Below, piece after piece: positions 1-64,000 of a DNA stretch of 64,000 nt. Made by a program: the position numbers and the translations under genes. Origin of the DNA: Eubacteriaceae bacterium ES3 (GTDB lineage: Bacteria; Bacillota; Clostridia; Eubacteriales; Eubacteriaceae); the NCBI GenBank assembly GCA_030586155.1, contig CP130741.1:124001-188000 (forward strand), read 5' to 3'. Positions within the stretch are counted from its first letter, which is position 1. Every line of letters begins with the position of its first letter. The notes under the pieces were generated by a model. That model was not told the DNA's origin and ran no database searches. It was given only the letters and a program-made list of their open reading frames with translations.

Positions 1-651
1 TCTAACATTGAACCTAACGAAAATGGTCAATGTAAGAAATCTAACATTGAATCATGTAAGGAATCTAACGCAGATTTTGAAAAAGTGCGTAAGGAATCTA
101 ACAAGATTTCTACACCAGAGATTAGAGATAAGAGATTAGAGATTAGAGATAAGAATTTAGAGATCAGAGATAAGAGACTAGAGACTAGAGACTTAGATTA
201 TTCCTCTGACCCAGCTTTTCAGATTTTAGAACAAGCAATCAGTAAAAAGAAAGCTGAAATAGAAAAATATAAAAAAACCGATATTGAAGAGCTTGAACCA
301 ATTGGCGATACGCTTCTAAATAATTACTCTGAAATAGAAGACTATTTAATTTTAACTGATGAGGATATTCAATACTTTGTTGATTGTTGGAATAACATTG
401 ATATTTCAGGAAAGATAAAAAAGCTCACGGATAAGCAGATTGAAAAGCTTAAGGATAATGTTAATCAATTTGGAATTGGACAGGAGCCTAAAGAAAAGAT
501 TGATCATTTATTTGACAGCATTACAGATAGTCTTTATCTACTTGGTGAAGCTGAACATGAATTTAAACTTATGATTAATTGGGTCTTAAAACCGGAAAAC
601 TGGGAAAAGATTATTAGTGGTGATTATGAAAGCTGGGGCGGTGTCATTTAG
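1..651 (+). CDS. Phage-type replication protein, C-terminal part (5' end outside window)
   Basis: The frame is open from base 1, so the start codon lies left of the window; the GTG at 85 is internal. The visible part begins with a low-complexity stretch repeating KESN/SNIE, then a seven-residue repeat of the type EIRDKRL (about residues 39-64), then an acidic helical region and a conserved-looking C-terminus (FKLMINWVLKPENWEKI near the end). A repetitive linker followed by a helical W-x-L-K-P-x-N-W motif is typical of DnaD/replisome-organiser-like proteins of Firmicute phages and satellites, which load helicase at the element's origin. The family call rests on this C-terminal pattern only. 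It lies just upstream of the capsid module in the same orientation. Confidence 0.55.
   Translation, partial: SNIEPNENGQCKKSNIESCKESNADFEKVRKESNKISTPEIRDKRLEIRDKNLEIRDKRLETRDLDYSSDPAFQILEQAISKKKAEIEKYKKTDIEELEPIGDTLLNNYSEIEDYLILTDEDIQYFVDCWNNIDISGKIKKLTDKQIEKLKDNVNQFGIGQEPKEKIDHLFDSITDSLYLLGEAEHEFKLMINWVLKPENWEKIISGDYESWGGVI
117..193 (+). repeat. Eleven tandem 7-bp repeats inside the replication gene
   Basis: Eleven consecutive heptamers of consensus AGAGATT/AGAGATA/AGAGACT run without a break, with one weaker copy (AGAATTT at 152-158). Seven is not a multiple of three, so the protein repeats every 21 bp as a seven-residue unit. Many phage and satellite origins are iterons inside or beside the initiator gene, so this is a candidate origin. 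It could also be just a low-complexity protein linker. Confidence 0.8.
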
Positions 652-790
652 TGACAATATAAAGGCCTTAATAATCGTTATGATGGATTTGAACAGTAGA
701 AGCATTAAAAAAGCCGTATGCGGTCAAATAGTCGAAAAAAATGATGTTTAAAGATGGGGTATCAAATATGAAATTGATAGCAATAAAAAA

Positions 791-839
791 TCGTCATCAA
801 ATCGCACTTGATGACGAAAGCTGTAATGAATAATTACAG
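791..839. promoter_or_regulatory. Two adjacent hairpins between replication and capsid genes
   Basis: The 283-bp gap between the replication gene and the portal gene carries two perfect hairpins. The first has a 10-bp stem (791-800 with 808-817, 7-nt loop); the second has a 7-bp stem (821-827 with 833-839, 5-nt loop). Neither is followed by a U-run, so they are poor intrinsic terminators. They may be an operator, an mRNA processing element or a packaging-related site. I see no convincing gene in 652-934. Confidence 0.5.
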
Positions 840-934
840 TAACCAAAATCATCTTGATTATATCACTAAAAATTGAATTTGACCAGACCTGTAAAAGTAA
901 CTGTAAGGCTAACAGTAAAACTAATAAAAGGAGT

Positions 935-2137
935 GTGAGAGCTATTAACATTTTTAATCGATTCAAGAAAAAAGAACCTGACCCCCAGCAGATGGAACGG
1001 GCAGAATTAATCAGCGGAAACAACAGTTTTTCGCCATGGTCAGGTGATGCCTATTCACTGGACATATACCGGGGCGGGGTTGATTCCATCGCCCGGAATT
1101 GTGGCAAGCTGAAAGGCTCGCATATTATCAGCTATGCGAATCAGCAAAAGACCCAGGGTGACGAAAGGCTTAACCGGATTTTACAGGTGGCACCTAACCC
1201 CTATATGACGGCCTATGATTTTCTGTATAAGATGGTCACGCACTATTATTTATATAATAACGCTTTTGCCTATTTGCAGAAGGATAAAAAAGGCCAGGTA
1301 ATTGGCATTTATCCCATGGGCGCAAATCAGGTGGAGTTTTTAACCGATCCAACGGAAACAATGTACTGCAAGTTTTTATTGACGGGTGGTAAAGAAGTGA
1401 TCCTTCCTTATGCGGATATCATCCACTTGCGCCGGAATTTCAACGAAAATGATTTGCTGGGTGATCAGAACACCGCCATCATGGACACGCTGGAACTGGC
1501 ACACGCACAGAGTGAAGGAATGGTAACCAGCATTCAGACATCGGCTAATATTCGGGGGCTTATAAAGCATACCACAATCTTAAATGATGAAAGTCTCGAA
1601 GAAAGCCGTAAAAAATTCATGGAAAACTTTCTACAGATGAACAACAATGGCGGTGTGGCGGTAATAGATCAAAAAATGGAGTACACGCCAATCAATCAAA
1701 CCCCAGCCAATATTGATACTGGCCAGATAGAAGCCATCAAAACAAAAATTTACAACTATTTGGGCATATCGGAAAGCATTGTGAACAGCTCATACAATGA
1801 AGATCAGTTTTCAGCCTTTTATGAGTCAACGCTTGAACCGATCGCCTTGCAATTAAGCCTTGAATTTACCCGGAAAATCTTTAATGACCGGGAACAGGAA
1901 TATGGCAATAAAATATGCTTTGAATCCGGCAGGCTGATATTTTCCAGTAATGCCACCAAAGTAAGAATGATTAGGACACTGGTGCCTCTGGGATTACTGT
2001 CTATTAACCAGGCATTGGAAATTTTAAATCTTCCAAGTATTCCAGATGGTGACAAACGGATTCAGACTTTAAATGTGATATCACAAGATAAAGCGGATCA
2101 GTATCAATTGAATGATATGGAGGATGAGGAAATATGA
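935..2137 (+). CDS. Phage portal protein (HK97-type)
   Basis: The portal forms the dodecameric ring at one capsid vertex through which DNA enters and to which head completion proteins attach. The protein of about 400 residues shows the usual opening (NIFNRFKKKEP), a conserved block SLDIYRGGVDSIARN near residue 45, and the long helical middle of the HK97 portal family. The reading frame extends upstream to 854, but that part does not resemble a portal. An AAAGGAG site at 927-933 favours a start at GTG 935 or the rare ATT at 944. The stop overlaps the protease start by 4 bp (ATGA), indicating translational coupling. Confidence 0.9.
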   Translation: MRAINIFNRFKKKEPDPQQMERAELISGNNSFSPWSGDAYSLDIYRGGVDSIARNCGKLKGSHIISYANQQKTQGDERLNRILQVAPNPYMTAYDFLYKMVTHYYLYNNAFAYLQKDKKGQVIGIYPMGANQVEFLTDPTETMYCKFLLTGGKEVILPYADIIHLRRNFNENDLLGDQNTAIMDTLELAHAQSEGMVTSIQTSANIRGLIKHTTILNDESLEESRKKFMENFLQMNNNGGVAVIDQKMEYTPINQTPANIDTGQIEAIKTKIYNYLGISESIVNSSYNEDQFSAFYESTLEPIALQLSLEFTRKIFNDREQEYGNKICFESGRLIFSSNATKVRMIRTLVPLGLLSINQALEILNLPSIPDGDKRIQTLNVISQDKADQYQLNDMEDEEI

Positions 2138-2712
2138 AAGAAAAAAGAATAGCAGAAATAAGAGCCACCGACCCGGCAGGTGAGGAACAAGGCCTTATTA
2201 TAAAAGGTATGCCTGTGGTGTTTGAACAGGAAACCGAAATAAAAGACCCGGCAGGATCTTACAAAGAAATTATTAGAAGGGGTGCGCTTGATGGTTGCGA
2301 TATGACCGACACCCGGTTGCTTTACAATCACGATATAAAGCGTATTCCATTGGCTAGAACACCTAAAACATTGCAGTTTAATATTACCCCGGCAGGGTTA
2401 GAAATGATTGCAGCGTTACCGGATACGGCAGAAGCAAGGTCAGTTCATACGGCAGTTAAAAATGACCTTTTGACAGGAATGTCATTTGCATTTACCGTTC
2501 CTGTAGGTGGGGACAAGTACGACCGGAAAACTAACACAAGGGAAATACTGAAAATATCAAAAATATATGAGTGTTCTGTGGTGCCTTATCCGGCTTACCC
2601 TCAAACGAGTGTAGAAGCCAGGGCGGTTATAGATGCACCAAAAGATGAAGCAACCAAAAAAGCCATTAAATTGGCAGCAAATAAAATTCTATTTACGAAG
2701 GAGAAAAAATAA
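2134..2712 (+). CDS. HK97-family prohead protease
   Basis: This is the serine protease that cleaves the capsid N-terminal delta domain during head maturation. At 192 residues it is normal length for the family. It shows the N-terminal IKGMPVVFEQETEI beta region, an FNITPAGL strand, the LLYNHD histidine motif and the LLTGMSFAF segment that carries the catalytic serine, followed by ECSVVPYPAYPQT. It sits between portal and capsid genes, as in nearly all HK97-like modules, with a 4-bp overlap with the portal gene. Confidence 0.92.
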   Translation: MKEKRIAEIRATDPAGEEQGLIIKGMPVVFEQETEIKDPAGSYKEIIRRGALDGCDMTDTRLLYNHDIKRIPLARTPKTLQFNITPAGLEMIAALPDTAEARSVHTAVKNDLLTGMSFAFTVPVGGDKYDRKTNTREILKISKIYECSVVPYPAYPQTSVEARAVIDAPKDEATKKAIKLAANKILFTKEKK

Positions 2713-2713
2713 A

Positions 2714-3949
2714 ATGAAATTTGAAACAGTGGCAGAAGCCTTTAATTATTACAGAAGTGCAAACTTAGCGGAAATTGAAACCAGAGCAGCCCAGATTAAG
2801 GGAACCATAGACACCGATCCAGAAGCGGACGTAATGAGCCTTAATATTGAAATTCAGGGTTTATCCCAGGCAAAAGAAAACCTTAAAGACAATCAGAAAA
2901 AGCCGGAACCGGAACCACGAGGACAGTTTAACCCGATTACCGGGGGAACCTTTGAGAAAAGAGCCAGTGACGCAGCCTTAACCGGGGATGTGCTGGAAAG
3001 TCCAGAATATCGGTCAGCGTTCTTTAAAACCCTGCTAGGCCAAGCATTAACACCATTTGAAACAGCAGCCTTTAAACGGGCGCAGGAAGTTGAAAAACGG
3101 GCAGATGCTTTTAACACTGTTACCAGTGCAGCAGCAGTTTTACCGACTCAAACACTGAATGAAGTAATCAGCAAAGCCCGGACAATGGGCGGTTTATTGC
3201 CACAGTGCCGATCCTTCAATATGCCGAGTAAAATTAGTATTCCTGTGGGAACACCGACCGGGAAAGCAGCATGGCACACAGAAGGGACAGCAGTTGAATC
3301 AGAAGATAGCAGCGTGGTAAATGTTGATTTTGACGGGTACGAGATTATAAAAGTATTCTCAATCAGTGCAGCAGCCAAAAAAATGAGTATTTCAGCCTTT
3401 GAATCATATATGACCACGGAACTATCAGCCAGTGTTATGGAATGTATTGCGGATAGTGTTGTTAATGGGACAGGAACCACCCAGGGAACCGGGATTGAAT
3501 CCATTAGCTGGGTTGCTGGCACCAATGCCGTTGAATACACAAAATCTGGCATTCCAAGTTACACCGATTTTGTAACACTAATGGGCAAACTAAAACGGGG
3601 TTACAGTAACGGCGCAATATTTGCCATGAATAACTCGACCCTTTACACCCACGTTTACAACATTGTGGATGGAAACGACAGACCTATTTTTATTACAGAT
3701 CCCAAAAATGAGGGAATCGGCTTTATTCTGGGTAAGCCTGTGGTTATTGATGATAACATTGCCGATGGTGATATTTACCTGGGTAACTTTAAGTATTTTG
3801 GTTATAACATTCCCGAAGGAATTGCCATTGAAGTATCCAGAGAATCCAGTTTTAAATCTGGCCTGATTGATTACCGGGCTTTAGCAGTTGCCGACTGCAA
3901 GCCGATTGTCACAGAAGCCTTTGTTAAGCTGTATGAAGCAGCCGTATAA
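2714..3949 (+). CDS. HK97-fold major capsid protein
   Basis: The main shell protein has 411 residues from ATG 2714, chosen because AAGGAG lies 10 bases upstream; the longer open frame from 2633 only overlaps the protease. The first 100 or so residues are a charged helical delta/scaffold domain (AEIETRAAQIKGTI, then a Lys/Glu/Pro-rich linker) expected to be removed by the neighbouring protease. The remainder shows the phage_capsid pattern, with LPTQTLNEVISKART, the ISAAAKKMSISAFES segment and a C-terminal FKSGLIDYRALAVADC block. It is followed after 5 bp by the connector gene. Confidence 0.93.
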   Translation: MKFETVAEAFNYYRSANLAEIETRAAQIKGTIDTDPEADVMSLNIEIQGLSQAKENLKDNQKKPEPEPRGQFNPITGGTFEKRASDAALTGDVLESPEYRSAFFKTLLGQALTPFETAAFKRAQEVEKRADAFNTVTSAAAVLPTQTLNEVISKARTMGGLLPQCRSFNMPSKISIPVGTPTGKAAWHTEGTAVESEDSSVVNVDFDGYEIIKVFSISAAAKKMSISAFESYMTTELSASVMECIADSVVNGTGTTQGTGIESISWVAGTNAVEYTKSGIPSYTDFVTLMGKLKRGYSNGAIFAMNNSTLYTHVYNIVDGNDRPIFITDPKNEGIGFILGKPVVIDDNIADGDIYLGNFKYFGYNIPEGIAIEVSRESSFKSGLIDYRALAVADCKPIVTEAFVKLYEAAV

Positions 3950-3954
3950 ATGAT

Positions 3955-4230
3955 ATGACAATTACAGAAGCAAGAGACTATTTGAGGATAGACGGAACAG
4001 ACAATGACGGGGTAATTTCCCCGTTGCTGTCTGCTATCCCGGATTATATTGAAACCACTACAGGAATGAGCGCAGACCAGCAGGCAAGCGAACCTTTAGC
4101 GGATACAGTCAGTAAATTTCTTTTAGCCTTGTGGTATAACGCAGAAGGCACCGACAGCGAAAAACTGGAAAGGACAATTAATAGTTTGCTGAAAGTATTA
4201 ACGGCCATGGCGGTTGATCCAGCAGAATAG
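3955..4230 (+). CDS. Head-tail connector (gp6-like)
   Basis: This 91-residue protein has the short helical pattern of the phage head-tail connector family (HK97 gp6-like): TITEARDYLRIDGTDND at the start, then PLLSAIPDYIETTTGM and a helical tail (VSKFLLALWYNAEG). Such proteins form the first ring below the portal. It follows the capsid gene by 5 bp and belongs to the same transcription unit. Confidence 0.8.
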   Translation: MTITEARDYLRIDGTDNDGVISPLLSAIPDYIETTTGMSADQQASEPLADTVSKFLLALWYNAEGTDSEKLERTINSLLKVLTAMAVDPAE

Positions 4231-4242
4231 GAGTTTATAACA

Positions 4243-4536
4243 ATGGCACAGGGCTATGCAAAACATTTTTATCAATCGGTGGTTTGGAAAAAGACATCAA
4301 AGGCCTATGCAGCCAGCCAGCACTTTATTTGTGAGCGGTGCGGAAAGCCAGGGCGCATAGTCCACCATAAACATTACATTACACCGAAAAACATTAATGA
4401 CCCTGAAATTACTTTGAGCTGGGACAATCTGGAATATTTGTGTCAGGATTGCCACACCTATGAGCATTTAGCCGGATCGGAATGTATGAAGGGTTTGTGC
4501 TTTAACAGTGAGGGGGAACTTATCAAAAATGAATAG
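4243..4536 (+). CDS. HNH endonuclease
   Basis: This 97-residue HNH nuclease has CERCGK, then IVHHKHYITP with the HH motif, then NLEYLCQDCHTYEH, forming a two-CxxC zinc-ribbon HNH fold. Packaging-associated HNH proteins act with the large terminase in DNA maturation, mainly in cos-type phages. In most phages HNH comes first, before terS-terL-portal; here it follows the connector. The stop overlaps the next start by 8 bp. Confidence 0.9.
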   Translation: MAQGYAKHFYQSVVWKKTSKAYAASQHFICERCGKPGRIVHHKHYITPKNINDPEITLSWDNLEYLCQDCHTYEHLAGSECMKGLCFNSEGELIKNE

Positions 4537-5086
4537 CGTTGAACCGATAAGAGAAAAAGACGATATTATCAATTTTGTTGAGTACCTGAAAGAGCGCAAC
4601 GAACGTGATTATATTTTGGCCATGACCGGGTTTTATTCTGGCTATCGCATATCTGATTTGTTAAGCTTGAGAGTAAGAGATTTTAGGGATAAAGATTATT
4701 TTTATTTCCGGGAACAGAAAACAAATAAGCAGACGAAAATAATAATCAATCCAGAATTAAAAAGAGCAGCGAATGAGTACATTTATTTCAATAGTCTGAA
4801 AGATGATGATTATATGTTTAAAAGTCAGAAGGGGTATAACAAGCCGATAACCAGGCAACGGGCTTATGTGATATTGTCGACAGCAGCTAAGGCGATTGGT
4901 TTGCATGGTAGCTTTGGCACTCACAGTTTAAGAAAGACAATGGGCTATCACTATTACAAACAGACTAACGATATTGTCACATTGAAGATGATCTTCAATC
5001 ATTCATCAATTGATGTGACGTTATTGTACATCGGTGTGACACAGGACTTAATGAATAAACAATTAAAAGGTTTTAAGTTATTTTGA
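4529..5086 (+). CDS. Small tyrosine recombinase, catalytic domain only
   Basis: This 185-residue protein contains just the catalytic half of a tyrosine recombinase. It shows GYRISDLLSLRV (Arg I), a beta-strand lysine region (REQKTNKQTK), THSLRKTMGYHYY (His-x-x-Arg box), FNHSSIDVTLLYIG (second His and tyrosine nucleophile). All catalytic residues appear present, but the SAM-like core-binding domain and the arm-binding domain are missing. ATG 4529 is preferred over GTG 4508 because AGGGGGAA lies 11 bases upstream. Similar small recombinases occur within the packaging gene block of some Clostridial phages. Its place in the late module argues against it being the element's main integrase. Confidence 0.8.
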   Translation: MNSVEPIREKDDIINFVEYLKERNERDYILAMTGFYSGYRISDLLSLRVRDFRDKDYFYFREQKTNKQTKIIINPELKRAANEYIYFNSLKDDDYMFKSQKGYNKPITRQRAYVILSTAAKAIGLHGSFGTHSLRKTMGYHYYKQTNDIVTLKMIFNHSSIDVTLLYIGVTQDLMNKQLKGFKLF

Positions 5087-5088
5087 TA

Positions 5089-5274
5089 ATGTTACACAAT
5101 GAAGCAAGGAAATATAGTGGGCTTAAAATAGAAGTGCTGAAAAGGGCATTAAAAAGCGGTTCTTTTTGCTGTAAATTTATAAAACTTTTAAATGGGAAGG
5201 CCAAAAAGCAGGTGGAAATTAGAATAATGATACACAATGAAAAAAGAAAACATTTAATTTGTGCAAATGGTTGA
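5089..5274 (+). CDS. Short hypothetical protein (uncertain)
   Basis: A 61-residue basic frame follows directly after the recombinase. The stretch NEARKYSGLKIEVLKRALKS resembles the helix-turn-helix of NUMOD1-like or excisionase-like modules, but there is no good ribosome binding site. It may be a decayed remnant. The sequence TACACAATGAA occurs twice here (5093-5103 and 5231-5241). Treat as possible rather than established. Confidence 0.3.
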   Translation: MLHNEARKYSGLKIEVLKRALKSGSFCCKFIKLLNGKAKKQVEIRIMIHNEKRKHLICANG

Positions 5275-5525
5275 AAATAGTTTATTAATGGGCTTTGGCG
5301 GGCTTGTGAAAAACATTACACAATTACAGATAAGTAACATTATTTTGAACGAGAATTTACGCATAAAAAAACAGTTGATGATTTTGAAAAACGTGATTAT
5401 ATCCCCCCTTGTTTGAAGTTGGAAAAAGCCAATTAGGAACCGTAGGATGGCCTTTAGAAAACCTCTAAAGTGAATTTTAAAATTTAGGGGGGGGGTAAAA
5501 TGCTAAATGGGGGAAATGAATAAAA
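5275..5525 (+). other. Gene-free stretch before terL with a nine-G run
   Basis: No gene is supported here. The sequence carries a run of nine G at 5487-5495 and a second five-G run that may serve as the ribosome binding site for the TTG start at 5526. A small terminase subunit gene would normally sit in this position, but I find none. Confidence 0.5.
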
Positions 5526-7205
5526 TTGAAAAAGAAAAATGAAGAAAAAGAAATTGAATATGAAAATTATATTCTAACATACTGGAATCAGATCCAATCT
5601 GGTGAGGTGATCGTGTCCAACCGGGTAGCTAAGCAATATGAAAAAATTGTGAATGCTCTTGAAAATCCCAAAGAGGGATATCATTTTGATGTAGATCGGG
5701 GAAATAGACCAATATATTTTATAGAAAAGTTTTGTAGACATAGTAAGGGTGAATGGGCTGGAAAACCCGTTATGCTGGAATTATTCCAAAAGGCTTTTAT
5801 CATGTCGCTATTTGGATTTATAAATGATGAAACGCGTTATCGGCAATACCGCGAATCACTGTTCATGGTTGCCCGGAAAAACGGGAAATCCACCATGGCC
5901 AGTGGGATAGCCTTGTATATGATGATTTTTGATCTTGAACCGGGCGCAGAGGTTTACAGTGTGGCCAGTAAAAAAGACCAGGCTAAAATTATTTTTGATG
6001 AAACACATAATATGGTGAAGCAATCGCCAGAATTATCAAAACATATAAGAAAACGGAAAACTGACCTATTTGTTGAAGCGAACATGTCAAAGTTTGAGCC
6101 ATTGGGTAAGAATTCAAATAGCCTTGACGGTCTAAACAGTCATTTGTGCATTATTGATGAACTTCACAGCATTAAAGACCGTAATATCTATGAGGTGCTT
6201 AAACAGTCTATGAGTGCCAGACGGGAACCATTAATGCTGATGACAACAACGTCTGGGACAGTCAGAGAAAATATTTTTGATGATATCTATGAATATGCTT
6301 GTGGTGTTTGTGATGGTGGCTTTGAAGATGATACCTTTTTGCCTATTATCTATGAAATGGACGACAAAGAGGAATACAAAGATAAAAATTTATGGACCAA
6401 AGCAAACCCAGGTTTAGGAATCATTAAGAAGATTGATGATCTTGAAAATAAAATTAGCCGGACAGAGAACAGCCCGAACGATTTAAGCGGGGTTTTGTGT
6501 AAGGATTTCAATATCAAGATGAACGCTTATAATGCCTGGTTGCGCTGGGACGATATTGTGAACGAAAAAACTTTTGAACTGGAAAGATTCAGGGGATCGT
6601 ATTTTATTGGCGGTGCGGATCTGGCCAGATGTGGAGATTTAACTTGTGCAACGGCCTTAATGTTGGATCGGGAAACAGAGGAACGGTTTGTGACACAAAT
6701 GTACTGGCTACCAGAAGATTCATTTAATGAACGGGTGGAAACCGACAAAGTACCTTATGACAAGTGGCGTGAACGGGGATTATTGAGACTGTGCAGCGGA
6801 AATACCATTGATTATAAAGATTTAACGGCGTGGTTTCTGGAATTGGTACAGATTCATGGCATTAATCCGGCATGGATTTATTACGATGCTTATTCAGCTA
6901 CATACTGGAAAGATGAAATGATTATGGAAGGTTTTAACATGATCCCATGTAGACAGGGAGCCAGGACATTAAGCTTACCAATGGAAAGGCTGGGGGCAGA
7001 TCTGGCAGCAAAAAAGATTAATTACAATAATCATCCAATTCTTAGATGGTGCCTGTCTAATACGGGTGTTATCGTGGATCGAAATGAAAACATTATTCCC
7101 GCTAAAGCCAGTAGCCCGAAAATGAAAATTGATGGTACAGCGTCTTTACTGGATGCCTATGTGGGTTTGTGTGACCATTACCAAGAATTCATGAACGCAG
7201 TTTAA
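5526..7205 (+). CDS. Terminase large subunit
   Basis: This 559-residue packaging motor cuts and translocates DNA into the prohead. The N-terminal ATPase has a Walker A-like VARKNGKST (about residue 118) and Walker B LCIIDELH (about residue 213), followed by the coupling motif MLMTTTSGT. The C-terminal RNase H-like nuclease has acidic residues in GGADLARCGDLT and WIYYDAYSAT. The start is TTG at 5526, preceded by GGGGGAAATGAATAAAA. Its position downstream of the capsid genes is unusual; phages of this type normally have terS-terL upstream of portal. Confidence 0.93.
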   Translation: MKKKNEEKEIEYENYILTYWNQIQSGEVIVSNRVAKQYEKIVNALENPKEGYHFDVDRGNRPIYFIEKFCRHSKGEWAGKPVMLELFQKAFIMSLFGFINDETRYRQYRESLFMVARKNGKSTMASGIALYMMIFDLEPGAEVYSVASKKDQAKIIFDETHNMVKQSPELSKHIRKRKTDLFVEANMSKFEPLGKNSNSLDGLNSHLCIIDELHSIKDRNIYEVLKQSMSARREPLMLMTTTSGTVRENIFDDIYEYACGVCDGGFEDDTFLPIIYEMDDKEEYKDKNLWTKANPGLGIIKKIDDLENKISRTENSPNDLSGVLCKDFNIKMNAYNAWLRWDDIVNEKTFELERFRGSYFIGGADLARCGDLTCATALMLDRETEERFVTQMYWLPEDSFNERVETDKVPYDKWRERGLLRLCSGNTIDYKDLTAWFLELVQIHGINPAWIYYDAYSATYWKDEMIMEGFNMIPCRQGARTLSLPMERLGADLAAKKINYNNHPILRWCLSNTGVIVDRNENIIPAKASSPKMKIDGTASLLDAYVGLCDHYQEFMNAV

Positions 7206-7313
7206 AAAACAAGCTCTATATCGCTGTTTTAAGCCATTTTTTTAGTTATGATGTGTGCCAATACTATTAAAACGGTTTGACAGCTGGGCGTTTTCTGGGA
7301 AAAGGAAGGCAAA

Positions 7314-7664
7314 ATGAAAAAATACTTGAAAGATAAAAAGATACAGATATTCAAAGAAGATTATACCGAAAATGTTTTAGGTGAACAGGTGCCAACGCTG
7401 GTGGCTCTTCATGCTGGTAGCTTATGGGCATATGTACGGCAATTGTCAGCAAAAGAACTTTATGAAGCTGCTGCAATCCAAAGTGATGAAGAAATGTTAT
7501 TTGTCATTAATTGGCGAAACGATATTGACCCGGTAACGTGTGTTATTAAATACAAAGGCCTGTATTATGACATTAAGCGGGTTGATACTTTCGAAGGGTA
7601 CAAACAGGATATAAAAATCTATGCAGAAGCTGGATCGGTAAACCAAGGAACATGGAATGAGTAA
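7314..7664 (+). CDS. Head closure / head-tail adaptor protein
   Basis: This 116-residue protein matches the head closure family (SPP1 gp16/HK97 gp7-like, Phage_H_T_join). It has an all-beta pattern with LWAYVRQLSAKELYEAAAIQS in the first half and INWRNDIDPVTCVIKYKGLYYDIKRVD in sequence-typical order (shown here in pieces). It seals the filled head and offers the tail docking surface. An AAAAGGAAGG site precedes ATG 7314. It is the last recognisable virion gene; no tail gene follows. Confidence 0.8.
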   Translation: MKKYLKDKKIQIFKEDYTENVLGEQVPTLVALHAGSLWAYVRQLSAKELYEAAAIQSDEEMLFVINWRNDIDPVTCVIKYKGLYYDIKRVDTFEGYKQDIKIYAEAGSVNQGTWNE

Positions 7665-7695
7665 CAGAGGTTAAACGAAAGGATAATAAAATATT

Positions 7696-7947
7696 ATGGA
7701 AAATACGAGTTTAAAAGCATTATGGGATGATGCAGCGGAAAATATTTATCAGGAAACGGAAGAATTTAATAGGCTGTATGGGATATATAGGCGTTCCCTT
7801 GGTAAGCTGGAAACTATAGATGAACAGTTAATGAATGAAATTGGCGAAGCTGTACAGGTGATGACTGAACGAGACAATTACGAATGCTTTGTTCTGGGTT
7901 TTAAGGTGGCCATGGATCTTATTATGATGCGAATAAGCGAATTTTAG
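7696..7947 (+). CDS. Small helical protein, DUF6809-like
   Basis: An 83-residue, all-helical acidic protein. The pattern of an N-terminal helix, a central Q/N-rich helix (LETIDEQLMNEIGEAVQ) and a C-terminal FVLGFKVAMDLIMM helix resembles the DUF6809 family, seen in Clostridial phages and mobile elements; its function is unknown to me. It lies between the head closure gene and the duplicated-domain gene, on the same strand. Confidence 0.55.
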   Translation: MENTSLKALWDDAAENIYQETEEFNRLYGIYRRSLGKLETIDEQLMNEIGEAVQVMTERDNYECFVLGFKVAMDLIMMRISEF

Positions 7948-7969
7948 GCCGGACAGGGACGGGATATAA

Positions 7970-8548
7970 ATGTTAAGTAGAGCAGAAATAGACGAATTGT
8001 TTAATCATGAATCCTTTTTTGTTGGGGATGAAGATGTTGTAACGGTCGAATATGCAGAAAAGATTTTTGGTAAAAATGCTGTGAAATACGCCATAAGACA
8101 GCACAATAGTAGTCAAAAAATATATATGCGGGGGAAAGAATTTTTCCGGTTTATTGAAAGATATGGTTTTTTAATAGCAGCAGATTTTATTAATAGTAAA
8201 AATTTTGAAAAACAAACAACGAGGAAAAATAAAAAGATAATGAGTATGCACAGTGAAAAATTGCTTAATGAAAATCAGATAAAAGAGCTGTTTAAAAAAG
8301 AATCAGTATTTCTTTATATGAAAGATGTAGTTTTGTATGAAAGAGCAGAAACTATTTTTGGTAAAGAAGCTGTTGAATATGTAATAAATGCTTCGAACCC
8401 TGGTGGATTGTGGAGTTATTTTTGGCATGGTGACAATCGGATTGTTTCTTTTACATTAGCTGGCTTAAAGCAGGTTTCAAGTTACTACAGTGTTGAACAT
8501 GTTTTAAAGTTGCGAGAAAAAGAGAAGCAAAAACAATGTGAAGAATAG
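7970..8548 (+). CDS. Unknown protein with two tandem copies of one domain
   Basis: A 192-residue protein that I do not recognise. It consists of two related halves. Residues 1-75 contain LSRAEIDELFNHESFF, VEYAEKIFGKNAVKYAI and a GKEFFRFIERYG tail; residues 92-180 contain LNENQIKELFKKESVF, YERAETIFGKEAVEYVI and a FTLAGLKQVSSYY tail. Each copy looks like two helices, a short beta element and a helix. It is the last gene of the element and ends just before a strong terminator, a place where satellites and prophages often carry accessory (moron) genes such as anti-phage or host-interaction factors. Function is not inferred. Confidence 0.7.
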   Translation: MLSRAEIDELFNHESFFVGDEDVVTVEYAEKIFGKNAVKYAIRQHNSSQKIYMRGKEFFRFIERYGFLIAADFINSKNFEKQTTRKNKKIMSMHSEKLLNENQIKELFKKESVFLYMKDVVLYERAETIFGKEAVEYVINASNPGGLWSYFWHGDNRIVSFTLAGLKQVSSYYSVEHVLKLREKEKQKQCEE

Positions 8549-8586
8549 TACAGGTTAAAGAAGAATAAAAAATAATACTTATGCAT

Positions 8587-8630
8587 AATAATCCTTGAAG
8601 AGCATTTTTACTTCAGGGATTATTTTATTG
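8587..8630 (+). terminator. Strong hairpin terminator of the phage-like operon
   Basis: A 14-bp stem (8587-8600 with 8611-8624) has one G-U pair and a 10-nt loop, and is followed by a T-rich stretch. It closes the rightward phage-like transcription unit 39 bp after the last gene. Confidence 0.85.
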
Positions 8631-8793
8631 AAAATCTGACCCCTTAGACAATATTTTGACCCCTTAATTGACCCCTTAGAAAAAATATTTTAGAAAAATT
8701 AGATGTTATTGAACAGTTTAAAAAGCACTTAAAAACGCATATTAAAGGCTTTGGCAATTCCATAAAAGATTAAGTATGACAACCATACAATAA

Positions 8794-8816
8794 TTCGAAT
8801 CCCTCTCTCTCCGCCA
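8794..8816 (+). other. tRNA-Ser 3'-end fragment, probable right attachment site
   Basis: The 23 bp starting TTCGAATCCC and ending CCGCCA match the T-loop, T-stem 3' side and acceptor 3' strand of a bacterial tRNA-Ser. Nothing upstream folds as the rest of a tRNA (no GGAGAGA acceptor 5' strand, no D or anticodon arm). Elements that integrate at the 3' end of a tRNA gene leave such a fragment at the far junction, with the intact tRNA at the other. The intact gene should lie left of this window. Confidence 0.75.
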
Positions 8817-8830
8817 TGAAAAGAAATTTA

Positions 8831-8856
8831 AAACGGCTTGATATAGCCGTTTTTTT
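8831..8856 (+). terminator. Terminator just after the tRNA-Ser fragment
   Basis: An 8-bp stem (8831-8838 with 8845-8852) with a 6-nt loop runs into a T tract. It lies 14 bp after the tRNA 3' end, which suggests it is the original terminator of the split tRNA-Ser gene. Confidence 0.75.
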
Positions 8857-8940
8857 AATGCCTTAAAGTTGAACGCTGTGTTTTGACCCCTTATCTGACC
8901 ATCTAGAGATCTCGTGTACAGCATAATATTCTGTAAGCTT

Positions 8941-10569
8941 TTATTTCTCTAATTTTGCATTCGGCAAAACAAATATCGCTAATAACAATCCAATCCCAAC
9001 AAGGATGGTCAAAACAAGTCCAACATGATCCATTGAGATTGACAGTGCATTTGTTAGTATTTTTTCTATCTGTTGAGCAGTCTCAGGGGAAATATTAACC
9101 CCTTGGTCTAGTGTGTCCTTAAAGGTATTAATATTTTTTATCAGAATTTCCTGAATCTGCGTTTTTGATAAGCCCGAAGTAATTGAAAAATTTGCATCAA
9201 CTATGCCTTGAGCAATATTTGAAAAAACGCTTGAAAATAATACGCTCCCTGCTACTGCAATACTTGATGAATTACCTAAATTTTGAAAAGTTAAAAGCAT
9301 TCCTGAACCTTCATTTTTCCATGCTGGCTTTACATTGCTTAAAGCTAAATTGTAGGCAATGCTAAATGCCACACCGACTCCAAAACCAATAAAAAGAAAA
9401 GCAAAGATAAAACTGGAACCGCTAATAGCAGAAAATTCACCCCAAAATTGAGCTCTCATTAAAGTTATTCCCGCCATGATTGAGAGAAGACCAGCAATAA
9501 TCATGACCTTCGGAGAGAAACGATACACAAGTTTAGTGACGAAGAGTGAAGATATTAGAAGTGCGATTGATAAAGGCATCAGGCTAATGCCAGTATCCAT
9601 GGCATTGTAATTGAGTGCATTTTGCATAAAGACAGGCATACAGAACATAATTCCGGCAAAACTCATTTGCCCAAACAGATAGACCAATATAGCAGGAAAA
9701 AAGACATTGTTTGTAAACATCTGAGGGTGAAATAATGCAGGTTTTTCATTTTTGATCCTTCTATTCAGCCAAAAAAGTAGAATAATAAGTAAGCATATAC
9801 CTAGAAGGATAGATAGGAAGGATGCTGATAATCCAAATAGAGAGATCTCAACACCACCGATTATAAGCGGATTTTTTTCAAAAAACCAGCCATAAACATT
9901 GGCGTTTAAGAAGCCCAGGATAATAAAAAACAATCCAATGCCGGAAAACAAAAAGCCAACATAGTCTATTTTGGGGCGGGCATCTTTTTCAATAAGATCC
10001 TTGGGAATAACGCCAGAAAAAAGGATAGCAATTATTACAACGAAGGCCTCACCACCAAAAATAAATCGCCAGGAAAGATAGGTTGTAACAACCCCACCAA
10101 CAATTGGACCAATTGCCAGAGCAACGGCAGCAACGGTGGCATAGATTGACATGGCTTTTGCCCGGTCCTGTCCTTCATAATTTGTTACAATAATCGATAA
10201 CACCGCCGGCATCATGATTGCTGCGGCAATCCCTTCAATTACGGCCCACCCTATTGCCAGCATCATTACATTTTGGCTGAATGCTGCGATTAGCGTTCCG
10301 GTTGCATAAGTCATCAAACCCAATCTAAATGAAACTTTCTTTCCCAGGATATCAGATAATTTTGCCCCGAATAGCATACATGATGCCATGACCAGAGCAT
10401 AAAATGAAATAATACTCTGAACCGCTTCTACAGTAGTTTGCAGATCTGTAACAATATTTGAAATTGAAACATTCATTGCAGTTGAATCGATCACAATAAC
10501 AAAAGTTGCCATTAAAACGACTAATAGAATATTCCATTTGCCCTTATTAATATTTTCAGTATTCTCCAA
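8941..10569 (-). CDS. MFS drug efflux transporter, DHA2 (14-TM, EmrB/QacA-like)
   Basis: A proton-coupled major facilitator exporter of 542 residues. Membrane segments run throughout. Motif A is visible as GAKLSDILGKK, motif D1-like sequence (FVIVIDSTAMNVSISNI) lies in TM1, and the TM5 motif C is GPIVGGVVTTYLSWRFIF. These are diagnostic of the 14-TM DHA2 family, which exports cationic drugs, dyes or bile acids. An earlier ATG lies at 10605, but GGGAGG eight bases before TTG 10569 marks the likely start. It is monocistronic and converges on the phage element boundary. The substrate cannot be told. Confidence 0.9.
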   Translation of the reverse strand: MENTENINKGKWNILLVVLMATFVIVIDSTAMNVSISNIVTDLQTTVEAVQSIISFYALVMASCMLFGAKLSDILGKKVSFRLGLMTYATGTLIAAFSQNVMMLAIGWAVIEGIAAAIMMPAVLSIIVTNYEGQDRAKAMSIYATVAAVALAIGPIVGGVVTTYLSWRFIFGGEAFVVIIAILFSGVIPKDLIEKDARPKIDYVGFLFSGIGLFFIILGFLNANVYGWFFEKNPLIIGGVEISLFGLSASFLSILLGICLLIILLFWLNRRIKNEKPALFHPQMFTNNVFFPAILVYLFGQMSFAGIMFCMPVFMQNALNYNAMDTGISLMPLSIALLISSLFVTKLVYRFSPKVMIIAGLLSIMAGITLMRAQFWGEFSAISGSSFIFAFLFIGFGVGVAFSIAYNLALSNVKPAWKNEGSGMLLTFQNLGNSSSIAVAGSVLFSSVFSNIAQGIVDANFSITSGLSKTQIQEILIKNINTFKDTLDQGVNISPETAQQIEKILTNALSISMDHVGLVLTILVGIGLLLAIFVLPNAKLEK

Positions 10570-10906
10570 TTTATACGCCTCCCTTATAATAGTTATCATT
10601 GACATATTAGCATAGTTTACGCGAATTTAAATCTTTTTTTTATGTATTTATAAATCCTGCTATTGTATGTACCCTTTTGAAAGTTGAATAACCCTCAGCG
10701 CTTTAAAATATGCCTGTATATAAATATGATAAATGGATACTTATATATAAAGCAAGAAATTTTATGATGAATTTCTTTTAGGTAGTATTAAAGGGATAGC
10801 TGAAGCTGTTATAATGGTATGGAAAATTTCATTAGCATTTGGAAAAATCAAGAATTCAAAGCATTAGTATCAACGGATGCATATTAGAGGGTAAGGAGTT
10901 TTTTAA
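10570..10906. other. Intergenic region between divergent genes
   Basis: This 337-bp AT-rich region lies between the divergent MFS and cyclodeaminase genes and must hold both promoters. I see no RNA gene and no clear operator; an AAGGAG ribosome binding site precedes 10907. Confidence 0.5.
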
Positions 10907-12070
10907 ATGGAAAATAATATGGAAAAGCTAAGTGATCTAACAATTGATGAGTTTCTGGAAAAGCTGTCGATTTGTAAATTCCCTGGACCGGCAGCTGGTT
11001 CTGCGGTAGGAACCATTCAGGCAATTACCGCGGCATTAATGAAAATGGCCTGTTGTTGTACATTAAAGAAAGATCCCGAGAATTCTATTTGTAAGGCTTC
11101 GATAGAAGTTGCTGAAGCGCTGCAGGCAGATGCTTTAATCCAGAGCGAAGCTGATATTCTAGCTTATATGGAAGTGATCAGAGCAGGGAAAAGTAATGAA
11201 CCTCAAAGCTACCAGCAGGCTATGGAAGGGGCGATTGGTCCGTTTACGAATTTGCTTGATAACTGTTATCAACTGCTGATCGAAGTTCAGAAGATTTTAC
11301 AGGATAGTTATTCCCTGGTTTTGGGGGATCTGGTTATTTGCGCAAGCTTGGCTGAAGCGGTTGCTGCCGCTGCTAAAGCTGGTATTGATATCAATTCAAT
11401 GTCTTTAACGGACCAAAACGTCAAGCAAAAAATTCTTAAAAATGCAAGCGAGCGTTATCAGTTATGCCTGGGTTTGAAAGAGGCTATTTTGGCACAGGCT
11501 CTGGCGCCGGAAAGCGCCAGTCAAGTAATTGACGAGAGTCAAAAGGTTTTAGAATTCTGGTTTGATCCGGAAAATAAACCATACTGGTTTCAAAAAAATG
11601 AATCTTTTGATCAAAACTTACGCGATCAATTCTATGTTCTCTGGCAGGCTGCCTGTAAGGGAGAACTATCGCTATGGCGGCAGACGATAAGGGGGAGGCT
11701 GGCCGAAATAATTTTATTGGATCAGTTTTCCAGAAATTTCAATCGAAATGGGGAAATGGCTTTTTCTCAGGATTCAATGGCGCTTGTCCTGGCCCAGGAA
11801 GCGCTTCGGCAACCGGAATTCAAGAGTTTGCTGCAGTCTGAAAAACAATTTATTTTAATGCCTTTTATGCATTCGGAATCAGCAGCTATCCATGAACAGG
11901 CTTTATCTTACTTTGAAGAGTTGAATGATTCAGAAACTTTGGAGTACGAAATAAAGCATAAAGCGATTATCGATCAGTTTGGCAGATATCCTCATCGTAA
12001 CGATATTCTAGGCCGGGTATCTACCTCTGAGGAGATAGAATTTCTTAAACAGCCAGGCAGCAGTTTTTAG
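10907..12070 (+). CDS. Cyclodeaminase/FchA-like domain fused to DUF924
   Basis: A 387-residue two-domain protein. Residues 1-205 match the formiminotransferase-cyclodeaminase C-terminal/methenyl-THF cyclohydrolase (FchA) family: TIDEFLEKLS, a Gly/Pro/Ala turn at FPGPAAGSAVG (usually PGGGSA), then long helices. Residues 213-385 match DUF924: VLEFWFDPENKPYWF, RLAEIILLDQFSRNFNR, AFSQDSMALVLAQEAL, PFMHSES and KHKAIIDQFGRYPHRN. FchA makes formyl-THF from methenyl-THF in the acetogenic methyl branch. The fusion with DUF924 is unusual, and the frame is continuous with no sign of an assembly break. It is monocistronic, ending before the terminator at 12241. Confidence 0.82.
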   Translation: MENNMEKLSDLTIDEFLEKLSICKFPGPAAGSAVGTIQAITAALMKMACCCTLKKDPENSICKASIEVAEALQADALIQSEADILAYMEVIRAGKSNEPQSYQQAMEGAIGPFTNLLDNCYQLLIEVQKILQDSYSLVLGDLVICASLAEAVAAAAKAGIDINSMSLTDQNVKQKILKNASERYQLCLGLKEAILAQALAPESASQVIDESQKVLEFWFDPENKPYWFQKNESFDQNLRDQFYVLWQAACKGELSLWRQTIRGRLAEIILLDQFSRNFNRNGEMAFSQDSMALVLAQEALRQPEFKSLLQSEKQFILMPFMHSESAAIHEQALSYFEELNDSETLEYEIKHKAIIDQFGRYPHRNDILGRVSTSEEIEFLKQPGSSF

Positions 12071-12240
12071 ATAATCGTCATTGAGATATTTGGGGAATAA
12101 AAAGATGTTTAAATAGTTTTAGTGCAAACGATAAGTAAAAATATAATAATAAATGGGCTCCAAAATGGAGTACTCTGATTGTACTCAGAAAATGGAGAAA
12201 AGTAGGGCTATGACATTATGAGATAGCCGTATTGAAGTGG

Positions 12241-12290
12241 CCTTTATAAATTTAATTTGAATTAAATTTATAAAGGCGTTTTTTTGTTTT
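12241..12290 (+). terminator. AT-rich terminator with perfect 16-bp stem
   Basis: The stem 12241-12256 pairs perfectly with 12261-12276 around a 4-nt loop and is followed by a T-rich run. It probably ends the 10907 transcript. The 385-bp gap 12071-12455 holds this terminator and the cooS promoter, and no gene. Confidence 0.85.
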
Positions 12291-12389
12291 TTGAAATCTT
12301 AGGGGTTAAAAAAGTGTCAACAAATACCAAGACATAATCGATGGGAGAATTAACTAGTGTTAATATCGATATCTAAACAATAATCATTC

Positions 12390-12417
12390 TTGACAACTGG
12401 ATATACAGGTATATAAT
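12390..12417 (+). promoter_or_regulatory. cooS promoter with overlapping palindrome
   Basis: TTGACA (12390-12395) and TATAAT (12412-12417) are both perfect consensus with a 16-bp spacer. The perfect palindrome ATATAC-AG-GTATAT (12401-12414) lies in the spacer and overlaps the -10 box, a good position for a repressor. No regulator gene is adjacent. This implies strong but probably repressed expression of the operon. Confidence 0.75.
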
Positions 12418-12455
12418 AGAATAAATAAAAGGATTACAAAAGTGGAGGCGTAATT

Positions 12456-14339
12456 ATGAATTCTAATTTTAGCTGTAAGACCTGTCAAAGTGCGGACCAG
12501 AATCTGGAAAATTTCATTTCTGGATTAAGTTATGAAACCTCGCATCATCGAGTGGAGGGGCAAAGTGTTAAATGTGGTTTTGGTCTGCAGGGAATCTGCT
12601 GTCGACTATGTTCCAATGGTCCTTGCCGGATTAGTCCCAATGGACAAAAAGGGGTATGCGGAGCAACTGCGGATACCATCGTGGCCCGTAACTTTTTAAG
12701 AGCTGTGGCGGCCGGATCAGGCTGTTATATTCATGTTATTGAAAATACAGCTTTGATGCTTAAAAAAACCGCTCAGAGTAAAGGCGTTCTAAAAGGAAAA
12801 AATACGCTCAAAAAACTTGCTGATATTTTTGGAATTGATGAAGTTGACGAATATCTATGCGCTGAAAAAGTGGCAGATGCAGTTCTGGCTGATCTCTATA
12901 AGCCTGATTATATAAAAATGGAACTGGTTGAGAAGTTGGCTTATGCGCCACGATTTAAACGTTGGATGGAACTGGATATTCTGCCTGGTGGAGCTAAATC
13001 GGAAGTGTTTGCGGGTGTAGTCAAAACGTCAACCAATCTGAATTCCGATCCCGTTAATATGTATTTGAACACTCTGAAATTAGGAATCTCAACTGGTCTT
13101 TACGGTTTAACCCTGACTAATCTTTTAAATGATGTCCTCTTAGGTGAACCGGCTATTCGCCTGGCACCAGTGGGACTGCGTGTTATCAATCCGGATTACA
13201 TTAATATTATGATAACAGGTCACCAGCATTCTATCTTTACCTATTTGCAGGAGCGTTTAACGGATAAGGATGTGATTGAAAAGGCTGAAAAGGCAGGCGC
13301 TAAAGGATTTAAATTAGTGGGTTGTACCTGTGTTGGTCAGGACCTGCAGCTGCGCGGCGAACATTATCAGGAAGTATTCGACGGTCATGCCGGTAATAAT
13401 TTTACTTCCGAAGCCATTCTGGCTACTGGCGGGATTGATGCAGTCTTATCTGAGTTTAACTGTACTCTGCCGGGGATTGAACCAATTTGTGATGAACTGA
13501 TGATTAAACAGATCTGTCTGGATGATGTCGCCAAGAAAGCCAATGCAGAATTAAAACCTTTTGTTTTTGAAAAAAGGGAAGAGCAGGTTGAAGAAATTCT
13601 TGATGCAATTACTGAATCTTACAAAAACCGTCGTGGTCAAGTGGCAATTAATTTACAGCCGGAACACGGTAATAATGATACTTTAACAGGTGTTAGTGAG
13701 ACATCCCTAAAAGCATTCCTGGGTGGAAGCTGGAAACCGTTAATCGATCTGATAGTTAGTGGTGATATTAAAGGAATTGCCGGTGTTGTAGGTTGCTCGA
13801 GTCTCACAGCTGGTGGTCATGATGTGTTAACGGTTGACCTGGTAAAAGAACTGATTTCTAAAGATATTCTGGTTTTATCAGCTGGATGTTCTTCTGGTGG
13901 TCTGGAAAATGTGGGTCTGATGTCACCTTCGGCAGCTTCGATGGCTGGTCCGAAACTGCGTGCCATTTGTGAAAAACTAAATATCCCACCTGTCTTAAAC
14001 TTTGGCCCTTGCCTGGCAATTGGACGTCTGGAATTGGTGGCGACTGAGCTTGCGGAAACGTTAGGAATTGATATTCCTCAGTTGCCCTTAGTCTTATCAG
14101 CGCCGCAATGGCTTGAGGAGCAGGCTTTAGCCGATGGCGCCTTTGGTCTGGCCCTTGGTCTGCCCCTGCATTTGGGCTTGCCGCCCTTTGTAACTGGAAG
14201 TTCGCTGGCAGTAGAAGTGTTTACTGAGAACATGAAAGAATTGACTGGCGGTCAGTTGATTATTGATGATAATGCTAAACAGGCGGCTGAGACACTGGAA
14301 GGAATTATTTTAGCAAAACGCCAGGGTTTAAACATATAG
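12456..14339 (+). CDS. cooS: Divergent CooS-type (Ni-)Fe-S carbon monoxide dehydrogenase homologue
   Basis: A 627-residue member of the anaerobic CODH family. The D-cluster (Cys40, Cys48) and B-cluster cysteines (Cys49, 52, 57, 68) are present. So are equivalents of all six C-cluster ligands: His256, Cys292, Cys336, Cys447, Cys478, Cys519. However, the proton-relay histidine motif usually written AHSDHG is replaced by CYIHVI (residues 90-95), and the catalytic-lysine motif MSEKA is replaced by LEEQA (552-556). The protein is therefore of the CooS fold but probably not an efficient CO oxidiser; it resembles the divergent, CODH-V-like clade. It is first in an operon with a CooF ferredoxin and an FAD oxidoreductase, so electrons can pass to or from NAD(P)H. 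Confidence 0.9.
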   Translation: MNSNFSCKTCQSADQNLENFISGLSYETSHHRVEGQSVKCGFGLQGICCRLCSNGPCRISPNGQKGVCGATADTIVARNFLRAVAAGSGCYIHVIENTALMLKKTAQSKGVLKGKNTLKKLADIFGIDEVDEYLCAEKVADAVLADLYKPDYIKMELVEKLAYAPRFKRWMELDILPGGAKSEVFAGVVKTSTNLNSDPVNMYLNTLKLGISTGLYGLTLTNLLNDVLLGEPAIRLAPVGLRVINPDYINIMITGHQHSIFTYLQERLTDKDVIEKAEKAGAKGFKLVGCTCVGQDLQLRGEHYQEVFDGHAGNNFTSEAILATGGIDAVLSEFNCTLPGIEPICDELMIKQICLDDVAKKANAELKPFVFEKREEQVEEILDAITESYKNRRGQVAINLQPEHGNNDTLTGVSETSLKAFLGGSWKPLIDLIVSGDIKGIAGVVGCSSLTAGGHDVLTVDLVKELISKDILVLSAGCSSGGLENVGLMSPSAASMAGPKLRAICEKLNIPPVLNFGPCLAIGRLELVATELAETLGIDIPQLPLVLSAPQWLEEQALADGAFGLALGLPLHLGLPPFVTGSSLAVEVFTENMKELTGGQLIIDDNAKQAAETLEGIILAKRQGLNI

Positions 14340-14348
14340 GAGGGCATC

Positions 14349-14789
14349 ATGAAACGGATTATTATTAATCGCGAAAAATGTGATAGTTGTCTGAACTGTA
14401 CCGTTGCCTGTATCAGCGCCCATCAGGAAGGCAGCAATTTTTATACGGCAGATTTGAGCGGCAGAACGGCTGAGTCGCGGAATAAGATTTATTATAAGGA
14501 AAATCAGGGCTATTTTCCTATCTTTTGTCGGCATTGTGACGAGCCGGAATGTGTTATGTCCTGTATGAGCGGCGCATTATCCAAAGATTCCTCCACTGGA
14601 CTGGTCAATTATGATGCAGAAAAATGTGGTTCCTGCCTGATGTGTGTAATGAATTGTCCTTATGGTGTAATGAAACCGGATAAAGAAAATTCTAAAATGA
14701 TTAAATGCGATTTTTGTCAGGATCAGCCAGAAGGACCCAGTTGTGTTAAATCCTGTCCTAAAGAAGCAATCATAGTACAGGAGGTATGA
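14349..14789 (+). CDS. cooF: CooF-like four-cluster ferredoxin
   Basis: A 146-residue electron-transfer protein with four [4Fe-4S] motifs: CDSCLNCTVAC near the start, CRHCDEPECVMSC, CGSCLMCVMNCPYG and CDFCQDQPEG...CVKSCP. This arrangement is that of CooF/DMSO reductase B-type ferredoxins that shuttle electrons between CooS and a partner. It begins 9 bp after cooS and is followed directly by the flavoprotein gene, so it should wire the two together. Confidence 0.92.
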   Translation: MKRIIINREKCDSCLNCTVACISAHQEGSNFYTADLSGRTAESRNKIYYKENQGYFPIFCRHCDEPECVMSCMSGALSKDSSTGLVNYDAEKCGSCLMCVMNCPYGVMKPDKENSKMIKCDFCQDQPEGPSCVKSCPKEAIIVQEV

Positions 14790-14791
14790 AG

Positions 14792-16012
14792 ATGAAATAT
14801 CTTATAATTGGTGCCAGTGCAGCTGGTATTTCGGCGATAAAAACCATCCGTGCGATGGATAAGGAGACTGAAATAACCTTAATCTCCAAGGAAAAAGAAA
14901 TTCACTCACGGTGTATGCTTCATCACTGTCTGAGTGGTCACAGAAATGAAAAGTCAATTAATTTTTCAGGTGAAAATTTTTGTCGGGATGAAAAAGTTAA
15001 CTGGTTAAATGGTGTAAGTGTCGCAGCTGTTGACCCGACCCAAAAAACTGTTAATACTGATGATGGAAAGGAAATAGTCTTTGATAAATTGCTGATTGCT
15101 ACGGGAGCAGGGTATTTTATTCCCCCGGTGCCAGGATTGAGAGAAGCCAAAAATGTTTTTGGTTTTCGTGATCTTGAAGATGTTAAGAAAATTGATGCGG
15201 TTTTAAATGAAAAGAGCAAGGTTGTGATTATCGGTTCCGGGCTTGTGGGACTGGATGTAGCCTCGGCCCTAAATGAACGGGGGATCAGGAATACTATTGT
15301 TGAGATGATGCCAGGTATTTTACCACTACAGCTGGATAAACAGTCCGCCAGGGTCTATCAGAATTTATTTGAAGAACATGGGACAAATTTTCTATTATCT
15401 GAAAAGGTGATTGAACTGAAGATGGATGATAATCTCCATGGGACAACATTAGTGCTGGAAAGTGGTAAAAGTCTGGATGCCGATTTGGTGATTGTAGCGG
15501 CCGGTGTCAGGCCAGAGACAGCTTTCTTGAAAGGGTCAGAAATCGAATTGGATCGTGGTATCGTCGTTAATGAAAAAATGCAGACCAGTCAGCCTGACAT
15601 CTATGCGGCTGGGGATGTAACCGGACTATCGGGAATTTGGCCAAATGCCATGAAACAGGGAAAAATAGCAGCCCAGAATATGATGGGAATGGAGAGCATT
15701 TATGATGATCGTTTTGCAATCAAGAATACCATTAATTTCTATGGTTGCCCAACCCTCTCACTCGGCAAAATTGCTGCGGACGAAAACACAAGAATAGTAT
15801 GCCGTGAGGATCGAAACAGCTATACAAAAATATTACTCAGGGACCATATAATCGAAGGCTTAATTTTACAGGGAAATCTTGATTATGCCGGTTTCTGGCA
15901 GGTTTTGCTTAAAAATAAAATCGTTATCGATGAAAAGGAAGTCTTCGATTTAAAATATTCAGACTTTTATGCAGTGAATGAGAAAAACGGACAATTTGAA
16001 ATGGCTATTTAA
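14792..16012 (+). CDS. NAD(P)H/FAD-dependent oxidoreductase (FNOR of the CooS operon)
   Basis: A 406-residue pyridine nucleotide-disulfide reductase-like flavoprotein. The FAD-binding GASAAGISA lies at the N-terminus, a second Rossmann motif VVIIGSGLVGLDVA near residue 147, and the flavin-contacting TSQPDIYAAGDV near residue 268. Redox-active CxxxxC is absent, as in NADH oxidase/FNOR types. ATG 14792 is chosen because AGGAGG lies 8 bases upstream; ATG 14786 is too close. It is the last gene of the cooS-cooF operon and is likely to couple it to NAD(P)H. Confidence 0.88.
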   Translation: MKYLIIGASAAGISAIKTIRAMDKETEITLISKEKEIHSRCMLHHCLSGHRNEKSINFSGENFCRDEKVNWLNGVSVAAVDPTQKTVNTDDGKEIVFDKLLIATGAGYFIPPVPGLREAKNVFGFRDLEDVKKIDAVLNEKSKVVIIGSGLVGLDVASALNERGIRNTIVEMMPGILPLQLDKQSARVYQNLFEEHGTNFLLSEKVIELKMDDNLHGTTLVLESGKSLDADLVIVAAGVRPETAFLKGSEIELDRGIVVNEKMQTSQPDIYAAGDVTGLSGIWPNAMKQGKIAAQNMMGMESIYDDRFAIKNTINFYGCPTLSLGKIAADENTRIVCREDRNSYTKILLRDHIIEGLILQGNLDYAGFWQVLLKNKIVIDEKEVFDLKYSDFYAVNEKNGQFEMAI

Positions 16013-16083
16013 AGGTGTTTAGAAAATAGAACGAGCAGAATTTTATAAATTTAGTATTTAAATAGTTGCACAAATCAATAAGA

Positions 16084-16127
16084 CAGCCAGCATATTAATG
16101 AAATATAAATATGCTGACTGTTTTTTT
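16084..16127 (+). terminator. Terminator of the cooS operon
   Basis: A 13-bp stem (16084-16096 with 16108-16120, one G-U pair) is followed by seven T. Confidence 0.85.
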
Positions 16128-16258
16128 AATTATAGCATTAAAAATGTATTTGCCAATGATTAAGCAGGCCAATAATGGGAAAATATGTAGATGAACGTAA
16201 AAACTGGTAATTTGCATTAAGTATTAAAAATTTGATACAAAAATGGAAAGGCAAGTGA

Positions 16259-18292
16259 ATGAGCAGAAAATCATTAAGTAAAATCGATTCACATCTTAAA
16301 AATATGGACCAGCAATATGATCGTTTGATTACGGAAAGAAATCGCCTGAAGCCATCGCGGGAAGCTTTATGGATGGCCACTATTTACTTGCTTATTGGCG
16401 GCTTGTGGATTCTATTGTCAGATAAAATGGTAGCGTCAATATTCAGAGATCCAGAGACATTAAAAGTGGTACAGCTCTATAAAGGCTGGTTTTATGTGCT
16501 GGCAACAGCAGTGGTATTCTTTTGTATATTTAAAAAAACCCTGGATCTTTATACTCGATCTGTCGACCAGTCGATAGATGGATATGAAGCGCTAGCTCAG
16601 GCCCATGAAGAACTGATGGCCATGAATGATGATTTGCGGATTGAAAAAGAGTTGTCCAATCAGTTTTTTATGGAAGCAGCCAGCATTATCGTCATTTTTG
16701 ATAAGGATGAAACAATCACCCATTTTAATCCGGTTGCCGAAAAAGTTTTCGGCTTCAAAAGAAATGAAGTGATTGGGAAAATGGGATATGAGATTCTAAA
16801 ATCGACAGAGCCTGTCAAAAAAATGAGGGAAATGTTTGATGAAATCCTGGACACTGAAAACAATCGGGATAATGAACTGGAAATGTTGTGCAAAGATGGC
16901 TCTTATAAAACTATTTTATGGAATAACAACCCCCTTCACGATAAAGATGGAAATATTACCGGGCTGGTATCCATTGGGACAGATATTACTGAACGCAGAC
17001 AGATGGAAGAGCGGCTAGAACATATCGCCTATTATGATACTTTTCTGGAGATTCCTAATCGGACTTATTTAAATATGGCAGTGGAAGATGCCATAAGAAT
17101 GGAAAAGAAGTTTGCTGTGATTAACCTGGATTTGGATAATTTTAGGCATATCAATGAAAGTATGGGGCATGCGGTGGGAGATCAGTTTATTTCCACTGTG
17201 ACAGAAGTATTAAAAGGCTTAAAAAGAAATCAGGATTTGCTTGCCCGGATTAGTGTAGATCAATTTGCTTTTCTTTATTTTTTTGATGAAGAAGAGTATC
17301 TTTTAAACTGGCTTGATAGTGTTATGGCAAGAATCAGATGCCCCTGGAATCTAAACGGGCAGAAAATTTTTGTGACCTGCAGTATGGGAATTGCTGTTTA
17401 CCCCAAAGATGGTGAAACCGTGACGATGCTGATGCAAAATTCAGATATTGCCCTTTATATTCGCAAAGAACATGGAAAGGATGGCTATACCTTTTTTGCA
17501 GCAGAAATGTATGAGCGGACCTTAAGTATGATTGAGATGGGGCATGAGTTAAAGACGGCCGTTGAAAACGAAGAATTTATCCTTTATTATCAGCCGCAGT
17601 TTGAATTGTCTACCGGGAGGCTATTAGGTGTAGAAGCGCTAATTCGCTGGAACCACCCCGAAAAAGGATTTATCTCGCCAGGGGAATTTATACCTCTTTC
17701 GGAAAAAACCGGTCATATTGTACCGATCAGTGAATGGGTTTTGAAAGAGGCGATTACGCAGAAAAGAGCCTGGGATCAAAAGGGTTTTCCGGCTTTAAAA
17801 ATTGCGGTTAATCTTTCTGGTTATACTTTTACCGAGAGTTCGGTGTTTGACAGGCTTTGCCAGATACTTGATGAGATGGACGTAAAACCCGATGAAATCG
17901 AGATAGAGATAACGGAAACGGCGGTCATGATGGAGCTTGAAGCTGCGAAAGAGGCGCTGGCAAAATTGAAGGAAAGAGGTTTGACCATTGCCATGGATGA
18001 TTTCGGCACCGGTTATTCATCACTTAATTATCTTCAGATTTTACCCATCGATGTGCTTAAGATCGATCAGACTTTTATCCGAAATATCCGGTCACAGAAA
18101 GAGGAAACCATCTATAAGACGCTGGTGGAACTGGCTCATGCTATTGGTATAAGAGTGGTAGCCGAAGGAGTTGAAACTCTGGAACAACAGGAGTTTTTAA
18201 TGCAGAATAATTGTGATATTGGTCAGGGTTATTTTCTCGGTCGCCCAGTGTCAGCGCAGGAAGTGGAAGAACAGTTTTTAAAAGAAGTATAA
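16259..18292 (+). CDS. Membrane PAS-GGDEF(degenerate)-EAL protein, likely c-di-GMP phosphodiesterase
   Basis: A 677-residue signalling protein. Two membrane helices lie at about residues 37-55 and 76-97, and a coiled coil leads to a PAS domain (about 135-250, with FFMEAASIIVIFDKDETITHFN). The GGDEF domain has the signature replaced by SVDQF, so it should not make c-di-GMP, although it may bind GTP. The EAL domain is complete: GVEALIRWNHP, NLSGYTF, EIEITETAVM, MDDFGTGYSSLNYL and VVAEGVET. The net activity is expected to be c-di-GMP hydrolysis. It is monocistronic, with a shared terminator downstream. Confidence 0.9.
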   Translation: MSRKSLSKIDSHLKNMDQQYDRLITERNRLKPSREALWMATIYLLIGGLWILLSDKMVASIFRDPETLKVVQLYKGWFYVLATAVVFFCIFKKTLDLYTRSVDQSIDGYEALAQAHEELMAMNDDLRIEKELSNQFFMEAASIIVIFDKDETITHFNPVAEKVFGFKRNEVIGKMGYEILKSTEPVKKMREMFDEILDTENNRDNELEMLCKDGSYKTILWNNNPLHDKDGNITGLVSIGTDITERRQMEERLEHIAYYDTFLEIPNRTYLNMAVEDAIRMEKKFAVINLDLDNFRHINESMGHAVGDQFISTVTEVLKGLKRNQDLLARISVDQFAFLYFFDEEEYLLNWLDSVMARIRCPWNLNGQKIFVTCSMGIAVYPKDGETVTMLMQNSDIALYIRKEHGKDGYTFFAAEMYERTLSMIEMGHELKTAVENEEFILYYQPQFELSTGRLLGVEALIRWNHPEKGFISPGEFIPLSEKTGHIVPISEWVLKEAITQKRAWDQKGFPALKIAVNLSGYTFTESSVFDRLCQILDEMDVKPDEIEIEITETAVMMELEAAKEALAKLKERGLTIAMDDFGTGYSSLNYLQILPIDVLKIDQTFIRNIRSQKEETIYKTLVELAHAIGIRVVAEGVETLEQQEFLMQNNCDIGQGYFLGRPVSAQEVEEQFLKEV

Positions 18293-18400
18293 CTACTGGG
18301 ATTGATGAATTTTTCAAGAAATGGTCGTTTGTTGCGGAATGTATTTTTGAATTTTAAAATAGTGATAAGAATAGCAATTAATAGAATAGATGAAAATGGA

Positions 18401-18439
18401 AAAAGATCCGAGAAGAAGATTATCTTACTCGGATCTTTT
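18401..18439. terminator. Bidirectional terminator
   Basis: AAAAGATCCGAG (18401-18412) pairs with CTCGGATCTTTT (18428-18439), a perfect symmetric 12-bp stem with A and T flanks. It serves the convergent EAL and GlcG-like genes. Confidence 0.85.
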
Positions 18440-18477
18440 GTCGGATTTGACATTATATTTGTATTGAGGTTATGGGT

Positions 18478-18885
18478 TTAAATGACAGCCAGGCCAGCTT
18501 GGGCAACAGTCATATCTTCTTCAACACTTCCGCCGCTAACGCCGATTGCGCCAACAATTTCACCATCGATAACGATAGGGAAACCACCGCCGAAGACAAC
18601 CATGCGACCTTTATCACAGTTAGCCAGTCCAAACAGCGGGCCGGACTCTTTGGCAGCAGCAGCAAACTGATCGGTGCTGCCCTTTAAGGCTGCCGATGAA
18701 TAAGCCTTGTTGGTAGCAATATCAATACTGGCCAGCAGAGAATCTTCCATTCGGTTTAACAGAACCGGGTTACCGTGTTTGTCACAGATGGCAATAACCA
18801 TTGGGACATCAATTTCAATTGCTTTTACAGCAGCCGCATCGGCCATTTTTTTGGCCATATCCAATAATTTTCCAGTTGTCGTCAT
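18478..18885 (-). CDS. GlcG/HbpS-family protein
   Basis: A 135-residue protein of the GlcG/HbpS (DUF336) family: a helical N-terminus with AKKMADAAAVKAIEIDVPMV, ICDKHGNPVLLNRMEDSLLASID, KAYSSAALKGST, and a glycine-rich end (FGGGFPIVIDGEIVGAIGVSGGSVEEDM). Members bind haem, cobalamin-related ligands or small diol-derived compounds, and often accompany alcohol/diol metabolism genes. ATG 18885 is preferred over 18900 because GGAGG lies 8 bases upstream. It begins 42 bp after the alcohol dehydrogenase stop, so the two are probably co-transcribed. Confidence 0.85.
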   Translation of the reverse strand: MTTTGKLLDMAKKMADAAAVKAIEIDVPMVIAICDKHGNPVLLNRMEDSLLASIDIATNKAYSSAALKGSTDQFAAAAKESGPLFGLANCDKGRMVVFGGGFPIVIDGEIVGAIGVSGGSVEEDMTVAQAGLAVI

Positions 18886-18927
18886 GATTGATTCCTCCAA
18901 AAATTTTTTTATCTTATAAAGCCGTTT

Positions 18928-20076
18928 TTAAAAAGCAGCAGTATAGATCGCAATTACATCTTCTTTTGTTGGACATTTAGGGTTACCACCGGTACAGATA
19001 TCAGCTAAAGCCAGGTCAGCCAGTTCACTGAAATCCTCTTTTTTGACGCCGATTTCTTCCAGGCCGGAAGGAATACCGACATCTTTAGATAAAGTTTTGA
19101 TGGCTTCAATTGCCAGACCATTAATATCTTCGGCTTTAACACCTTTTAAATCTACACCCATAGCTTCAGCAACAGCAGCCAGACGATCACCTACGGCATC
19201 AGCATTAAAGTCAACGACATAAGGTAAAAGAACGGCGTTACAAACACCATGTGGCAGATCATAGAAACCACCCAACTGATGAGCCATAGAGTGAACGATT
19301 CCCAAGCCCCCATTTGAGAAGCCCATACCAGTTACAAATTGTCCATAAGCCATACCATCGCGGGCATCGATATCTTCGCCGTTTTCAACAGCTGCGCGAA
19401 GGCTTGAAGAAATTGCCTTGATAGCTTCCAGGTTAAACAGATCAGTGAAGGCAGAAGCGCCAGCAGTGGTGTAACCTTCAATTGCATGGGTCAGGGCATC
19501 CATTCCGGTAGCAGCGGTTAAAGATTTAGGCATTTTAACCATCAGGTTAGGATCATTGACGGCTACCATAGCCAGACAGTTAGGATCCACGATAACCATT
19601 TTCAGCTTTCTTTCTTCGTCAGTGATTACGTAATTGATGGTTGCTTCACTGGCGGTTCCGGCAGTTGTATTAATGGCTACAATTGGCAGTGATTTATTGG
19701 CAGTTTTTCCAACTCCTTCATAATCGCGAAGATCACCAGGGTTGGTTGCAAGAATCCCGATTCCTTTAGCAGTATCCTGAGGAGAACCGCCGCCGATACT
19801 GATGATGAAATCACATTCATTTTCCTGTAGTGCTTCCAGACCAGCATTAACATTGGTAACAGTGGGGTTAGGTTTAACATCAGAGAAGATCGCATATGCA
19901 ACTTCAGCCTTATCCAGAACATCAAGCACGTCTTGAACAATTCCAGCTTCGATTAAAACCTTATCGGTTACAACCAGCGCTTTTTTAACATTCATGCGTT
20001 TGATTTCCGGTGGGATCAGTTCAATTGCTCCTGGTTCCATAATTACAACAGGTGGGAAATAATAGGTTCTTGCCAT
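18928..20076 (-). CDS. Iron-containing alcohol dehydrogenase
   Basis: A 382-residue group III (iron-dependent) alcohol dehydrogenase, standard length. The NAD-binding GGGSPQDTAKGIGIL and metal-binding region ATGMDALTHAIE (Asp and His), HSMAHQLGG (His) and LPHGVCNA (His) give the four metal ligands. The family reduces aldehydes or oxidises short alcohols and diols (FucO, DhaT, methanol dehydrogenase types); the substrate cannot be read from sequence. It lies downstream of a TetR regulator on the same strand with a clear palindrome between promoter and gene, and upstream of a GlcG-like gene. Confidence 0.92.
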   Translation of the reverse strand: MARTYYFPPVVIMEPGAIELIPPEIKRMNVKKALVVTDKVLIEAGIVQDVLDVLDKAEVAYAIFSDVKPNPTVTNVNAGLEALQENECDFIISIGGGSPQDTAKGIGILATNPGDLRDYEGVGKTANKSLPIVAINTTAGTASEATINYVITDEERKLKMVIVDPNCLAMVAVNDPNLMVKMPKSLTAATGMDALTHAIEGYTTAGASAFTDLFNLEAIKAISSSLRAAVENGEDIDARDGMAYGQFVTGMGFSNGGLGIVHSMAHQLGGFYDLPHGVCNAVLLPYVVDFNADAVGDRLAAVAEAMGVDLKGVKAEDINGLAIEAIKTLSKDVGIPSGLEEIGVKKEDFSELADLALADICTGGNPKCPTKEDVIAIYTAAF

Positions 20077-20097
20077 GAAATTACCTCCAAAAATTTA

Positions 20098-20113
20098 CAA
20101 CTGTAAACAGTTG
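20098..20113. promoter_or_regulatory. Operator candidate upstream of alcohol dehydrogenase
   Basis: The perfect palindrome CAACTG-TAAA-CAGTTG lies 22-37 bp before the adh start. On the minus strand a plausible promoter TTGAAT-16 bp-TAAAAT lies just upstream of it, so a bound repressor would block early elongation. A second 8-bp inverted pair (AAGTGACA at 20154-20161, TGTCACTT at 20202-20209) flanks the promoter region. Confidence 0.6.
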
Positions 20114-20211
20114 CATTACTTGTTTTTATTTTATCAATCTCTGGAAATGATTCAAGTGACAGTTTCGTAAAAATGTCAAAAAAGTTACAGATGATTTAAT
20201 GTGTCACTTTT

Positions 20212-20760
20212 TCACAACCGCAAAAGGTAAGGTTTCAATTTTTCGGGAATGCCAGCAATCAGAAGTTTGGCAAATTCGTTGGGATCCATGGTCATTCCAT
20301 CAAGTACCCACTTATAGGTCATAGCCATAGAGCCCCGGCAATACATATCTAATAAAAATAAATTATCATCTTTTACAGGTTGACCGGTTTTTCGCATAAT
20401 CAGATCGATGTAAAAATCGGTGATTAGCTTCAGGTCATAGTCGTAAATGGAATTACAGTCGCTTGATTTAAAAGCGGCAGTAAAGAAAGTCTTCTCATTT
20501 TTAACAAAAGTAAACTTTTGTGTCAGGCCTTCCTCCAGGGTTAAGCTTACACCCATTTGCCTGATTGACTGCTGAGCCAGTTTGTCAAAATACCAGTTGA
20601 CCAGGTGATATTTATCCTGAAAATAGCGATAAAAGGTTTGCCGGGTCAGTTCACTGTGATCAACAATTTCCTTGACCGTAATTTTATCCAGCGGTTTGTT
20701 GGCCATCAGATCCTTAATGCTTTTTGCAAGTTTTTCTTTAGTGCGATCGTTAATATCCAT
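20212..20760 (-). CDS. TetR-family regulator (DhaS-like)
   Basis: A 182-residue TetR regulator. The N-terminal DNA-binding domain shows DRTKEKLAKSIKDLM, KITVKEIVDHSELTRQTFYRYF and KYHLVNWYF, the pattern of the DhaS/TetR_C_8 branch, whose DhaS member activates dihydroxyacetone kinase genes. The start is ATG 20760 with GAGGAA upstream, rather than 20793. Its position directly upstream of adh, with palindromes in the gap, suggests it controls adh and the GlcG-like gene. Confidence 0.88.
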   Translation of the reverse strand: MDINDRTKEKLAKSIKDLMANKPLDKITVKEIVDHSELTRQTFYRYFQDKYHLVNWYFDKLAQQSIRQMGVSLTLEEGLTQKFTFVKNEKTFFTAAFKSSDCNSIYDYDLKLITDFYIDLIMRKTGQPVKDDNLFLLDMYCRGSMAMTYKWVLDGMTMDPNEFAKLLIAGIPEKLKPYLLRL

Positions 20761-20808
20761 AAAATTCCTCATAAGTGTATTTGTAAATGTCATGAAGAAG
20801 ACATATTT

Positions 20809-20836
20809 ATCATAACATGGCAGTAATCGTTGTCAA
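20809..20836 (-). promoter_or_regulatory. Promoter of the DhaS-like regulator
   Basis: On the minus strand TTGACA (20836-20831) and TATGAT (20814-20809) are separated by 16 bp, with a fitting distance to the gene start at 20760. Confidence 0.65.
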
Positions 20837-21033
20837 TGAAATATTTGGCATGTTTTGATAAATAATTTGAGTTGCAGAGTATTCGCCCCAAAATATAAGA
20901 CTCTTAATGTGTTGATAGGTCTATTTGAAAAATTTATTTTTATAGTTTTCCAAGAAAAGCAGTGTTAAATTTATAAATCCTGTAGATTAGTTAAGAAAAT
21001 GCAAAAAAGAATGTTAAATGATTGACAGGGTAA

Positions 21034-21087
21034 TTGACAGCAGCGGTGAAAGGAGTATAATACAAGAAGGAGTGAGTGTTTACTCCT
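21034..21087 (+). promoter_or_regulatory. Promoter and operator of the TetR-chemosensory operon
   Basis: TTGACA (21034-21039) and TATAAT (21056-21061) are perfect consensus with 16-bp spacing. Directly downstream, AGGAGT (21068-21073) and ACTCCT (21082-21087) form an inverted repeat centred at the expected transcription start. The site resembles typical TetR/AcrR operators with GAGTG...ACTC halves, so the TetR encoded next is likely to repress its own operon. The rest of the 346-bp gap 20761-21106 shows no gene. Confidence 0.7.
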
Positions 21088-21106
21088 ACTGAAAGGAATG
21101 TGAGAA

Positions 21107-21694
21107 TTGGGAAAATCATTAATCCATAGAAAAGAAAGTATTATAGTGTCAACGATAGAAGTCTTGAACGAGGTTGGTCTGCAAAATCTTTCGACAAAGT
21201 TGATTGCTCGTCAGGAAGGGGTTTCAGAAGGGACACTTTTTCGGCATTTTAGAAATAAAATAGAAATTTTGGCGGCAGTGATCGATCAGTTTGGTCAATT
21301 TGATAACGCAATAATAGAGACCTGCCAAAAAAGAGCCTTTCTGCCAGTAGAAAGTCTTCGATATTTTTTCAATGCCTATGCGGAATATTATGAAAATTAT
21401 CCGCAGATTACGGTAGTAATCCAGCTTTATGACAGTCTGACCAATGAGGAAGGGCTGGCCGATAAAATTAGGGAAATTATGAAGCGAAGGGAAGATTTCA
21501 TCGTTGAAGTGATAAAAAAAGCCCAGACGATGGAAGTTTTTAACAGTGACTTAAATCCTGACCGGATCGCAGAATTGTTTATTGGCGGCAATAAGGAAGT
21601 ATGTCTTAAGTGGCGAATAAAAAACTATAATTTTTCCTTAAAAGAACAGGCAAAGGAACTTTTAGAGACACTTATAACAGTTTTACAAAAATAA
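21107..21694 (+). CDS. TetR/AcrR-family regulator
   Basis: A 195-residue regulator with N-terminal HTH (STIEVLNEVGLQNLSTKLIA, then VSEGTLFRHFRNKIEIL) and a helical ligand domain. The start is TTG 21107 with AAAGGA upstream. The gene ends about 15 bp before cheA with no terminator, so it is probably the first gene of the chemosensory operon. A ligand-responsive repressor heading such an operon is uncommon and links expression of the pathway to a small molecule. Confidence 0.88.
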   Translation: MGKSLIHRKESIIVSTIEVLNEVGLQNLSTKLIARQEGVSEGTLFRHFRNKIEILAAVIDQFGQFDNAIIETCQKRAFLPVESLRYFFNAYAEYYENYPQITVVIQLYDSLTNEEGLADKIREIMKRREDFIVEVIKKAQTMEVFNSDLNPDRIAELFIGGNKEVCLKWRIKNYNFSLKEQAKELLETLITVLQK

Positions 21695-21709
21695 TTGAAA
21701 GGGGGGAAG

Positions 21710-23800
21710 ATGATGACGGAAAACTTTAAAAATGATCCAATGCTGGAGATGTTTCTTTGCGAAACAGATCAGCAGCTGGAGCAGATGGAAGAAATTGTAA
21801 TGGGGATGGAAGAGTCAGACGAGCTGACTGGGGAAGCTGTCAACGAGATTTTCAGGATTATGCATACCCTAAAGAGTTCATCAGCGATGATGTTGATGAA
21901 CAATCTCTCGACTGTTGCGCATCGAACCGAGGACCTTTTTTATTTCATCCGAGAAGAAAAGCCTGACAAAGTGGAAATTTCACCTTTATCGGATTTAATT
22001 TTTTCAAGTATTGATTTTATGAAACTGGAAATTGAAAAAATAAAGTCCGGTGAAGAGGCAGATGGGGAGCCAGATTTTCTGATTGAAGAAATTGTGGAAC
22101 ATTTGGAGCGGTTGAAACAGCTAAATCATGCCGAGAATTATTCAACACCGGTGAAAGATGAAGGTGAAAAGCGCTTTTATATCAGTTCGAACAAAAAGAT
22201 GAAGCAGCAGGAGCTGAATCAGTTTGAGGCCTGTGTTTTTTTCGAAGAAAATTGTGGGATGGAAAATATTAGGGCCTTTTCCATTGTCCATCAGTTGAAG
22301 GAGAAGAGTGAGGAATTTAGCTCTGTTCCGAAAGATGTCATCAATGATCCGAAGTCTGCTGAAAAAATTTGCAGTGAGGGTTTTAAACTATTTATTAAAA
22401 CTAGACTTGCATATGAAGAAATGATGGAATTTCTAAAAGGATCGGCATCGGTAAGTCGGGTTGAAATGAGTGAAATAGATGACCAAGGAGAAGAGGAAGG
22501 TGAGCTTCAGGAAAAGGACCAGGTTGTTACTTTAAAACTGGAGGAAACAATCAGAATTCCAGAACCCCAAAGGCCATCTGAGAAGCTGCGGTCGACAGGG
22601 AATGGTTCAGCGGCAAGCAGTTCAGGTGGTATATATGTCAGCGTAGAAAAACTGGACCGGCTGATGAATTTAATGGGGGAAATGGTGATCTCCGAATCTA
22701 TGGTTACTCAAAACCCGGATCTGGAAGGGCTGGTGTTAGATAATTTCAGCAAATCGGCCCGACAGCTCAGAAAGATCACCAATGAGATTCAGGATATGGT
22801 TATGGCCATCAGAATGGTGCCCCTAGGGCCTACTTTTCATAAGATGCACCGAATTGTTCGGGATATCAGTAAAAAAATGGGTAAAGATATCAATCTTAAA
22901 ATTATCGGTGAAGATACTGAGGTTGATAAAAACATTATCGATCAGATTGGCGATCCCCTGATGCATATCGTCAGAAATGCTGCTGATCATGGGATTGAAA
23001 CCTGTGATGAGCGTTTAAGTAGCGGAAAAGATAAAACCGGCACCATTACCCTGGAGGCCTGCAATGCCGGCAGTGATGTCCTGATCACTATCAGAGATGA
23101 CGGTAAAGGTCTTAAAAAAGACGGTATTTTAAATAAAGCTGTAGAAAATGGCTTAATTGATCAGATGGACCGGGATATGAGTGATGATGAAATTTTTAAA
23201 CTGATCTTTTTGCCGGGTTTTTCGACCAAGGAAGTAGTTACCGAGTTTTCCGGACGGGGTGTGGGCATGGATGTGGTTGCCAATAATATTGAAGCCATTG
23301 GCGGAAGTATCCTGGTTGAAAGCGAAGAAGGAAAGGGGTCAACCTTTACTTTGAAAATTCCTCTGACCCTGGCCATTATTGAAGGGATGAATGTGCGCGT
23401 GGGAAATTCCCGTTATACCTTGCCGATAACCCGGATCAAAGAATCCTTCATCCCTCAAAAGGAAGAGATTTTCACTAACCCCAATCATCAGGAAATGATC
23501 ATGATTCGCGGGGAATGTTATCCGATCTTAAGACTCCATGAGTATTACCAGGTTAAAAATGCAAAAACAGAAATTGAAGAGGGCATTTTAATGATGGTGG
23601 AAGGCGAAAATAAAACGGTTTGTCTTCTAGTTGATGAATTATTGGGAGAGCAGCAGGTTGTGGTAAAAACCCTGCCCAAGTATATTCAACGGATGAAAAA
23701 AATAAAAGGGCTCACCGGCTGTACCCTCCTTGGCAATGGAGGCATCAGTCTGATTCTGGATATTGACGGCTTTATTTTACAGAGTCGATTAAAAATATAA
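21710..23800 (+). CDS. cheA: Chemotaxis-type histidine kinase CheA
   Basis: A 696-residue CheA. The P1/HPt domain carries phospho-accepting His52 in IMHTLKSSSAM. A P2-like region follows (about 150-260, with ENCGMENIRAFSIV). The P3 dimerisation helices start near residue 310, and the P4 ATPase shows NAADHGIE, DDGKGL and GRGVGMDVV. A C-terminal P5 CheW-like domain completes it. All catalytic elements look intact. ATG 21710 follows AAAGGGGGG; a further ATG lies at 21713. It is followed by cheW, an MCP, a hybrid kinase, a CheY and an HD-GYP gene, but no cheR or cheB. Confidence 0.93.
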   Translation: MMTENFKNDPMLEMFLCETDQQLEQMEEIVMGMEESDELTGEAVNEIFRIMHTLKSSSAMMLMNNLSTVAHRTEDLFYFIREEKPDKVEISPLSDLIFSSIDFMKLEIEKIKSGEEADGEPDFLIEEIVEHLERLKQLNHAENYSTPVKDEGEKRFYISSNKKMKQQELNQFEACVFFEENCGMENIRAFSIVHQLKEKSEEFSSVPKDVINDPKSAEKICSEGFKLFIKTRLAYEEMMEFLKGSASVSRVEMSEIDDQGEEEGELQEKDQVVTLKLEETIRIPEPQRPSEKLRSTGNGSAASSSGGIYVSVEKLDRLMNLMGEMVISESMVTQNPDLEGLVLDNFSKSARQLRKITNEIQDMVMAIRMVPLGPTFHKMHRIVRDISKKMGKDINLKIIGEDTEVDKNIIDQIGDPLMHIVRNAADHGIETCDERLSSGKDKTGTITLEACNAGSDVLITIRDDGKGLKKDGILNKAVENGLIDQMDRDMSDDEIFKLIFLPGFSTKEVVTEFSGRGVGMDVVANNIEAIGGSILVESEEGKGSTFTLKIPLTLAIIEGMNVRVGNSRYTLPITRIKESFIPQKEEIFTNPNHQEMIMIRGECYPILRLHEYYQVKNAKTEIEEGILMMVEGENKTVCLLVDELLGEQQVVVKTLPKYIQRMKKIKGLTGCTLLGNGGISLILDIDGFILQSRLKI

Positions 23801-23809
23801 GGAGGGCTT

Positions 23810-24295
23810 ATGGATCAGATACAAAGTGAACTGGATTTTGAAGATGAATTTGATGATGAGCTTGAGGAATGGGACGAACAAAAGTTTTTGACTTTTCCCC
23901 TGGGTCAAGAGGTCTATGCCCTTTCTGTAGACGTTGTGACAGAGATTATTGGGGTTCAGGAAATTACCGAAGTGCCGGAACTTCCGGAATATGTTCGGGG
24001 CATTATTAATTTACGCGGGCAGATTATTCCGGTGATTGATTTACGTCTGAAGTTTAATAAATCACCTGTAGAGTATGATGAAAAAACCTGTATTATTGTT
24101 ATGGAAGAGGCAGATATTGCCCTGGGTCTGATTGTGGATGCGGTTGCCGAAGTGGTGGATATCCCGGACTCACTGATAGTTGACTATCCTGAGACGGAGG
24201 ATAACAACCAGTTTATATCAGGGATTGGTAATGTGGGAAATCAGGTTAAGCTGATAGTTGACAGTCAGAAGCTGATTTATGATTCTTTTGAATAA
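23810..24295 (+). CDS. cheW: Coupling protein CheW
   Basis: A 161-residue CheW with an extra acidic N-terminus of about 20 residues (many Asp/Glu). The core is typical: TFPLGQEVYALSVDVVTEI, VPELPEYVRGIINLRGQIIPVIDLR and IIVMEEADIALGLIVDAV. It links the MCP to CheA. It begins 9 bp after cheA with AGGAGG. Confidence 0.93.
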   Translation: MDQIQSELDFEDEFDDELEEWDEQKFLTFPLGQEVYALSVDVVTEIIGVQEITEVPELPEYVRGIINLRGQIIPVIDLRLKFNKSPVEYDEKTCIIVMEEADIALGLIVDAVAEVVDIPDSLIVDYPETEDNNQFISGIGNVGNQVKLIVDSQKLIYDSFE

Positions 24296-24321
24296 AACTT
24301 TGAAAAAACAGAGGAGATAAT

Positions 24322-25956
24322 ATGAACCGATTAAAAAATCTTAAAATCAAGGATAAGCTGGTAACCTGTTTTGTGGTGCTGGCAGTGGTAACGGCACTGG
24401 TAGGAGCTTTTGGAATTTTTAGTATGTACAGTATCCAGAATAATTCCGAAAATATGTATTATGATAACCTGGTTCCGGCAGAAAAACTGTCAGATATTCA
24501 GGTGGAACTGCAAAATATCCGGGCTAACCAGATTCTGGCTCAGTATGAAGAAAACCCTGCGACTCTGTCAACTCGCTTGGATGCCATTGATGAGTCGGTA
24601 GCAAAAGATGACGAGTTACTCACTGATTACGAGGCGACGATTGCGGATGACGAAAATCAGGCTCTATATGATGATCTGACAGAAAAACTCGCTGATTACC
24701 GAGAAGTGCGAAATGAAAGTCTGGCACTTATTGAAGAAGGGAAATATGCTGAATCAGCGGCTATTCTAGGAGAAGTAACTGCTGCCAGAGAAGCCACAGA
24801 TGAAAGTCTTCAAGCACTAATTGACTATAATGATCAACAGGCCCAGGATCTGCTTTCAGACAATGCTGATTATTTTAGAAACATGACCATATTAATGATT
24901 CTGCTCAGTGTGATTGGAATTGGTTTGGCCATCTGGTTAGGACTTTCTCTGGCAAATTCCATCGCCCAACCATTAAGATCGATGGTTCAGGCTGCAGAAA
25001 AAATCGCTGAGGGTGATTTGGATGTGGATATTCGCGTAGAAAGCAAGGATGAAGTCGGTGAACTGGCCAAGGCTTTTGAAAAGATGAGTGCAAACCTGAA
25101 CGAGGTTCTGGGCAATATCGATTCGGCCGCAATTCAGGTAACAATTGGCGCCAAACAGGTAGCTGATTCCAGCATGGCTTTATCCCAGGGCGCTACTGAA
25201 CAGGCCAGTTCAGTTGAGGAACTTTCTGCGTCCATTGAAGAGATCGCAGGTCAGACCAGATCAAATGCCAATAATGCAGATTCGGCTAATAATCTGGCTG
25301 AACAGACCAGACAGAATGCCATCGAAGGCAATGCGAAAATGCATCAGATGTTAAAATCGATGGAAGAAATCAACGTTTCATCGGCTAATATTTCAAAGAT
25401 TATCAAGGTCATTGATGAGATTGCCTTCCAGACCAATATCCTGGCATTAAATGCGGCGGTTGAGGCCGCTCGTGCCAGACAGCATGGGAAAGGCTTTGCA
25501 GTGGTTGCTGAAGAGGTTAGAAATCTGGCGGCCCGATCAGCAGACGCGGCTAAAGAAACAACAGCATTAATTGAGGGTTCCATCAAAAAGGTAGAAGATG
25601 GAACTCAGATTGCGACCAGAACAGCTGAAGATTTAGAACGAATTGTAAAAGATATTACCCAGGTAACGGATCTGGTTGCTGAAATTGCTGCAGCTTCCAA
25701 TGAACAGTCGATTGGAATTTCGCAGATTAATACTGGGATCAGTCAGGTTTCCAATGTGGTTCAGATGAATTCCGCCACATCTGAGGAAAGTGCAGCAGCC
25801 AGCGAAGAATTGTCCGGTCAGGCAGATCTGATGCGGGAGCAGGTGGATATGTTTAAATTAAAAGGCGGTCATTACAGAAGCCAAAGCAACAACGTGGTTA
25901 ATGAAACAAAAGACTCTTCAATCTATTTAAATGATATGGATTTTGGAAAATACTAA
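24322..25956 (+). CDS. Methyl-accepting chemotaxis protein with four-helix-bundle sensor
   Basis: A 544-residue transducer. TM1 lies at about residues 13-33, a 4HB_MCP-type periplasmic four-helix domain extends to about 185, TM2 spans about 190-213, then HAMP, then a cytoplasmic coiled coil with the conserved hairpin tip (EIAFQTNILALNAAVEAARA). No CheR-tethering pentapeptide is visible at the C-terminus, which ends in a short polar tail. It belongs to the adjacent CheA/CheW. The ligand is unknown. Confidence 0.93.
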   Translation: MNRLKNLKIKDKLVTCFVVLAVVTALVGAFGIFSMYSIQNNSENMYYDNLVPAEKLSDIQVELQNIRANQILAQYEENPATLSTRLDAIDESVAKDDELLTDYEATIADDENQALYDDLTEKLADYREVRNESLALIEEGKYAESAAILGEVTAAREATDESLQALIDYNDQQAQDLLSDNADYFRNMTILMILLSVIGIGLAIWLGLSLANSIAQPLRSMVQAAEKIAEGDLDVDIRVESKDEVGELAKAFEKMSANLNEVLGNIDSAAIQVTIGAKQVADSSMALSQGATEQASSVEELSASIEEIAGQTRSNANNADSANNLAEQTRQNAIEGNAKMHQMLKSMEEINVSSANISKIIKVIDEIAFQTNILALNAAVEAARARQHGKGFAVVAEEVRNLAARSADAAKETTALIEGSIKKVEDGTQIATRTAEDLERIVKDITQVTDLVAEIAAASNEQSIGISQINTGISQVSNVVQMNSATSEESAAASEELSGQADLMREQVDMFKLKGGHYRSQSNNVVNETKDSSIYLNDMDFGKY

Positions 25957-25964
25957 ATTACTAA

Positions 25965-25988
25965 GGCGCTATCTAAAAAGATAGCGCC
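25965..25988 (+). promoter_or_regulatory. Intercistronic hairpin
   Basis: A perfect 9-bp GC-rich stem (25965-25973 with 25980-25988), 6-nt loop, lies between the MCP and hybrid kinase genes. There is no U tract, so it is more likely an mRNA-stabilising or partial attenuating element that sets relative expression than a full terminator. Confidence 0.6.
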
Positions 25989-26009
25989 CTCTGAGTTTAA
26001 AGAAAGTGT

Positions 26010-28658
26010 GTGATGATGATAGGAGAACGAAATGACAATGATCTGAGTCAGGTTTTTGACGCGGTATCTGTCGGCATTATGATTCTTGATAAAGCTGGTA
26101 TTATTGTCAAAGTCAACAAGGCCCTGCTGCGGTATTTTCACATTGAACAATCGGATATTTTAGGAAAAGCTTTTGGTGATGCCTTTTTATGTAAACAAGG
26201 GCTTGATAAGGGTTGTGGTATAGGGAAAAACTGTCAGAACTGCGAACTAAGAAAATCCTTTGAAAAAGTCAGAGATGGATGGGAAGAAAGAGTTTTTTTG
26301 GAGTTTTCCAAAAGCCTGCTGGCGGAAAAGGTAGAAAAGGACTATTGGTTTAGGGTTTCTTTGGCTCAATTTGTTTATCAGGATAAAAAACATGTAGCAG
26401 TAACTTTTACCGATATTACCGAGAGAAAAGAAAAACACGATAACTTGGAGAAAACAAAAGACTTTTATTTTCAGATGCTGGATGATTTTTCTTCGCTTAT
26501 TTTTAGAACCGATACATCAGGAAATGTTACCTATGTCAACAAGGAATGGATGTTTTTTACCGGTGTATCGAGAGAAGAATGTCTGGGTCAGCGCTGGCTT
26601 GACTGGGTGCATCCTGAAGACCGGCAAATGTATCTTGACGTGAAAGAAAAGGCTTTTGAAGAACGAATTCCCTTTACTCTGGAGTTCCGAGTCCGCCACC
26701 GCAGTGGTTTGTATCGCTGGATTAAAGGGGTTTACAGTCCGTCCCGCGAGATAGACGGACAACTTGGTTATATTGGTCTGGGAATTGATATAACAGACCG
26801 AAAAGAGTTGGAGAATGGTCTGATTCGCTATCGGCTGCTGTCAGAAAAAGTACGGGATATCATTCTTTTTGTTGAGAAGAATGGAAAAATTATTGATGCC
26901 AATAATGCTGCAGTGAATTTCTATGGCTATACGCGAAATGAGCTGCTTAATATGACAGTTTTTCAACTTCGGGAGGATCCTGACGATTTTGTTTTGGAGC
27001 AGCTGGGAGAGGCAGAACAGGAAGGTACCTTTTTTGAGTGCCGACATCAAAAAAAAGATGGATCCCTGGTGCCGGTCGAAGTCAGCTCAAAAGGAACTAT
27101 GATCGGCAAAGAAAGGATTCTGTTAAGCATTATCAGAGATGTCACAGATAGAAAGAAGACCGAGGATGCCCTGAAAAAAGCTAAGGAAGAGGCTGAAATA
27201 GCCAGCCAGGCTAAAAGTGAATTTCTGGCCAATATGAGCCATGAGATCAGAACGCCACTGAATGGAATTGTTGGGATGGTCGATTTGCTCAGGTTGTCCA
27301 AGCTGACGGAAGAACAAAAAGAAAATATTGAAATCGTAAAAACCTGTTCTAGTGCCTTGCTAAATGTGATTAATGATGTGTTGGATTTTTCCAAAATGGA
27401 AGCCGGAAAAATGAAGATTATAAAAAAAGGTTTTAATTTGGAGGAACTGGTAGATCATATTATTAAAGCTCAGATTCCGACAGCCGAGGAAAAGGGCTTA
27501 AGCTTAAACGTCTCATTTTCGGTAACGGTTCCCCGCTATGTGGAGGGAGATCCTCATCGTCTGCAGCAGGTACTTAATAATCTTTTGAGCAATGCCATAA
27601 AGTTTACTGAAAAAGGTGAAGTTTGGGTAGCTGTTAACAACACCCCGTCTGCACCAGAGATGGTCAGTTTTACGGTTAAAGATACGGGTATGGGAATTGC
27701 ATCGTCAGATTTAGCTAAAATCTTTGAGAGCTTCAGTCAGCTAGATGGCTCTTTTACCCGTCGTTTTGGTGGAACTGGACTTGGTTTGGCGATTTCAAGA
27801 CAGCTGGTTAAATTGATGGGTGGAAGCATTGAAGTAGTCAGTGTGAAAAACCAGGGGAGCCGCTTTCAGTTTACGATCCCCTTGAAAAAGGGAGTAGTTT
27901 CACAAAACCCTAAAATTGAAGAGAGAATATCTGACATTGTCTCAGCCAGTGTTTTGATTGTCGAGGATGATGCGGTTAATCAGCTGGTTATCTCTAAAAT
28001 GCTCAGGGAGTGCGGCTATAGGGTAACTGTTGCAGGTAATGGCTTTGAAGCTGTTGAAATGGTTAAGGCCGACGCTTTTGATGCGATTTTGATGGATATC
28101 CAGATGCCGGAAATGGATGGGATGGAAGCAACACAGCGGATAAGAAAGTTTAATAAACAGATTCCTATTATTGCGGTCACAGCCCATGCCTTAGAAGGCG
28201 ATCGTGAGCGGTTTTTAGCTAACGGAATGGATAATTACGTTTCTAAGCCAATAAAACTAGAAAATCTGATTGATGCGATTGAAAAATCAATAAATATTAA
28301 AGTAGAATCGGATAATATAAAAAATATGGGTGTTATAATAGGAGAAAATGGCGAGATTGTGATTGGCCAGAGAATAGAGCCTCAGATGAAATCAATGGAT
28401 CAGGATTGCTTTTTGGCGCTTTCAGCAGCTATTGCTGATTTAAGTGTGGTTGTCGAAGAAGGCCGAATAAGTCTGCTTGAAGAAATGGCAGGTAGGGTTA
28501 AGCGTCTGGCTAATCAAATGGAGATCGAAGAATTAAAGACCGTCGCTTTTAAAATGGAACTTGAAGCCAGACGGGGAAACTATGAAAATGCGGCTCAGAA
28601 GCTTCTAAAAATCGAAGACATTTTTAATGTGCTGCAAAAGCAATTTAATATAAATTGA
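26010..28658 (+). CDS. Multi-PAS hybrid sensor histidine kinase
   Basis: An 882-residue soluble hybrid kinase without membrane segments. PAS1 (about 14-130) contains Cys61, Cys69, Cys75 and Cys78 in a CxxC-containing insert (GCGIGKNCQNCELR). PAS2 follows (about 150-265, ending DITDRK) and PAS3 (about 270-385). HisKA has ANMSHEIRTPLNG, HATPase has NLLSNAIKFT, DTGMGI and GGTGLGLAIS. A receiver domain (about 650-770) has the acceptor Asp in LMDIQMPEMDG. A helical tail of about 100 residues ends the protein. No strong SD precedes the GTG at 26010; ATGs at 26013 and 26016 are alternatives. It probably phosphorylates the next CheY and HD-GYP branch. Confidence 0.88.
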   Translation: MMMIGERNDNDLSQVFDAVSVGIMILDKAGIIVKVNKALLRYFHIEQSDILGKAFGDAFLCKQGLDKGCGIGKNCQNCELRKSFEKVRDGWEERVFLEFSKSLLAEKVEKDYWFRVSLAQFVYQDKKHVAVTFTDITERKEKHDNLEKTKDFYFQMLDDFSSLIFRTDTSGNVTYVNKEWMFFTGVSREECLGQRWLDWVHPEDRQMYLDVKEKAFEERIPFTLEFRVRHRSGLYRWIKGVYSPSREIDGQLGYIGLGIDITDRKELENGLIRYRLLSEKVRDIILFVEKNGKIIDANNAAVNFYGYTRNELLNMTVFQLREDPDDFVLEQLGEAEQEGTFFECRHQKKDGSLVPVEVSSKGTMIGKERILLSIIRDVTDRKKTEDALKKAKEEAEIASQAKSEFLANMSHEIRTPLNGIVGMVDLLRLSKLTEEQKENIEIVKTCSSALLNVINDVLDFSKMEAGKMKIIKKGFNLEELVDHIIKAQIPTAEEKGLSLNVSFSVTVPRYVEGDPHRLQQVLNNLLSNAIKFTEKGEVWVAVNNTPSAPEMVSFTVKDTGMGIASSDLAKIFESFSQLDGSFTRRFGGTGLGLAISRQLVKLMGGSIEVVSVKNQGSRFQFTIPLKKGVVSQNPKIEERISDIVSASVLIVEDDAVNQLVISKMLRECGYRVTVAGNGFEAVEMVKADAFDAILMDIQMPEMDGMEATQRIRKFNKQIPIIAVTAHALEGDRERFLANGMDNYVSKPIKLENLIDAIEKSINIKVESDNIKNMGVIIGENGEIVIGQRIEPQMKSMDQDCFLALSAAIADLSVVVEEGRISLLEEMAGRVKRLANQMEIEELKTVAFKMELEARRGNYENAAQKLLKIEDIFNVLQKQFNIN

Positions 28659-28689
28659 GATTATTAAAAAGGAAAAGAGAAGGAAAAGT

Positions 28690-29091
28690 ATGAAAATTTT
28701 AATAGTAGAAGATGATATGATCAGCAGACGATTTTTATCAAAGTTTTTATCGCAGTATGGAGAATGCGATGTTGTCGTGGATGGAATGGAAGCCCTTGAT
28801 GCCTATCTAATTGCGGAAAAAGAAGAAGACCCTTATGATCTAATTTGTCTGGACATTATGATGCCTAAAATCGATGGCGTAAAAGTCTTAAAAGCAATCC
28901 GTGATTTTGAAGCGCAAAGGGGAATTAGCAAAGAAGAACAGGTTAAAATAATCGTGACGACAGCTCTTTCTGATACTGAGTTTGTCAATCAGGCTTTTGA
29001 GCTAGGCTGTGAAGCTTATGCAGCTAAGCCTCTGGATACAGAAAAGCTGGTAGAAGTTATGAAACAGCTGGGTATTATTAATACAAATTAG
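28690..29091 (+). CDS. CheY-like single-domain response regulator
   Basis: A 133-residue receiver with the acidic pair (VEDD), the acceptor Asp in LICLDIMMPKIDG, the switch Thr in IIVTTAL and the Lys in AAKPLD. A slightly long loop (EKEEDPYD, RGISKEEQ) resembles the CheY subtype found in Clostridial chemosensory operons. It lies between the hybrid kinase and the HD-GYP gene. Confidence 0.9.
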   Translation: MKILIVEDDMISRRFLSKFLSQYGECDVVVDGMEALDAYLIAEKEEDPYDLICLDIMMPKIDGVKVLKAIRDFEAQRGISKEEQVKIIVTTALSDTEFVNQAFELGCEAYAAKPLDTEKLVEVMKQLGIINTN

Positions 29092-29100
29092 AGGGTATTT

Positions 29101-29955
29101 ATGGTTGAAGAGGGCAAACAGTTACCAGAAATAGAGATCATCAATGAGATTAGCAATGCCATTGATATGGATGAGCAGAAAAATGATCGGACGGAAGCAG
29201 TTAGGATTGAAGAAAAGAAACGTTTTGAGGAAGTAAACCTTTATGAGTATGTTTCAGAAGACCAGGAAAAGCTGATGCTGGTGGCATTGAGGGAAAATTT
29301 GAGCCAAGTGATCTTTCAGAAGGAGTATGCCTATACGCGGGTAACGGAATTTCTGGTCTATATGTACGAAAGCATCGAAGATAACCCCCTGGTTATTAAT
29401 GCCTTGAAGCAGATTAAACAAATGGATGAGTACACCTTCACCCACAGCATCCATACTGCTTTTTATTCCATGTTTATTGCCATGTGGATGGAACTACCGG
29501 CGCCGATTATCAGACAGGTAACTCAGGCTGGTCTTTTACATGATTTAGGAAAAGTTTATGTTCCCGGTAGAATACTGAACAAGCGGGGACCATTGACGAC
29601 TGAAGAATATGAATTGATGAAAAAGCATCCCCTATATGGTTATGCAATGATTCATGAATTTACCACCTTTCATCGTGATGTGAAACGGGCAGTGCTTTTG
29701 CATCATGAACGTTTAGACGGTGGCGGATATCCTTTGTCAGCTCAGGGTGACTATATAGGTATGATGCCTAAAATTATCGCGGTGGCCGATTCTTATGATG
29801 CTATGACCACCGATAGGGTTTATAAAAGAGCATTTAAAGCGGAAGAAGCCGTAAATATATTAAAAGCCGAAAGCAAGACCCTTTTTGATCATGGGGTGCT
29901 GACGGCATTTCTGGAAAATATTCCGATATATGATTTTAAAAGAGAATCGGCCTAA
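29101..29955 (+). CDS. HD-GYP domain phosphodiesterase
   Basis: A 284-residue protein. The first 70 residues are acidic and unclassified; the rest is an HD-GYP domain with SIHTAFYSMFIAMW, the HD motif LLHDLGKVYVP, KKHPLYGYAMI and HHERLDGGGYP. These metal-dependent enzymes hydrolyse c-di-GMP. As the last gene of the CheA operon it is the likely output. The gene ends 2 bp from the convergent next gene with no terminator between them. Confidence 0.9.
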   Translation: MVEEGKQLPEIEIINEISNAIDMDEQKNDRTEAVRIEEKKRFEEVNLYEYVSEDQEKLMLVALRENLSQVIFQKEYAYTRVTEFLVYMYESIEDNPLVINALKQIKQMDEYTFTHSIHTAFYSMFIAMWMELPAPIIRQVTQAGLLHDLGKVYVPGRILNKRGPLTTEEYELMKKHPLYGYAMIHEFTTFHRDVKRAVLLHHERLDGGGYPLSAQGDYIGMMPKIIAVADSYDAMTTDRVYKRAFKAEEAVNILKAESKTLFDHGVLTAFLENIPIYDFKRESA

Positions 29956-29957
29956 GG

Positions 29958-31010
29958 TCAAACGGTCAGGTCGATGTGTTGAATAGTGCCGGCACCTCCG
30001 TTTTCTTTCAGAAAGATACCGGTTTTCTGAATTTGTCCCTGAGACTGGTTAGCAGCTGTTTGTAAAGAAAAAGAAGTGTTTACATTGCCTAAATAGATGG
30101 CGCCAACTCCTTTTTCGCCGAGTGCGAAAAGACGGTCGGTGCCATTTTCGTCTTTTGTCCAGATTTGCAATTTGTCATAGATTGGATCGTTCTCGTCTAT
30201 CCAATGGTTTCCATCAGCGTCATAAGCGGAAAGATCGGAAAAGCCGTCACCGCTTTGCGGCCCAAAAAGCTCCTGCCCATCATTGATGGTGCCATCATTA
30301 TTTAAATCAAGAGCCAGAAACCCGCTGCCAGGGCCAACAAATGAAATTTGCTCGGAAGTTCCGTCGGAATCAAGGTCAAAGCTATATTTTTCCTGAGTCA
30401 GACTAACGCTGGGCGCATTAAAATTGATGGTTAGCGGATCAATCTGCTGAGGCTGATTACCAGCCTGAATTAAAACATTTTCGGCAGCCCTAAAGCTGCG
30501 GCTTAAATTGAGAGACAGGTTTAGATTGATTGTTTTTCCGTCACTTGTGGTGATGACGCCCTGGGCGTTAAAAGCCGTTGTTTCCTGTTCAGCATAAAGG
30601 CTTTGACGTTCATAGCGAAAGCCTGACTCTTGATTGAGCAAGTTACGCTGATTTTCGAGGCCCTTGATCTGGGTTTTTAAGACCACGTGTTCATTGGACT
30701 TAATGCCTTTGGGAATCAGGAATTTTATTTTTTTTCCGGTTAATGCCTGCAGGAGCTTTTGCAGTAACTGCATTTTTTGAAGATCTTTGTCGGAAAGTTT
30801 AAAAATGTCTTCATTTTCTGTAGGCTCAGCTTTTTCCAGTGGGGTGCTGGTCTGCAGTTGTTTGGCATTAGGTGATATATCTAGGGTGTCCAGATTGGCA
30901 TTCTCAATATCAGCAGTGTTATTCCAGGTGCGAAGCGATTCGTGTTGAACAATGGATTCTCTGTATTGATGCTGGCCAGACAATGTAAGCGATGAATTTT
31001 CGATTTTCAT
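29958..31010 (-). CDS. Hypothetical protein with EF-hand-like calcium motifs
   Basis: A 350-residue protein without signal peptide or membrane segment. The first half is polar and low in structure. A central region (about 100-170) is helical. The C-terminal half has DxDxDG-type loops: DLDSDGTSEQ, DLNNDGTINDGQELFG and YDADGNHWIDENDP. Such triple loops occur in a family of Ca-binding-like proteins found in many bacteria. The function is not known to me. It is convergent with the HD-GYP gene; GGAGG precedes ATG 31010. Confidence 0.65.
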   Translation of the reverse strand: MKIENSSLTLSGQHQYRESIVQHESLRTWNNTADIENANLDTLDISPNAKQLQTSTPLEKAEPTENEDIFKLSDKDLQKMQLLQKLLQALTGKKIKFLIPKGIKSNEHVVLKTQIKGLENQRNLLNQESGFRYERQSLYAEQETTAFNAQGVITTSDGKTINLNLSLNLSRSFRAAENVLIQAGNQPQQIDPLTINFNAPSVSLTQEKYSFDLDSDGTSEQISFVGPGSGFLALDLNNDGTINDGQELFGPQSGDGFSDLSAYDADGNHWIDENDPIYDKLQIWTKDENGTDRLFALGEKGVGAIYLGNVNTSFSLQTAANQSQGQIQKTGIFLKENGGAGTIQHIDLTV

Positions 31011-31151
31011 TGGTCTACCTCCATTTAAGAATCATAGTCTTTAATGGTCTATCGGCAGAGTATTATCAAAAATTAGTTATTTTAAGAAATTTAAGCCTGA
31101 TAAGTGTCTGACTTAAAAATGGATTAATCAAAGCACGAATGGAGGGAAAAT

Positions 31152-32162
31152 TTAGCTGAAAAAGTGAATGTTATCATTTGGATCATTGGCTGACTTATAG
31201 GATTCAGATTCAGCCAGGATAAGCAGGTCCTGACTGGATTGGCCATCCCTGGGATAGGCAGCGACACCGAGGCTGGCCCTAATATGGACTGCCTGTCCTT
31301 CAAAGTCAATGGGCAGAAAAATATTATTTGAAAGATCAGAAAGGTAGGATTTTAAGGTATTTTGATTAAGTTGTCTGCGAATCAGCAAGGCAAATTTGTC
31401 ACCTCCCAGGTGACTTAAAAAATCATTGGGATGAATCTGAGACTTAAGACGTGTTGCCAAAGTTTTTAAACAGAAATCACCGCCTGTAATGCCGATCAAA
31501 TCATTGACCTGACGAAATTGGTTGAGATCAATAAAGACTGCAAGAAAATGGGTGTTATATTCTTTGGAAAAATCAATTATCTGTTCCAGGCGGTCGGTGA
31601 AAAGTTTTCGATTCGGCAAGTCAGTGACCAGATCATAATAAGCAAGATGAAGCAGGCGATCTTCGTTTTGTCGAATAATCTGATTATAGGACTCCAGAAC
31701 TTCATTTTGTTGCGCCAGATCTTTGTGGACCAGGTCTAATTCGTTATTCAAAAGCAGTAGTTCAGAATTTTTCATTCTAAGTTTTTTAACTTCTTTTAAC
31801 ATTCCGAGAATAAAATAACGCAGGATAAACAGGATAATTATCGTGAAAAAAGGAATAAAAATGCCCGGGAGGGATAAAAGGGCATGATTGTTTAAAACGT
31901 AAAAAATCACCAGCAGGCTATTAAACAAGTTTAGGACCAGAGCAGCGAAAAAACCTGAATTGGGCAGGTGAATCGTTAGTAGTACCGAGGTAACTACCTG
32001 TAGCTGGGCCAGAATTCCGTTTATATTTGAAGCTTTTATAATTAACTGAGCAAGTAATAGTGCAATGTAAAGTGTGATAAATGTCAACAAGATGGGGATG
32101 GCTTGACGAACACGCGATTTTTTGCTTAAATCCAATTCATAGCGTTGCAGAAATTTCTTCAT
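31152..32162 (-). CDS. Membrane GGDEF-like protein with altered signature (GGDKF)
   Basis: A 336-residue protein. About four membrane helices fill residues 22-125, followed by a coiled coil (residues 125-170, rich in Leu/Asn/Glu) and a GGDEF domain (about 175-336). The domain entry YYDLVTDLPNRKLF is normal, but the signature is LGGDKF and the later usual ADxALYxAK motif has decayed to ESESYKSANDP. Catalysis is doubtful; it may be a c-di-GMP or GTP sensor. GAGGGGG lies before ATG 32162. Confidence 0.85.
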   Translation of the reverse strand: MKKFLQRYELDLSKKSRVRQAIPILLTFITLYIALLLAQLIIKASNINGILAQLQVVTSVLLTIHLPNSGFFAALVLNLFNSLLVIFYVLNNHALLSLPGIFIPFFTIIILFILRYFILGMLKEVKKLRMKNSELLLLNNELDLVHKDLAQQNEVLESYNQIIRQNEDRLLHLAYYDLVTDLPNRKLFTDRLEQIIDFSKEYNTHFLAVFIDLNQFRQVNDLIGITGGDFCLKTLATRLKSQIHPNDFLSHLGGDKFALLIRRQLNQNTLKSYLSDLSNNIFLPIDFEGQAVHIRASLGVAAYPRDGQSSQDLLILAESESYKSANDPNDNIHFFS

Positions 32163-32440
32163 AAAGCCCCCTCAAGTAGATAATTAAACATAATGGAATG
32201 TTAAGTATTAATAATTATAACAAGAGAAAAAATAGGAAGCAACAAAAAAGGCAAATGATCAGATAAAAAATAAAGCCTCAAAAGAGACTTTAAAGAGAGA
32301 GAGGATTGGATTTATATTAAACTGGTTTTTAATAAAGACCAGTGGTTAGCCTTATATTGATAATAGTATAGCAAGAACTTGTGGATAGTTTTTGTTCGAT
32401 TTGTGATTATTGAGTGAATAAGACTTGTTTAAGAGAAAAT
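32163..32440. other. Intergenic, no gene seen
   Basis: The AT-rich region between the GGDEF gene and the amtB terminator. I find no supported gene or RNA. Confidence 0.5.
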
Positions 32441-32471
32441 GAAAAAAGCGCTGAAGCTAATCAGCGCTTTT
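32441..32471 (-). terminator. Terminator of the glnN-glnK-amtB operon
   Basis: An 11-bp perfect stem (32444-32454 with 32461-32471) and 6-nt loop; read on the minus strand it ends in a run of T. It lies 86 bp downstream of amtB. Confidence 0.8.
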
Positions 32472-32556
32472 AAGTAAATACATGATACTGTAAACGTCAT
32501 TAAAAATGCATAGTAGGGGGAAATGCTTTTCTATATCAGTTATCAGTAGTATTAAT

Positions 32557-33816
32557 TTAGTTCATACGGCTTACAAAGTCAGAGTAAGCTTCAATTCCGT
32601 GTTCGTGTACATCAAGACCTTCAATCTCAACATTTTTCTCAACTCGAAGACCGATAGTTTTCTTAAGAACGAAGAACAGGATGAAGGCAGTACCAAGTGT
32701 CCAGGCAGCAACTGCCAGTACACCAACAAACTGTACACCCAGAAGTGAAACGCCGCCGCCATAGAAGAGGCCAGTAATAGCATCTTCAGTACCTGGCAGG
32801 TAGTTTGCAAATAAACCAACCATTAATGTTCCGGCAACACCATTCATACAGTGAACGCCAACAGCTCCAACTGGATCATCGATTTTAATTTTCTGATCAA
32901 GGAAAGGAATACCAAAGGTAATAACCACACCGGCAACGATACCGATGGCAATGGCGCCCCAGATAGTAACAACCAGACAGCCGGCGGTGATGGCGACTAA
33001 CCCGCCAAGAACACCATTTAAGGTTAATGAAATATCCGGTTTTTTGTATAACATCCAGGTTAAGAACATTGTTGTCAGTCCACCTGCAGCAGCAGCCAGG
33101 TTGGTGGTCATAGCGATATGACCGATATCTGTTGTCATACCCAGGGTAGAACCACAGTTGAATCCGAACCATGCAAACCAGAGAATAAATACTCCGAGAG
33201 CACCCAGTGTTAAAGAGTGACCAGGAATAGCATTGGCCTTACCGTCTTTATTGTATTTGCCAATACGTGGACCGACCATAGCAGCACCAACTAAACCTGT
33301 CCATCCACCGACAGAGTGAACAACAGTAGAACCGGCGAAATCAACAAATCCCATTTCACCAAGGAATCCGCCACCCCATGCCCAGTGGCCAACGACTGGA
33401 TAAATGATCAGGCTGACAAAAGCGGAAATAATGCAGTAGGTTGAAAATTTAGTACGTCCAGCAACTGCTCCTGATACAATGGTTGCAGCTGTTGCACAGA
33501 AAACAGTTTGGAAAAAGATGAAAAGTTCTGGTGTAACAGTATCAAAAGCACCAGCGCCTTCCAGCTGCTCAGGAGCAAAGAAGCCGGCAGAACCGATGAA
33601 TCCACCTACGTCAGGACCAAACATAAAGCTGAATCCGATCGCATAAAACATAATTGAACCAAGCATAAAGTCAACAAAGTTCTTCATAATGATGTTTCCG
33701 GCATTTTTTGCTCTGGTAAAACCGGTTTCCACCATTGAAAATCCTGCCTGCATAAAGAATACTAGGACTGAAGCTAAAAATACCCAGGTAATATCTAAAA
33801 ATAATTGAGTTTCCAT
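32557..33816 (-). CDS. amtB: Ammonium transporter AmtB
   Basis: A 419-residue Amt/Rh channel with about 11 membrane helices and no obvious signal peptide extension. Hallmarks: FFMQAGFSMVETGF at the N-terminus, the hallmark TVVHSVGGWTGLVGA with the first pore histidine, FGFNCGSTLGM, and DDPVGAVGVHCMNGVAGTL with the second pore histidine. It moves ammonium into the cell and is blocked by GlnK under excess nitrogen. It sits immediately downstream of glnK. The 122-bp gap contains a long imperfect hairpin (33869-33905). Confidence 0.95.
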   Translation of the reverse strand: METQLFLDITWVFLASVLVFFMQAGFSMVETGFTRAKNAGNIIMKNFVDFMLGSIMFYAIGFSFMFGPDVGGFIGSAGFFAPEQLEGAGAFDTVTPELFIFFQTVFCATAATIVSGAVAGRTKFSTYCIISAFVSLIIYPVVGHWAWGGGFLGEMGFVDFAGSTVVHSVGGWTGLVGAAMVGPRIGKYNKDGKANAIPGHSLTLGALGVFILWFAWFGFNCGSTLGMTTDIGHIAMTTNLAAAAGGLTTMFLTWMLYKKPDISLTLNGVLGGLVAITAGCLVVTIWGAIAIGIVAGVVITFGIPFLDQKIKIDDPVGAVGVHCMNGVAGTLMVGLFANYLPGTEDAITGLFYGGGVSLLGVQFVGVLAVAAWTLGTAFILFFVLKKTIGLRVEKNVEIEGLDVHEHGIEAYSDFVSRMN

Positions 33817-33938
33817 TATAACACCTCTCTAATAATACAAATGAATACAAATATTAAACAAATAAAAAGAGATAGATTAAGCTGTTTAAGTGCTTTAACT
33901 ATCTCCATTGATAGATACGATTATCTTGTTTTAAATAA

Positions 33939-34286
33939 TTAAATAGCATCAGAACCACGTTCTCCGGTACGAATTCGGACAACATCTTCCACGTTGTAAA
34001 CAAAGATTTTACCACCGCCGATTTCATCTTCTGAACCGACACAAAGACGTTCAGTTACAATTTTAATAATAAGTTCAGCTGTTTCAGCATCAGTAATAGT
34101 TTCAACCTTCATTTTCGGCAGAAAATTGACCGTGTAAGCAGTACCACGATAGGATTTCTGGAAACCTTTCTGATTACCATATCCCATTACATTGGTGATC
34201 ATCAGCCCCTGTACATCACAAGTGTTCAGGATTTCTTTCAATTCTTCTAGCTTTTCCGGTTTAATAACAATTTCAAGCTTTTTCAT
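33939..34286 (-). CDS. glnK: PII nitrogen regulatory protein GlnK
   Basis: A 115-residue PII protein. The T-loop reads KSYRGTAYTVNFLPK and keeps the tyrosine that is uridylylated in other bacteria; the B-loop has EDEIGGGKIFVYNVEDVVRIRTGERG. It senses 2-oxoglutarate and ATP/ADP and plugs AmtB. It lies between glnN and amtB. An AAGGAGG site precedes ATG 34286. Confidence 0.95.
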   Translation of the reverse strand: MKKLEIVIKPEKLEELKEILNTCDVQGLMITNVMGYGNQKGFQKSYRGTAYTVNFLPKMKVETITDAETAELIIKIVTERLCVGSEDEIGGGKIFVYNVEDVVRIRTGERGSDAI

Positions 34287-34318
34287 TGGACCCTCCTTAG
34301 GTTTATATTGAAAGGGGG

Positions 34319-34336
34319 AGGGGTATTGCTACCCCT
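34319..34336 (-). promoter_or_regulatory. Hairpin between glnN and glnK
   Basis: AGGGGTA-(4 nt)-TACCCCT forms a 7-bp stem in the 63-bp gap. There is no U run, so it probably tunes or processes the message rather than ending it. Confidence 0.55.
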
Positions 34337-34349
34337 GCACCTTTATAGA

Positions 34350-36455
34350 TTAAACATAGAATAAAATGTCTTTGTAGCTTGGGAATGGCCAGTATTTTTC
34401 AGCAACAACCATTTCCAGTGAATCAGCAGGTTCACGAACAGCATTCATAGCAGGAATAACTGTATTACAGAAGTAGTATGCTTCAGCCTGAGGACCGTCA
34501 CATTCTTCAACACCTGCTAAAGCAGTTTCCAGACCAGCAAGTGCTTTAGTCATTTCACCTAACAGGCCAGAGATTTTTTCCAGCAGGCCAGCTTCAGTAC
34601 TAACATCAATGCCATCGCCACAGCTCTTTTTAACCAGCATTGTTTCACCCAGTTCTTTGGTATAAGTGATGACAGCAGGGATAATTTCCTGTTTAGCTAA
34701 ATCTAAAGTAGTCAGGGCTTCGATGTTGATGGTCATGCAGTATTCTTCAAGCAGGATTTCATATCGGGAAGCCATCTCAGTTTTGGTGAAGATACCATGT
34801 TTGCCAAACAGTTCAACGTTTTTGTCAAGCAGGAATGCTTCCAGCGCTTCAGGAGTAGTTTTCAGGTTTGGAAGTCCACGTCGGGCAGCTTCTTCAACCC
34901 ATTCTTCTGAATAGTTGTTACCATTGAAGACAACGTTTTTGCTGCGATCAACAGATTCTTTAAGCAGAGCATCGATAGCAGTATCGAAATCAGACGCTTT
35001 TTCCAGAGTATCAGCAAATTCAGAAAGAACTTCAGCTACGATGGTATTTAAGGTAATGTTAGGACCAGAGATAGACTGATTAGAACCTAACATACGGAAT
35101 TCAAACTTATTGCCGGTGAAAGCAAATGGTGAAGTACGGTTACGGTCTGTCGCATCTACGATGAAGTTTGGAAGGGTTTTAACACCAAGTTCCATAACTA
35201 GGTCTTTTGCTTCAGAGATTTTTTCACCAGTTTCGATTGATTTAAGTACAGCTGTTAACTGTTCGCCCAGGAATACAGAAACGATTGCTGGTGGTGCTTC
35301 GTTGGCTCCCAGTCGGTGGTCATTTCCAGCGCTGGCAACAGAGATTCGCATCAGTTCACTGTATCGGTAAACAGCTTCGATGGTTGCACACAGGAATAAT
35401 AAGAACTGTTTGTTATCAGCTGGATTATCAGTTGGATCCAACAGGTTTTCACCAGCGTCAGTAGCCATTGACCAGTTATTGTGTTTACCGGAACCGTTAA
35501 CACCTTCAAATGGTTTTTCATTTAACAGGCAGGCCAGGTTATGACGGTAAGCAACGCGCGACATCATTTCCATGATCAGCTGGTTGTGATCTGTTGCCAT
35601 GTTGGTGCTGGCAAAGATTGGAGCCATTTCGTGCTGGCTAGGTGCTACTTCGTTATGTCTGGTTTTAGAAGTAATGCCTAACTGCCATAATTCTTTATCC
35701 AGTTCATTCATGTAGTTGGCAACACGGCCACGGATTCGACCAAAATAATGATCATCTTTTTCCTGTCCTTTTGGTGGTTTAGCACCGAAAAGTGTACGTC
35801 CGGTCAGAATCATATCTTTTCGTTTTTTGTACATTTCACGTTCGATTAGGAAATATTCCTGTTCTGCACCGATAGTAGTGGTAACTTTTTTAACGTCATC
35901 TTTTCCGAACAGTTTAAGAATTCGGATAGCCTGATCACTTAAAGCTTCCATTGAACGAAGCAGAGGTGTCTTTTTGTCCAGCACTTCGCCTGAATAAGAA
36001 CAGAAAACAGTTGGAATATAAAGCGTAGTTCCTTTTACAAATGCAAAAGAGGTAGGATCCCAGGCTGTATAGCCACGAGCTTCGAAAGTTGCTCTTAGTC
36101 CGCCTGATGGGAAAGAAGATGCATCAGGTTCACCCTTAATCAGTTCTTTTCCGGAAAATTCCATAATGATTTTTCCATCAGGAGTTGGGCTGATGAATGA
36201 ATCGTGTTTTTCAGCAGTGATGCCGGTCATTGGCTGGAACCAGTGGGTAAAGTGAGTTGCACCCAGTTCAACAGCCCAATCCATCATGGATGTTGCGACA
36301 ACATCAGCTACATTTTCATCCAAAGGCAAATCTTCATTAATGGTTTTTAAAACCGATTTGTAAACTTGCTTTGGTAAACGCTGACGCATTACACTTGAAT
36401 TAAATACTTTTGATCCAAACAGATCAGAAACACTTTCTTTTACTGAATTTGGCAC
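34350..36455 (-). CDS. glnN: Glutamine synthetase type III
   Basis: A 701-residue GSIII, about 700 residues being normal for this class. Typical blocks: [13 protein letters not shown] (catalytic), [41 protein letters not shown] and EQEYFLIE. It makes glutamine from glutamate, ammonia and ATP. The start is GTG 36455 with AGGAGG 8 bases upstream. It is the first gene of glnN-glnK-amtB. A promoter lies about 250 bp upstream, and its leader carries an intrinsic terminator (see 36618-36684), so expression is likely controlled by termination/antitermination. Confidence 0.95.
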
Positions 36456-36617
36456 GTGTGTGTCCTCCTAAAATTAATTTGTATAATTATAATATGCCAG
36501 TCTTCCTTGAAAAACATATTATAATGAAAGCAGGCATAAAGGTGAACGTACTACTTCTCTTAATCATTTTAAATGAATTTACCAGAAAATCAAGAGAAAC
36601 CGTATAGCAATGATGAT

Positions 36618-36684
36618 AAAAAAAAGTGCCTTGGAAAAAAATTCCAAAGCACCATTGCTAACTTTAACGAGTGGCATTCACCAC
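36618..36684 (-). promoter_or_regulatory. glnN leader: tandem hairpins ending in an intrinsic terminator
   Basis: On the minus strand, 18 nt after the -10 box, comes hairpin P1 (36684-36671, 4-bp stem, 6-nt loop UGAAUG). After an 11-nt linker comes hairpin P2 (36659-36648, stem AGC/GCU, 6-nt loop AAUGGU). P2 overlaps the 5' arm of a strong terminator (stem 36652-36642 with 36636-36626, one G-U pair) followed by eight U. Two hexaloop hairpins with the second excluding a terminator is the architecture of ANTAR-protein targets. P2 has the expected A at loop position 1 and G at 4; P1 does not. Confidence 0.6.
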
Positions 36685-36701
36685 ATTCTTAAGATAGTCT
36701 T

Positions 36702-36730
36702 ATTATAAAGCATGAAAACTTTCTTGTAAA
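36702..36730 (-). promoter_or_regulatory. glnN promoter
   Basis: On the minus strand TTTACA (36730-36725) and TATAAT (36707-36702) with a 17-bp spacer. It is the only good promoter upstream of the leader terminator. Confidence 0.7.
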
Positions 36731-36795
36731 GAGATTTTTTCAAAAAATTACAATGTAAAAGATTACAAAAAAAACGCTTAGAAAAGGATTACTAA

Positions 36796-36824
36796 TTTAC
36801 AAACAGCGATAGATTGGATATAAT
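36796..36824 (+). promoter_or_regulatory. Promoter of the 36890 gene (and possibly glnA)
   Basis: TTTACA (36796-36801) and TATAAT (36819-36824) with a 17-bp spacer, divergent from the glnN promoter 66 bp away. Confidence 0.7.
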
Positions 36825-36889
36825 CGAAGTATTGATCAAGGAACGGTTAAAATTCTTATCAATAGAGCTAAAACTAAAGGAGCATATAT

Positions 36890-37108
36890 ATGGAAGAAAA
36901 ATTTATGATCGATGAAGAAAAGCACATTGAGATACTAGATGCCTTTTTGGGGGATGCTGATTTAATGGCAGCAGTTAATGCCTGTAAAACATTTGAAGAA
37001 GGCTATGAGCTGGTGGCGCAAAAAATTCCCGGACTGACCCTTGAGGAATTTACCCAGTCGATGGATCTGCTGAGACAGGTTGTTATGGCTCAGATGACAA
37101 AGCAATAG
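36890..37108 (+). CDS. Small acidic protein, Nif11-like
   Basis: A 72-residue acidic, helical protein. The order IEILDAFLGDADLMAAV, then a helix with FEEGYELVAQKI, then PGLTLEEFTQSM resembles the Nif11 fold (short helices with a closing E-E-F helix), found in nitrogen-fixation-linked and RiPP leader proteins. No Gly-Gly cleavage site or core peptide follows, so a RiPP role is unlikely. AAAGGAG precedes the ATG. Its location between divergent GS genes suggests a role in nitrogen control; this is inference. Confidence 0.6.
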   Translation: MEEKFMIDEEKHIEILDAFLGDADLMAAVNACKTFEEGYELVAQKIPGLTLEEFTQSMDLLRQVVMAQMTKQ

Positions 37109-37406
37109 GCTGTAAACAATATCATTAAAAAAGAATTGAAACTGGACTGAAAGTGTGGTTTAATTAGAAAATATGAAAAAATAGTGGAAGATTGAACAAA
37201 GGCGTTTTGATTTATCTAGTTTTTCAGTTTTTTTGTGGTGCCGTTTTTTAAAAAATGTTCAAAAACAGATCAGAGACTAAAAAGTTCAGAAATAGTGTAC
37301 TAAAGTCGCTGGATTGTCTAAGGAACTTGGAGTATGATTATTTTGGAAATATTAATGAAGTATAAGTTGAAAATAAATAATATGAATAGGATAGGGGAGG
37401 TAAAGC

Positions 37407-38720
37407 ATGGATCTGGAAAAAGATGTACTGGACGCGTTTGACTATATTCAGGAAAATGATGTAAAGTTTATTAGACTGCAGTTTTGTGATCTTTTGGGAC
37501 AGAACCGTAATGTGGCAATTACTGCCAAACAGATGGAACGGGTTATTTATGGAGGAATGCCTTTTGACGGATCACTGGTACCGGGTTTAACCGCTGCCGG
37601 AGATTCAGACCTGGTGCTGGTCCCTGATATGTCGACCATTCAGCTTTTGCCCTGGCGTCCGCAGCGGGGGAAAGTGGCACGGATAATTTGTGATATCAAG
37701 TATCCGGATGGAAGGATGTATGAAAGTGACAGCCGTCAGATTTTAAAGAAATCCCTGAAAAAAGCTGAGCAGGCTGGATATGATTTTTATATTGGTACCG
37801 GGTGTGAATTTTATCTGTTTAAATTGAATGAAGAAGGCAATCCGACAACTGAACCGACTGATCAGGCAGGCTACTTTGACCTGGCACCTTATGACCGAGG
37901 AGAAAATACTCGCCGTGAAATTTGCCTGACCCTTGAAGATATGGGCTTTGAAATTGAAAGTTCCCGTCATGAAAAAGGACCGGGCCAGCATGAAATTGAT
38001 TTTGAATACGATACGGCTTTATGCTCAGCAGATAAATTAATGACCTTTCGTACCGTAGTTAAAACGATCTCCCAGCGTAATGGTATCCATGCATCATTCT
38101 TACCCAAGCCGATTATGGATGAGCCGGGAAGTGGTATGCATCTGAATGTTTTTCTGGAAAAAAATGGAGATAATCTGTTCCAGATGGAAGAAGGCAAGCT
38201 CTGCCAGACTGCCCAGTCTTTTGTTGCCGGTGTGCTGGCGCATATCAAAGGGATTACGGCTGTAGCCAATCCTCTGGTCAACAGTTATAAACGGTTGATA
38301 GGCGGCCAGGAAGCACCGCGATTTGTAAGTTTTGGCTATGGCAATCAGTTGCCGCTAATTAAGATTCCGGCAGAAATTTTTGGTCACTGTCGCTTTGAGT
38401 TAAGAAGTCCTGATCCAACCTGTAATCCCTATCTGATTTTTGCCCTGGTCCTTGAAGCCGGTCTTGAAGGGATAGAAAAGCAAATGGTTCTGGAGGAATC
38501 ACTAATGATTGCCAACGATATGGATTATGAGTCACAGCTTGAAGAACTGCCAATGACTTTAATGGATGCTCTTCGGGAAATGGAAAAAGATCCTTTGATT
38601 GAAGCGGTACTCGGAAGTGAGCTTAAACAAAAATATATTGATCTAAAAAAAGTCGAATGGAATGAATACACAAAAACCGTTCATCCCTGGGAAATTGATC
38701 ATTACTTGTCTGTATATTAA
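37407..38720 (+). CDS. glnA: Glutamine synthetase type I
   Basis: A 437-residue GSI. Signature DGSLVPG in the N-terminal beta-grasp, the ATP-binding KPIMDEPGSGMHLN, NSYKRL and the PTCNPYL region are visible. The adenylylation site tyrosine region of GSI-beta is not apparent, fitting the short GSI-alpha type regulated by feedback. GGGGAGG precedes the ATG. The 298-bp gap 37109-37406 shows no gene and no convincing terminator, so the small upstream gene may be co-transcribed. An ANTAR regulator follows 39 bp downstream. Confidence 0.94.
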   Translation: MDLEKDVLDAFDYIQENDVKFIRLQFCDLLGQNRNVAITAKQMERVIYGGMPFDGSLVPGLTAAGDSDLVLVPDMSTIQLLPWRPQRGKVARIICDIKYPDGRMYESDSRQILKKSLKKAEQAGYDFYIGTGCEFYLFKLNEEGNPTTEPTDQAGYFDLAPYDRGENTRREICLTLEDMGFEIESSRHEKGPGQHEIDFEYDTALCSADKLMTFRTVVKTISQRNGIHASFLPKPIMDEPGSGMHLNVFLEKNGDNLFQMEEGKLCQTAQSFVAGVLAHIKGITAVANPLVNSYKRLIGGQEAPRFVSFGYGNQLPLIKIPAEIFGHCRFELRSPDPTCNPYLIFALVLEAGLEGIEKQMVLEESLMIANDMDYESQLEELPMTLMDALREMEKDPLIEAVLGSELKQKYIDLKKVEWNEYTKTVHPWEIDHYLSVY

Positions 38721-38759
38721 TTGCCTTCAGGATGTACAAAAAGGCAGGAGGTGAAGGGG

Positions 38760-39335
38760 TTGAGTAGCGTTTTACTGGTGTGTAAACAAAAGGAAGTGAT
38801 TCGTGGTTTAACGGAAATTTTACGACCGTTAAATTTCGAGCTGATTGATTCAGCTATTTCAGCCAGTGAAGGAAGACGTAAACTTCAGGAAATTGAATAC
38901 GATCTGGTCATTGTGAATACCCCTTTAGGTGATGAATTTGGTGTGGATTTTGCCATGGATATAATGGATTCCTTTGGTGTAGGTGTGATTCTTATCGTTA
39001 AAGGCGAACTGGTGGAACACGTTGAAGAGAAGCTATCGGATACTATGGCTTTTGTGGTGCAAAAGCCGGTGAACCGGCAGCTTCTTACCCAGAATATCCG
39101 TTTTGTAAGGCAGTCGCGGGCAAAAATGATGAAGCTTCAGAATCAGAATGAGCAGCTAAAAGCTAAAATTGATGATTTAGGGGTAGTCTATCGCGGAAAG
39201 CTTTGTTTAATGGAAAACCTGAATATGAAAGAAGAACAGGCCCATCGATATATTCAGAAAAAAGCAATGGATATGCGAATTTCGCCTCGAAAAGTGGCTG
39301 AACAAATCATTAAGAATTATGAACGGAAACGATAA
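38760..39335 (+). CDS. ANTAR-domain antiterminator with pseudo-receiver
   Basis: A 191-residue RNA-binding regulator. The N-terminal half folds like a response regulator (SSVLLVCKQKEVIRGL, EYDLVIVNTPLGDEFG, FVVQKPVN), but the acceptor aspartate position is Asn (IVNTP) and the acidic pair is missing, so it should not be phosphorylated. A coiled coil leads to a C-terminal ANTAR domain (RGKLCLMENLNMKEEQAHRYI, KAMDMRISPRKVAEQII). ANTAR proteins bind twin hexaloop hairpins and block terminators. TTG 38760 is preferred over 38721 since AGGAGG lies 8 bases upstream. Adjacent to glnA, it is the obvious candidate regulator of the glnN leader. Confidence 0.88.
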   Translation: MSSVLLVCKQKEVIRGLTEILRPLNFELIDSAISASEGRRKLQEIEYDLVIVNTPLGDEFGVDFAMDIMDSFGVGVILIVKGELVEHVEEKLSDTMAFVVQKPVNRQLLTQNIRFVRQSRAKMMKLQNQNEQLKAKIDDLGVVYRGKLCLMENLNMKEEQAHRYIQKKAMDMRISPRKVAEQIIKNYERKR

Positions 39336-39363
39336 GGTGCTGACAAGAGTCAGCACCTTTTGT
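39334..39363 (+). terminator. Terminator after the ANTAR gene
   Basis: An 11-bp perfect stem (39334-39344 with 39349-39359), 4-nt loop, followed by T. Confidence 0.85.
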
Positions 39364-39599
39364 TGATTATAAGCTAATATGTAACAGACAGTCTTCGCTG
39401 AGGATGCGGTTTAACTTTAGTTTGAATAGATGCAAGTTGATTTAGAAGGATATGAAAACTGCTTTGTAACACAGTCACAGATTATATTATATAAGATGAT
39501 ATAATTTGCTCATTAACAGAATGGTTTCTATTTTTTTGAGCTATATGTTAGAAAAATACAACAATATTTGTTTCGGGAAACTGTCAAAGGAGAAATTAT

Positions 39600-40085
39600 A
39601 TGGATCTGTCAACAATTATAATTTATGGAATTGCCCTGGTTTTGCTGGTCGTCTCGCTGGTAAAAGACAGAGGCAAGACGAAAAAAGCGGTAAAAAAGGG
39701 CTGGATGGCTTTTATAAAAATTCTGCCGATTTTAATTCCCCTGTTTTTAATTGTCGGTATTGTGCTCAGTATTGTAACGCCAGCCATGATTAGGGCGGTG
39801 ATGGGTGAAGAATCAGGTTTTTTTGGAGTCCTGATCGGCATGATTGTTGGCTCAGTAGCATTTATGCCACCGTTTGTCACTTTTCCCCTGGGTGCTGAAC
39901 TTTTATCAAATGGAGCGGGCTATCCCCAGGTTGCAGCTCTTATGACAACGTTGATGGCGGTTGGTCTGGTGTACTGGTCGGCTGAGATAAAATTCTTTGG
40001 CAGTAAAGCAGTGGTTTTAAGAAATGGTATGGCTTTTATCGCTTCAGGCATAGTTGCTTTTGTCGTATGGATGGTGATGGTATGA
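39600..40085 (+). CDS. Permease half A (ArsP/DUF318-like)
   Basis: A 161-residue membrane protein with about four to five helices; GWMAFIKILPILIPLFLIVG and FVTFPLGAELLSNGAGYPQVA match one half of the predicted permease family that includes ArsP. Full-length members combine two such halves; here they are separate genes with a 4-bp overlap, so a heterodimer is likely. The substrate is unknown (metal, arsenical or other). AAAGGAG precedes the ATG. Confidence 0.75.
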   Translation: MDLSTIIIYGIALVLLVVSLVKDRGKTKKAVKKGWMAFIKILPILIPLFLIVGIVLSIVTPAMIRAVMGEESGFFGVLIGMIVGSVAFMPPFVTFPLGAELLSNGAGYPQVAALMTTLMAVGLVYWSAEIKFFGSKAVVLRNGMAFIASGIVAFVVWMVMV

Positions 40086-40678
40086 AAAACGAAAAAGAAA
40101 TTGTGTTAACATTATTAAAAAACAAAGTGTTTTATATCGCTCTGGTCATGCTGGCTACCTTGTTTATCCTTGATGCTCTGGGAATTAAGATTGGAGTAGC
40201 GGCTGTCAATTCTGAGGCTGGCTTGGGATTATCAGCACTTTCCTCTGCCGGTTTTCAATTTGTTTCAATGTTAAAAATCGTCCCGCCAATCTTTTTGATG
40301 ATTGGTCTTCTGGATATTTGGGTGCCCAAAGAAACGATGATTCGCTTTATGGGCGAAAAATCTGGAGTCGTGGGAATTTTGGTGGCCTTTTTCATCGGTG
40401 CCATGTCGGCAGGACCATTGGTTGCTGCTTTTCCGGTCGCTCAAATTATGCTTAAAAAGGGTGCCCGATATTCCAATGTCCTGTTTTTCTTAAGCATCTG
40501 GGCGAGTGCCAAATTGCCGATACTTTTCTTTCAGGCGACAGCCCTGGGGGTTTCTTATACAGTGATTACTAATATCACTTTAATTACAGTTTATCTGGTG
40601 GGAACGTTGATTATCGAAAGAATGCTGAGTGCTCAGGATAAGGATTACATCTATAGTCTGGCTGAGCAAGGATTGTGA
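40082..40678 (+). CDS. Permease half B (ArsP/DUF318-like)
   Basis: A 198-residue membrane partner of the preceding gene with about five helices. MLKIVPPIFLMIGLLDIWVPKE and FFIGAMSAGPLVAAFPVAQIML repeat the family pattern seen in half A, including a conserved Gly-Pro-Leu turn. ATG 40082 overlaps the previous stop (ATGA); a longer frame from 40067 is less likely. Confidence 0.75.
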   Translation: MKNEKEIVLTLLKNKVFYIALVMLATLFILDALGIKIGVAAVNSEAGLGLSALSSAGFQFVSMLKIVPPIFLMIGLLDIWVPKETMIRFMGEKSGVVGILVAFFIGAMSAGPLVAAFPVAQIMLKKGARYSNVLFFLSIWASAKLPILFFQATALGVSYTVITNITLITVYLVGTLIIERMLSAQDKDYIYSLAEQGL

Positions 40679-40741
40679 TGGTAAAAGCTTCCCTCGACTT
40701 TTTCTTTATTTAAAATCCCAAGAAGTCGGATAGAGATTAGA

Positions 40742-40770
40742 TTGATTATTCATTAAGTCCGTGATATGAT
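40742..40770 (+). promoter_or_regulatory. Promoter of the FMN reductase gene
   Basis: TTGATT (40742-40747) and TATGAT (40765-40770) with a 17-bp spacer, 54 bp before the gene. Confidence 0.55.
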
Positions 40771-40824
40771 TAATTTAAACGGGTTTAAGATGTTCCCGAT
40801 CAGTTTAGAAGAGGAGCTGCAATC

Positions 40825-41391
40825 ATGAAGAAAATAAGAATTCTGGCTATTGTCGGATCACTGAGAAAAGATTCAATGAATCGCCAGCTGGCTTTAGCGG
40901 CCAAAGATTTAATCGGTGATGAAGTGGAGTTTGACCTACTTGAGTATGGAGATCTGCCTTATATGAATCAGGACATTGAATTTCCGGTTCCCCCGGAAGT
41001 AAAGCGGGTTCGCGAGGCGGTAAAAGCGGCTGATGGGATCTGGTTTTTCACGCCTGAATACAATCATTCGGTTCCCGGCGTTCTAAAAAATCTGATTGAC
41101 TGGTTGTCCCGCCGGGTCAGTGAGACTGAGGGGCAAGTGCTTTCCAAAAAGCCGGCGGCCATCAGTGGGATCACTAATGGGATGTCAGGTACAGGGATTG
41201 CGCAGGATCATCTGGTGACTTTAATTAGTCTTTTGAATATGAAGGTGATGAATTTCCCGAGACTTACGATTCCAAAAGGCGGAGAACAGTTGAATAGTGA
41301 AGGGAAACTGGTGCTTGTTGAAAGTAAGCCTTTTCTGGAAAAACAGACGGTGGCCTTTTTAAAATTTATTGAAAAACAGGTTCAAGCATAA
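40825..41391 (+). CDS. NADPH-dependent FMN reductase
   Basis: A 188-residue flavodoxin-fold reductase of the SsuE/ChrR type: the FMN phosphate loop GSLRKDSMNRQLA at the N-terminus, then WFFTPEYNHSVPGVLKNLIDWL, the family signature. It reduces FMN, quinones or metals with NAD(P)H. GAGGAG precedes ATG 40825. It is monocistronic with its own terminator. Confidence 0.9.
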   Translation: MKKIRILAIVGSLRKDSMNRQLALAAKDLIGDEVEFDLLEYGDLPYMNQDIEFPVPPEVKRVREAVKAADGIWFFTPEYNHSVPGVLKNLIDWLSRRVSETEGQVLSKKPAAISGITNGMSGTGIAQDHLVTLISLLNMKVMNFPRLTIPKGGEQLNSEGKLVLVESKPFLEKQTVAFLKFIEKQVQA

Positions 41392-41408
41392 ATTACTATG
41401 ATAAGGAA

Positions 41409-41447
41409 AAAAGCTCCTGGCTGGAGATGATTTCAGCAGGAGCTTTT
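41409..41447. terminator. Terminator, near symmetric
   Basis: AAAAGCTCCTG (41409-41419) pairs perfectly with CAGGAGCTTTT (41437-41447). Confidence 0.85.
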
Positions 41448-41582
41448 GTTATGGTTTGATAGCCCTAATAGTTTAGAATTTATCTGAGATGATGTAAAAA
41501 AGTAAAGAACAGTTGTCATTTCATTTTTAATCGTGTAAAGTTTAAGGTGAATAACAAAAATAATAATGAAGGAGGCGAATTG

Positions 41583-42404
41583 ATGATCAATTGGATTGAA
41601 CAGTTTGGACCGGTGGAACAAGCCTTGATGGGGACGTTGTTTACCTGGGCGATGACCGCTACAGGTGCCGGGATGGTATTCTTTTTTAAAAAAATAAATA
41701 AAAATGTTTTAAATGGTATGCTGGGATTTGCGGCTGGTGTGATGATTGCCGCCAGCTTCTGGTCACTTTTAGCACCGGGAATAGAAATGGCTGAAGAATT
41801 GGGTCAAACGGCCTGGCTAACGGCAGCTATTGGATTTTTGGGCGGCGGCGCATTTTTATATATGGTTGATAAGCTGATGCCCCATCTGCATTTGGGTTTA
41901 GATGTTTCGCAGGCCGAAGGAATTAAAACCAGCTGGCAGCGTTCGGTTCTGCTGGTATTGGCCATAACACTACATAACATCCCTGAGGGGATGGCGGTGG
42001 GAGTCGCCTTTGGCGCCGCGGCGGCAGGCGGGTCGGCATCAACGGTCGCTGGGGCAGTGGCACTGGCAATCGGGATAGGCTTGCAGAACCTTCCTGAAGG
42101 GGCCGCGGTCGCGATTCCCCTTAGACGGGAAGGTTTTAGCCGAACTAAATCTTTTGTCTACGGCCAGGCGTCAGGAATTGTCGAACCCATAGCAGGAGTA
42201 ATTGGGGCTTTTGCAGTCATTTCAATGCGTCCGGTTTTACCCTATGCCCTGGCTTTTGCTGCCGGTGCCATGATTTATGTTGTCGTAGAAGAACTGATCC
42301 CCGAAGCCCAGCGGGAAGAAGGCGGTTCCAAGACGGATATTGCAACGATCGGGTGTATGGTTGGCTTTTCGGTGATGATGATTTTGGATGTGGCACTAGG
42401 TTAA
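41583..42404 (+). CDS. ZIP-family metal transporter
   Basis: A 273-residue ZIP permease with eight predicted helices. Metal-binding signatures lie in helices IV and V ([11 protein letters not shown] and [11 protein letters not shown]), plus a VVEELIPEA motif near the C-terminus; a HLHLG loop follows helix III. It imports zinc or other divalent metals (ZupT/GufA branch). ATG 41583 is chosen since AGGAGG lies 7 bases upstream; the open frame from 41547 has no ribosome site. Confidence 0.9.
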
Positions 42405-42425
42405 AAATAACAAATTTAAAACAAT

Positions 42426-42472
42426 AAAGAACTCTTCCCATTCAGTCCATGCTGAAAGGCAAGAGTTCTTTT
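42426..42472. terminator. Bidirectional terminator between ZIP and surface protein genes
   Basis: AAAGAACTCTT (42426-42436) pairs with AAGAGTTCTTT near 42461-42471; an inner TTCAG/CTGAA stem extends the structure. It serves two convergent genes. Confidence 0.8.
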
Positions 42473-42480
42473 ATTGTGGT

Positions 42481-45400
42481 TTATTGTACGCTTACAACAG
42501 TAATAGGTGTATCCAATTCCATGATAGATTCTTTTCCGTTTTTATCTTTAATTGTTACTCTAAAGTAATAGGTGCCCGGAGTGTCTGTTTTAAAATAATA
42601 GGATCGGGTGGTGGAAAAATCGCGAAGTGGTGTTGTTGGATAATTACTGCCCTCAGAATCCTTCACTTCAAACTTATATTGATAAGGATATTGTCCGCCG
42701 TCGATATAAACAGAAAGTTTACTGTAATATCCGGCATCAACTTCCGTCTTGCTGACTGTGATTTCGTCAATTTCCGGAAGGTCATAGACTCTAAAATAAT
42801 TTATGGTCTTAGTGACGGTATTGCCGTCGTGATCGGTAACCGTAACGTTTAAGGTATAGGTTCCGGCTTCGTCTGGCATGAATACAGCCAAGTTGCTGCC
42901 AGTGGCGCTATCGGTGTATGTTTCCAGTTTAACTTCTGATTTCGTGCCCAGCTTATAAGAATAGGTATAAGTGTAAGGTCCAGATCCGCCGCTTGCTTCA
43001 GCAGATAGAATAACACTGGAACCATTTAAACCATCAGAATCGCTGGCGTAGGCCGAATCTTCACCTTGTATATTTGCAGTAAATTCGTCTATAACCGGCA
43101 GATTAAGAATTTCAAAATCATCTACAAATATTTCATCGCTGTTAGTAGAAGTACTGTTTTCAGTATCAACACCGCTGTCTTTAATCCTGACATGGAAGGT
43201 ATAGGTTCCGGGTTCTTCAGGCGTATAGCTGGCAGTTTTTGAACTTGAATAGGCTTGAATTAGAATTTCATCAGCGCTGCTATCATGATAGGCATAAAAC
43301 TCATACTGATAAGGGGACTTGCCGCCAATTGCCGATGCAGTCAATCTTAATGTGGTGCCCAGGTTTTGGCCGCTGGCTTTATCGACTTTCAGACTTTTAA
43401 CCATAACGCCAGATACAACTTTAACAGTAGAGCTTTTTTGGGTAACCGGCTCACTGGTATTTGCATCGGTTACTTCGACGATGAATTTATAGGAGCCTTC
43501 CTCATCAGGGGTGAATTCTGCTTGATTTGAACTGCCTGAATCTACACTTTCGATCAGTTTTGAACCGTTATACATATTGAAAACATAGTGTAAAGTTCCT
43601 GAATCACCGGTATTTTCTACCAAATCAGCCTTCACAGTTAAAGCCTTACCGGCATAGAATATGGAAGATGTATCAGTTGGTGTAACCGTTATTTCATCAA
43701 TTATCGGCGGATTACTGACCGTAAGAAGGCTATCATATTCTTTTACGGGTGATACTTTTCCCCCGCCGTCAGTAACCGACAGGCGGAAGGCATATTGACC
43801 AGGTCCGGATTCAGACAGATCAAGACTGGCACTGCGTGAAGTAGAGTCGATGGCAATCCAGTTACCGCTGCCAACCTTATATTCATACTTGTAAGTATAG
43901 GGTGATTTTCCACCGGTTATAGTGGCACTGAGCCTGATGGTATCGCTGGTGGTCAGGTCGCTTGTTTTACTGATCTTTAAGCTTTCGATAGACAGATCAG
44001 AAAGGATTTTATAGCTGTTAATAGTATTTACCGTCGTGTTTTGGCTGATTGGATCGGTTACTTCAACATAGAATTTGTAAGTTCCGGCTTCAGTGGGTTC
44101 AAAAGAAACTGAGGCAGTATCGCCTGAGAAGTTGATGGTTCCAAGTGAAACTTTATCCTCTCTGCCATTTTGGTAGAAGAATTCACAGGTCGGGACTTCG
44201 TCGGTACCACTGCCTTCTTCAAGGCCAGCACTTAAGGTTACCGTCTCGCCGACATAAACGGCAGTCCCTTTTTCAGGACTGACAGTAAAGCTGTCAATAA
44301 CAGCCGGGTTTGAAACGGATACTGTTGCCTGGGTTACGGTTTTGTCATCAATGATTTTGCCATTGGTGTCAGTATCAGTATAATTGGCATCTGTTACAGT
44401 ATAATAGAAGGTGTATTCTCCGGAACCGGTGCTATTAAAGTTGAATTCGATGGAGCGGTCAGTGGTTTCTTTAATTAGTGTATCTGAACCGTTAAGGCTG
44501 TAATAAAAATTGTAGGTGTAAGGGCTTCTCCCGCCGCTGGCTGAAGCTGTAAGTATTACCGTATTGGTAGGCAGGACATTTTTAGTTTTACTGATTTTAA
44601 TTGCTTTGGCTGAGACACTTTTAAGGACGGTGTAGCTTTTTACAATTTGTGTCTCGGCACCCTCGGCTTCCAGATAAAATTTGCAGGAGCCGGAATCAGT
44701 TAGGGTGACGTCTACGATACCATCACTATTTGAATCTTCAATTTCTTTTTTAGTTCCGCTGCCCAGCTGGTAATAGAAGTGGATTTCTGTGCTGCCATCA
44801 CCGGAACCGTCTTTAACTAAACCTGTCAGAGTGGCCGTGTCGCCGGGATAAAGATCGGCAGTGCCTTTTTCAGGTGAAACACCCAGCTCCAGAACGGGTG
44901 GGTTAGTGATTGTGATTAAACTGCTTTTGGTAGATTGTATGCTTTCGTTTGTACTGACAACCTCGTTTCTGTCAGTTACTTTGACATAGAAAGTTAAGCT
45001 TACATCAGATGAAAAATCCAGTCCCAGTGTGGAAAGAGCGACAGCTATTTTGTTTGATGTGTCAGCGTCAGCTAATGAATTGAGTGTTAAACCATTATCG
45101 GTTGAATAGAAAAATTCATAGCTGTAAGATGACTTTCCGCCAGTTCCTGAGGTGGATAAAGTGATAATGTCAAATTTTGTGACATCTTTGGTTTTACTTA
45201 ACTTAATAGTCTTTGCACTCACCGGTGAAAGGACTTTCAGGCTCAGTTTCTTACTGATTGAAGGGGTGAGGGTGTTCGAATCTTTTACTTCCGCATAAAT
45301 GGAATAGGTACCACCTTCGGTAGGGGTAAAGTCAATGCTGGCAGTCTGATCAGCAGTGACTATAGGCTCGCCAATAGGCATTTTTGTTTTTCCATCCATA

Positions 45401-48372
45401 TAATAGAATGTATAGGTCAAATCGCCACTGCCATATTCGGAAGTTGCAGTAAGCTTATAAGTGTCGCCAGCATAGAAATCACTGAAGGCAGTGTTCGTGC
45501 CGGTTTTTACGCCGCTTAATTCAGTTAAAAGTGGGTCATTAATGACCAGAAAATCATCAATCTGGTCACTTGTTTCTTTTCCATAATAATCAGTAATCGT
45601 CACATAAAAGGTATAAAGACCTTCTGTTTCGGGGGTAAAAGAGACGTACTTATTGGTATCTTTTTCTGAATCAATAAGCGTTTTAGTCACACCGTCAAGA
45701 GAGTATGAAAAGTTATAAGTGAATGGTGACTTTCCACCGCTTGGTGAGGCGGTTAACTTCAATTCTGTGCCAATATTCTGGCCGGAATACTTATTGACTT
45801 TCAGATATTTCACGGTGACCGGATCGAGAACTTTTATAGATTTAATGGTCTCACTCACAGTTTCACCGTTAGCGTCAGTTACTTGGAGAATAAATGAATA
45901 GGTTCCTGAGGTGGATGGATTGTATGTCATTAAATGGGTCGTAGTACTGATTGCGTCAAATGTCTGGGTATCAACAACTGTAGAGCCCCGTTTAATAGTA
46001 TAGACATAGCTATAGTCGGCAAGGCCGCCATCAACTTCTGAATTAAAAGTTAAATCAGTTTCAATATAATAGCCATTATTAGGATCTTCGGCAATTTCAA
46101 ACTTGCTGATCAGCGGGTTATTATTAATGGTATAAGGAATTTCCTTATCAAAGCTTTTGCCGTTGGCGTCGGTAATGGTCACCCCCAGCAAATAGTTGCC
46201 CGCTTCAGCCAGGCTGAACTTGGCGTACTTCCTCGTGGAGTCATCTCCCTGTTCAGTTGTCACGCCGTCTAATTTACTATAAAACTGATAGGTGTATGGC
46301 GATTTTCCGCCGCTGGCGAGGGCTGAGAGTTTTAGCTCAGTGTTTCTATCCTGAGGGGATTCAATGTCTGTATCCAGGCTTGTATCCAGGGCTTCATAAA
46401 CAATATATGGCTCAGTCTCAAGTTCCAGAATACCGCCGATATCACTGGTAATGGTGACATAGAAGGTATAAATACCGGCACCCGTTGAGGTGGGGTCAAA
46501 TAAGAGTGTATATTGATTATTAAGGGTATTAATTAAATGTTTCTCTGTATCACTATCCAGGCTATAGTAAAATTGGCAGCTGGCGGGTTCTGCAACTGAA
46601 ATTCCGTTGACCGTCAAAGCAATTGTACCGGGATCGCCGAGATAATAGGGAATACCGCCATCTTCGACGGTAAAGGAATCAGCCGCTGGAGCTTCAGCAA
46701 TGGTAAAATCGACAGGTGTATCAATGGGGATTTCAATCCCGCTGGCGTTTTTCACGGAGACATAAAACTTATAGCTGCCCTCAGCTGAAGGTGAGAAACT
46801 GCTGGTATTACTGGTCGAATAGTCCTGGATTTCAGTTTCTGGACCATTATCCAGCGTATAGTAAAAGCGGTAAGAAATTGCAGTTTTACCACCGGCAGCA
46901 CTGGCCGTCAGTTTCAGAGCGCTGCCCGGCTCTTGGGGAGAGCTTTGATCGACAGTCAGAGACTGTACTGCCAGACCATCAACAACCTGATAATCTTCAA
47001 TTGTTTTTGTGATTGATTGTCCCTGAGAATCAGTGACAGTTACCATAAAAATATAAGTTCCTGCGTCTTCCGCAACACCGGTGGTAAAATTAGCACTTTC
47101 ACTATCGTTGCTGCTACCGTTAATCGCAGTGATTTCAGTGATAATATCGTCTTTCTGATATTTAAAGCTATAGTCAAACGGTTTTGTCCCGCTCCCGGAG
47201 TCGACTGAAGCAGTGAGTGCGATGGTATTTGGCGCAGTTGTTGTGGGATAATCGTAGTAATACTGAGGTGAAGCCTTGTCAGTATCAAGAGATACAATCG
47301 GCAGATTGATCACTTCAAAATCCCCAATAGATCGCTGGACAATATTACCGTCTTCATCTTTAATACGGGTATAAAGGGTATAGATACCCGCTTCAGTAGG
47401 GGTGAAAAGAACTGATCTGGCCGTAGCAAAATCGGTAAGGGTCTCATTTGTCAGATAAGTACCGTCCAGCTTTTCCAGGTCGTAATAAAAACCATAGTTA
47501 AGTGTGCCTGTACCGCCGGAAGCGGCAGCTGTCAGGGTAATAGCAGTATTAATGTTCTGCCCGGAGGACAGGCTGGTGGTAAAGCTTTTTACGTAAAAGG
47601 AATCGGTGATAGGCACAAAAGTTATATTGTATTCGACAGCATAACTTTGGGCAAAAGAGCCGGATTCTCCTTTAATAGTAGGATTAGTGGCGTTCTGAAA
47701 CAGATAGGGACCGATAGAGGTGACGGTGGCGGGAATGGTTACGGTCAGTCCGCTGGTGTTAGCGAACGTGCCGTTTCCGTCCTCGGATTGTATATTAGTT
47801 AAGGAGGGGGGCAGGACTAAATCAGTCAGTCCAGTACAGCCGTAAAAAGCCCCTGCTTCGATGACCTGGAGAGAATACGGCAATTCGATGGAAGTAAGGG
47901 TGGCCTTGTCTTTAAAGGCATTAGTGGCAATTCCTGTAACCTGGTTTCCGTTAGGGGTTACGGCAGGAATAACAAGGCTAGTGTCAGAACCCGTATAACC
48001 GGTCACATAGACGTTTCCGTCAAGATCGGTATCATCGTCATATTCGATAAAGTTAATATCTGTTTCCATGGTGGTCAGGGTCTCACTGCTTTGGCTTTGT
48101 ACAGAAGCTGCTGCTTGTTCAGAAACGGGTACAGACTCTGCTTGTGGAACAGGAACTGGAACAGAAGTTTCTGTTGTTATGGTCGTAGCAGGGAGATCTT
48201 CTTCTGTTTTACTCGCGGAATCAGCCGGAGTTTCAGTAACAGAAGGATCTTCAGCAGTAATTTCGGGGTCTGAAGGGATGAGTTCTTCAGCGATAACATT
48301 AAATGGGACAGAAGAAATTAACATCAGATTGACAAGGATTAAGCTTAGGACACGGGACAAAGATTTTTTCAT
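42481..48372 (-). CDS. Giant secreted protein: BspA-type LRR plus about 17 Ig-like repeats
   Basis: A 1963-residue exported protein. A signal peptide (KKSLSRVLSLILVNLMLISS) is followed by a Ser/Thr/Glu-rich linker to about residue 105 and a short BspA-type leucine-rich region (about 105-255: GIATNAFKDKATLTSIELPYSL, VIEAGAFYGCTGLTDLVLPPSL, given here as separate blocks). Then come about 17 repeats of roughly 95-105 residues, each with a core such as LTASASGGRSPYTYNFYYSLNG and an ending like GTYTFYVTVTD. No LPxTG motif, SLH or ChW domain is visible; the protein ends with the last repeat. It is likely an adhesin or fibrous surface protein. It is monocistronic. Confidence 0.88.
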   Translation of the reverse strand: MKKSLSRVLSLILVNLMLISSVPFNVIAEELIPSDPEITAEDPSVTETPADSASKTEEDLPATTITTETSVPVPVPQAESVPVSEQAAASVQSQSSETLTTMETDINFIEYDDDTDLDGNVYVTGYTGSDTSLVIPAVTPNGNQVTGIATNAFKDKATLTSIELPYSLQVIEAGAFYGCTGLTDLVLPPSLTNIQSEDGNGTFANTSGLTVTIPATVTSIGPYLFQNATNPTIKGESGSFAQSYAVEYNITFVPITDSFYVKSFTTSLSSGQNINTAITLTAAASGGTGTLNYGFYYDLEKLDGTYLTNETLTDFATARSVLFTPTEAGIYTLYTRIKDEDGNIVQRSIGDFEVINLPIVSLDTDKASPQYYYDYPTTTAPNTIALTASVDSGSGTKPFDYSFKYQKDDIITEITAINGSSNDSESANFTTGVAEDAGTYIFMVTVTDSQGQSITKTIEDYQVVDGLAVQSLTVDQSSPQEPGSALKLTASAAGGKTAISYRFYYTLDNGPETEIQDYSTSNTSSFSPSAEGSYKFYVSVKNASGIEIPIDTPVDFTIAEAPAADSFTVEDGGIPYYLGDPGTIALTVNGISVAEPASCQFYYSLDSDTEKHLINTLNNQYTLLFDPTSTGAGIYTFYVTITSDIGGILELETEPYIVYEALDTSLDTDIESPQDRNTELKLSALASGGKSPYTYQFYSKLDGVTTEQGDDSTRKYAKFSLAEAGNYLLGVTITDANGKSFDKEIPYTINNNPLISKFEIAEDPNNGYYIETDLTFNSEVDGGLADYSYVYTIKRGSTVVDTQTFDAISTTTHLMTYNPSTSGTYSFILQVTDANGETVSETIKSIKVLDPVTVKYLKVNKYSGQNIGTELKLTASPSGGKSPFTYNFSYSLDGVTKTLIDSEKDTNKYVSFTPETEGLYTFYVTITDYYGKETSDQIDDFLVINDPLLTELSGVKTGTNTAFSDFYAGDTYKLTATSEYGSGDLTYTFYYMDGKTKMPIGEPIVTADQTASIDFTPTEGGTYSIYAEVKDSNTLTPSISKKLSLKVLSPVSAKTIKLSKTKDVTKFDIITLSTSGTGGKSSYSYEFFYSTDNGLTLNSLADADTSNKIAVALSTLGLDFSSDVSLTFYVKVTDRNEVVSTNESIQSTKSSLITITNPPVLELGVSPEKGTADLYPGDTATLTGLVKDGSGDGSTEIHFYYQLGSGTKKEIEDSNSDGIVDVTLTDSGSCKFYLEAEGAETQIVKSYTVLKSVSAKAIKISKTKNVLPTNTVILTASASGGRSPYTYNFYYSLNGSDTLIKETTDRSIEFNFNSTGSGEYTFYYTVTDANYTDTDTNGKIIDDKTVTQATVSVSNPAVIDSFTVSPEKGTAVYVGETVTLSAGLEEGSGTDEVPTCEFFYQNGREDKVSLGTINFSGDTASVSFEPTEAGTYKFYVEVTDPISQNTTVNTINSYKILSDLSIESLKISKTSDLTTSDTIRLSATITGGKSPYTYKYEYKVGSGNWIAIDSTSRSASLDLSESGPGQYAFRLSVTDGGGKVSPVKEYDSLLTVSNPPIIDEITVTPTDTSSIFYAGKALTVKADLVENTGDSGTLHYVFNMYNGSKLIESVDSGSSNQAEFTPDEEGSYKFIVEVTDANTSEPVTQKSSTVKVVSGVMVKSLKVDKASGQNLGTTLRLTASAIGGKSPYQYEFYAYHDSSADEILIQAYSSSKTASYTPEEPGTYTFHVRIKDSGVDTENSTSTNSDEIFVDDFEILNLPVIDEFTANIQGEDSAYASDSDGLNGSSVILSAEASGGSGPYTYTYSYKLGTKSEVKLETYTDSATGSNLAVFMPDEAGTYTLNVTVTDHDGNTVTKTINYFRVYDLPEIDEITVSKTEVDAGYYSKLSVYIDGGQYPYQYKFEVKDSEGSNYPTTPLRDFSTTRSYYFKTDTPGTYYFRVTIKDKNGKESIMELDTPITVVSVQ

Positions 48373-48565
48373 TTTGTTCCTCTTTCTTTTTCAGATTTTA
48401 AAACAAGTCATATATCAATAATAATATTTAAGTATAGATAAATAAGTCTTGATCGAGACCTAAATAGTTGCACTAGTTATTTTATCGGACGGTTCGTTAA
48501 AAAGTTTACGGGTTTCTCGTATATTTAAAATTTAAAAGCCACTGACTGGTTATCGGAATTTTAAG

Positions 48566-49483
48566 TTAAACAATAAGTCCCAGATTAAACTGGTTTTTGA
48601 GGTCTGGTTGGGGCTCTCTTTTTACCAGCTCAATGAAGCTGGTCATTGTTGGTGTAAGATGTTTGTTTTTATGGTAGACCAGATTAAAGGTCCGGTTAAA
48701 GATAGGTTCAAGAGGGGAATAGGCGGTCATTTGACCGGCTTTTAACTCTTCTTCAATGAGCCGAATTGAAAGAGCTGAAAGACAAGGTTGGCTAAGTAGA
48801 ATGGTTTTGATAATTTCCGGTGAAGTTACCTCCCATCCAATCGTAACTTTTAGCCCTCGTCTTTTCATAAAGTCCAGAAAGAGGTCTCTTGTACCGCTTC
48901 CTGATTCGCGCATCACAAATGCCTGGCTTTGAAGCTGCTGGGCAGTTATTTTTTGAAGAACCGAAAAAGGGTGGGTTTGGGAGCAGGCGATAACCAGAAA
49001 ATCATCAATGACTGGCTCAACAATCAGGTCGGGATGCTGGACTGTTCCTTCAACTAAACCGATGTCGAGTTCGGCCCGCAGCAGTCGATTTTCTATAGAA
49101 CGGGTGTTGTTGACATAATTAAAACAGTCGGTTTCAGGGTTTTCCTGCAGATATTTATTCATCAGCGGTGCCAGCAGACAAGAGCCTATGGTAATGGTAG
49201 CGCCAACCTTGAGGCTTTGCTGCTCGCAGAGGTTTTCCATGCTGTTCTCCAGTGAGTTAAACTGACTGATAACCATACGAGCTTGGGTATAAAGTGTTTT
49301 GCCGGCGTCAGTGATGATGAGCTTTCGGCCCATCCGTTCAAAGAGTCGGACGCCATAATGTTCTTCCAGTTCCCGAATGACCTGGCTCACTGAAGGCTGT
49401 GTGATATATAGGGCTTTGGCAGCTTGAGACATAGAGCCGGTTTCTTCGACGGCGATTAGAATTTTTAAATGGCGCAGATCCAT
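48566..49483 (-). CDS. LysR-family regulator (CysL/CbbR-like)
   Basis: A 305-residue LysR regulator: winged HTH at the N-terminus (TGSMSQAAKALYITQPSVSQVIRELE split across residues 15-42) and a type-2 periplasmic-binding effector domain. It is divergent from the sulfite-reductase-like gene with 125 bp between, the usual layout for LysR control of its neighbour. AAGGAG precedes ATG 49483. Confidence 0.92.
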   Translation of the reverse strand: MDLRHLKILIAVEETGSMSQAAKALYITQPSVSQVIRELEEHYGVRLFERMGRKLIITDAGKTLYTQARMVISQFNSLENSMENLCEQQSLKVGATITIGSCLLAPLMNKYLQENPETDCFNYVNNTRSIENRLLRAELDIGLVEGTVQHPDLIVEPVIDDFLVIACSQTHPFSVLQKITAQQLQSQAFVMRESGSGTRDLFLDFMKRRGLKVTIGWEVTSPEIIKTILLSQPCLSALSIRLIEEELKAGQMTAYSPLEPIFNRTFNLVYHKNKHLTPTMTSFIELVKREPQPDLKNQFNLGLIV

Positions 49484-49608
49484 TATTTCTCCTTAAGTAT
49501 AGGTATGATTTATTATATATATAAAATATTATCATTTTACTTATAAAAGGACAAGGTCTATAATGATTACAATAGTGAATATAAATTAGCGTAGATGAGG
49601 GAGGAAAA

Positions 49609-50493
49609 ATGGCAGAAACAATCAGTAATGAAGACGTGAAACGGGTAAAGGGACTGGGTTTTCTAAGAAACAAGCGAACCGATAATTTTTCAGGAAGAGT
49701 GATTACTATAAATGGTGTAGTGAATGCAGACCAGATGGCCTGTATTTTGGAAGGCGCGCAGAAATACGGAAATGGGACGCTGGCATTAACTACCAGACTG
49801 ACTATAGAGTGTCCAGGTATTCCCTACGCTAAAATTGAAGACTTTAGAGCTCATTTAAAAACCGGTGGACTTGAAACCGGTGGGACAGGTCCCAAGGTGC
49901 GGCCGGTAACAGCCTGTAAGGGAACAACCTGTCAGTATGGTTTAATTGATACATTTGGCCTGGCAGCAGAAATTCATAAACGTTTTTATAAGGGCTATCG
50001 CGATCTGGTCTTGCCCCATAAATTCAAAATTGCTGTGGGGGGATGTCCCAATAATTGCATGAAGCCGGATCTTAACGATGCGGGTGTAGTTGGTCAGTTG
50101 ATTCCCGAACTTGAACAGTCAGCCTGTAAAAACTGTAAAAGCTGTGGTGTGATTAAGGCTTGTCCGGTAAATGCTGCAAAGCTTAATGATGGACGAATTG
50201 AAATTGATCGGGATAGTTGTCTAAATTGTGGACTGTGTGTAGGGAAATGCCCATTTGATGCCGTAACAGCTGGTTTAAACGGCTATAAGCTGGTGATTGG
50301 TGGCCGCTGGGGTAAACAGGTTGCGATGGGAAAAGCATTGACCCAGATATTTGCCGATGAAGAAAGTCTTTTGGCGATGCTTGAAAAGATTATTTTGTTT
50401 TACAGTGACCAGGGGGAAAAGGGAGAACGATTTTCCCAGACCATTAAACGACTTGGCTTTGATGCCGTAGAGAAAATGCTTACAGATAATTAG
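49609..50493 (+). CDS. Small siroheme sulfite/nitrite reductase-like ferredoxin protein
   Basis: A 294-residue protein. Residues 1-160 are a single nitrite/sulfite reductase repeat with TRLTIECPGIPYAKIEDF, then ACKGTTCQYG and GGCPNNCMKP, the four cysteines that bind the siroheme-coupled [4Fe-4S]. Residues 180-230 are a two-cluster ferredoxin (CKNCKSCGVIKACP, CLNCGLCVGKCP). A canonical assimilatory SiR has two such repeats and about 500-600 residues; this is the compact single-repeat type known from anaerobes and methanogens. Sulfite, nitrite or another oxyanion could be the substrate. A GGGAGG site precedes ATG 49609. Confidence 0.85.
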   Translation: MAETISNEDVKRVKGLGFLRNKRTDNFSGRVITINGVVNADQMACILEGAQKYGNGTLALTTRLTIECPGIPYAKIEDFRAHLKTGGLETGGTGPKVRPVTACKGTTCQYGLIDTFGLAAEIHKRFYKGYRDLVLPHKFKIAVGGCPNNCMKPDLNDAGVVGQLIPELEQSACKNCKSCGVIKACPVNAAKLNDGRIEIDRDSCLNCGLCVGKCPFDAVTAGLNGYKLVIGGRWGKQVAMGKALTQIFADEESLLAMLEKIILFYSDQGEKGERFSQTIKRLGFDAVEKMLTDN

Positions 50494-50503
50494 TAAAAAA
50501 ATC

Positions 50504-50530
50504 AACCGCAGCTTCTAAAGCTGCGGTTTT
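50504..50530 (+). terminator. Terminator of the sulfite-reductase-like gene
   Basis: An 11-bp perfect stem (50504-50514 with 50518-50528), 3-nt loop, then T. Confidence 0.85.
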
Positions 50531-50674
50531 GTCGTTCCAGAGGCTATATAAAATTTCTTTTAATTTTTACAGCAAGTTAACATTGAGATGTTAAGATCAG
50601 AGAGTTATTTATTATTAAATTAATTTTCACTTGAAGCGGCAAAAATCATTTAGAGGATAGGTGAGGAGACGGGG

Positions 50675-51553
50675 ATGTATAATAAGTATTTTGGGAATTA
50701 TTTATTAAAAAAGAAAATCATCACACCTGAACAGTTGAAAGAGGTTCTTAATAAACAGGAATCATCACGGGTTAAGCTGGGGGTTCTGGCTATTGAATCA
50801 GGTTTGATGAACGCTCAACAGGTCAACAAAGTGCATCATCTACAGGCAATCAAAGATATGCGTTTTGGGGATCTGGCTATCGAAGTTGGCTTTTTAACTA
50901 AAGCAGATCTGGAAACACTTTTAACAAAGCAAAAAGAATCCCATATTTTATTGGGGCAGATTCTTTTGGATCAGGGTTTGTTGACCTTTGAGAAGTATGA
51001 AAAACTCCTGCTTTCATATAAGGAGGATTCAGGTTTTTCCGAAGAGGAAATACAAATATTAAAAAGCAGCAATACGGATGATATCGTTAAAATGATTATG
51101 GGAAATCAAGAAGACACGGAGATGCTTGTTTTTGAAGAATACATTGAGCTGTTTGTCAGAAACATTATCCGCTTCATCGATCGGGAAATGATGATTGAAA
51201 GGCCTTATACAAAGGATTCCTATGCATATGAGAATCTGGCATCACAGAAGATTATTGGGGATTATAACATTGAAACCGGAATTTCAGCCGAGGAAGAAAC
51301 GGCGGTTGAGTTTGCTTCTATTTATGCGGAAGAAGCCATTGACTCGATGAATGATCTGGTAAAGGATGCCCTGGGTGAGTTTATGAACTGTCAGAATGGT
51401 TTGTTTATCTCTAATCTGTATCACAAAAATATCAAATGTGATCTGGAAGCTCAGACTATGGACCAGGAGGGGGAACTTAAGGCCTTGAATAAACTTTTGA
51501 TTGTCCCCTGTCAGTTGAGTTTTGGCAAAATTGAGATTGTTTTAAATATATAG
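50675..51553 (+). CDS. MshEN/GspE-N-like plus CheX-like protein
   Basis: A 292-residue protein. The first 115 residues hold short repeats resembling the MshEN/GspE N-terminal domain: KLGVLAIESGLMNAQQVNKV, RFGDLAIEVGFLTKADLETL and LLGQILLDQGLLTFEKYEKL. MshEN motifs of this L-G-x-x-L-x-x-x-G-L type can bind c-di-GMP. The C-terminal part resembles CheX/CheC phosphatases, with an E-x-x-N-x-x-x-G motif at GEFMNCQNG. It is first in an operon with CheY and a CheA-like kinase, so it is probably a c-di-GMP-responsive phosphatase or adaptor; this is inference. Confidence 0.6.
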   Translation: MYNKYFGNYLLKKKIITPEQLKEVLNKQESSRVKLGVLAIESGLMNAQQVNKVHHLQAIKDMRFGDLAIEVGFLTKADLETLLTKQKESHILLGQILLDQGLLTFEKYEKLLLSYKEDSGFSEEEIQILKSSNTDDIVKMIMGNQEDTEMLVFEEYIELFVRNIIRFIDREMMIERPYTKDSYAYENLASQKIIGDYNIETGISAEEETAVEFASIYAEEAIDSMNDLVKDALGEFMNCQNGLFISNLYHKNIKCDLEAQTMDQEGELKALNKLLIVPCQLSFGKIEIVLNI

Positions 51554-51562
51554 GAGGAAGCG

Positions 51563-51925
51563 ATGGCAAATATTTTAATTGTAGATGATTCGACAATGTC
51601 CCGAAATAAACTGAAGAAAATTCTCATTTCCGGGGATCACCTGGTAGTAGGAGAAGCGGCGGATGGAATAGAAGCGATTGAAAAGTTTAAAGAATTACGC
51701 CCTGATATTGTGACACTGGATATTACCATGCCCAATATGAACGGGATAGAATGTTTAAAAGAAATTCTGGCTTTGGATGAAGATGCCAATGTGGTGATGA
51801 TTTCTGCCCTGGGCAAAGGGGATACCATCCTCGAAGCCCTAAATGCCGGAGCGCTTAATTATATCTCCAAACCTTTTGAAGCAAGTGCGGTGCTGGATAT
51901 TTTTAAAGAAGCAATGGATGAGTAG
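51563..51925 (+). CDS. CheY-like response regulator
   Basis: A 120-residue receiver: acidic pair in LIVDDSTMSR, acceptor Asp in IVTLDITMPNMNG, Thr/Ser switch in VVMISALG, and Lys in YISKPF. It is the CheY subtype with the classical short loops. It begins 9 bp after the MshEN/CheX-like gene with AGGAGG. Confidence 0.93.
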   Translation: MANILIVDDSTMSRNKLKKILISGDHLVVGEAADGIEAIEKFKELRPDIVTLDITMPNMNGIECLKEILALDEDANVVMISALGKGDTILEALNAGALNYISKPFEASAVLDIFKEAMDE

Positions 51926-51953
51926 AACTGATTAGGAAAGAGGTGGACGGATC

Positions 51954-53153
51954 ATGGTGGAAACTATCTCCCAACTGATTGAAATGGCGCCTGTTTTTTC
52001 GGTTGCTGATCAGGGTTGTGCGCTCAATCAGTACTTTGAAGAGAATGCTGGTGCAAGTGGTGTGGTCATTGTTAATGATGACCATTATCCCATTGGCCTG
52101 ATTATGCGCAATCATTTTTATCAGAACATTGGAACACAGTTTGGGTTCGCGATTTATCTCAATCGCTCTGTTGAGCTGATTATGAAAAAAGAAATCCTCG
52201 TTCTTGAGTCTTCCTGTGATCTGGCACAATTTGGAATGAAAGCCATGAACCGTCCCTCTGATGATGTCTATGATTATGTGATTGTTGTAGAAGATGGCCA
52301 TTATAGGGGCGTGGTCAGCATCAGCAATTTTTTGGCGGCCATGTCAGAGCGAAAAGAACAGGAAATAGAGCTTTTAAATCAGCAGCAGAGAATTCTACAG
52401 GAAGCAAATGAAAAAGAAAAACTGTTTCGAATGCAAATCGAAATGAAAAACAAAGAAATTAGAAACCTGATGAATAATGCGGACCAGGGGTTTTTATCCT
52501 TTGGTAGTGATCTGGTCATTACTGAAGAATACAGTAAAGTATGTGATGAGATTTTTGGCTGGCCGATAGGAAATCTGTCACTGCTTAAGCTGCTTTCTGA
52601 ATTTTTGCCAAAAGATGAGAAAATTCTCCTGTCAGATGTATTTTCAGCTTTATTTGAACAGGAAAAAAAGAAGCGGGCAAAAACCTTTATTCGTCTGCTG
52701 CCCAGGGAACTGCTTATTAACAACCGATATATTCAGCTGGCTTATAAAATTATCGCCTTCGATGAAAATAAAGCAATGATGCTGATTCTTACCGATATAA
52801 CCGATAAAAAGGCCTTGGAGAATAAAGCCATCGAAGAAAAAAACAATATGAAACTGATTCTTTCGGCAGCCGACCATAAGCGTGAAATACAGGATTCACT
52901 GCTGGAAGCCTATGCTTTTTTTGAAAGTGCGGTGGAGCTGATTGAAAAAATAGAAGATCCCCTGCCCATATTATTCAGGATAGTTCATACGATGAAGGGG
53001 GATTTTGCCTTACATTCCTTTTACAATACCGCTGTCAGTTTGCATCAGCTGGAGGACCAGCTGTCAGGAATGCTTGAAAATCAGGACTGCTGTCGTCAGG
53101 AGGAGATCATTGCAATCTTTCGCGGGCGGTCCTTTGACGAATTTGTTTTAAAA
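51954..53153 (+). pseudogene. CBS-PAS-HPt kinase, 5' part, interrupted by an insertion sequence
   Basis: Residues 1-400 of a CheA-like kinase. A CBS pair lies at about 1-130 (FSVADQGCALNQYFEENAGASG, VYDYVIVVEDGHYRGVVS, listed separately), then a coiled coil, a PAS domain (about 170-290, ending LTDITDKKALE) and an HPt domain with the phospho-His in RIVHTMKGDFALHSF. The stop TAG at 53154 belongs to the insertion sequence. Joining base 53153 to 54916 gives one frame of 641 codons ending in a HATPase, without a CheW domain. The truncated protein may still be made, but cannot phosphorylate itself. Confidence 0.9.
53142..53153 (+). repeat. Left 12-bp target duplication of the insertion sequence
   Basis: TTTGTTTTAAAA here is identical to 54904-54915 on the other side of the element, both in the kinase frame (encoding FVLK). 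Confidence 0.9.
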
Positions 53154-54903
53154 TAGGTAATTGCGAAATGAAAACAAAAATGAAAAAAATGAGAAAGTAG
53201 AGCATGAAGAGAGCTGATTAAAAAAGTATGACAAAAAAAGCAGGAAGCGTTGCAAAAAAAAGGCGCAAAAATAAAAGCCTGAGAAAAGCCTGAAAAAAAC
53301 TTTATTTTAGCAGTTAGGCAATCAGTTTTTTAAGACTGCGGATGTATTGAAGCTGATGAATGTTGTCAGCAAGAATGACAGTAATCAGCTGGGTAATGCC
53401 AGCCAGGAGCAGATCCGCGCGAAGCGTCCGAGCATTTCTTGTTTTGCGACCGGCAACACAGAAAGAATCTTTGAAATGATTGAGTGACTGTTCAACAACA
53501 CCGCGAATTTTATAGATTTGCTGCCACTCGTCAGTACCCCGAAGCGTACCTGGGTAAGCTCTAAGGTTTTTTTCAGGGTAAACATAGAACATCCGGCCAC
53601 AGGAAGAAGGTGTGCAGGGTTTTTCGCAGAAACACTGACGTTTGGATTTACCGGATTGCTGCCTGACCCATCGGGTTTTGGGACAGGTAAATTTAAAGCG
53701 GACGAGACCATTTTTACGCCTGGTTTTACCTTCCGGTTTCATGGGAAGTGAAGGGTTGTCCGGACAACAGGGGATACCATGCTCATTAACCGGGCAATCG
53801 GAATAAGAAAGGGAGCCCCGCGAATTGAGGGGAATGAAGGCTTTTTCAAACTTTAAATCAGTCAGCAGCGAGTGATAAATGACTGAGCTGTCAAAAGCGG
53901 CATCACCAATAAAAAGTTTGGGAACAATCAGCGGATGCTTTTTAAAAAAGTCGGAAAGAACAGGAATAAGTGCTTTGGTATCATGGAGCGACTTGTCCTC
54001 GTCGGGAGAATCAGACTTTTTCTCAACAGCAATATCAGGATGATCAACCAGAAAGTTGGCATCATAAAAAGAGATATCCCGGACAATGCCAAGGCCGTTG
54101 GTGATCATGCCGAATTTATAGACATAACAGAAATGACCGTTGATATAAAGCTGTTTAATAGAAGAATTGGCTTTAGCGTGGGTGGGCATGGCGCCATAGG
54201 CGGCCTTGTAGGGATCATAGGAATCATTCAGCTGATGGGTTTTCTTGAAAGCTTTGAGCTGTTTGATGATTTTATTGGCAAATTTGGGATTATTTTCAGT
54301 AACATAGGCTTCAATTCCCGAAGTATCAAAGATGGTCATCATGGCCTTATGAGCATCGATCTTTTGGCAGATTGGTTCAGTTACATCAACAAGTTGATGA
54401 AAAAACGATTGTAAGTCCGGAAGATAATCTTGCTTGAAGCGAGTCAGCTGGGATGCGTGGGGAACTCTGCTGAAACCGCAGAAATCCCTTAATTCGCTGG
54501 AAAACTTGAGAAAAGTGATCAGCAGGGTGTCAGTGGGAATGGAAAAAATTCGCTGCAGAATGAATGCCCAAAGAATGGAACAAAGCTCAAAATCACGGTG
54601 TCGCCCATTACAAGCATAGTAATGACTGTAAAAAGAATGTGGAACCAGAGCATGAAGGTCAAGTTTTTCTTCCAGCAGTGAAAGAAAGTGATGTTTGTCC
54701 TGTTCAAAAAAATGAGTGCAATCAGCATAAATTTCAGCAAACGAAAGCTGTTTTTGTGGTAAAATATCCATATATAACTCCTTTCAGGATGATGGATTGT
54801 TGTGGTTGTAACTCAATTTTATCATAATCTGGTGAGGAGTTATATTTTTTTATGTTAAAAATATCCCGCTATTATGCGGGTTATGGCATTTCGCAAATGC
54901 CTA
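53154..54903 (-). mobile_element. IS4-type insertion sequence, 1750 bp
   Basis: The element is bounded by imperfect 17-bp inverted repeats: TAGGTAATTGCGAAATG at 53154-53170 and, inverted, TAGGCATTTGCGAAATG at 54887-54903 (two mismatches). It is flanked by a perfect 12-bp direct repeat. It carries one transposase gene and, near the right end, a GC-rich hairpin (54865-54880). Inverted repeats, a target duplication of 10-13 bp and the transposase YREK motif fit the IS4 family. Because the duplication is perfect, insertion is recent. Confidence 0.9.
53314..54771 (-). CDS. DDE transposase (IS4-type)
   Basis: A 485-residue transposase with no frameshift. DDE residues: Asp in MTIFDTSGIEAY (about 168), Asp in LFIGDAAFDS (about 295) and Glu in the block YKIRGVVEQSLNHFK, which fits the IS4 signature Y-x2-R-x3-E-x6-K exactly. 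A cysteine-rich insert lies between (CPKTRWVRQQ, CFCEKPCTPSSC). The N-terminus has the DUF772-like helical region (LRDFCGFSRVPHASQLTRF). It is intact and probably still mobile. Confidence 0.9.
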   Translation of the reverse strand: MDILPQKQLSFAEIYADCTHFFEQDKHHFLSLLEEKLDLHALVPHSFYSHYYACNGRHRDFELCSILWAFILQRIFSIPTDTLLITFLKFSSELRDFCGFSRVPHASQLTRFKQDYLPDLQSFFHQLVDVTEPICQKIDAHKAMMTIFDTSGIEAYVTENNPKFANKIIKQLKAFKKTHQLNDSYDPYKAAYGAMPTHAKANSSIKQLYINGHFCYVYKFGMITNGLGIVRDISFYDANFLVDHPDIAVEKKSDSPDEDKSLHDTKALIPVLSDFFKKHPLIVPKLFIGDAAFDSSVIYHSLLTDLKFEKAFIPLNSRGSLSYSDCPVNEHGIPCCPDNPSLPMKPEGKTRRKNGLVRFKFTCPKTRWVRQQSGKSKRQCFCEKPCTPSSCGRMFYVYPEKNLRAYPGTLRGTDEWQQIYKIRGVVEQSLNHFKDSFCVAGRKTRNARTLRADLLLAGITQLITVILADNIHQLQYIRSLKKLIA

Positions 54904-54915
54904 TTTGTTTTAAAA
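54904..54915 (+). repeat. Right 12-bp target duplication of the insertion sequence
   Basis: The second copy of TTTGTTTTAAAA, directly after the right inverted repeat. Confidence 0.9.
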
Positions 54916-55641
54916 GATTTGGAGGTGATCCAGTCCTTTTTTGGAGAGGATTTCTTTCAATCGGAAAATACCATCACGATTCACTACGACCGGATTAAAC
55001 ATTTGGAAAATGTCATCAACAAACGGTTTGAAAAAGAGGATTCAAACTTTGTTATGGAGCACGTGCACCGATTGAGTTACCCAACAATTAATGATATTTT
55101 ATTGGGCTACAATGATTATACCAAACTGATTGCCAGGAAACTAAACAAAGAAATTGCCGATTTTAGAATTACTGGAGATTCGGTTTATATCAATCCCGAA
55201 GAGTTTTCCGGGCTGACTAAATCGTTGATTCATATATTTAGAAATATTGCCGATCACGGAATCGAGTTGCCTGACGATAGGGCGGAAAAAAACAAACCGC
55301 TACAGGGAAATATCCATTGCCATATCGAAAAAAAGGACAGACAATTTATGGTCAGTATTAAGGATGACGGGAAAGGAATAGATCCGGTTATTATCGGAAA
55401 GAAAGCCTTAGCATCTGGACTGTTAAGCCAGGATGAACTTGAAAAATGCTCTGAGAATCATATGATCAATTATATTTTTCGAGATAATTTTTCGACAAAA
55501 GAAACGGTATCAATGCTTAGCGGCCGTGGTGTTGGATTATCCTCGGTTAAAGATCAGGTGATTAAATTGGGGGGAGATATCATGGTGAATTCAAAAATTG
55601 ACTGCGGAACGGAATTTCTACTAAAATTGCCGCTCCATTAA
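54904..55641 (+). pseudogene. CheA-like kinase, 3' part (HATPase), separated by the insertion sequence
   Basis: The C-terminal 241 residues of the interrupted kinase (after the duplicated FVLK). It contains a linker, then a CheA-type ATPase: FRNIADHGIE (N box), DDGKGID (G1), NFSTKETVSMLSGRGVGLSSV (G2, across two blocks) and a C-terminal ILxKLPLH. There is no CheW/P5 domain. A start inside the IS end (54874) could yield a 255-residue product, but no ribosome binding site is evident, so it is treated as the broken half. Confidence 0.88.
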
Positions 55642-55753
55642 GCAAAGGTTGACAGAAAGATGAAATGGGAATACACTCAGGATTAACGGGAAGTCAGATT
55701 CACGAAGCCTGAAATTGAAATCTGGAATGATTGAAGGTCTGGGGGTGTATAAA

Positions 55754-56758
55754 ATGGGTTTTCAAATTGTCAGAAACGATATTACCAAAATGAAAGCAGA
55801 TGCCATTGTTAATGCGGCGAACCAGTCCCTGCTTGGCGGTGGCGGGGTTGACGGTGCCATTCATCGGGCGGCAGGCCCTAAGCTGTTAGATGAATGTAAA
55901 ACCCTTGGCGGCTGTGAAACGGGTCAGGCTAAAATTACAGGGGGATATAAACTGCCGGCAAAATATGTCATTCATACAGTCGGACCAGTATGGGAAGGGG
56001 GCAGCCGGAATGAAGAAAAGCTGCTCAGAAGCTGTTATCAAAATAGCTTGATACTGGCGGCAGATCGGGGATTAAAGAGCATTGCTTTTCCCCTGATTTC
56101 AGCTGGTGCTTATGGTTATCCCAGAGATCAGGCGCTTAGGGTAGCCGTCTATGAAATTGGCAATTTTCTTCTGGAACACGAGATGGAAGTTACACTGGTT
56201 GTTTATGACCAGGCTTCGTTTAAACTTTCAGAAAATCTTTATTCAGCAATCAGTCAGTATATTGATGAACGCTATGCTGATGAAAACAGTGTTGGACGCG
56301 GCAGTGATTTTACTGGAGGACAATTAAGAGAGCAGGTTGAATTTTTGGAGATGCCAGCAGCGGCGTCGATTCAAAGATTAAAAAGTCAGAGAAAGCTTGA
56401 TGATCTGGTCAACCAGGTGGAAGAGTCTTTTTCAGAAAGTCTTTTGCGGCTCATTGATGAAAAAGGGATGACTGATGCAGAAACCTATAAAAGGGCTAAT
56501 ATCGATCGAAAGCTTTTTTCAAAAATCAGAAATGACAAGTCCTATCATCCGGGAAAGCAGACTGCTATTGCCTTTGCCATTGCCCTTCATTTAAATCTTG
56601 ACGAAACCAGAGATCTTCTGGCTCGAGCTGGGTTTGCCCTTTCACACAGTAACCGGGCAGATATTATTATTGAATATTTTATCGAAGAGAGAAATTATAA
56701 TATTTTTGAGATTAACGAAGCGCTGTTTGCTTTTGAACAGAAGCTTCTGGGCCTTTAA
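55754..56758 (+). CDS. Macro-domain protein with C-terminal helical/HTH-like domain
   Basis: A 334-residue protein. Residues 1-170 are a macro domain of the YmdB/O-acetyl-ADP-ribose deacetylase type: [57 protein letters not shown] and [13 protein letters not shown] Ser/Gly linker follows. Residues 225-334 are a helical domain ([58 protein letters not shown]) resembling XRE/HTH-type repeats. ATG 55754 is preferred (GGGGGTG seven bases upstream). The vWA gene follows after 77 bp. A role in ADP-ribose removal from protein or nucleic acid is likely. Confidence 0.85.
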
Positions 56759-56835
56759 TTGTCGCCTGTCAGGCGACCAGTTAAACCACGTTTGATGCTA
56801 TCCTTTAATCAGAAAAATGATTGGAGGATATTACA

Positions 56836-57480
56836 ATGAAAAAGAATTTAACGGAACTGATATTTATTCTGGATCGCAGCGGCTCAATGAGTGGACTTGA
56901 GTCGGATACGATTGGCGGTTACAATAGTCTGTTGGAGAAGCAGAAAAAAGAAGCAGGCGAAGCAATTATCACAACGGTTTTGTTTGATGACCAGTATGAA
57001 CTGCTGCATGATCGGATTGCTTTAAACGGGATTGAAAAAATATCGGAAACAGAATACTTCGTTAGAGGAACGACAGCCCTGCTGGATGCTATTGGTAAAA
57101 CGATCAGTAAGATTGATAACGTCCAAAAGCATACAAAAGAAGAAGAACAGGCCAGTCAGGTAATGTTTGTAATTACCACTGATGGGCTTGAAAATGCCAG
57201 TCGTGAATATTCAGCTGACCAGGTTAGAAAGCTGATCGAAAAAAAGAAAAAAGAAGGCTGGGAATTTATTTTCCTGGGAGCCAATATCGACGCGGTTGAA
57301 ACAGCCAGGAGTTTTGGAATTGCTGAGGACCGGGCTGTCAATTATCATGGTGATTCAGCCGGGACACGTTTGAATTATTCTGTTCTCAGTGAAACAGTAA
57401 GTAGTCTTCGTGCTGGCAGTTCGATTTCAAGGGAGTGGAAGCAGAAGATTGAAGAGGATTATAAGGACCGTCAAAACTAA
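56836..57480 (+). CDS. vWA-domain (TerY-like) protein
   Basis: A 214-residue von Willebrand A domain with an intact MIDAS motif (LDRSGSMSG, then TTALLDAIG and TTDGLENAS). It resembles stand-alone vWA proteins of the TerY/chelatase-associated type. ATG 56836 is chosen because GGAGG lies 8 bases upstream. Its pairing with a macro-domain protein suggests a metal-dependent scaffold in the same process. Confidence 0.88.
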   Translation: MKKNLTELIFILDRSGSMSGLESDTIGGYNSLLEKQKKEAGEAIITTVLFDDQYELLHDRIALNGIEKISETEYFVRGTTALLDAIGKTISKIDNVQKHTKEEEQASQVMFVITTDGLENASREYSADQVRKLIEKKKKEGWEFIFLGANIDAVETARSFGIAEDRAVNYHGDSAGTRLNYSVLSETVSSLRAGSSISREWKQKIEEDYKDRQN

Positions 57481-57587
57481 AAGGAAGATTCTTCTTTTCA
57501 TGGCGCAAAATAATACCTTGAAATCATTCTTAATAAAGGCGTATAATATTAATAAACAAGTATCATAAAAAGGGAAGGACGAAATTT

Positions 57588-58004
57588 ATGCTCTGGAAAG
57601 AAAAGTACGAATTAGGTGTTCCGCTGATTGATAATCAGCATAAGGAACTGTTTAATCGAGTGGAAAAATTTACTATGACGGTTCGCTCGGAAGAGTCATG
57701 GGATCAGAAGCTGGCTCAAATTAATGACACTCTGGAATTTATGAAGGAATACGTGGTTGAGCATTTCCGTGACGAAGAAGGCTACCAGAAAAAAATCGGC
57801 TACCCGGGATATGAAGCTCATCAGAAAATACACACCGATATGGTTGAGTATGTGGTATCAGTATCTGAAGCCTATGAAAAAAGCGATTTTGACGAGGCCC
57901 TGATGCAGCAGTTTGCCGGTAAGCTTTTGACCTGGCTGATCAATCATGTTGCTGCGGAAGATCAGCGAATAGCTGATTTTGCCAAAGAAAAGGGGGAAGT
58001 GTAA
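57588..58004 (+). CDS. Bacteriohemerythrin
   Basis: A 138-residue hemerythrin-like di-iron O2-binding protein. Ligand motifs: IDNQHKELFNRVEKF (His), VEHFRDEEGYQKK (His and Glu), HQKIHTDMVEY (two His) and LLTWLINHVAAEDQRI (His and Asp). In anaerobes it senses or scavenges oxygen. It overlaps the CheX gene by one base, suggesting it works as a sensor for a chemosensory branch. Confidence 0.93.
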   Translation: MLWKEKYELGVPLIDNQHKELFNRVEKFTMTVRSEESWDQKLAQINDTLEFMKEYVVEHFRDEEGYQKKIGYPGYEAHQKIHTDMVEYVVSVSEAYEKSDFDEALMQQFAGKLLTWLINHVAAEDQRIADFAKEKGEV

Positions 58005-58444
58005 TGACAGAGATGCCTTTTCTGAATGCGACCAAAAATGTTTTTGAACTGATGCTGGATCTTTTAGATATTACGGATCATCCGGGGGAAGATTTTTTCA
58101 GTGAACATGAGCTCGATATTGCTGTTGGAGTGATTGGAGATCTGGAAGGGGTAGTAATTTATCGTTTCCCTCATCAGACTTCACTGGAAATTGTCAAGAT
58201 CATGAGTAGCATGGAATTTGACAAAGTTGACGATTTCGTAATTTCTGCCATGTCAGAGCTGTCAAATATCATAAGCGGCAATGTTTTGACAATTCTTTCA
58301 GGTGAGAATCTCACCTGTGATATTCTACCGCCTAAATTGGGAATTCCCGAAAAAGAACAGGACTATGAGCTGGAAACAGCCTCCTGTTTAGCAACACCTG
58401 CTGGCAATATTTGTATTGAAACGAGATTAAATCGAAGTCACTAA
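58004..58444 (+). CDS. CheX-like phosphatase
   Basis: A 146-residue CheX/CheC-family protein. The catalytic E-x-x-N-x-x-x-G motif is in SELSNIISGN, with alpha-beta elements typical of CheX (LDIAVGVIGDLEGVVIYRF in order, FDKVDDFVISAM). It removes phosphate from CheY. It is translationally coupled to the bacteriohemerythrin (shared base at 58004). Confidence 0.88.
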   Translation: MTEMPFLNATKNVFELMLDLLDITDHPGEDFFSEHELDIAVGVIGDLEGVVIYRFPHQTSLEIVKIMSSMEFDKVDDFVISAMSELSNIISGNVLTILSGENLTCDILPPKLGIPEKEQDYELETASCLATPAGNICIETRLNRSH

Positions 58445-58695
58445 AATGCACAGCGAAAGTAGTGGATATGATTCAGCAAGACTGGAAATTATCAGATGAT
58501 TAACAGTTAAAGATTAAAATAGATGAAACGGCAAAATGACAGAAGAATAAGCCTAATTATTATGACAGAGTTTGAGCGACGTCAGAGAAGTTTTTAAAAA
58601 TATCTTTTCAAGGTGTTTGGTAAAATAAAAAAAGGGTAAAAACTCTAGGAAACAGTCATCTAAAAATTCAATTAATCAAACAGGAGGATTTAACA

Positions 58696-58863
58696 ATGGT
58701 AGAAGATGGTAAAAAAGGTATCTACGAAAATGCGGAAGAATTAAGTGAAAAAGACAAAAAAATCGAAGGTCACACTGATTCGATGTATGAAGAAGCTGAA
58801 GAGCTGAGCGAAAAGTCAAAAGAAGAACAGCATGATTTTATGGCTGACGAGGATAAGAAATAG
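58696..58863 (+). CDS. Small charged protein with a duplicated AEELSEK motif (55 aa)
   Basis: A 55-residue protein with a perfect AGGAGG site 8 bases before ATG 58696. It is mostly Glu, Lys and Asp and contains two copies of a short motif (YENAEELSEKDKK and YEEAEELSEKSKE) separated by about 10 residues. It is followed by its own terminator. The function is unknown; small, highly charged helical proteins of this kind are often stress-related. The gap 58445-58695 shows no further gene. Confidence 0.7.
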   Translation: MVEDGKKGIYENAEELSEKDKKIEGHTDSMYEEAEELSEKSKEEQHDFMADEDKK

Positions 58864-58888
58864 GCCCTCGACTACACGCGACTAATTG

Positions 58889-58926
58889 ACTGTTGCACTA
58901 ACTCTTGTTAATGCAACAGTTTTTTT
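58889..58926 (+). terminator. Terminator of the small charged protein gene
   Basis: A 9-bp perfect stem (58889-58897 with 58912-58920) followed by six T. Confidence 0.85.
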
Positions 58927-58974
58927 GTATGAAGATTATGTTTAATTGTTTGATAAAAAAATTAGGAGATTTGG

Positions 58975-59664
58975 ATGAAAACAGTTTTGATTCATGGACA
59001 GAATCATAAAGGATCAACTTACCATATCGCCAGGCAACTGGCCGATAAGATTGGGGGAGAAAGCGAAGAATTTTTTTTGCCCAAAGATTTTGAAAAATTT
59101 TGCATTGGCTGCGGCAATTGTTTTTCCAAAAACGAGGCCCTTTGTCCCCATTATGAAAAACTCAAACCGATCACTGATGCCATGGATGAGGCAGACGTTC
59201 TGATTTTTGGCAGTCCGGTTTATGTGATGCGGGTGACCGGAACGATGAAACTGTTTCTTGATCATTACGGATATCGTTTTATGGTTCATCGCCCGGAAGA
59301 AAAAATGTTTAAAAAGCAGGCTGTCTGTGTAGCGACTGCAGCTGGTGCCGGGATGAAATCCACGATAAAGGATATGGATATCAGTCTCTTTTATTGGGGA
59401 ATTCCCAAACGTTATCGTTTAGGTTTTGCAGTCAGAGCGATTGAATGGCAGGCTGTTGAACAGAAGTTAAAAAATAAAATTGACGAAAGAACTACCCGTC
59501 TGGCTCAAAAAATAAAAGCGGCTGATGGAAAAGTTAGTCCAGGTCTGAAAACCAGAGCTCTTTTCGGGTTAAGTCGTATGATGCAAAAGAAAGGCTTTAA
59601 CGAGGCAGACCGCATTTATTGGGAAGAGAAGGGCTGGACCGGGATTAAACGGCCTTGGAAATAA
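58975..59664 (+). CDS. Fe-S flavoprotein / NAD(P)H-dependent flavodoxin-fold oxidoreductase
   Basis: A 229-residue flavodoxin-fold protein: FMN phosphate loop HGQNHKGSTYHIARQL, a cysteine cluster CIGCGNCFSKNEALCPHY (compact Fe-S motif), FGSPVYVMRVTGTMKLFLDH (FMN loop), and a basic C-terminal extension. It is related to iron-sulfur flavoproteins (Isf). It probably reduces quinones, O2 or peroxide. The ATG is at 58975 with AGGAG upstream. Confidence 0.85.
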   Translation: MKTVLIHGQNHKGSTYHIARQLADKIGGESEEFFLPKDFEKFCIGCGNCFSKNEALCPHYEKLKPITDAMDEADVLIFGSPVYVMRVTGTMKLFLDHYGYRFMVHRPEEKMFKKQAVCVATAAGAGMKSTIKDMDISLFYWGIPKRYRLGFAVRAIEWQAVEQKLKNKIDERTTRLAQKIKAADGKVSPGLKTRALFGLSRMMQKKGFNEADRIYWEEKGWTGIKRPWK

Positions 59665-59673
59665 AAATATGAA

Positions 59674-59711
59674 AAAGAAGCGGCAGACTATAATGGTTAT
59701 GCCGCTTCTTT
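59674..59711. terminator. Bidirectional terminator
   Basis: AAAGAAGCGGCA (59674-59685) pairs perfectly with TGCCGCTTCTTT (59700-59711), between convergent genes. Confidence 0.85.
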
Positions 59712-59763
59712 AGTTAGTGTTCGGAGATTATTTGTATGTCAGTCAGCAGAGAGACAGCGAATT

Positions 59764-61935
59764 TTATTCAATCACTGTCAGAATAGCTGGAAGTTCCTGG
59801 TCGGCAGAGCGTGAAGCAGGTGTTTCATCCATCCCATAAAAATATGCATTTTTGGGCCAGACCTCAATTTGAATCGCCTCCAGCCTATAGCCATAACCGG
59901 AGGTTCCCGCCATTTCACCGTTAACTGCCCATCCCATCCAGCCGAAATTCTGGCAATGAACCCGGTAATAAACATCATAAAGATCTTTATCATTACCATA
60001 GAGCTGGATTTGAATGGCTTCCAACCGGTAACTTAAGCCCGAGGTGCCACTGATTTCGCCATCATAGCGGGTATCCTGCCAGCCGATGTTCTGAACATGG
60101 GTCCGATAGGCAATTCCCAAATCGGCATTGCTGTCTCCCAGTTGAATCTGAATGGCTTCCAGCCGATAGCCTAAACCGGAAGTACCGCTGATTTCTCCAT
60201 TATAGCAGGTACCCTGCCAGCCGATATTCTGGACATGGGTCCGATAATAAACATCCACATCATCTGATGAGCTGTTTGGATCCTTGACGGTAATGGTGTA
60301 GGTGGCGGTTTTTCCGCCAACTGTGATGGTCAGGGTTTTAGTTCCGGCAGTGGAGGAATCAAAGCCGGAGATATTGGCGGTGGTGATCGTTTCAAGGTGG
60401 CTGGAACCATCGCTGTAAAAGCCAGTTACTTCCAGGCCAGAAATATCCAGAGTATCACCGATCTGATAGGTAAGTTTATTGGCCGGACTGGTAATGCTGA
60501 TGTTTGTAAGAGTGACATTTGATGTTCCGCTAAAAGCCTTGATACAGACATTGGCATAATCAGAAACGGCCACATCCTGCCAGTATGAGCCGCCATCGTT
60601 ACTGATATAACTTTGACCAGAATATGCGGTGGCTGCACTGGAATAATTGGCCTCCTGGCCTTCGATGGGGACGGGATACCAAGCTTGAGGGGTGACATAC
60701 TTAATGACGACGGAAAAGTCTTCCCCGGCATTTAGATTGACCGGGTTATTTAAATCGACAGTATAGTAGCCTTGATAATCAAAAGTAACCGTCTGGCTGG
60801 AACGCAGGGTTCCGCTTCTAGGCAGACCGGATGATGGATTGGTGTAGATGTAAATTTCGGCTGTGGTGTTAGGGCTTAAAGAGTAGGTGCTGATTGCAGT
60901 CAGTGTTTCGGAGGCCTGGGCAGTAAAAACATTAGCCCCCCAACTGGAGTGGTCGGCATTGTTAAAGCCAATTGCCAGGGTATTGCCTAGGGGATCATAC
61001 TGATAGATCCGTTTGTAATTACTGGTGGACTCGGCATTATGAAATGCGGTCACATTATTGCAGGCATAGGTATCATAATAAGAGAGATAGAAATACCCGC
61101 CGTCGCCCCAGTCGCTGCCCCAGCTGTTTTTTATAATCCAGGCACCATCACCGGAGGGGGTAGTGGAAAAATTATAACGGCTGTAGTTATCATCCCAGCC
61201 GACAATGGCAACATCATGATCAGTAGTGGCGCTGCCGTAATAATAAAGGGCACTGGTGGAAGTATTAAAATAGGCGGGATAGTCCATAGCTGCCGAGTAG
61301 ATAGTGGTAGACAAGGCGCCGCCCTCCATCAGGGCTTCTTTAATAACGGCCGCATTTTTGGGTAGATATTCAGCCGATTGAACGTGATAAGCAGGGGAGA
61401 GGCCGGTGTTTTTGCCGCTGTTGTAGGGATCGCTGGTCTCGCTAACCGGACCGCTCCAGCGAGCCAGATAGGAAAGGGCTATAGTAGAGTTGCCGCCATA
61501 GTTGGGGCCCCAATCAAAGCCGTGATTCCACATCATGTTGTTTTCAGACAGATCGGTGGTTTCTGAAGCCTTTAAATAGGATTCCAGGGAGGCGATGCTG
61601 GCAAAAGCCCAGCAGCTGCCCCATTCACCCTGGTTGCGAACAGCAGTAATTCGGCCAGTGCTTCTCAGGTCGTAACTGGCCGGAAAAGAGGCCGAGGTAT
61701 CAATGCTTTCTTCGGTCTCGCTTGCAACTCTGGCCAATATCTCGGGGACATGACCCAGGGCATGGCCGTCAACTGTAGTGGTTTCAATGGTATCATCTTT
61801 CTGGAACTCGACAAATTCCGGGTTTAAAGGACCTGTTTCGGCGATCGGATCATTGCTGGCAATAATGCCTTGAGGGATGAACAGCAAGTTTATTAACAAG
61901 AATAAAGATAAAAGTCGCGGAAATTTCTTTTTCAT
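59764..61935 (-). CDS. Secreted papain-like (C1) protease with Ig-like domain and three ChW repeats
   Basis: A 723-residue exported enzyme. A signal peptide (KKKFPRLLSLFLLINLLFIP) leads to a propeptide and a C1 peptidase domain with the catalytic Cys in NQGEWGSCWAF, His in DHDVAIVGWDDNY and Asn in IIKNSWGSDWGDGGYF. A lectin/beta-sandwich region follows, then a Big_3-type Ig domain (ISGLEVTGFYSDGSSHL) and three ChW repeats (YRTHVQNIGWQ, YRTHVQNIGWQ, YRVHCQNFGWM, each ending YRLEAIQI). ChW repeats anchor or organise secreted proteins in Clostridia. ATG 61935 follows AAAGGA; the longer frame to 62022 lacks a ribosome site. Confidence 0.92.
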   Translation of the reverse strand: MKKKFPRLLSLFLLINLLFIPQGIIASNDPIAETGPLNPEFVEFQKDDTIETTTVDGHALGHVPEILARVASETEESIDTSASFPASYDLRSTGRITAVRNQGEWGSCWAFASIASLESYLKASETTDLSENNMMWNHGFDWGPNYGGNSTIALSYLARWSGPVSETSDPYNSGKNTGLSPAYHVQSAEYLPKNAAVIKEALMEGGALSTTIYSAAMDYPAYFNTSTSALYYYGSATTDHDVAIVGWDDNYSRYNFSTTPSGDGAWIIKNSWGSDWGDGGYFYLSYYDTYACNNVTAFHNAESTSNYKRIYQYDPLGNTLAIGFNNADHSSWGANVFTAQASETLTAISTYSLSPNTTAEIYIYTNPSSGLPRSGTLRSSQTVTFDYQGYYTVDLNNPVNLNAGEDFSVVIKYVTPQAWYPVPIEGQEANYSSAATAYSGQSYISNDGGSYWQDVAVSDYANVCIKAFSGTSNVTLTNISITSPANKLTYQIGDTLDISGLEVTGFYSDGSSHLETITTANISGFDSSTAGTKTLTITVGGKTATYTITVKDPNSSSDDVDVYYRTHVQNIGWQGTCYNGEISGTSGLGYRLEAIQIQLGDSNADLGIAYRTHVQNIGWQDTRYDGEISGTSGLSYRLEAIQIQLYGNDKDLYDVYYRVHCQNFGWMGWAVNGEMAGTSGYGYRLEAIQIEVWPKNAYFYGMDETPASRSADQELPAILTVIE

Positions 61936-62390
61936 GATAATCATCCTTTCTATAGTTAAGGTTAAAAATGGACAGATACTTTTTATATTCCTTATATACC
62001 ATATTATCGGAATAAATTTCATTTAATTGAGATAAATTTGTATTTATTTTACAAATCACCAATGATATCTGTTCTGATACTACCAGGTATAATTTTTGGA
62101 TATGGTTGGATTTTTGGGTAAAAGACGAAAATAGCATATGCCTCAGATTAGCAGAATGGTATAAGTAAACAATTATTACAACTCAAGCAGAAAAGCGGAT
62201 TTTTTTATCCAGGAAATTAAAATAATTCTGGATTATTTGAATTAAAACAACAAACGTTGGTTTGCGGATTAGAAATTGAATAAATTGTGAATTGATTTAA
62301 GTAAATCATGATGCGTTTAACCTATTTAGATGATATAATAATTTGTAAAATGATACACGATTAAGAATCAATCTGGAGAGGAGGGAGCTT
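61936..62390. other. Intergenic region with palindromic operator candidate
   Basis: This 455-bp region between divergent genes holds no clear gene. A palindrome TGATTTA-AG-TAAATCA (62293-62308) and a TATAAT-like box (62334-62339) lie upstream of the corrinoid gene, which suggests regulation of the methyltransferase operon. No good -35 box is visible. Confidence 0.5.
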
Positions 62391-63029
62391 TTGGAAGACA
62401 GGCGGTTGTTTGAAGTCCTGATGGATGGTGATTCCAGGGAGTCGATGAGGTTGGCGTCAGAACTTCTGGCAGAGGGCATAAGCAGAGAAACTATTATAGT
62501 GGAGGGGATCGAAGCAGCAATGTCGGAGCTTGACGAAAAATGTACTCTGGAAAAATTTAACCTGCTGGAAATTATGCTGGTTGGTCGTGCAGTCACAGAG
62601 GTGATGAAAGTTTTATATCCGGAAGAATCCCAAATCGTTTATAGTAAAGATACAATTATTCTGGTGACGCTGGAAGGAGATGTTCACGATCTGGGCAAGG
62701 GAATAGTCAAGACAGTTCTGATGGCCAACGGATATCGGGTGGTTGATTGCGGAAAGAACTGTCCGGTAGATGAGCTCCTAAAAACGGTTGAAGCGGAGAA
62801 ACCATTGGCAGTGGGAGTGAGTGGACTGATTTTTACTGGCATAGAAATGGTGAAAAGCCTTCGTGAGTTGTTAAATGGTCGGGGTATGGATGCAGTCGGG
62901 CTGATAGCTGGAGGAGCGGCATTTAAGCAATTAGATCCAGAAACGCTGAATGTGGATTATGTTGCCCAGACGGCTTTTGATGCCACCCATTTTTTGACTC
63001 AGATGAAGGTAGGATGCAGCTATGACTAG
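62391..63029 (+). CDS. Methyltransferase-associated corrinoid protein
   Basis: A 212-residue B12-binding protein of the MtaC/MttC/MtvC type. Residues 1-85 form the helical cap (MtaC-type N-terminus, with ELDEKCTLEKFNLLEIML), and residues 85-212 the cobalamin-binding Rossmann fold with the base-off motif GDVHDLGKGIV (D-x-H-x-x-G) and SGLIFTGIEMVKSLREL. The start is TTG 62391 with AGGAGG just upstream. It overlaps the next gene by 8 bp. It receives a methyl group from a substrate (often a methoxy-aromatic or methylamine in acetogens); the substrate methyltransferase (MT1) is not seen here. Confidence 0.92.
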   Translation: MEDRRLFEVLMDGDSRESMRLASELLAEGISRETIIVEGIEAAMSELDEKCTLEKFNLLEIMLVGRAVTEVMKVLYPEESQIVYSKDTIILVTLEGDVHDLGKGIVKTVLMANGYRVVDCGKNCPVDELLKTVEAEKPLAVGVSGLIFTGIEMVKSLRELLNGRGMDAVGLIAGGAAFKQLDPETLNVDYVAQTAFDATHFLTQMKVGCSYD

Positions 63030-64000
63030 TCTTACACGGGTTATGGAGACCGTTGCCTTTAATGAAGTTGACCGGGTTCCGGTAGTCCCCCAGATCTTTG
63101 GTCATGCGGGTGTATTGTCAGGGATTCCCCTGCACAAATTTGTCAAAAGTGGAGATCTGATTGCACAGGCTCAGTTAAAAGTCCTTGATTACTATCAGGC
63201 TGACGGTATTTTTTTAGTTACAGATGTAAATGTGGAATGTGAAGCGGCAGGATCTATTCTGGATTATCCTAATGATCAGTTACCGGTTGTTAAAAGTCCT
63301 GTTCTGGTTGGAAAAACTGTGGCAGATCTAAGGGTGCCTGATCCCCAGGTTAGCGGCAGAATGCCGGAAATTTTAAAAGCCATCAGGATTTGTAAAGCGG
63401 CAATTGGTGAGGAGTCTTTAATTATCGGTTGTGTGATGGGGCCGATGACACTGGCGCTTTTAATGATGGGGATTGAAGCAGGCTTGTATCTAGCAGCTGA
63501 CGATCTCGATGCTTTTAAACAAGTGCTTGAATATGCAAAACAGGTAAGTGCGGCTTACGGCCTGGCCCAGCTTCAAGCCGGAGCGCATCTGGTGATGGTT
63601 TTCGATCCCTCGTCGACACCGGAAATTATCCCGCCGCAGTTTTTTAGGGAGCTGGTCAAAGATCCCTTGGCGGAACTATTCCAAGTCTTAAAAAGTGGTG
63701 GTGGAATGGCTAATTTCTTACATATTACTGGCGATAATAGGACTATTTTGCCCTATTACTCTGAAATGGGCGTAGAAATTGCGGGTTTGGATTATCCAGT
63801 TGATATGGCTGAAGCGGCCCAAATCCTACCGGATATCTGTCTGATCGGAAATATTCTTCCGGCTGATTTTTTATCTGGAACGCCTGAGATCATTAATGAA
63901 AAAGCTGAATCACTGCTGGAAGCCTTTAGCGACAGAGGTGGATTTATTTTATCTTCAGGATGTGAGATTTATCCAAATTCTAAACCGGAGAATATTATGG
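63022..64000 (+). CDS. URO-D/MtaA-family methyltransferase (3' end outside window)
   Basis: 326 codons are visible from ATG 63022 and the frame is open to the end of the window, so the gene is incomplete. It shows the URO-D/MtaA fold: FNEVDRVPVVPQIFGHAG near the start, ASTP-type loop MVFDPSSTPEIIPPQFF, ITGDN near residue 240 and LSSGCEIYPNSKPENI at the visible end. MtaA-type enzymes transfer methyl from the corrinoid protein to THF or coenzyme M through a Zn site of the form His-x-Cys...Cys. Here the first cysteine is Thr (HIT), while the later GC motif is kept. It is translationally coupled to the corrinoid protein. Confidence 0.88.
   Translation, partial: MTSLTRVMETVAFNEVDRVPVVPQIFGHAGVLSGIPLHKFVKSGDLIAQAQLKVLDYYQADGIFLVTDVNVECEAAGSILDYPNDQLPVVKSPVLVGKTVADLRVPDPQVSGRMPEILKAIRICKAAIGEESLIIGCVMGPMTLALLMMGIEAGLYLAADDLDAFKQVLEYAKQVSAAYGLAQLQAGAHLVMVFDPSSTPEIIPPQFFRELVKDPLAELFQVLKSGGGMANFLHITGDNRTILPYYSEMGVEIAGLDYPVDMAEAAQILPDICLIGNILPADFLSGTPEIINEKAESLLEAFSDRGGFILSSGCEIYPNSKPENIM

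Follow-up and report, generated by a model that had tools for sequence, protein, structure and literature searches.

A probable capsid-forming satellite, most likely crippled in packaging, at a tRNA-Ser gene of Eubacteriaceae bacterium ES3

When virus head genes stand in a bacterial genome with no tail genes beside them, the question arises of whether they belong to a satellite using the tails of a helper phage or to a prophage that lost its own. Such a block lies at the left end of the window, that is the whole stretch of 64,000 nucleotides of Eubacteriaceae bacterium ES3 analysed here, and an earlier note made from its sequence had offered both readings. The element is complete from att to att (~12.46 kb, genome C1:120334-132911), about 70% of its 12.5 kb falling inside the window and the remainder to the left of window base 1, out of sight of the earlier note. 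As judged from its genes and relatives, it is very likely an integrated satellite of the capsid-forming type (cf-PICI), and most likely a copy crippled in packaging within a mobile lineage: the satellite part of the earlier proposal is upheld, while self-sufficient packaging is not, because the small terminase (TerS), on whose absence the note had not remarked, is missing.

The integration site is the 3' end of tRNA-Ser(GGA), whose intact copy lies at C1:120266-120356, and the two att copies (attL and attR) are 12,460 bases apart. The tRNA fragment spotted earlier at 8794 does repeat this 3' end, exactly for the first 35 bases and with one mismatch in the first 70; the terminator placed before it was not recovered, no plus-strand terminator-like site being present between 8549 and 8794 and the only one found lying on the minus strand (8853-8830), inside attR. 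Left of the window, as read in the single-contig genome, the element holds attL, an integrase (PF00589, 2.2e-24), CI-like (HTH_3, 4.3e-14) and Cro-like (HTH_26, 1.9e-06) repressors, a 125-aa ORF, an AlpA-like protein (HTH_17, 2.7e-11) and a replisome organiser of 387 aa, which starts at C1:123488, outside the window. The AlpA-type regulator and the integrase that the earlier note had proposed to search for are there, while no primase family was matched within the element. Neither in this leftward part nor in the rest of the element's 18 ORFs do Pfam and PHROGs recognise any tail, tape-measure or lysis family, nor is a neck gene recognised; the objection foreseen in the same note, that such genes towards the intact tRNA-Ser would betray an ordinary rearranged prophage, therefore falls. 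Besides, the repeats TGACCCCTTA close to attR also adjoin attL (L004:6424, 6436) and recur at each end of the second element in the host, and are candidate integrase arm sites. None of the 10 regions read holds the empty att site with both host flanks, the left flank being common to G005, G012 and G014 and the right flank occurring in none.

Table 1. Features of the element that lie inside the window, in window coordinates
Feature	Position	Strand	Evidence or remark
Replisome organiser, 3' part	1..651	+	PF09681 Phage_rep_org_N 1.5e-35; phrog_5968 2.2e-46
Portal, 400 aa	935..2137	+	PF04860 4.8e-56; phrog_12 2.9e-74
Prohead serine protease S78, 192 aa	2134..2712	+	PF04586 4.3e-26
HK97-type major capsid protein (MCP), 411 aa	2714..3949	+	PF05065 1.9e-36
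Head-tail adaptor Ad1 (connector), 91 aa	3955..4230	+	PF05135 3.7e-05; phrog_40 2.3e-09
HNH endonuclease, packaging-associated, 97 aa	4243..4536	+	PF01844 5.6e-11
Small tyrosine recombinase, 185 aa	4529..5086	+	PF00589 7.3e-21
Gap without assigned gene	5087..5525	+	candidate cos/TerS-binding region; relatives' terS absent from right end
Large terminase TerL, 559 aa, TTG start	5526..7205	+	PF03354 1.9e-38; PF20441 9.2e-31; phrog_9 2.6e-155
Head closure Hc1 / head completion, 116 aa	7314..7664	+	PF05521 (Phage_HCP) 4.8e-12; phrog_25 1.1e-14
Accessory ORF, 83 aa	7696..7947	+	35% relative in another satellite, L183:8363-8617
Accessory protein, 192 aa	7970..8548	+	internal duplication
Repeats TGACCCCTTA	8637..8678 (copies 8637, 8657, 8669; another at 8884)	+	candidate integrase arm sites
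attR, copy of tRNA-Ser(GGA) 3' end	8794..8911	+	86% over 118 bases to C1:120334-120451

Pfam and PHROG matches bear out the portal, protease, capsid, connector, HNH, recombinase, TerL and head closure genes at the places first assigned to them (Table 1), the start of the portal being uncertain as its ORF opens at 854. The HNH protein matches best to PHROG 4581 (2.9e-18), whose label, terminase small subunit, counts against a loss of TerS; the next PHROGs are HNH endonucleases, and relatives carry the HNH protein plus a separate TerS. The small tyrosine recombinase, which is without the N-terminal domain of the integrase, is 82% identical to its L014/L015 counterparts and, counting the window, is present in 17 of the 74 comparable loci. 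As for the accessory genes, no Pfam family exceeds the cut-off for the 83-aa ORF, and the two halves of the 192-aa protein align at a score of 102 vs. a maximum of 51 in 200 shuffles. PADLOC matched neither the recombinase nor any of the three accessory ORFs, and its hits to the HNH protein were weak HNH look-alikes.

The tail-less copies anticipated in the genus do exist, in two other genomes out of 19 (own included), with a block 55-82% identical to that of the window (78-79% for the MCP). Further tail-less relatives come from a second genus of the family and from Bacillota at large and IMG/VR, amounting to 20 loci among genome contigs and 80 kept of 129 in IMG/VR, with the same contig repeated within sets (e.g. 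L029/L071, L033/L110, L039/L041). The whole block is present in at least 47 IMG/VR loci, 37 of these 47 on contigs of 12-16 kb, and the order Ad1-TerS-TerL-Hc1 is kept in 60 of the 63 loci holding all four genes. The absence of tails from relatives is judged from contig size and from 66 unassigned ORFs of 350 aa or more in the vicinity of 62 head blocks, whose cluster representatives were read by eye. One ORF, L025:94 (522 aa, at a contig edge, 5.9 kb upstream), resembles a phage structural protein and may come from a neighbouring prophage. In the portal tree, 32 dereplicated satellites part from six tailed phages and one unassigned record with a branch support of 98/95, once L105 (wrong ORF called portal) and the long branches of the host's own prophage and Arian were removed; with the miscalled ORF and long-branch rows kept, a first tree gave the same split weakly (65/62). 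Five further MCP matches are at 25-29%, G017:C1:3988875 among them, the other four having tailed-phage layouts with a tape-measure match in two. Sequence comparison places the head genes in a clade of tail-less elements that spans Bacillota and whose members are mostly found on contigs of 12-16 kb. Signs of horizontal movement, suggestive of recent transfer between acetogen species, come from the G013 and G010 copies, which are 97.3% identical over 10.4 kb and 92.3% over another 1.3 kb, whereas two neighbouring host genes are 87-89% identical. On the unclosed 11.3-kb contig L016, Hc1 is joined directly to int, as would be expected of an excised circle or a concatemer.

What sets the present copy apart is TerS, found in 73 of 74 comparable loci by a profile derived from the very loci being counted, the window being the only locus without it, and in 70 of 70 loci of a second, overlapping set among the matches listed (best 80 of 530). 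Within the element, neither 83 TerS sequences run through tblastn (best E 0.036) nor a profile scanned with --max over all six frames (best E 1.1) rose above chance level, so that a TerS surviving as a pseudogene or in a split reading frame was rejected. The lineage profile, positive in three of three control genomes, was empty in the host genome, as was a single-sequence search run without a positive control; a move of the lineage TerS elsewhere in the genome was rejected on these empty searches. Two Pfam TerS families were also sought in the host genome, where Terminase_4 finds the prophage's gene only and Terminase_2 nothing. The element would thus be a satellite that is either disabled or dependent on TerS provided in trans.

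That the element is simply a prophage whose tail and lysis genes were deleted, the other reading in the earlier note, now looks highly improbable. In its favour, tailed phages, those of the same family included, carry homologous head genes (best 40 of 423 rows), and recombinase relatives (31-33%) adjoin HNH and TerL in four tailed-phage loci of the family. Against this stand the tail-less layout repeated in dozens of loci across Bacillota, the separation of satellite portals in the tree, the presence of both att copies 12.46 kb apart and the place of TerL between Ad1 and Hc1, which a simple tail deletion would not yield: among the tailed relatives read, TerL is annotated directly before the portal in five of seven records, the gene there being unnamed in the other two, and it precedes the portal in all four tailed loci of the family. 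Clade and gene order together make the loss of a tail from a former prophage an improbable origin of the element. A PF10145 tape-measure search of the host genome was empty and is uninformative on tails, because PHROGs did find the tape measure of the prophage.

Regarding the missing gene, a functional satellite using the TerS of a helper phage or of another satellite in the cell seems rather unlikely, and less likely than a crippled copy. In its favour, the remaining head and packaging genes have open reading frames as long as those of relatives, and dN/dS to L014, the element of a congener, is 0.03-0.10 in the three of eight genes for which it is computable, dS itself being 1.5-3.5; such values mostly reflect the history before TerS was lost. 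Moreover, the gap beside the lost gene, a candidate cos region, is 55-58% identical to the recombinase-TerS spacer of L014, with exact runs of 16 and 23 bases, i.e. above the shuffled expectation (mean 45%, maximum 49.5% in 30 shuffles). The host searches speak against this reading, the lineage profile being empty and, of the two Pfam families, Terminase_4 pointing to the prophage's gene alone and Terminase_2 to none. TerS proteins are diverse, and an unrelated protein of the element, e.g. the 192-aa or 125-aa one, to which neither Pfam nor PHROGs assigns a family, might have taken over; this is very unlikely, since four of 40 family genomes, that of the host among them, carry relatives of the second half of the 192-aa protein elsewhere, and the 125-aa protein has a relative in the early part of the second element of the host, itself without terminase.

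Returning to the crippled satellite, a virus head is encoded but no tail, so tails are probably borrowed from a helper phage. On helper infection or induction, the element would excise, replicate from its own organiser and build small heads from its own proteins, the helper supplying neck, tail and lysis; with terS gone, it should therefore not start packaging in the usual way. A possible tail donor is the tailed prophage of the host, with Neck1, tail terminator, major tail, tape measure, holin and endolysin, whose portal, MCP and TerL are 23-29% identical to those of the element and whose connectors gave no BLAST match to them. The second satellite of the host encodes a scaffold and an MCP, with no portal or terminase. 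Some relatives of the element are circular, bear ParA and are without the large tyrosine integrase, and are apparently plasmid-like capsid-forming satellites; this reading rests on metagenome and draft contigs, because the MCP matches in PLSDB are all distant, comprising 26 records of 32-135 kb at 27-38% identity. As a further, rather unlikely reading, the satellites of this genus would form a layered system, in which two satellite types with unrelated heads, a shared integrase family and shared arm sites reside in one cell beside a tailed prophage, the HK97-type one having given up its TerS and depending on the TerS of another element and the shell-only one on a helper's portal, terminase and tail, while ParA-bearing circular forms would persist as plasmids rather than integrating. 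Shell-only and plasmid-like relatives suggest that satellite and helper share out their tasks along a more continuous scale than the published classes imply. Among the matches listed, no literature title concerns shell-only or ParA-bearing capsid-forming satellites, nor such elements in Acetobacterium. The present locus places capsid-forming satellites in this genus and, via the family, across Clostridia and Bacilli, and a copy without TerS makes it testable which packaging parts can be shared in trans.

With cf-PICIs such as EcCIEDL933, as far as the cited excerpts describe them (PMC11389934, PMC10690885, PMC10803314), the element shares an integrase, here with att repeats, an AlpA-type regulator, here with a repressor, its own replication gene, its own MCP, protease, portal, connectors, TerL and HNH, and the lack of tail genes, extending here to lysis genes; its 12.5 kb compares with a stated average of 14 kb (PMC10803314). 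It differs by the absence of TerS, a defining cf-PICI gene, and by a replisome organiser in place of a primase. Classical PICIs and SaPIs are likewise small integrated satellites with integrase and repressor but, in the excerpt cited, use helper capsids, some with their own TerS (PMC10690885), a situation reversed in the element with its own capsid and TerL and no TerS. The Streptomyces satellites MulchRoom and MiniFlayer also encode heads, and the tail of MulchRoom is attributed to its helper; they differ, within the same excerpt, by a scaffold-type head, no primase, virulent helpers, terminal repeats and an encoded TerS (PMC10690885). Homologous head genes are finally shared with HK97-like siphophages of Bacillota (Terrisporobacter TPDSL_ph2, C. 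difficile CD2301, Lactobacillus PLE2), which differ as tailed-phage records of 35-39 kb with TerL before the portal; identity to the element reaches 34-37% for the portal and about 45% for TerL in C. difficile phage-plasmid records.

The host genome is a single contig of 3.39 Mb, in which the window occupies C1:124001-188000 and its first 8.9 kb make up about 70% of a longer element (table). The earlier note had proposed a capsid-forming satellite without a tail in an acetogen, attached at a tRNA-Ser, and both proposals hold: the head genes are present, no tail, tape-measure, neck or lysis family was recognised by Pfam and PHROGs in the 18 ORFs scanned, and the tRNA-Ser(GGA), intact at the left end, has a copy of its 3' end at the right one. 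The leftward extension up to that tRNA, which the note had called for, carries the genes from integrase to replisome organiser and no tail or lysis family, and the tail-less copies it had suggested looking for in other genomes are found in two congeners.

Features of the window element and of other loci in the host and related genomes
Feature	Position	Remarks
Window element	C1:120334 to about 132911	intact tRNA-Ser(GGA) adjoins left end
Integrase, then CI-like repressor	element left end	both (-)
Cro-like, 125-aa ORF, AlpA-like HTH_17, replisome organiser	after CI-like repressor, in this order	
Portal, S78 protease, HK97 MCP, Ad1, HNH, small tyrosine recombinase	after replisome organiser, in this order	recombinase at window 4529-5086
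439-base gap	between small tyrosine recombinase and TerL	
TerL, Hc1, 83-aa ORF, 192-aa ORF, repeats, attR	right part, in this order	
tRNA 3' end copy	window 8794-8911	35 bases exact, one mismatch in 70
TGACCCCTTA repeats	L004:6424-6445; window 8637-8678; L181:5695-5716 and 14633-14654	flank both host satellites
Host tailed prophage, virion genes	C1:1550749-1573009	
Prophage TerL ORF	G000:C1:1566153-1568780 (L125:16153-18780)	875 aa
Prophage TerS gene	C1:1572572	also phrog_83 match
Four ORFs resembling serine recombinases (by eye)	1544978-1550048	adjoin host prophage
Host second satellite	G000:C1:1993714-2002628 (L181:5714-14628)	beside tRNA-Trp
G012 element	L164:3169-16676 (G012:C18)	~13.3 kb, tRNA-Ser site
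Decayed element	L165 (G017:C1:145001-165000)	tRNA-Ser site

Among the 40 family genomes, the close relatives of the MCP are those of the two congeners (78-79% identity) and a partial match in another genus (51%), followed by five matches at 25-29%. The congener block resembles that of the window throughout (portal 62-63%, protease 79%, MCP 78-79%, Ad1 70%, HNH 68%, recombinase 82%, TerL 77%, Hc1 55-56%) and is likewise tail-less; before it stand an integrase, a repressor, AlpA and a protein of 695-713 aa interpreted as a primase-helicase. As these two elements are 97.3% identical to each other along 10.4 kb and 92.3% along another 1.3 kb, against 87-89% for the two adjoining host genes, we infer a recent move between species. 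In a third relative, on an unclosed 11.3-kb MAG contig, Hc1 is directly joined to int. A search by portal alignment yielded 20 genome_contigs loci, which come from MAGs of Clostridia and Lachnospiraceae and from Clostridium, Priestia, Niallia, Bacillus, Cytobacillus, Staphylococcus simulans, Macrococcoides and others; IMG/VR contributed 129, of which 80 were analysed. The complete head block occurs in at least 62 loci, and 37 of the 47 IMG/VR loci carrying it lie on contigs of 12-16 kb.

Regarding the alternative of a decayed prophage, it is disfavoured by the portal phylogeny and by a gene order unlike that of tailed phages. In the portal tree, a branch supported at 98/95 parts 32 dereplicated satellites from six tailed phages and one unassigned record; an earlier tree, which contained two long-branched sequences and a wrongly called ORF, gave the identical split at 65/62. 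Among the matches listed with coverage over 80%, the closest GenBank phage portal and MCP are 36.5% and 31.5% identical, shorter MCP stretches reaching up to 38%. TerL immediately precedes the portal in five of seven tailed records, the gene there being unnamed in the other two, and four tailed-phage loci of the family have the order rec-HNH-(ORF)-TerL-portal-protease-MCP (HNH 44-55% identical to that of the window), whereas satellites show Ad1-TerS-TerL-Hc1 in 60 of the 63 loci with all four genes. In the satellite lineage, the cassette of HNH and terminase genes, along with the recombinase in loci that have it, has thus been relocated behind the capsid genes. The small tyrosine recombinase (rec) also lies in the packaging block of 17 of 74 satellite loci. 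Since its relatives in the same four tailed-phage loci (L018-L021; 31-33% identity) stand beside HNH and TerL, it is a phage cassette gene common to satellites and tailed phages.

Where the window element departs from its relatives is the small terminase. TerS, of about 110-120 aa and immediately upstream of TerL, is present in 73 of the 74 loci whose HNH and TerL share a block, the window being the sole exception. In an overlapping second set collected with TerL (best 80 of at least 530 matches), it is found, among the matches listed, in 70/70 loci whose contig extends 450 bases or more upstream; the remaining ten comprise nine loci whose TerS stands at the edge of the contig and one whose contig opens inside TerL. 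The rec-TerS spacer is kept in the window, at 55-58% identity to the congener copy L014 (30 shuffles: mean 45%, maximum 49.5%) and with two stretches, of 16 and 23 bases, that match exactly, after which terS is absent and TerL starts. No terS remnant was found in any frame of the element, nor any homologue of the lineage TerS in the host genome by a profile matching 3/3 control genomes; of two Pfam TerS families searched there, one matches the prophage gene only and the other nothing. The element's other genes are open and of the same length as in relatives, with dN/dS against L014 of 0.03-0.10 for the three of eight genes for which it was computable. Without TerS, packaging should fail or rely on another element. 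The window element would work as cf-PICIs do, as predicted from its protein families, and belongs to a large tail-less clade, but it is without one of their defining features, TerS, and is therefore filed as a TerS-less variant, short of full membership.

Judging from these families, CI and Cro would choose between a quiet and an active state, the integrase with its AlpA-type partner would excise the element and the replisome organiser would start replication; portal, protease and MCP would assemble a small head, HNH and TerL would cut and pump the DNA, and Ad1 and Hc1 would offer a surface to the neck and tail of a helper. A possible tail donor is the host tailed prophage, with head genes, Neck1, tail terminator, major tail, tape measure, holin and endolysin; the connectors of the window element gave no BLAST match to it. 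The PHROG match pattern of the prophage TerL suggests about 350 extra residues in the middle of the protein, which may be an intein or an inserted domain.

Some relatives apparently persist as plasmid-form capsid-forming satellites. ParA is found in at least 22 loci of the HK97-type family, with Pfam confirmation in one, and no large tyrosine integrase was called in 21 of 22 ParA loci, a search of the tyrosine class only, so that serine integrases may be present. Terminal direct repeats of 20-127 bases occur in nine of 71 whole contigs checked, seven of them with ParA (L093, L103, L109, L112, L118, L045 and L083), which suggests closed circles of 12.5-14.1 kb. No close relative of the window MCP was found in PLSDB.

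Elements recur at the tRNA-Ser site, which is a hot spot. G012, another genome of the family, has a different one there, with an integrase 81% identical to that of the window element, an SPP1-type head set (portal, TerL, TerS, connector, scaffold and an MCP of phrog_422) and a sigma-70-like gene; none of the ten ORFs scanned matched a tail family. The same head set is seen in locus L182 and, minus a called connector, in L278. Decayed elements lie at this site in L165, with the integrase in two pieces and transposase-like genes (by eye) between them, and in L167 (G003:C1), with an integrase fragment.

The host second satellite is kin of the G012 type and encodes an integrase 80% identical to that of the window element, CI, Cro, primase-helicase, scaffold, MCP and three small ORFs. 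No portal, terminase or tail was recognised in it, no other ORF being big enough for a portal or terminase, and it appears to be shell-only. The same arrangement is seen in five of the 12 IMG/VR loci read (L273, L275, L276, L277 and L279), of which four have a weak sigma-like match; the layout of L183 resembles that of the host shell-only satellite. As the TGACCCCTTA repeats are common to both ends of both host satellites, their integrases could, this suggests, use each other's sites.
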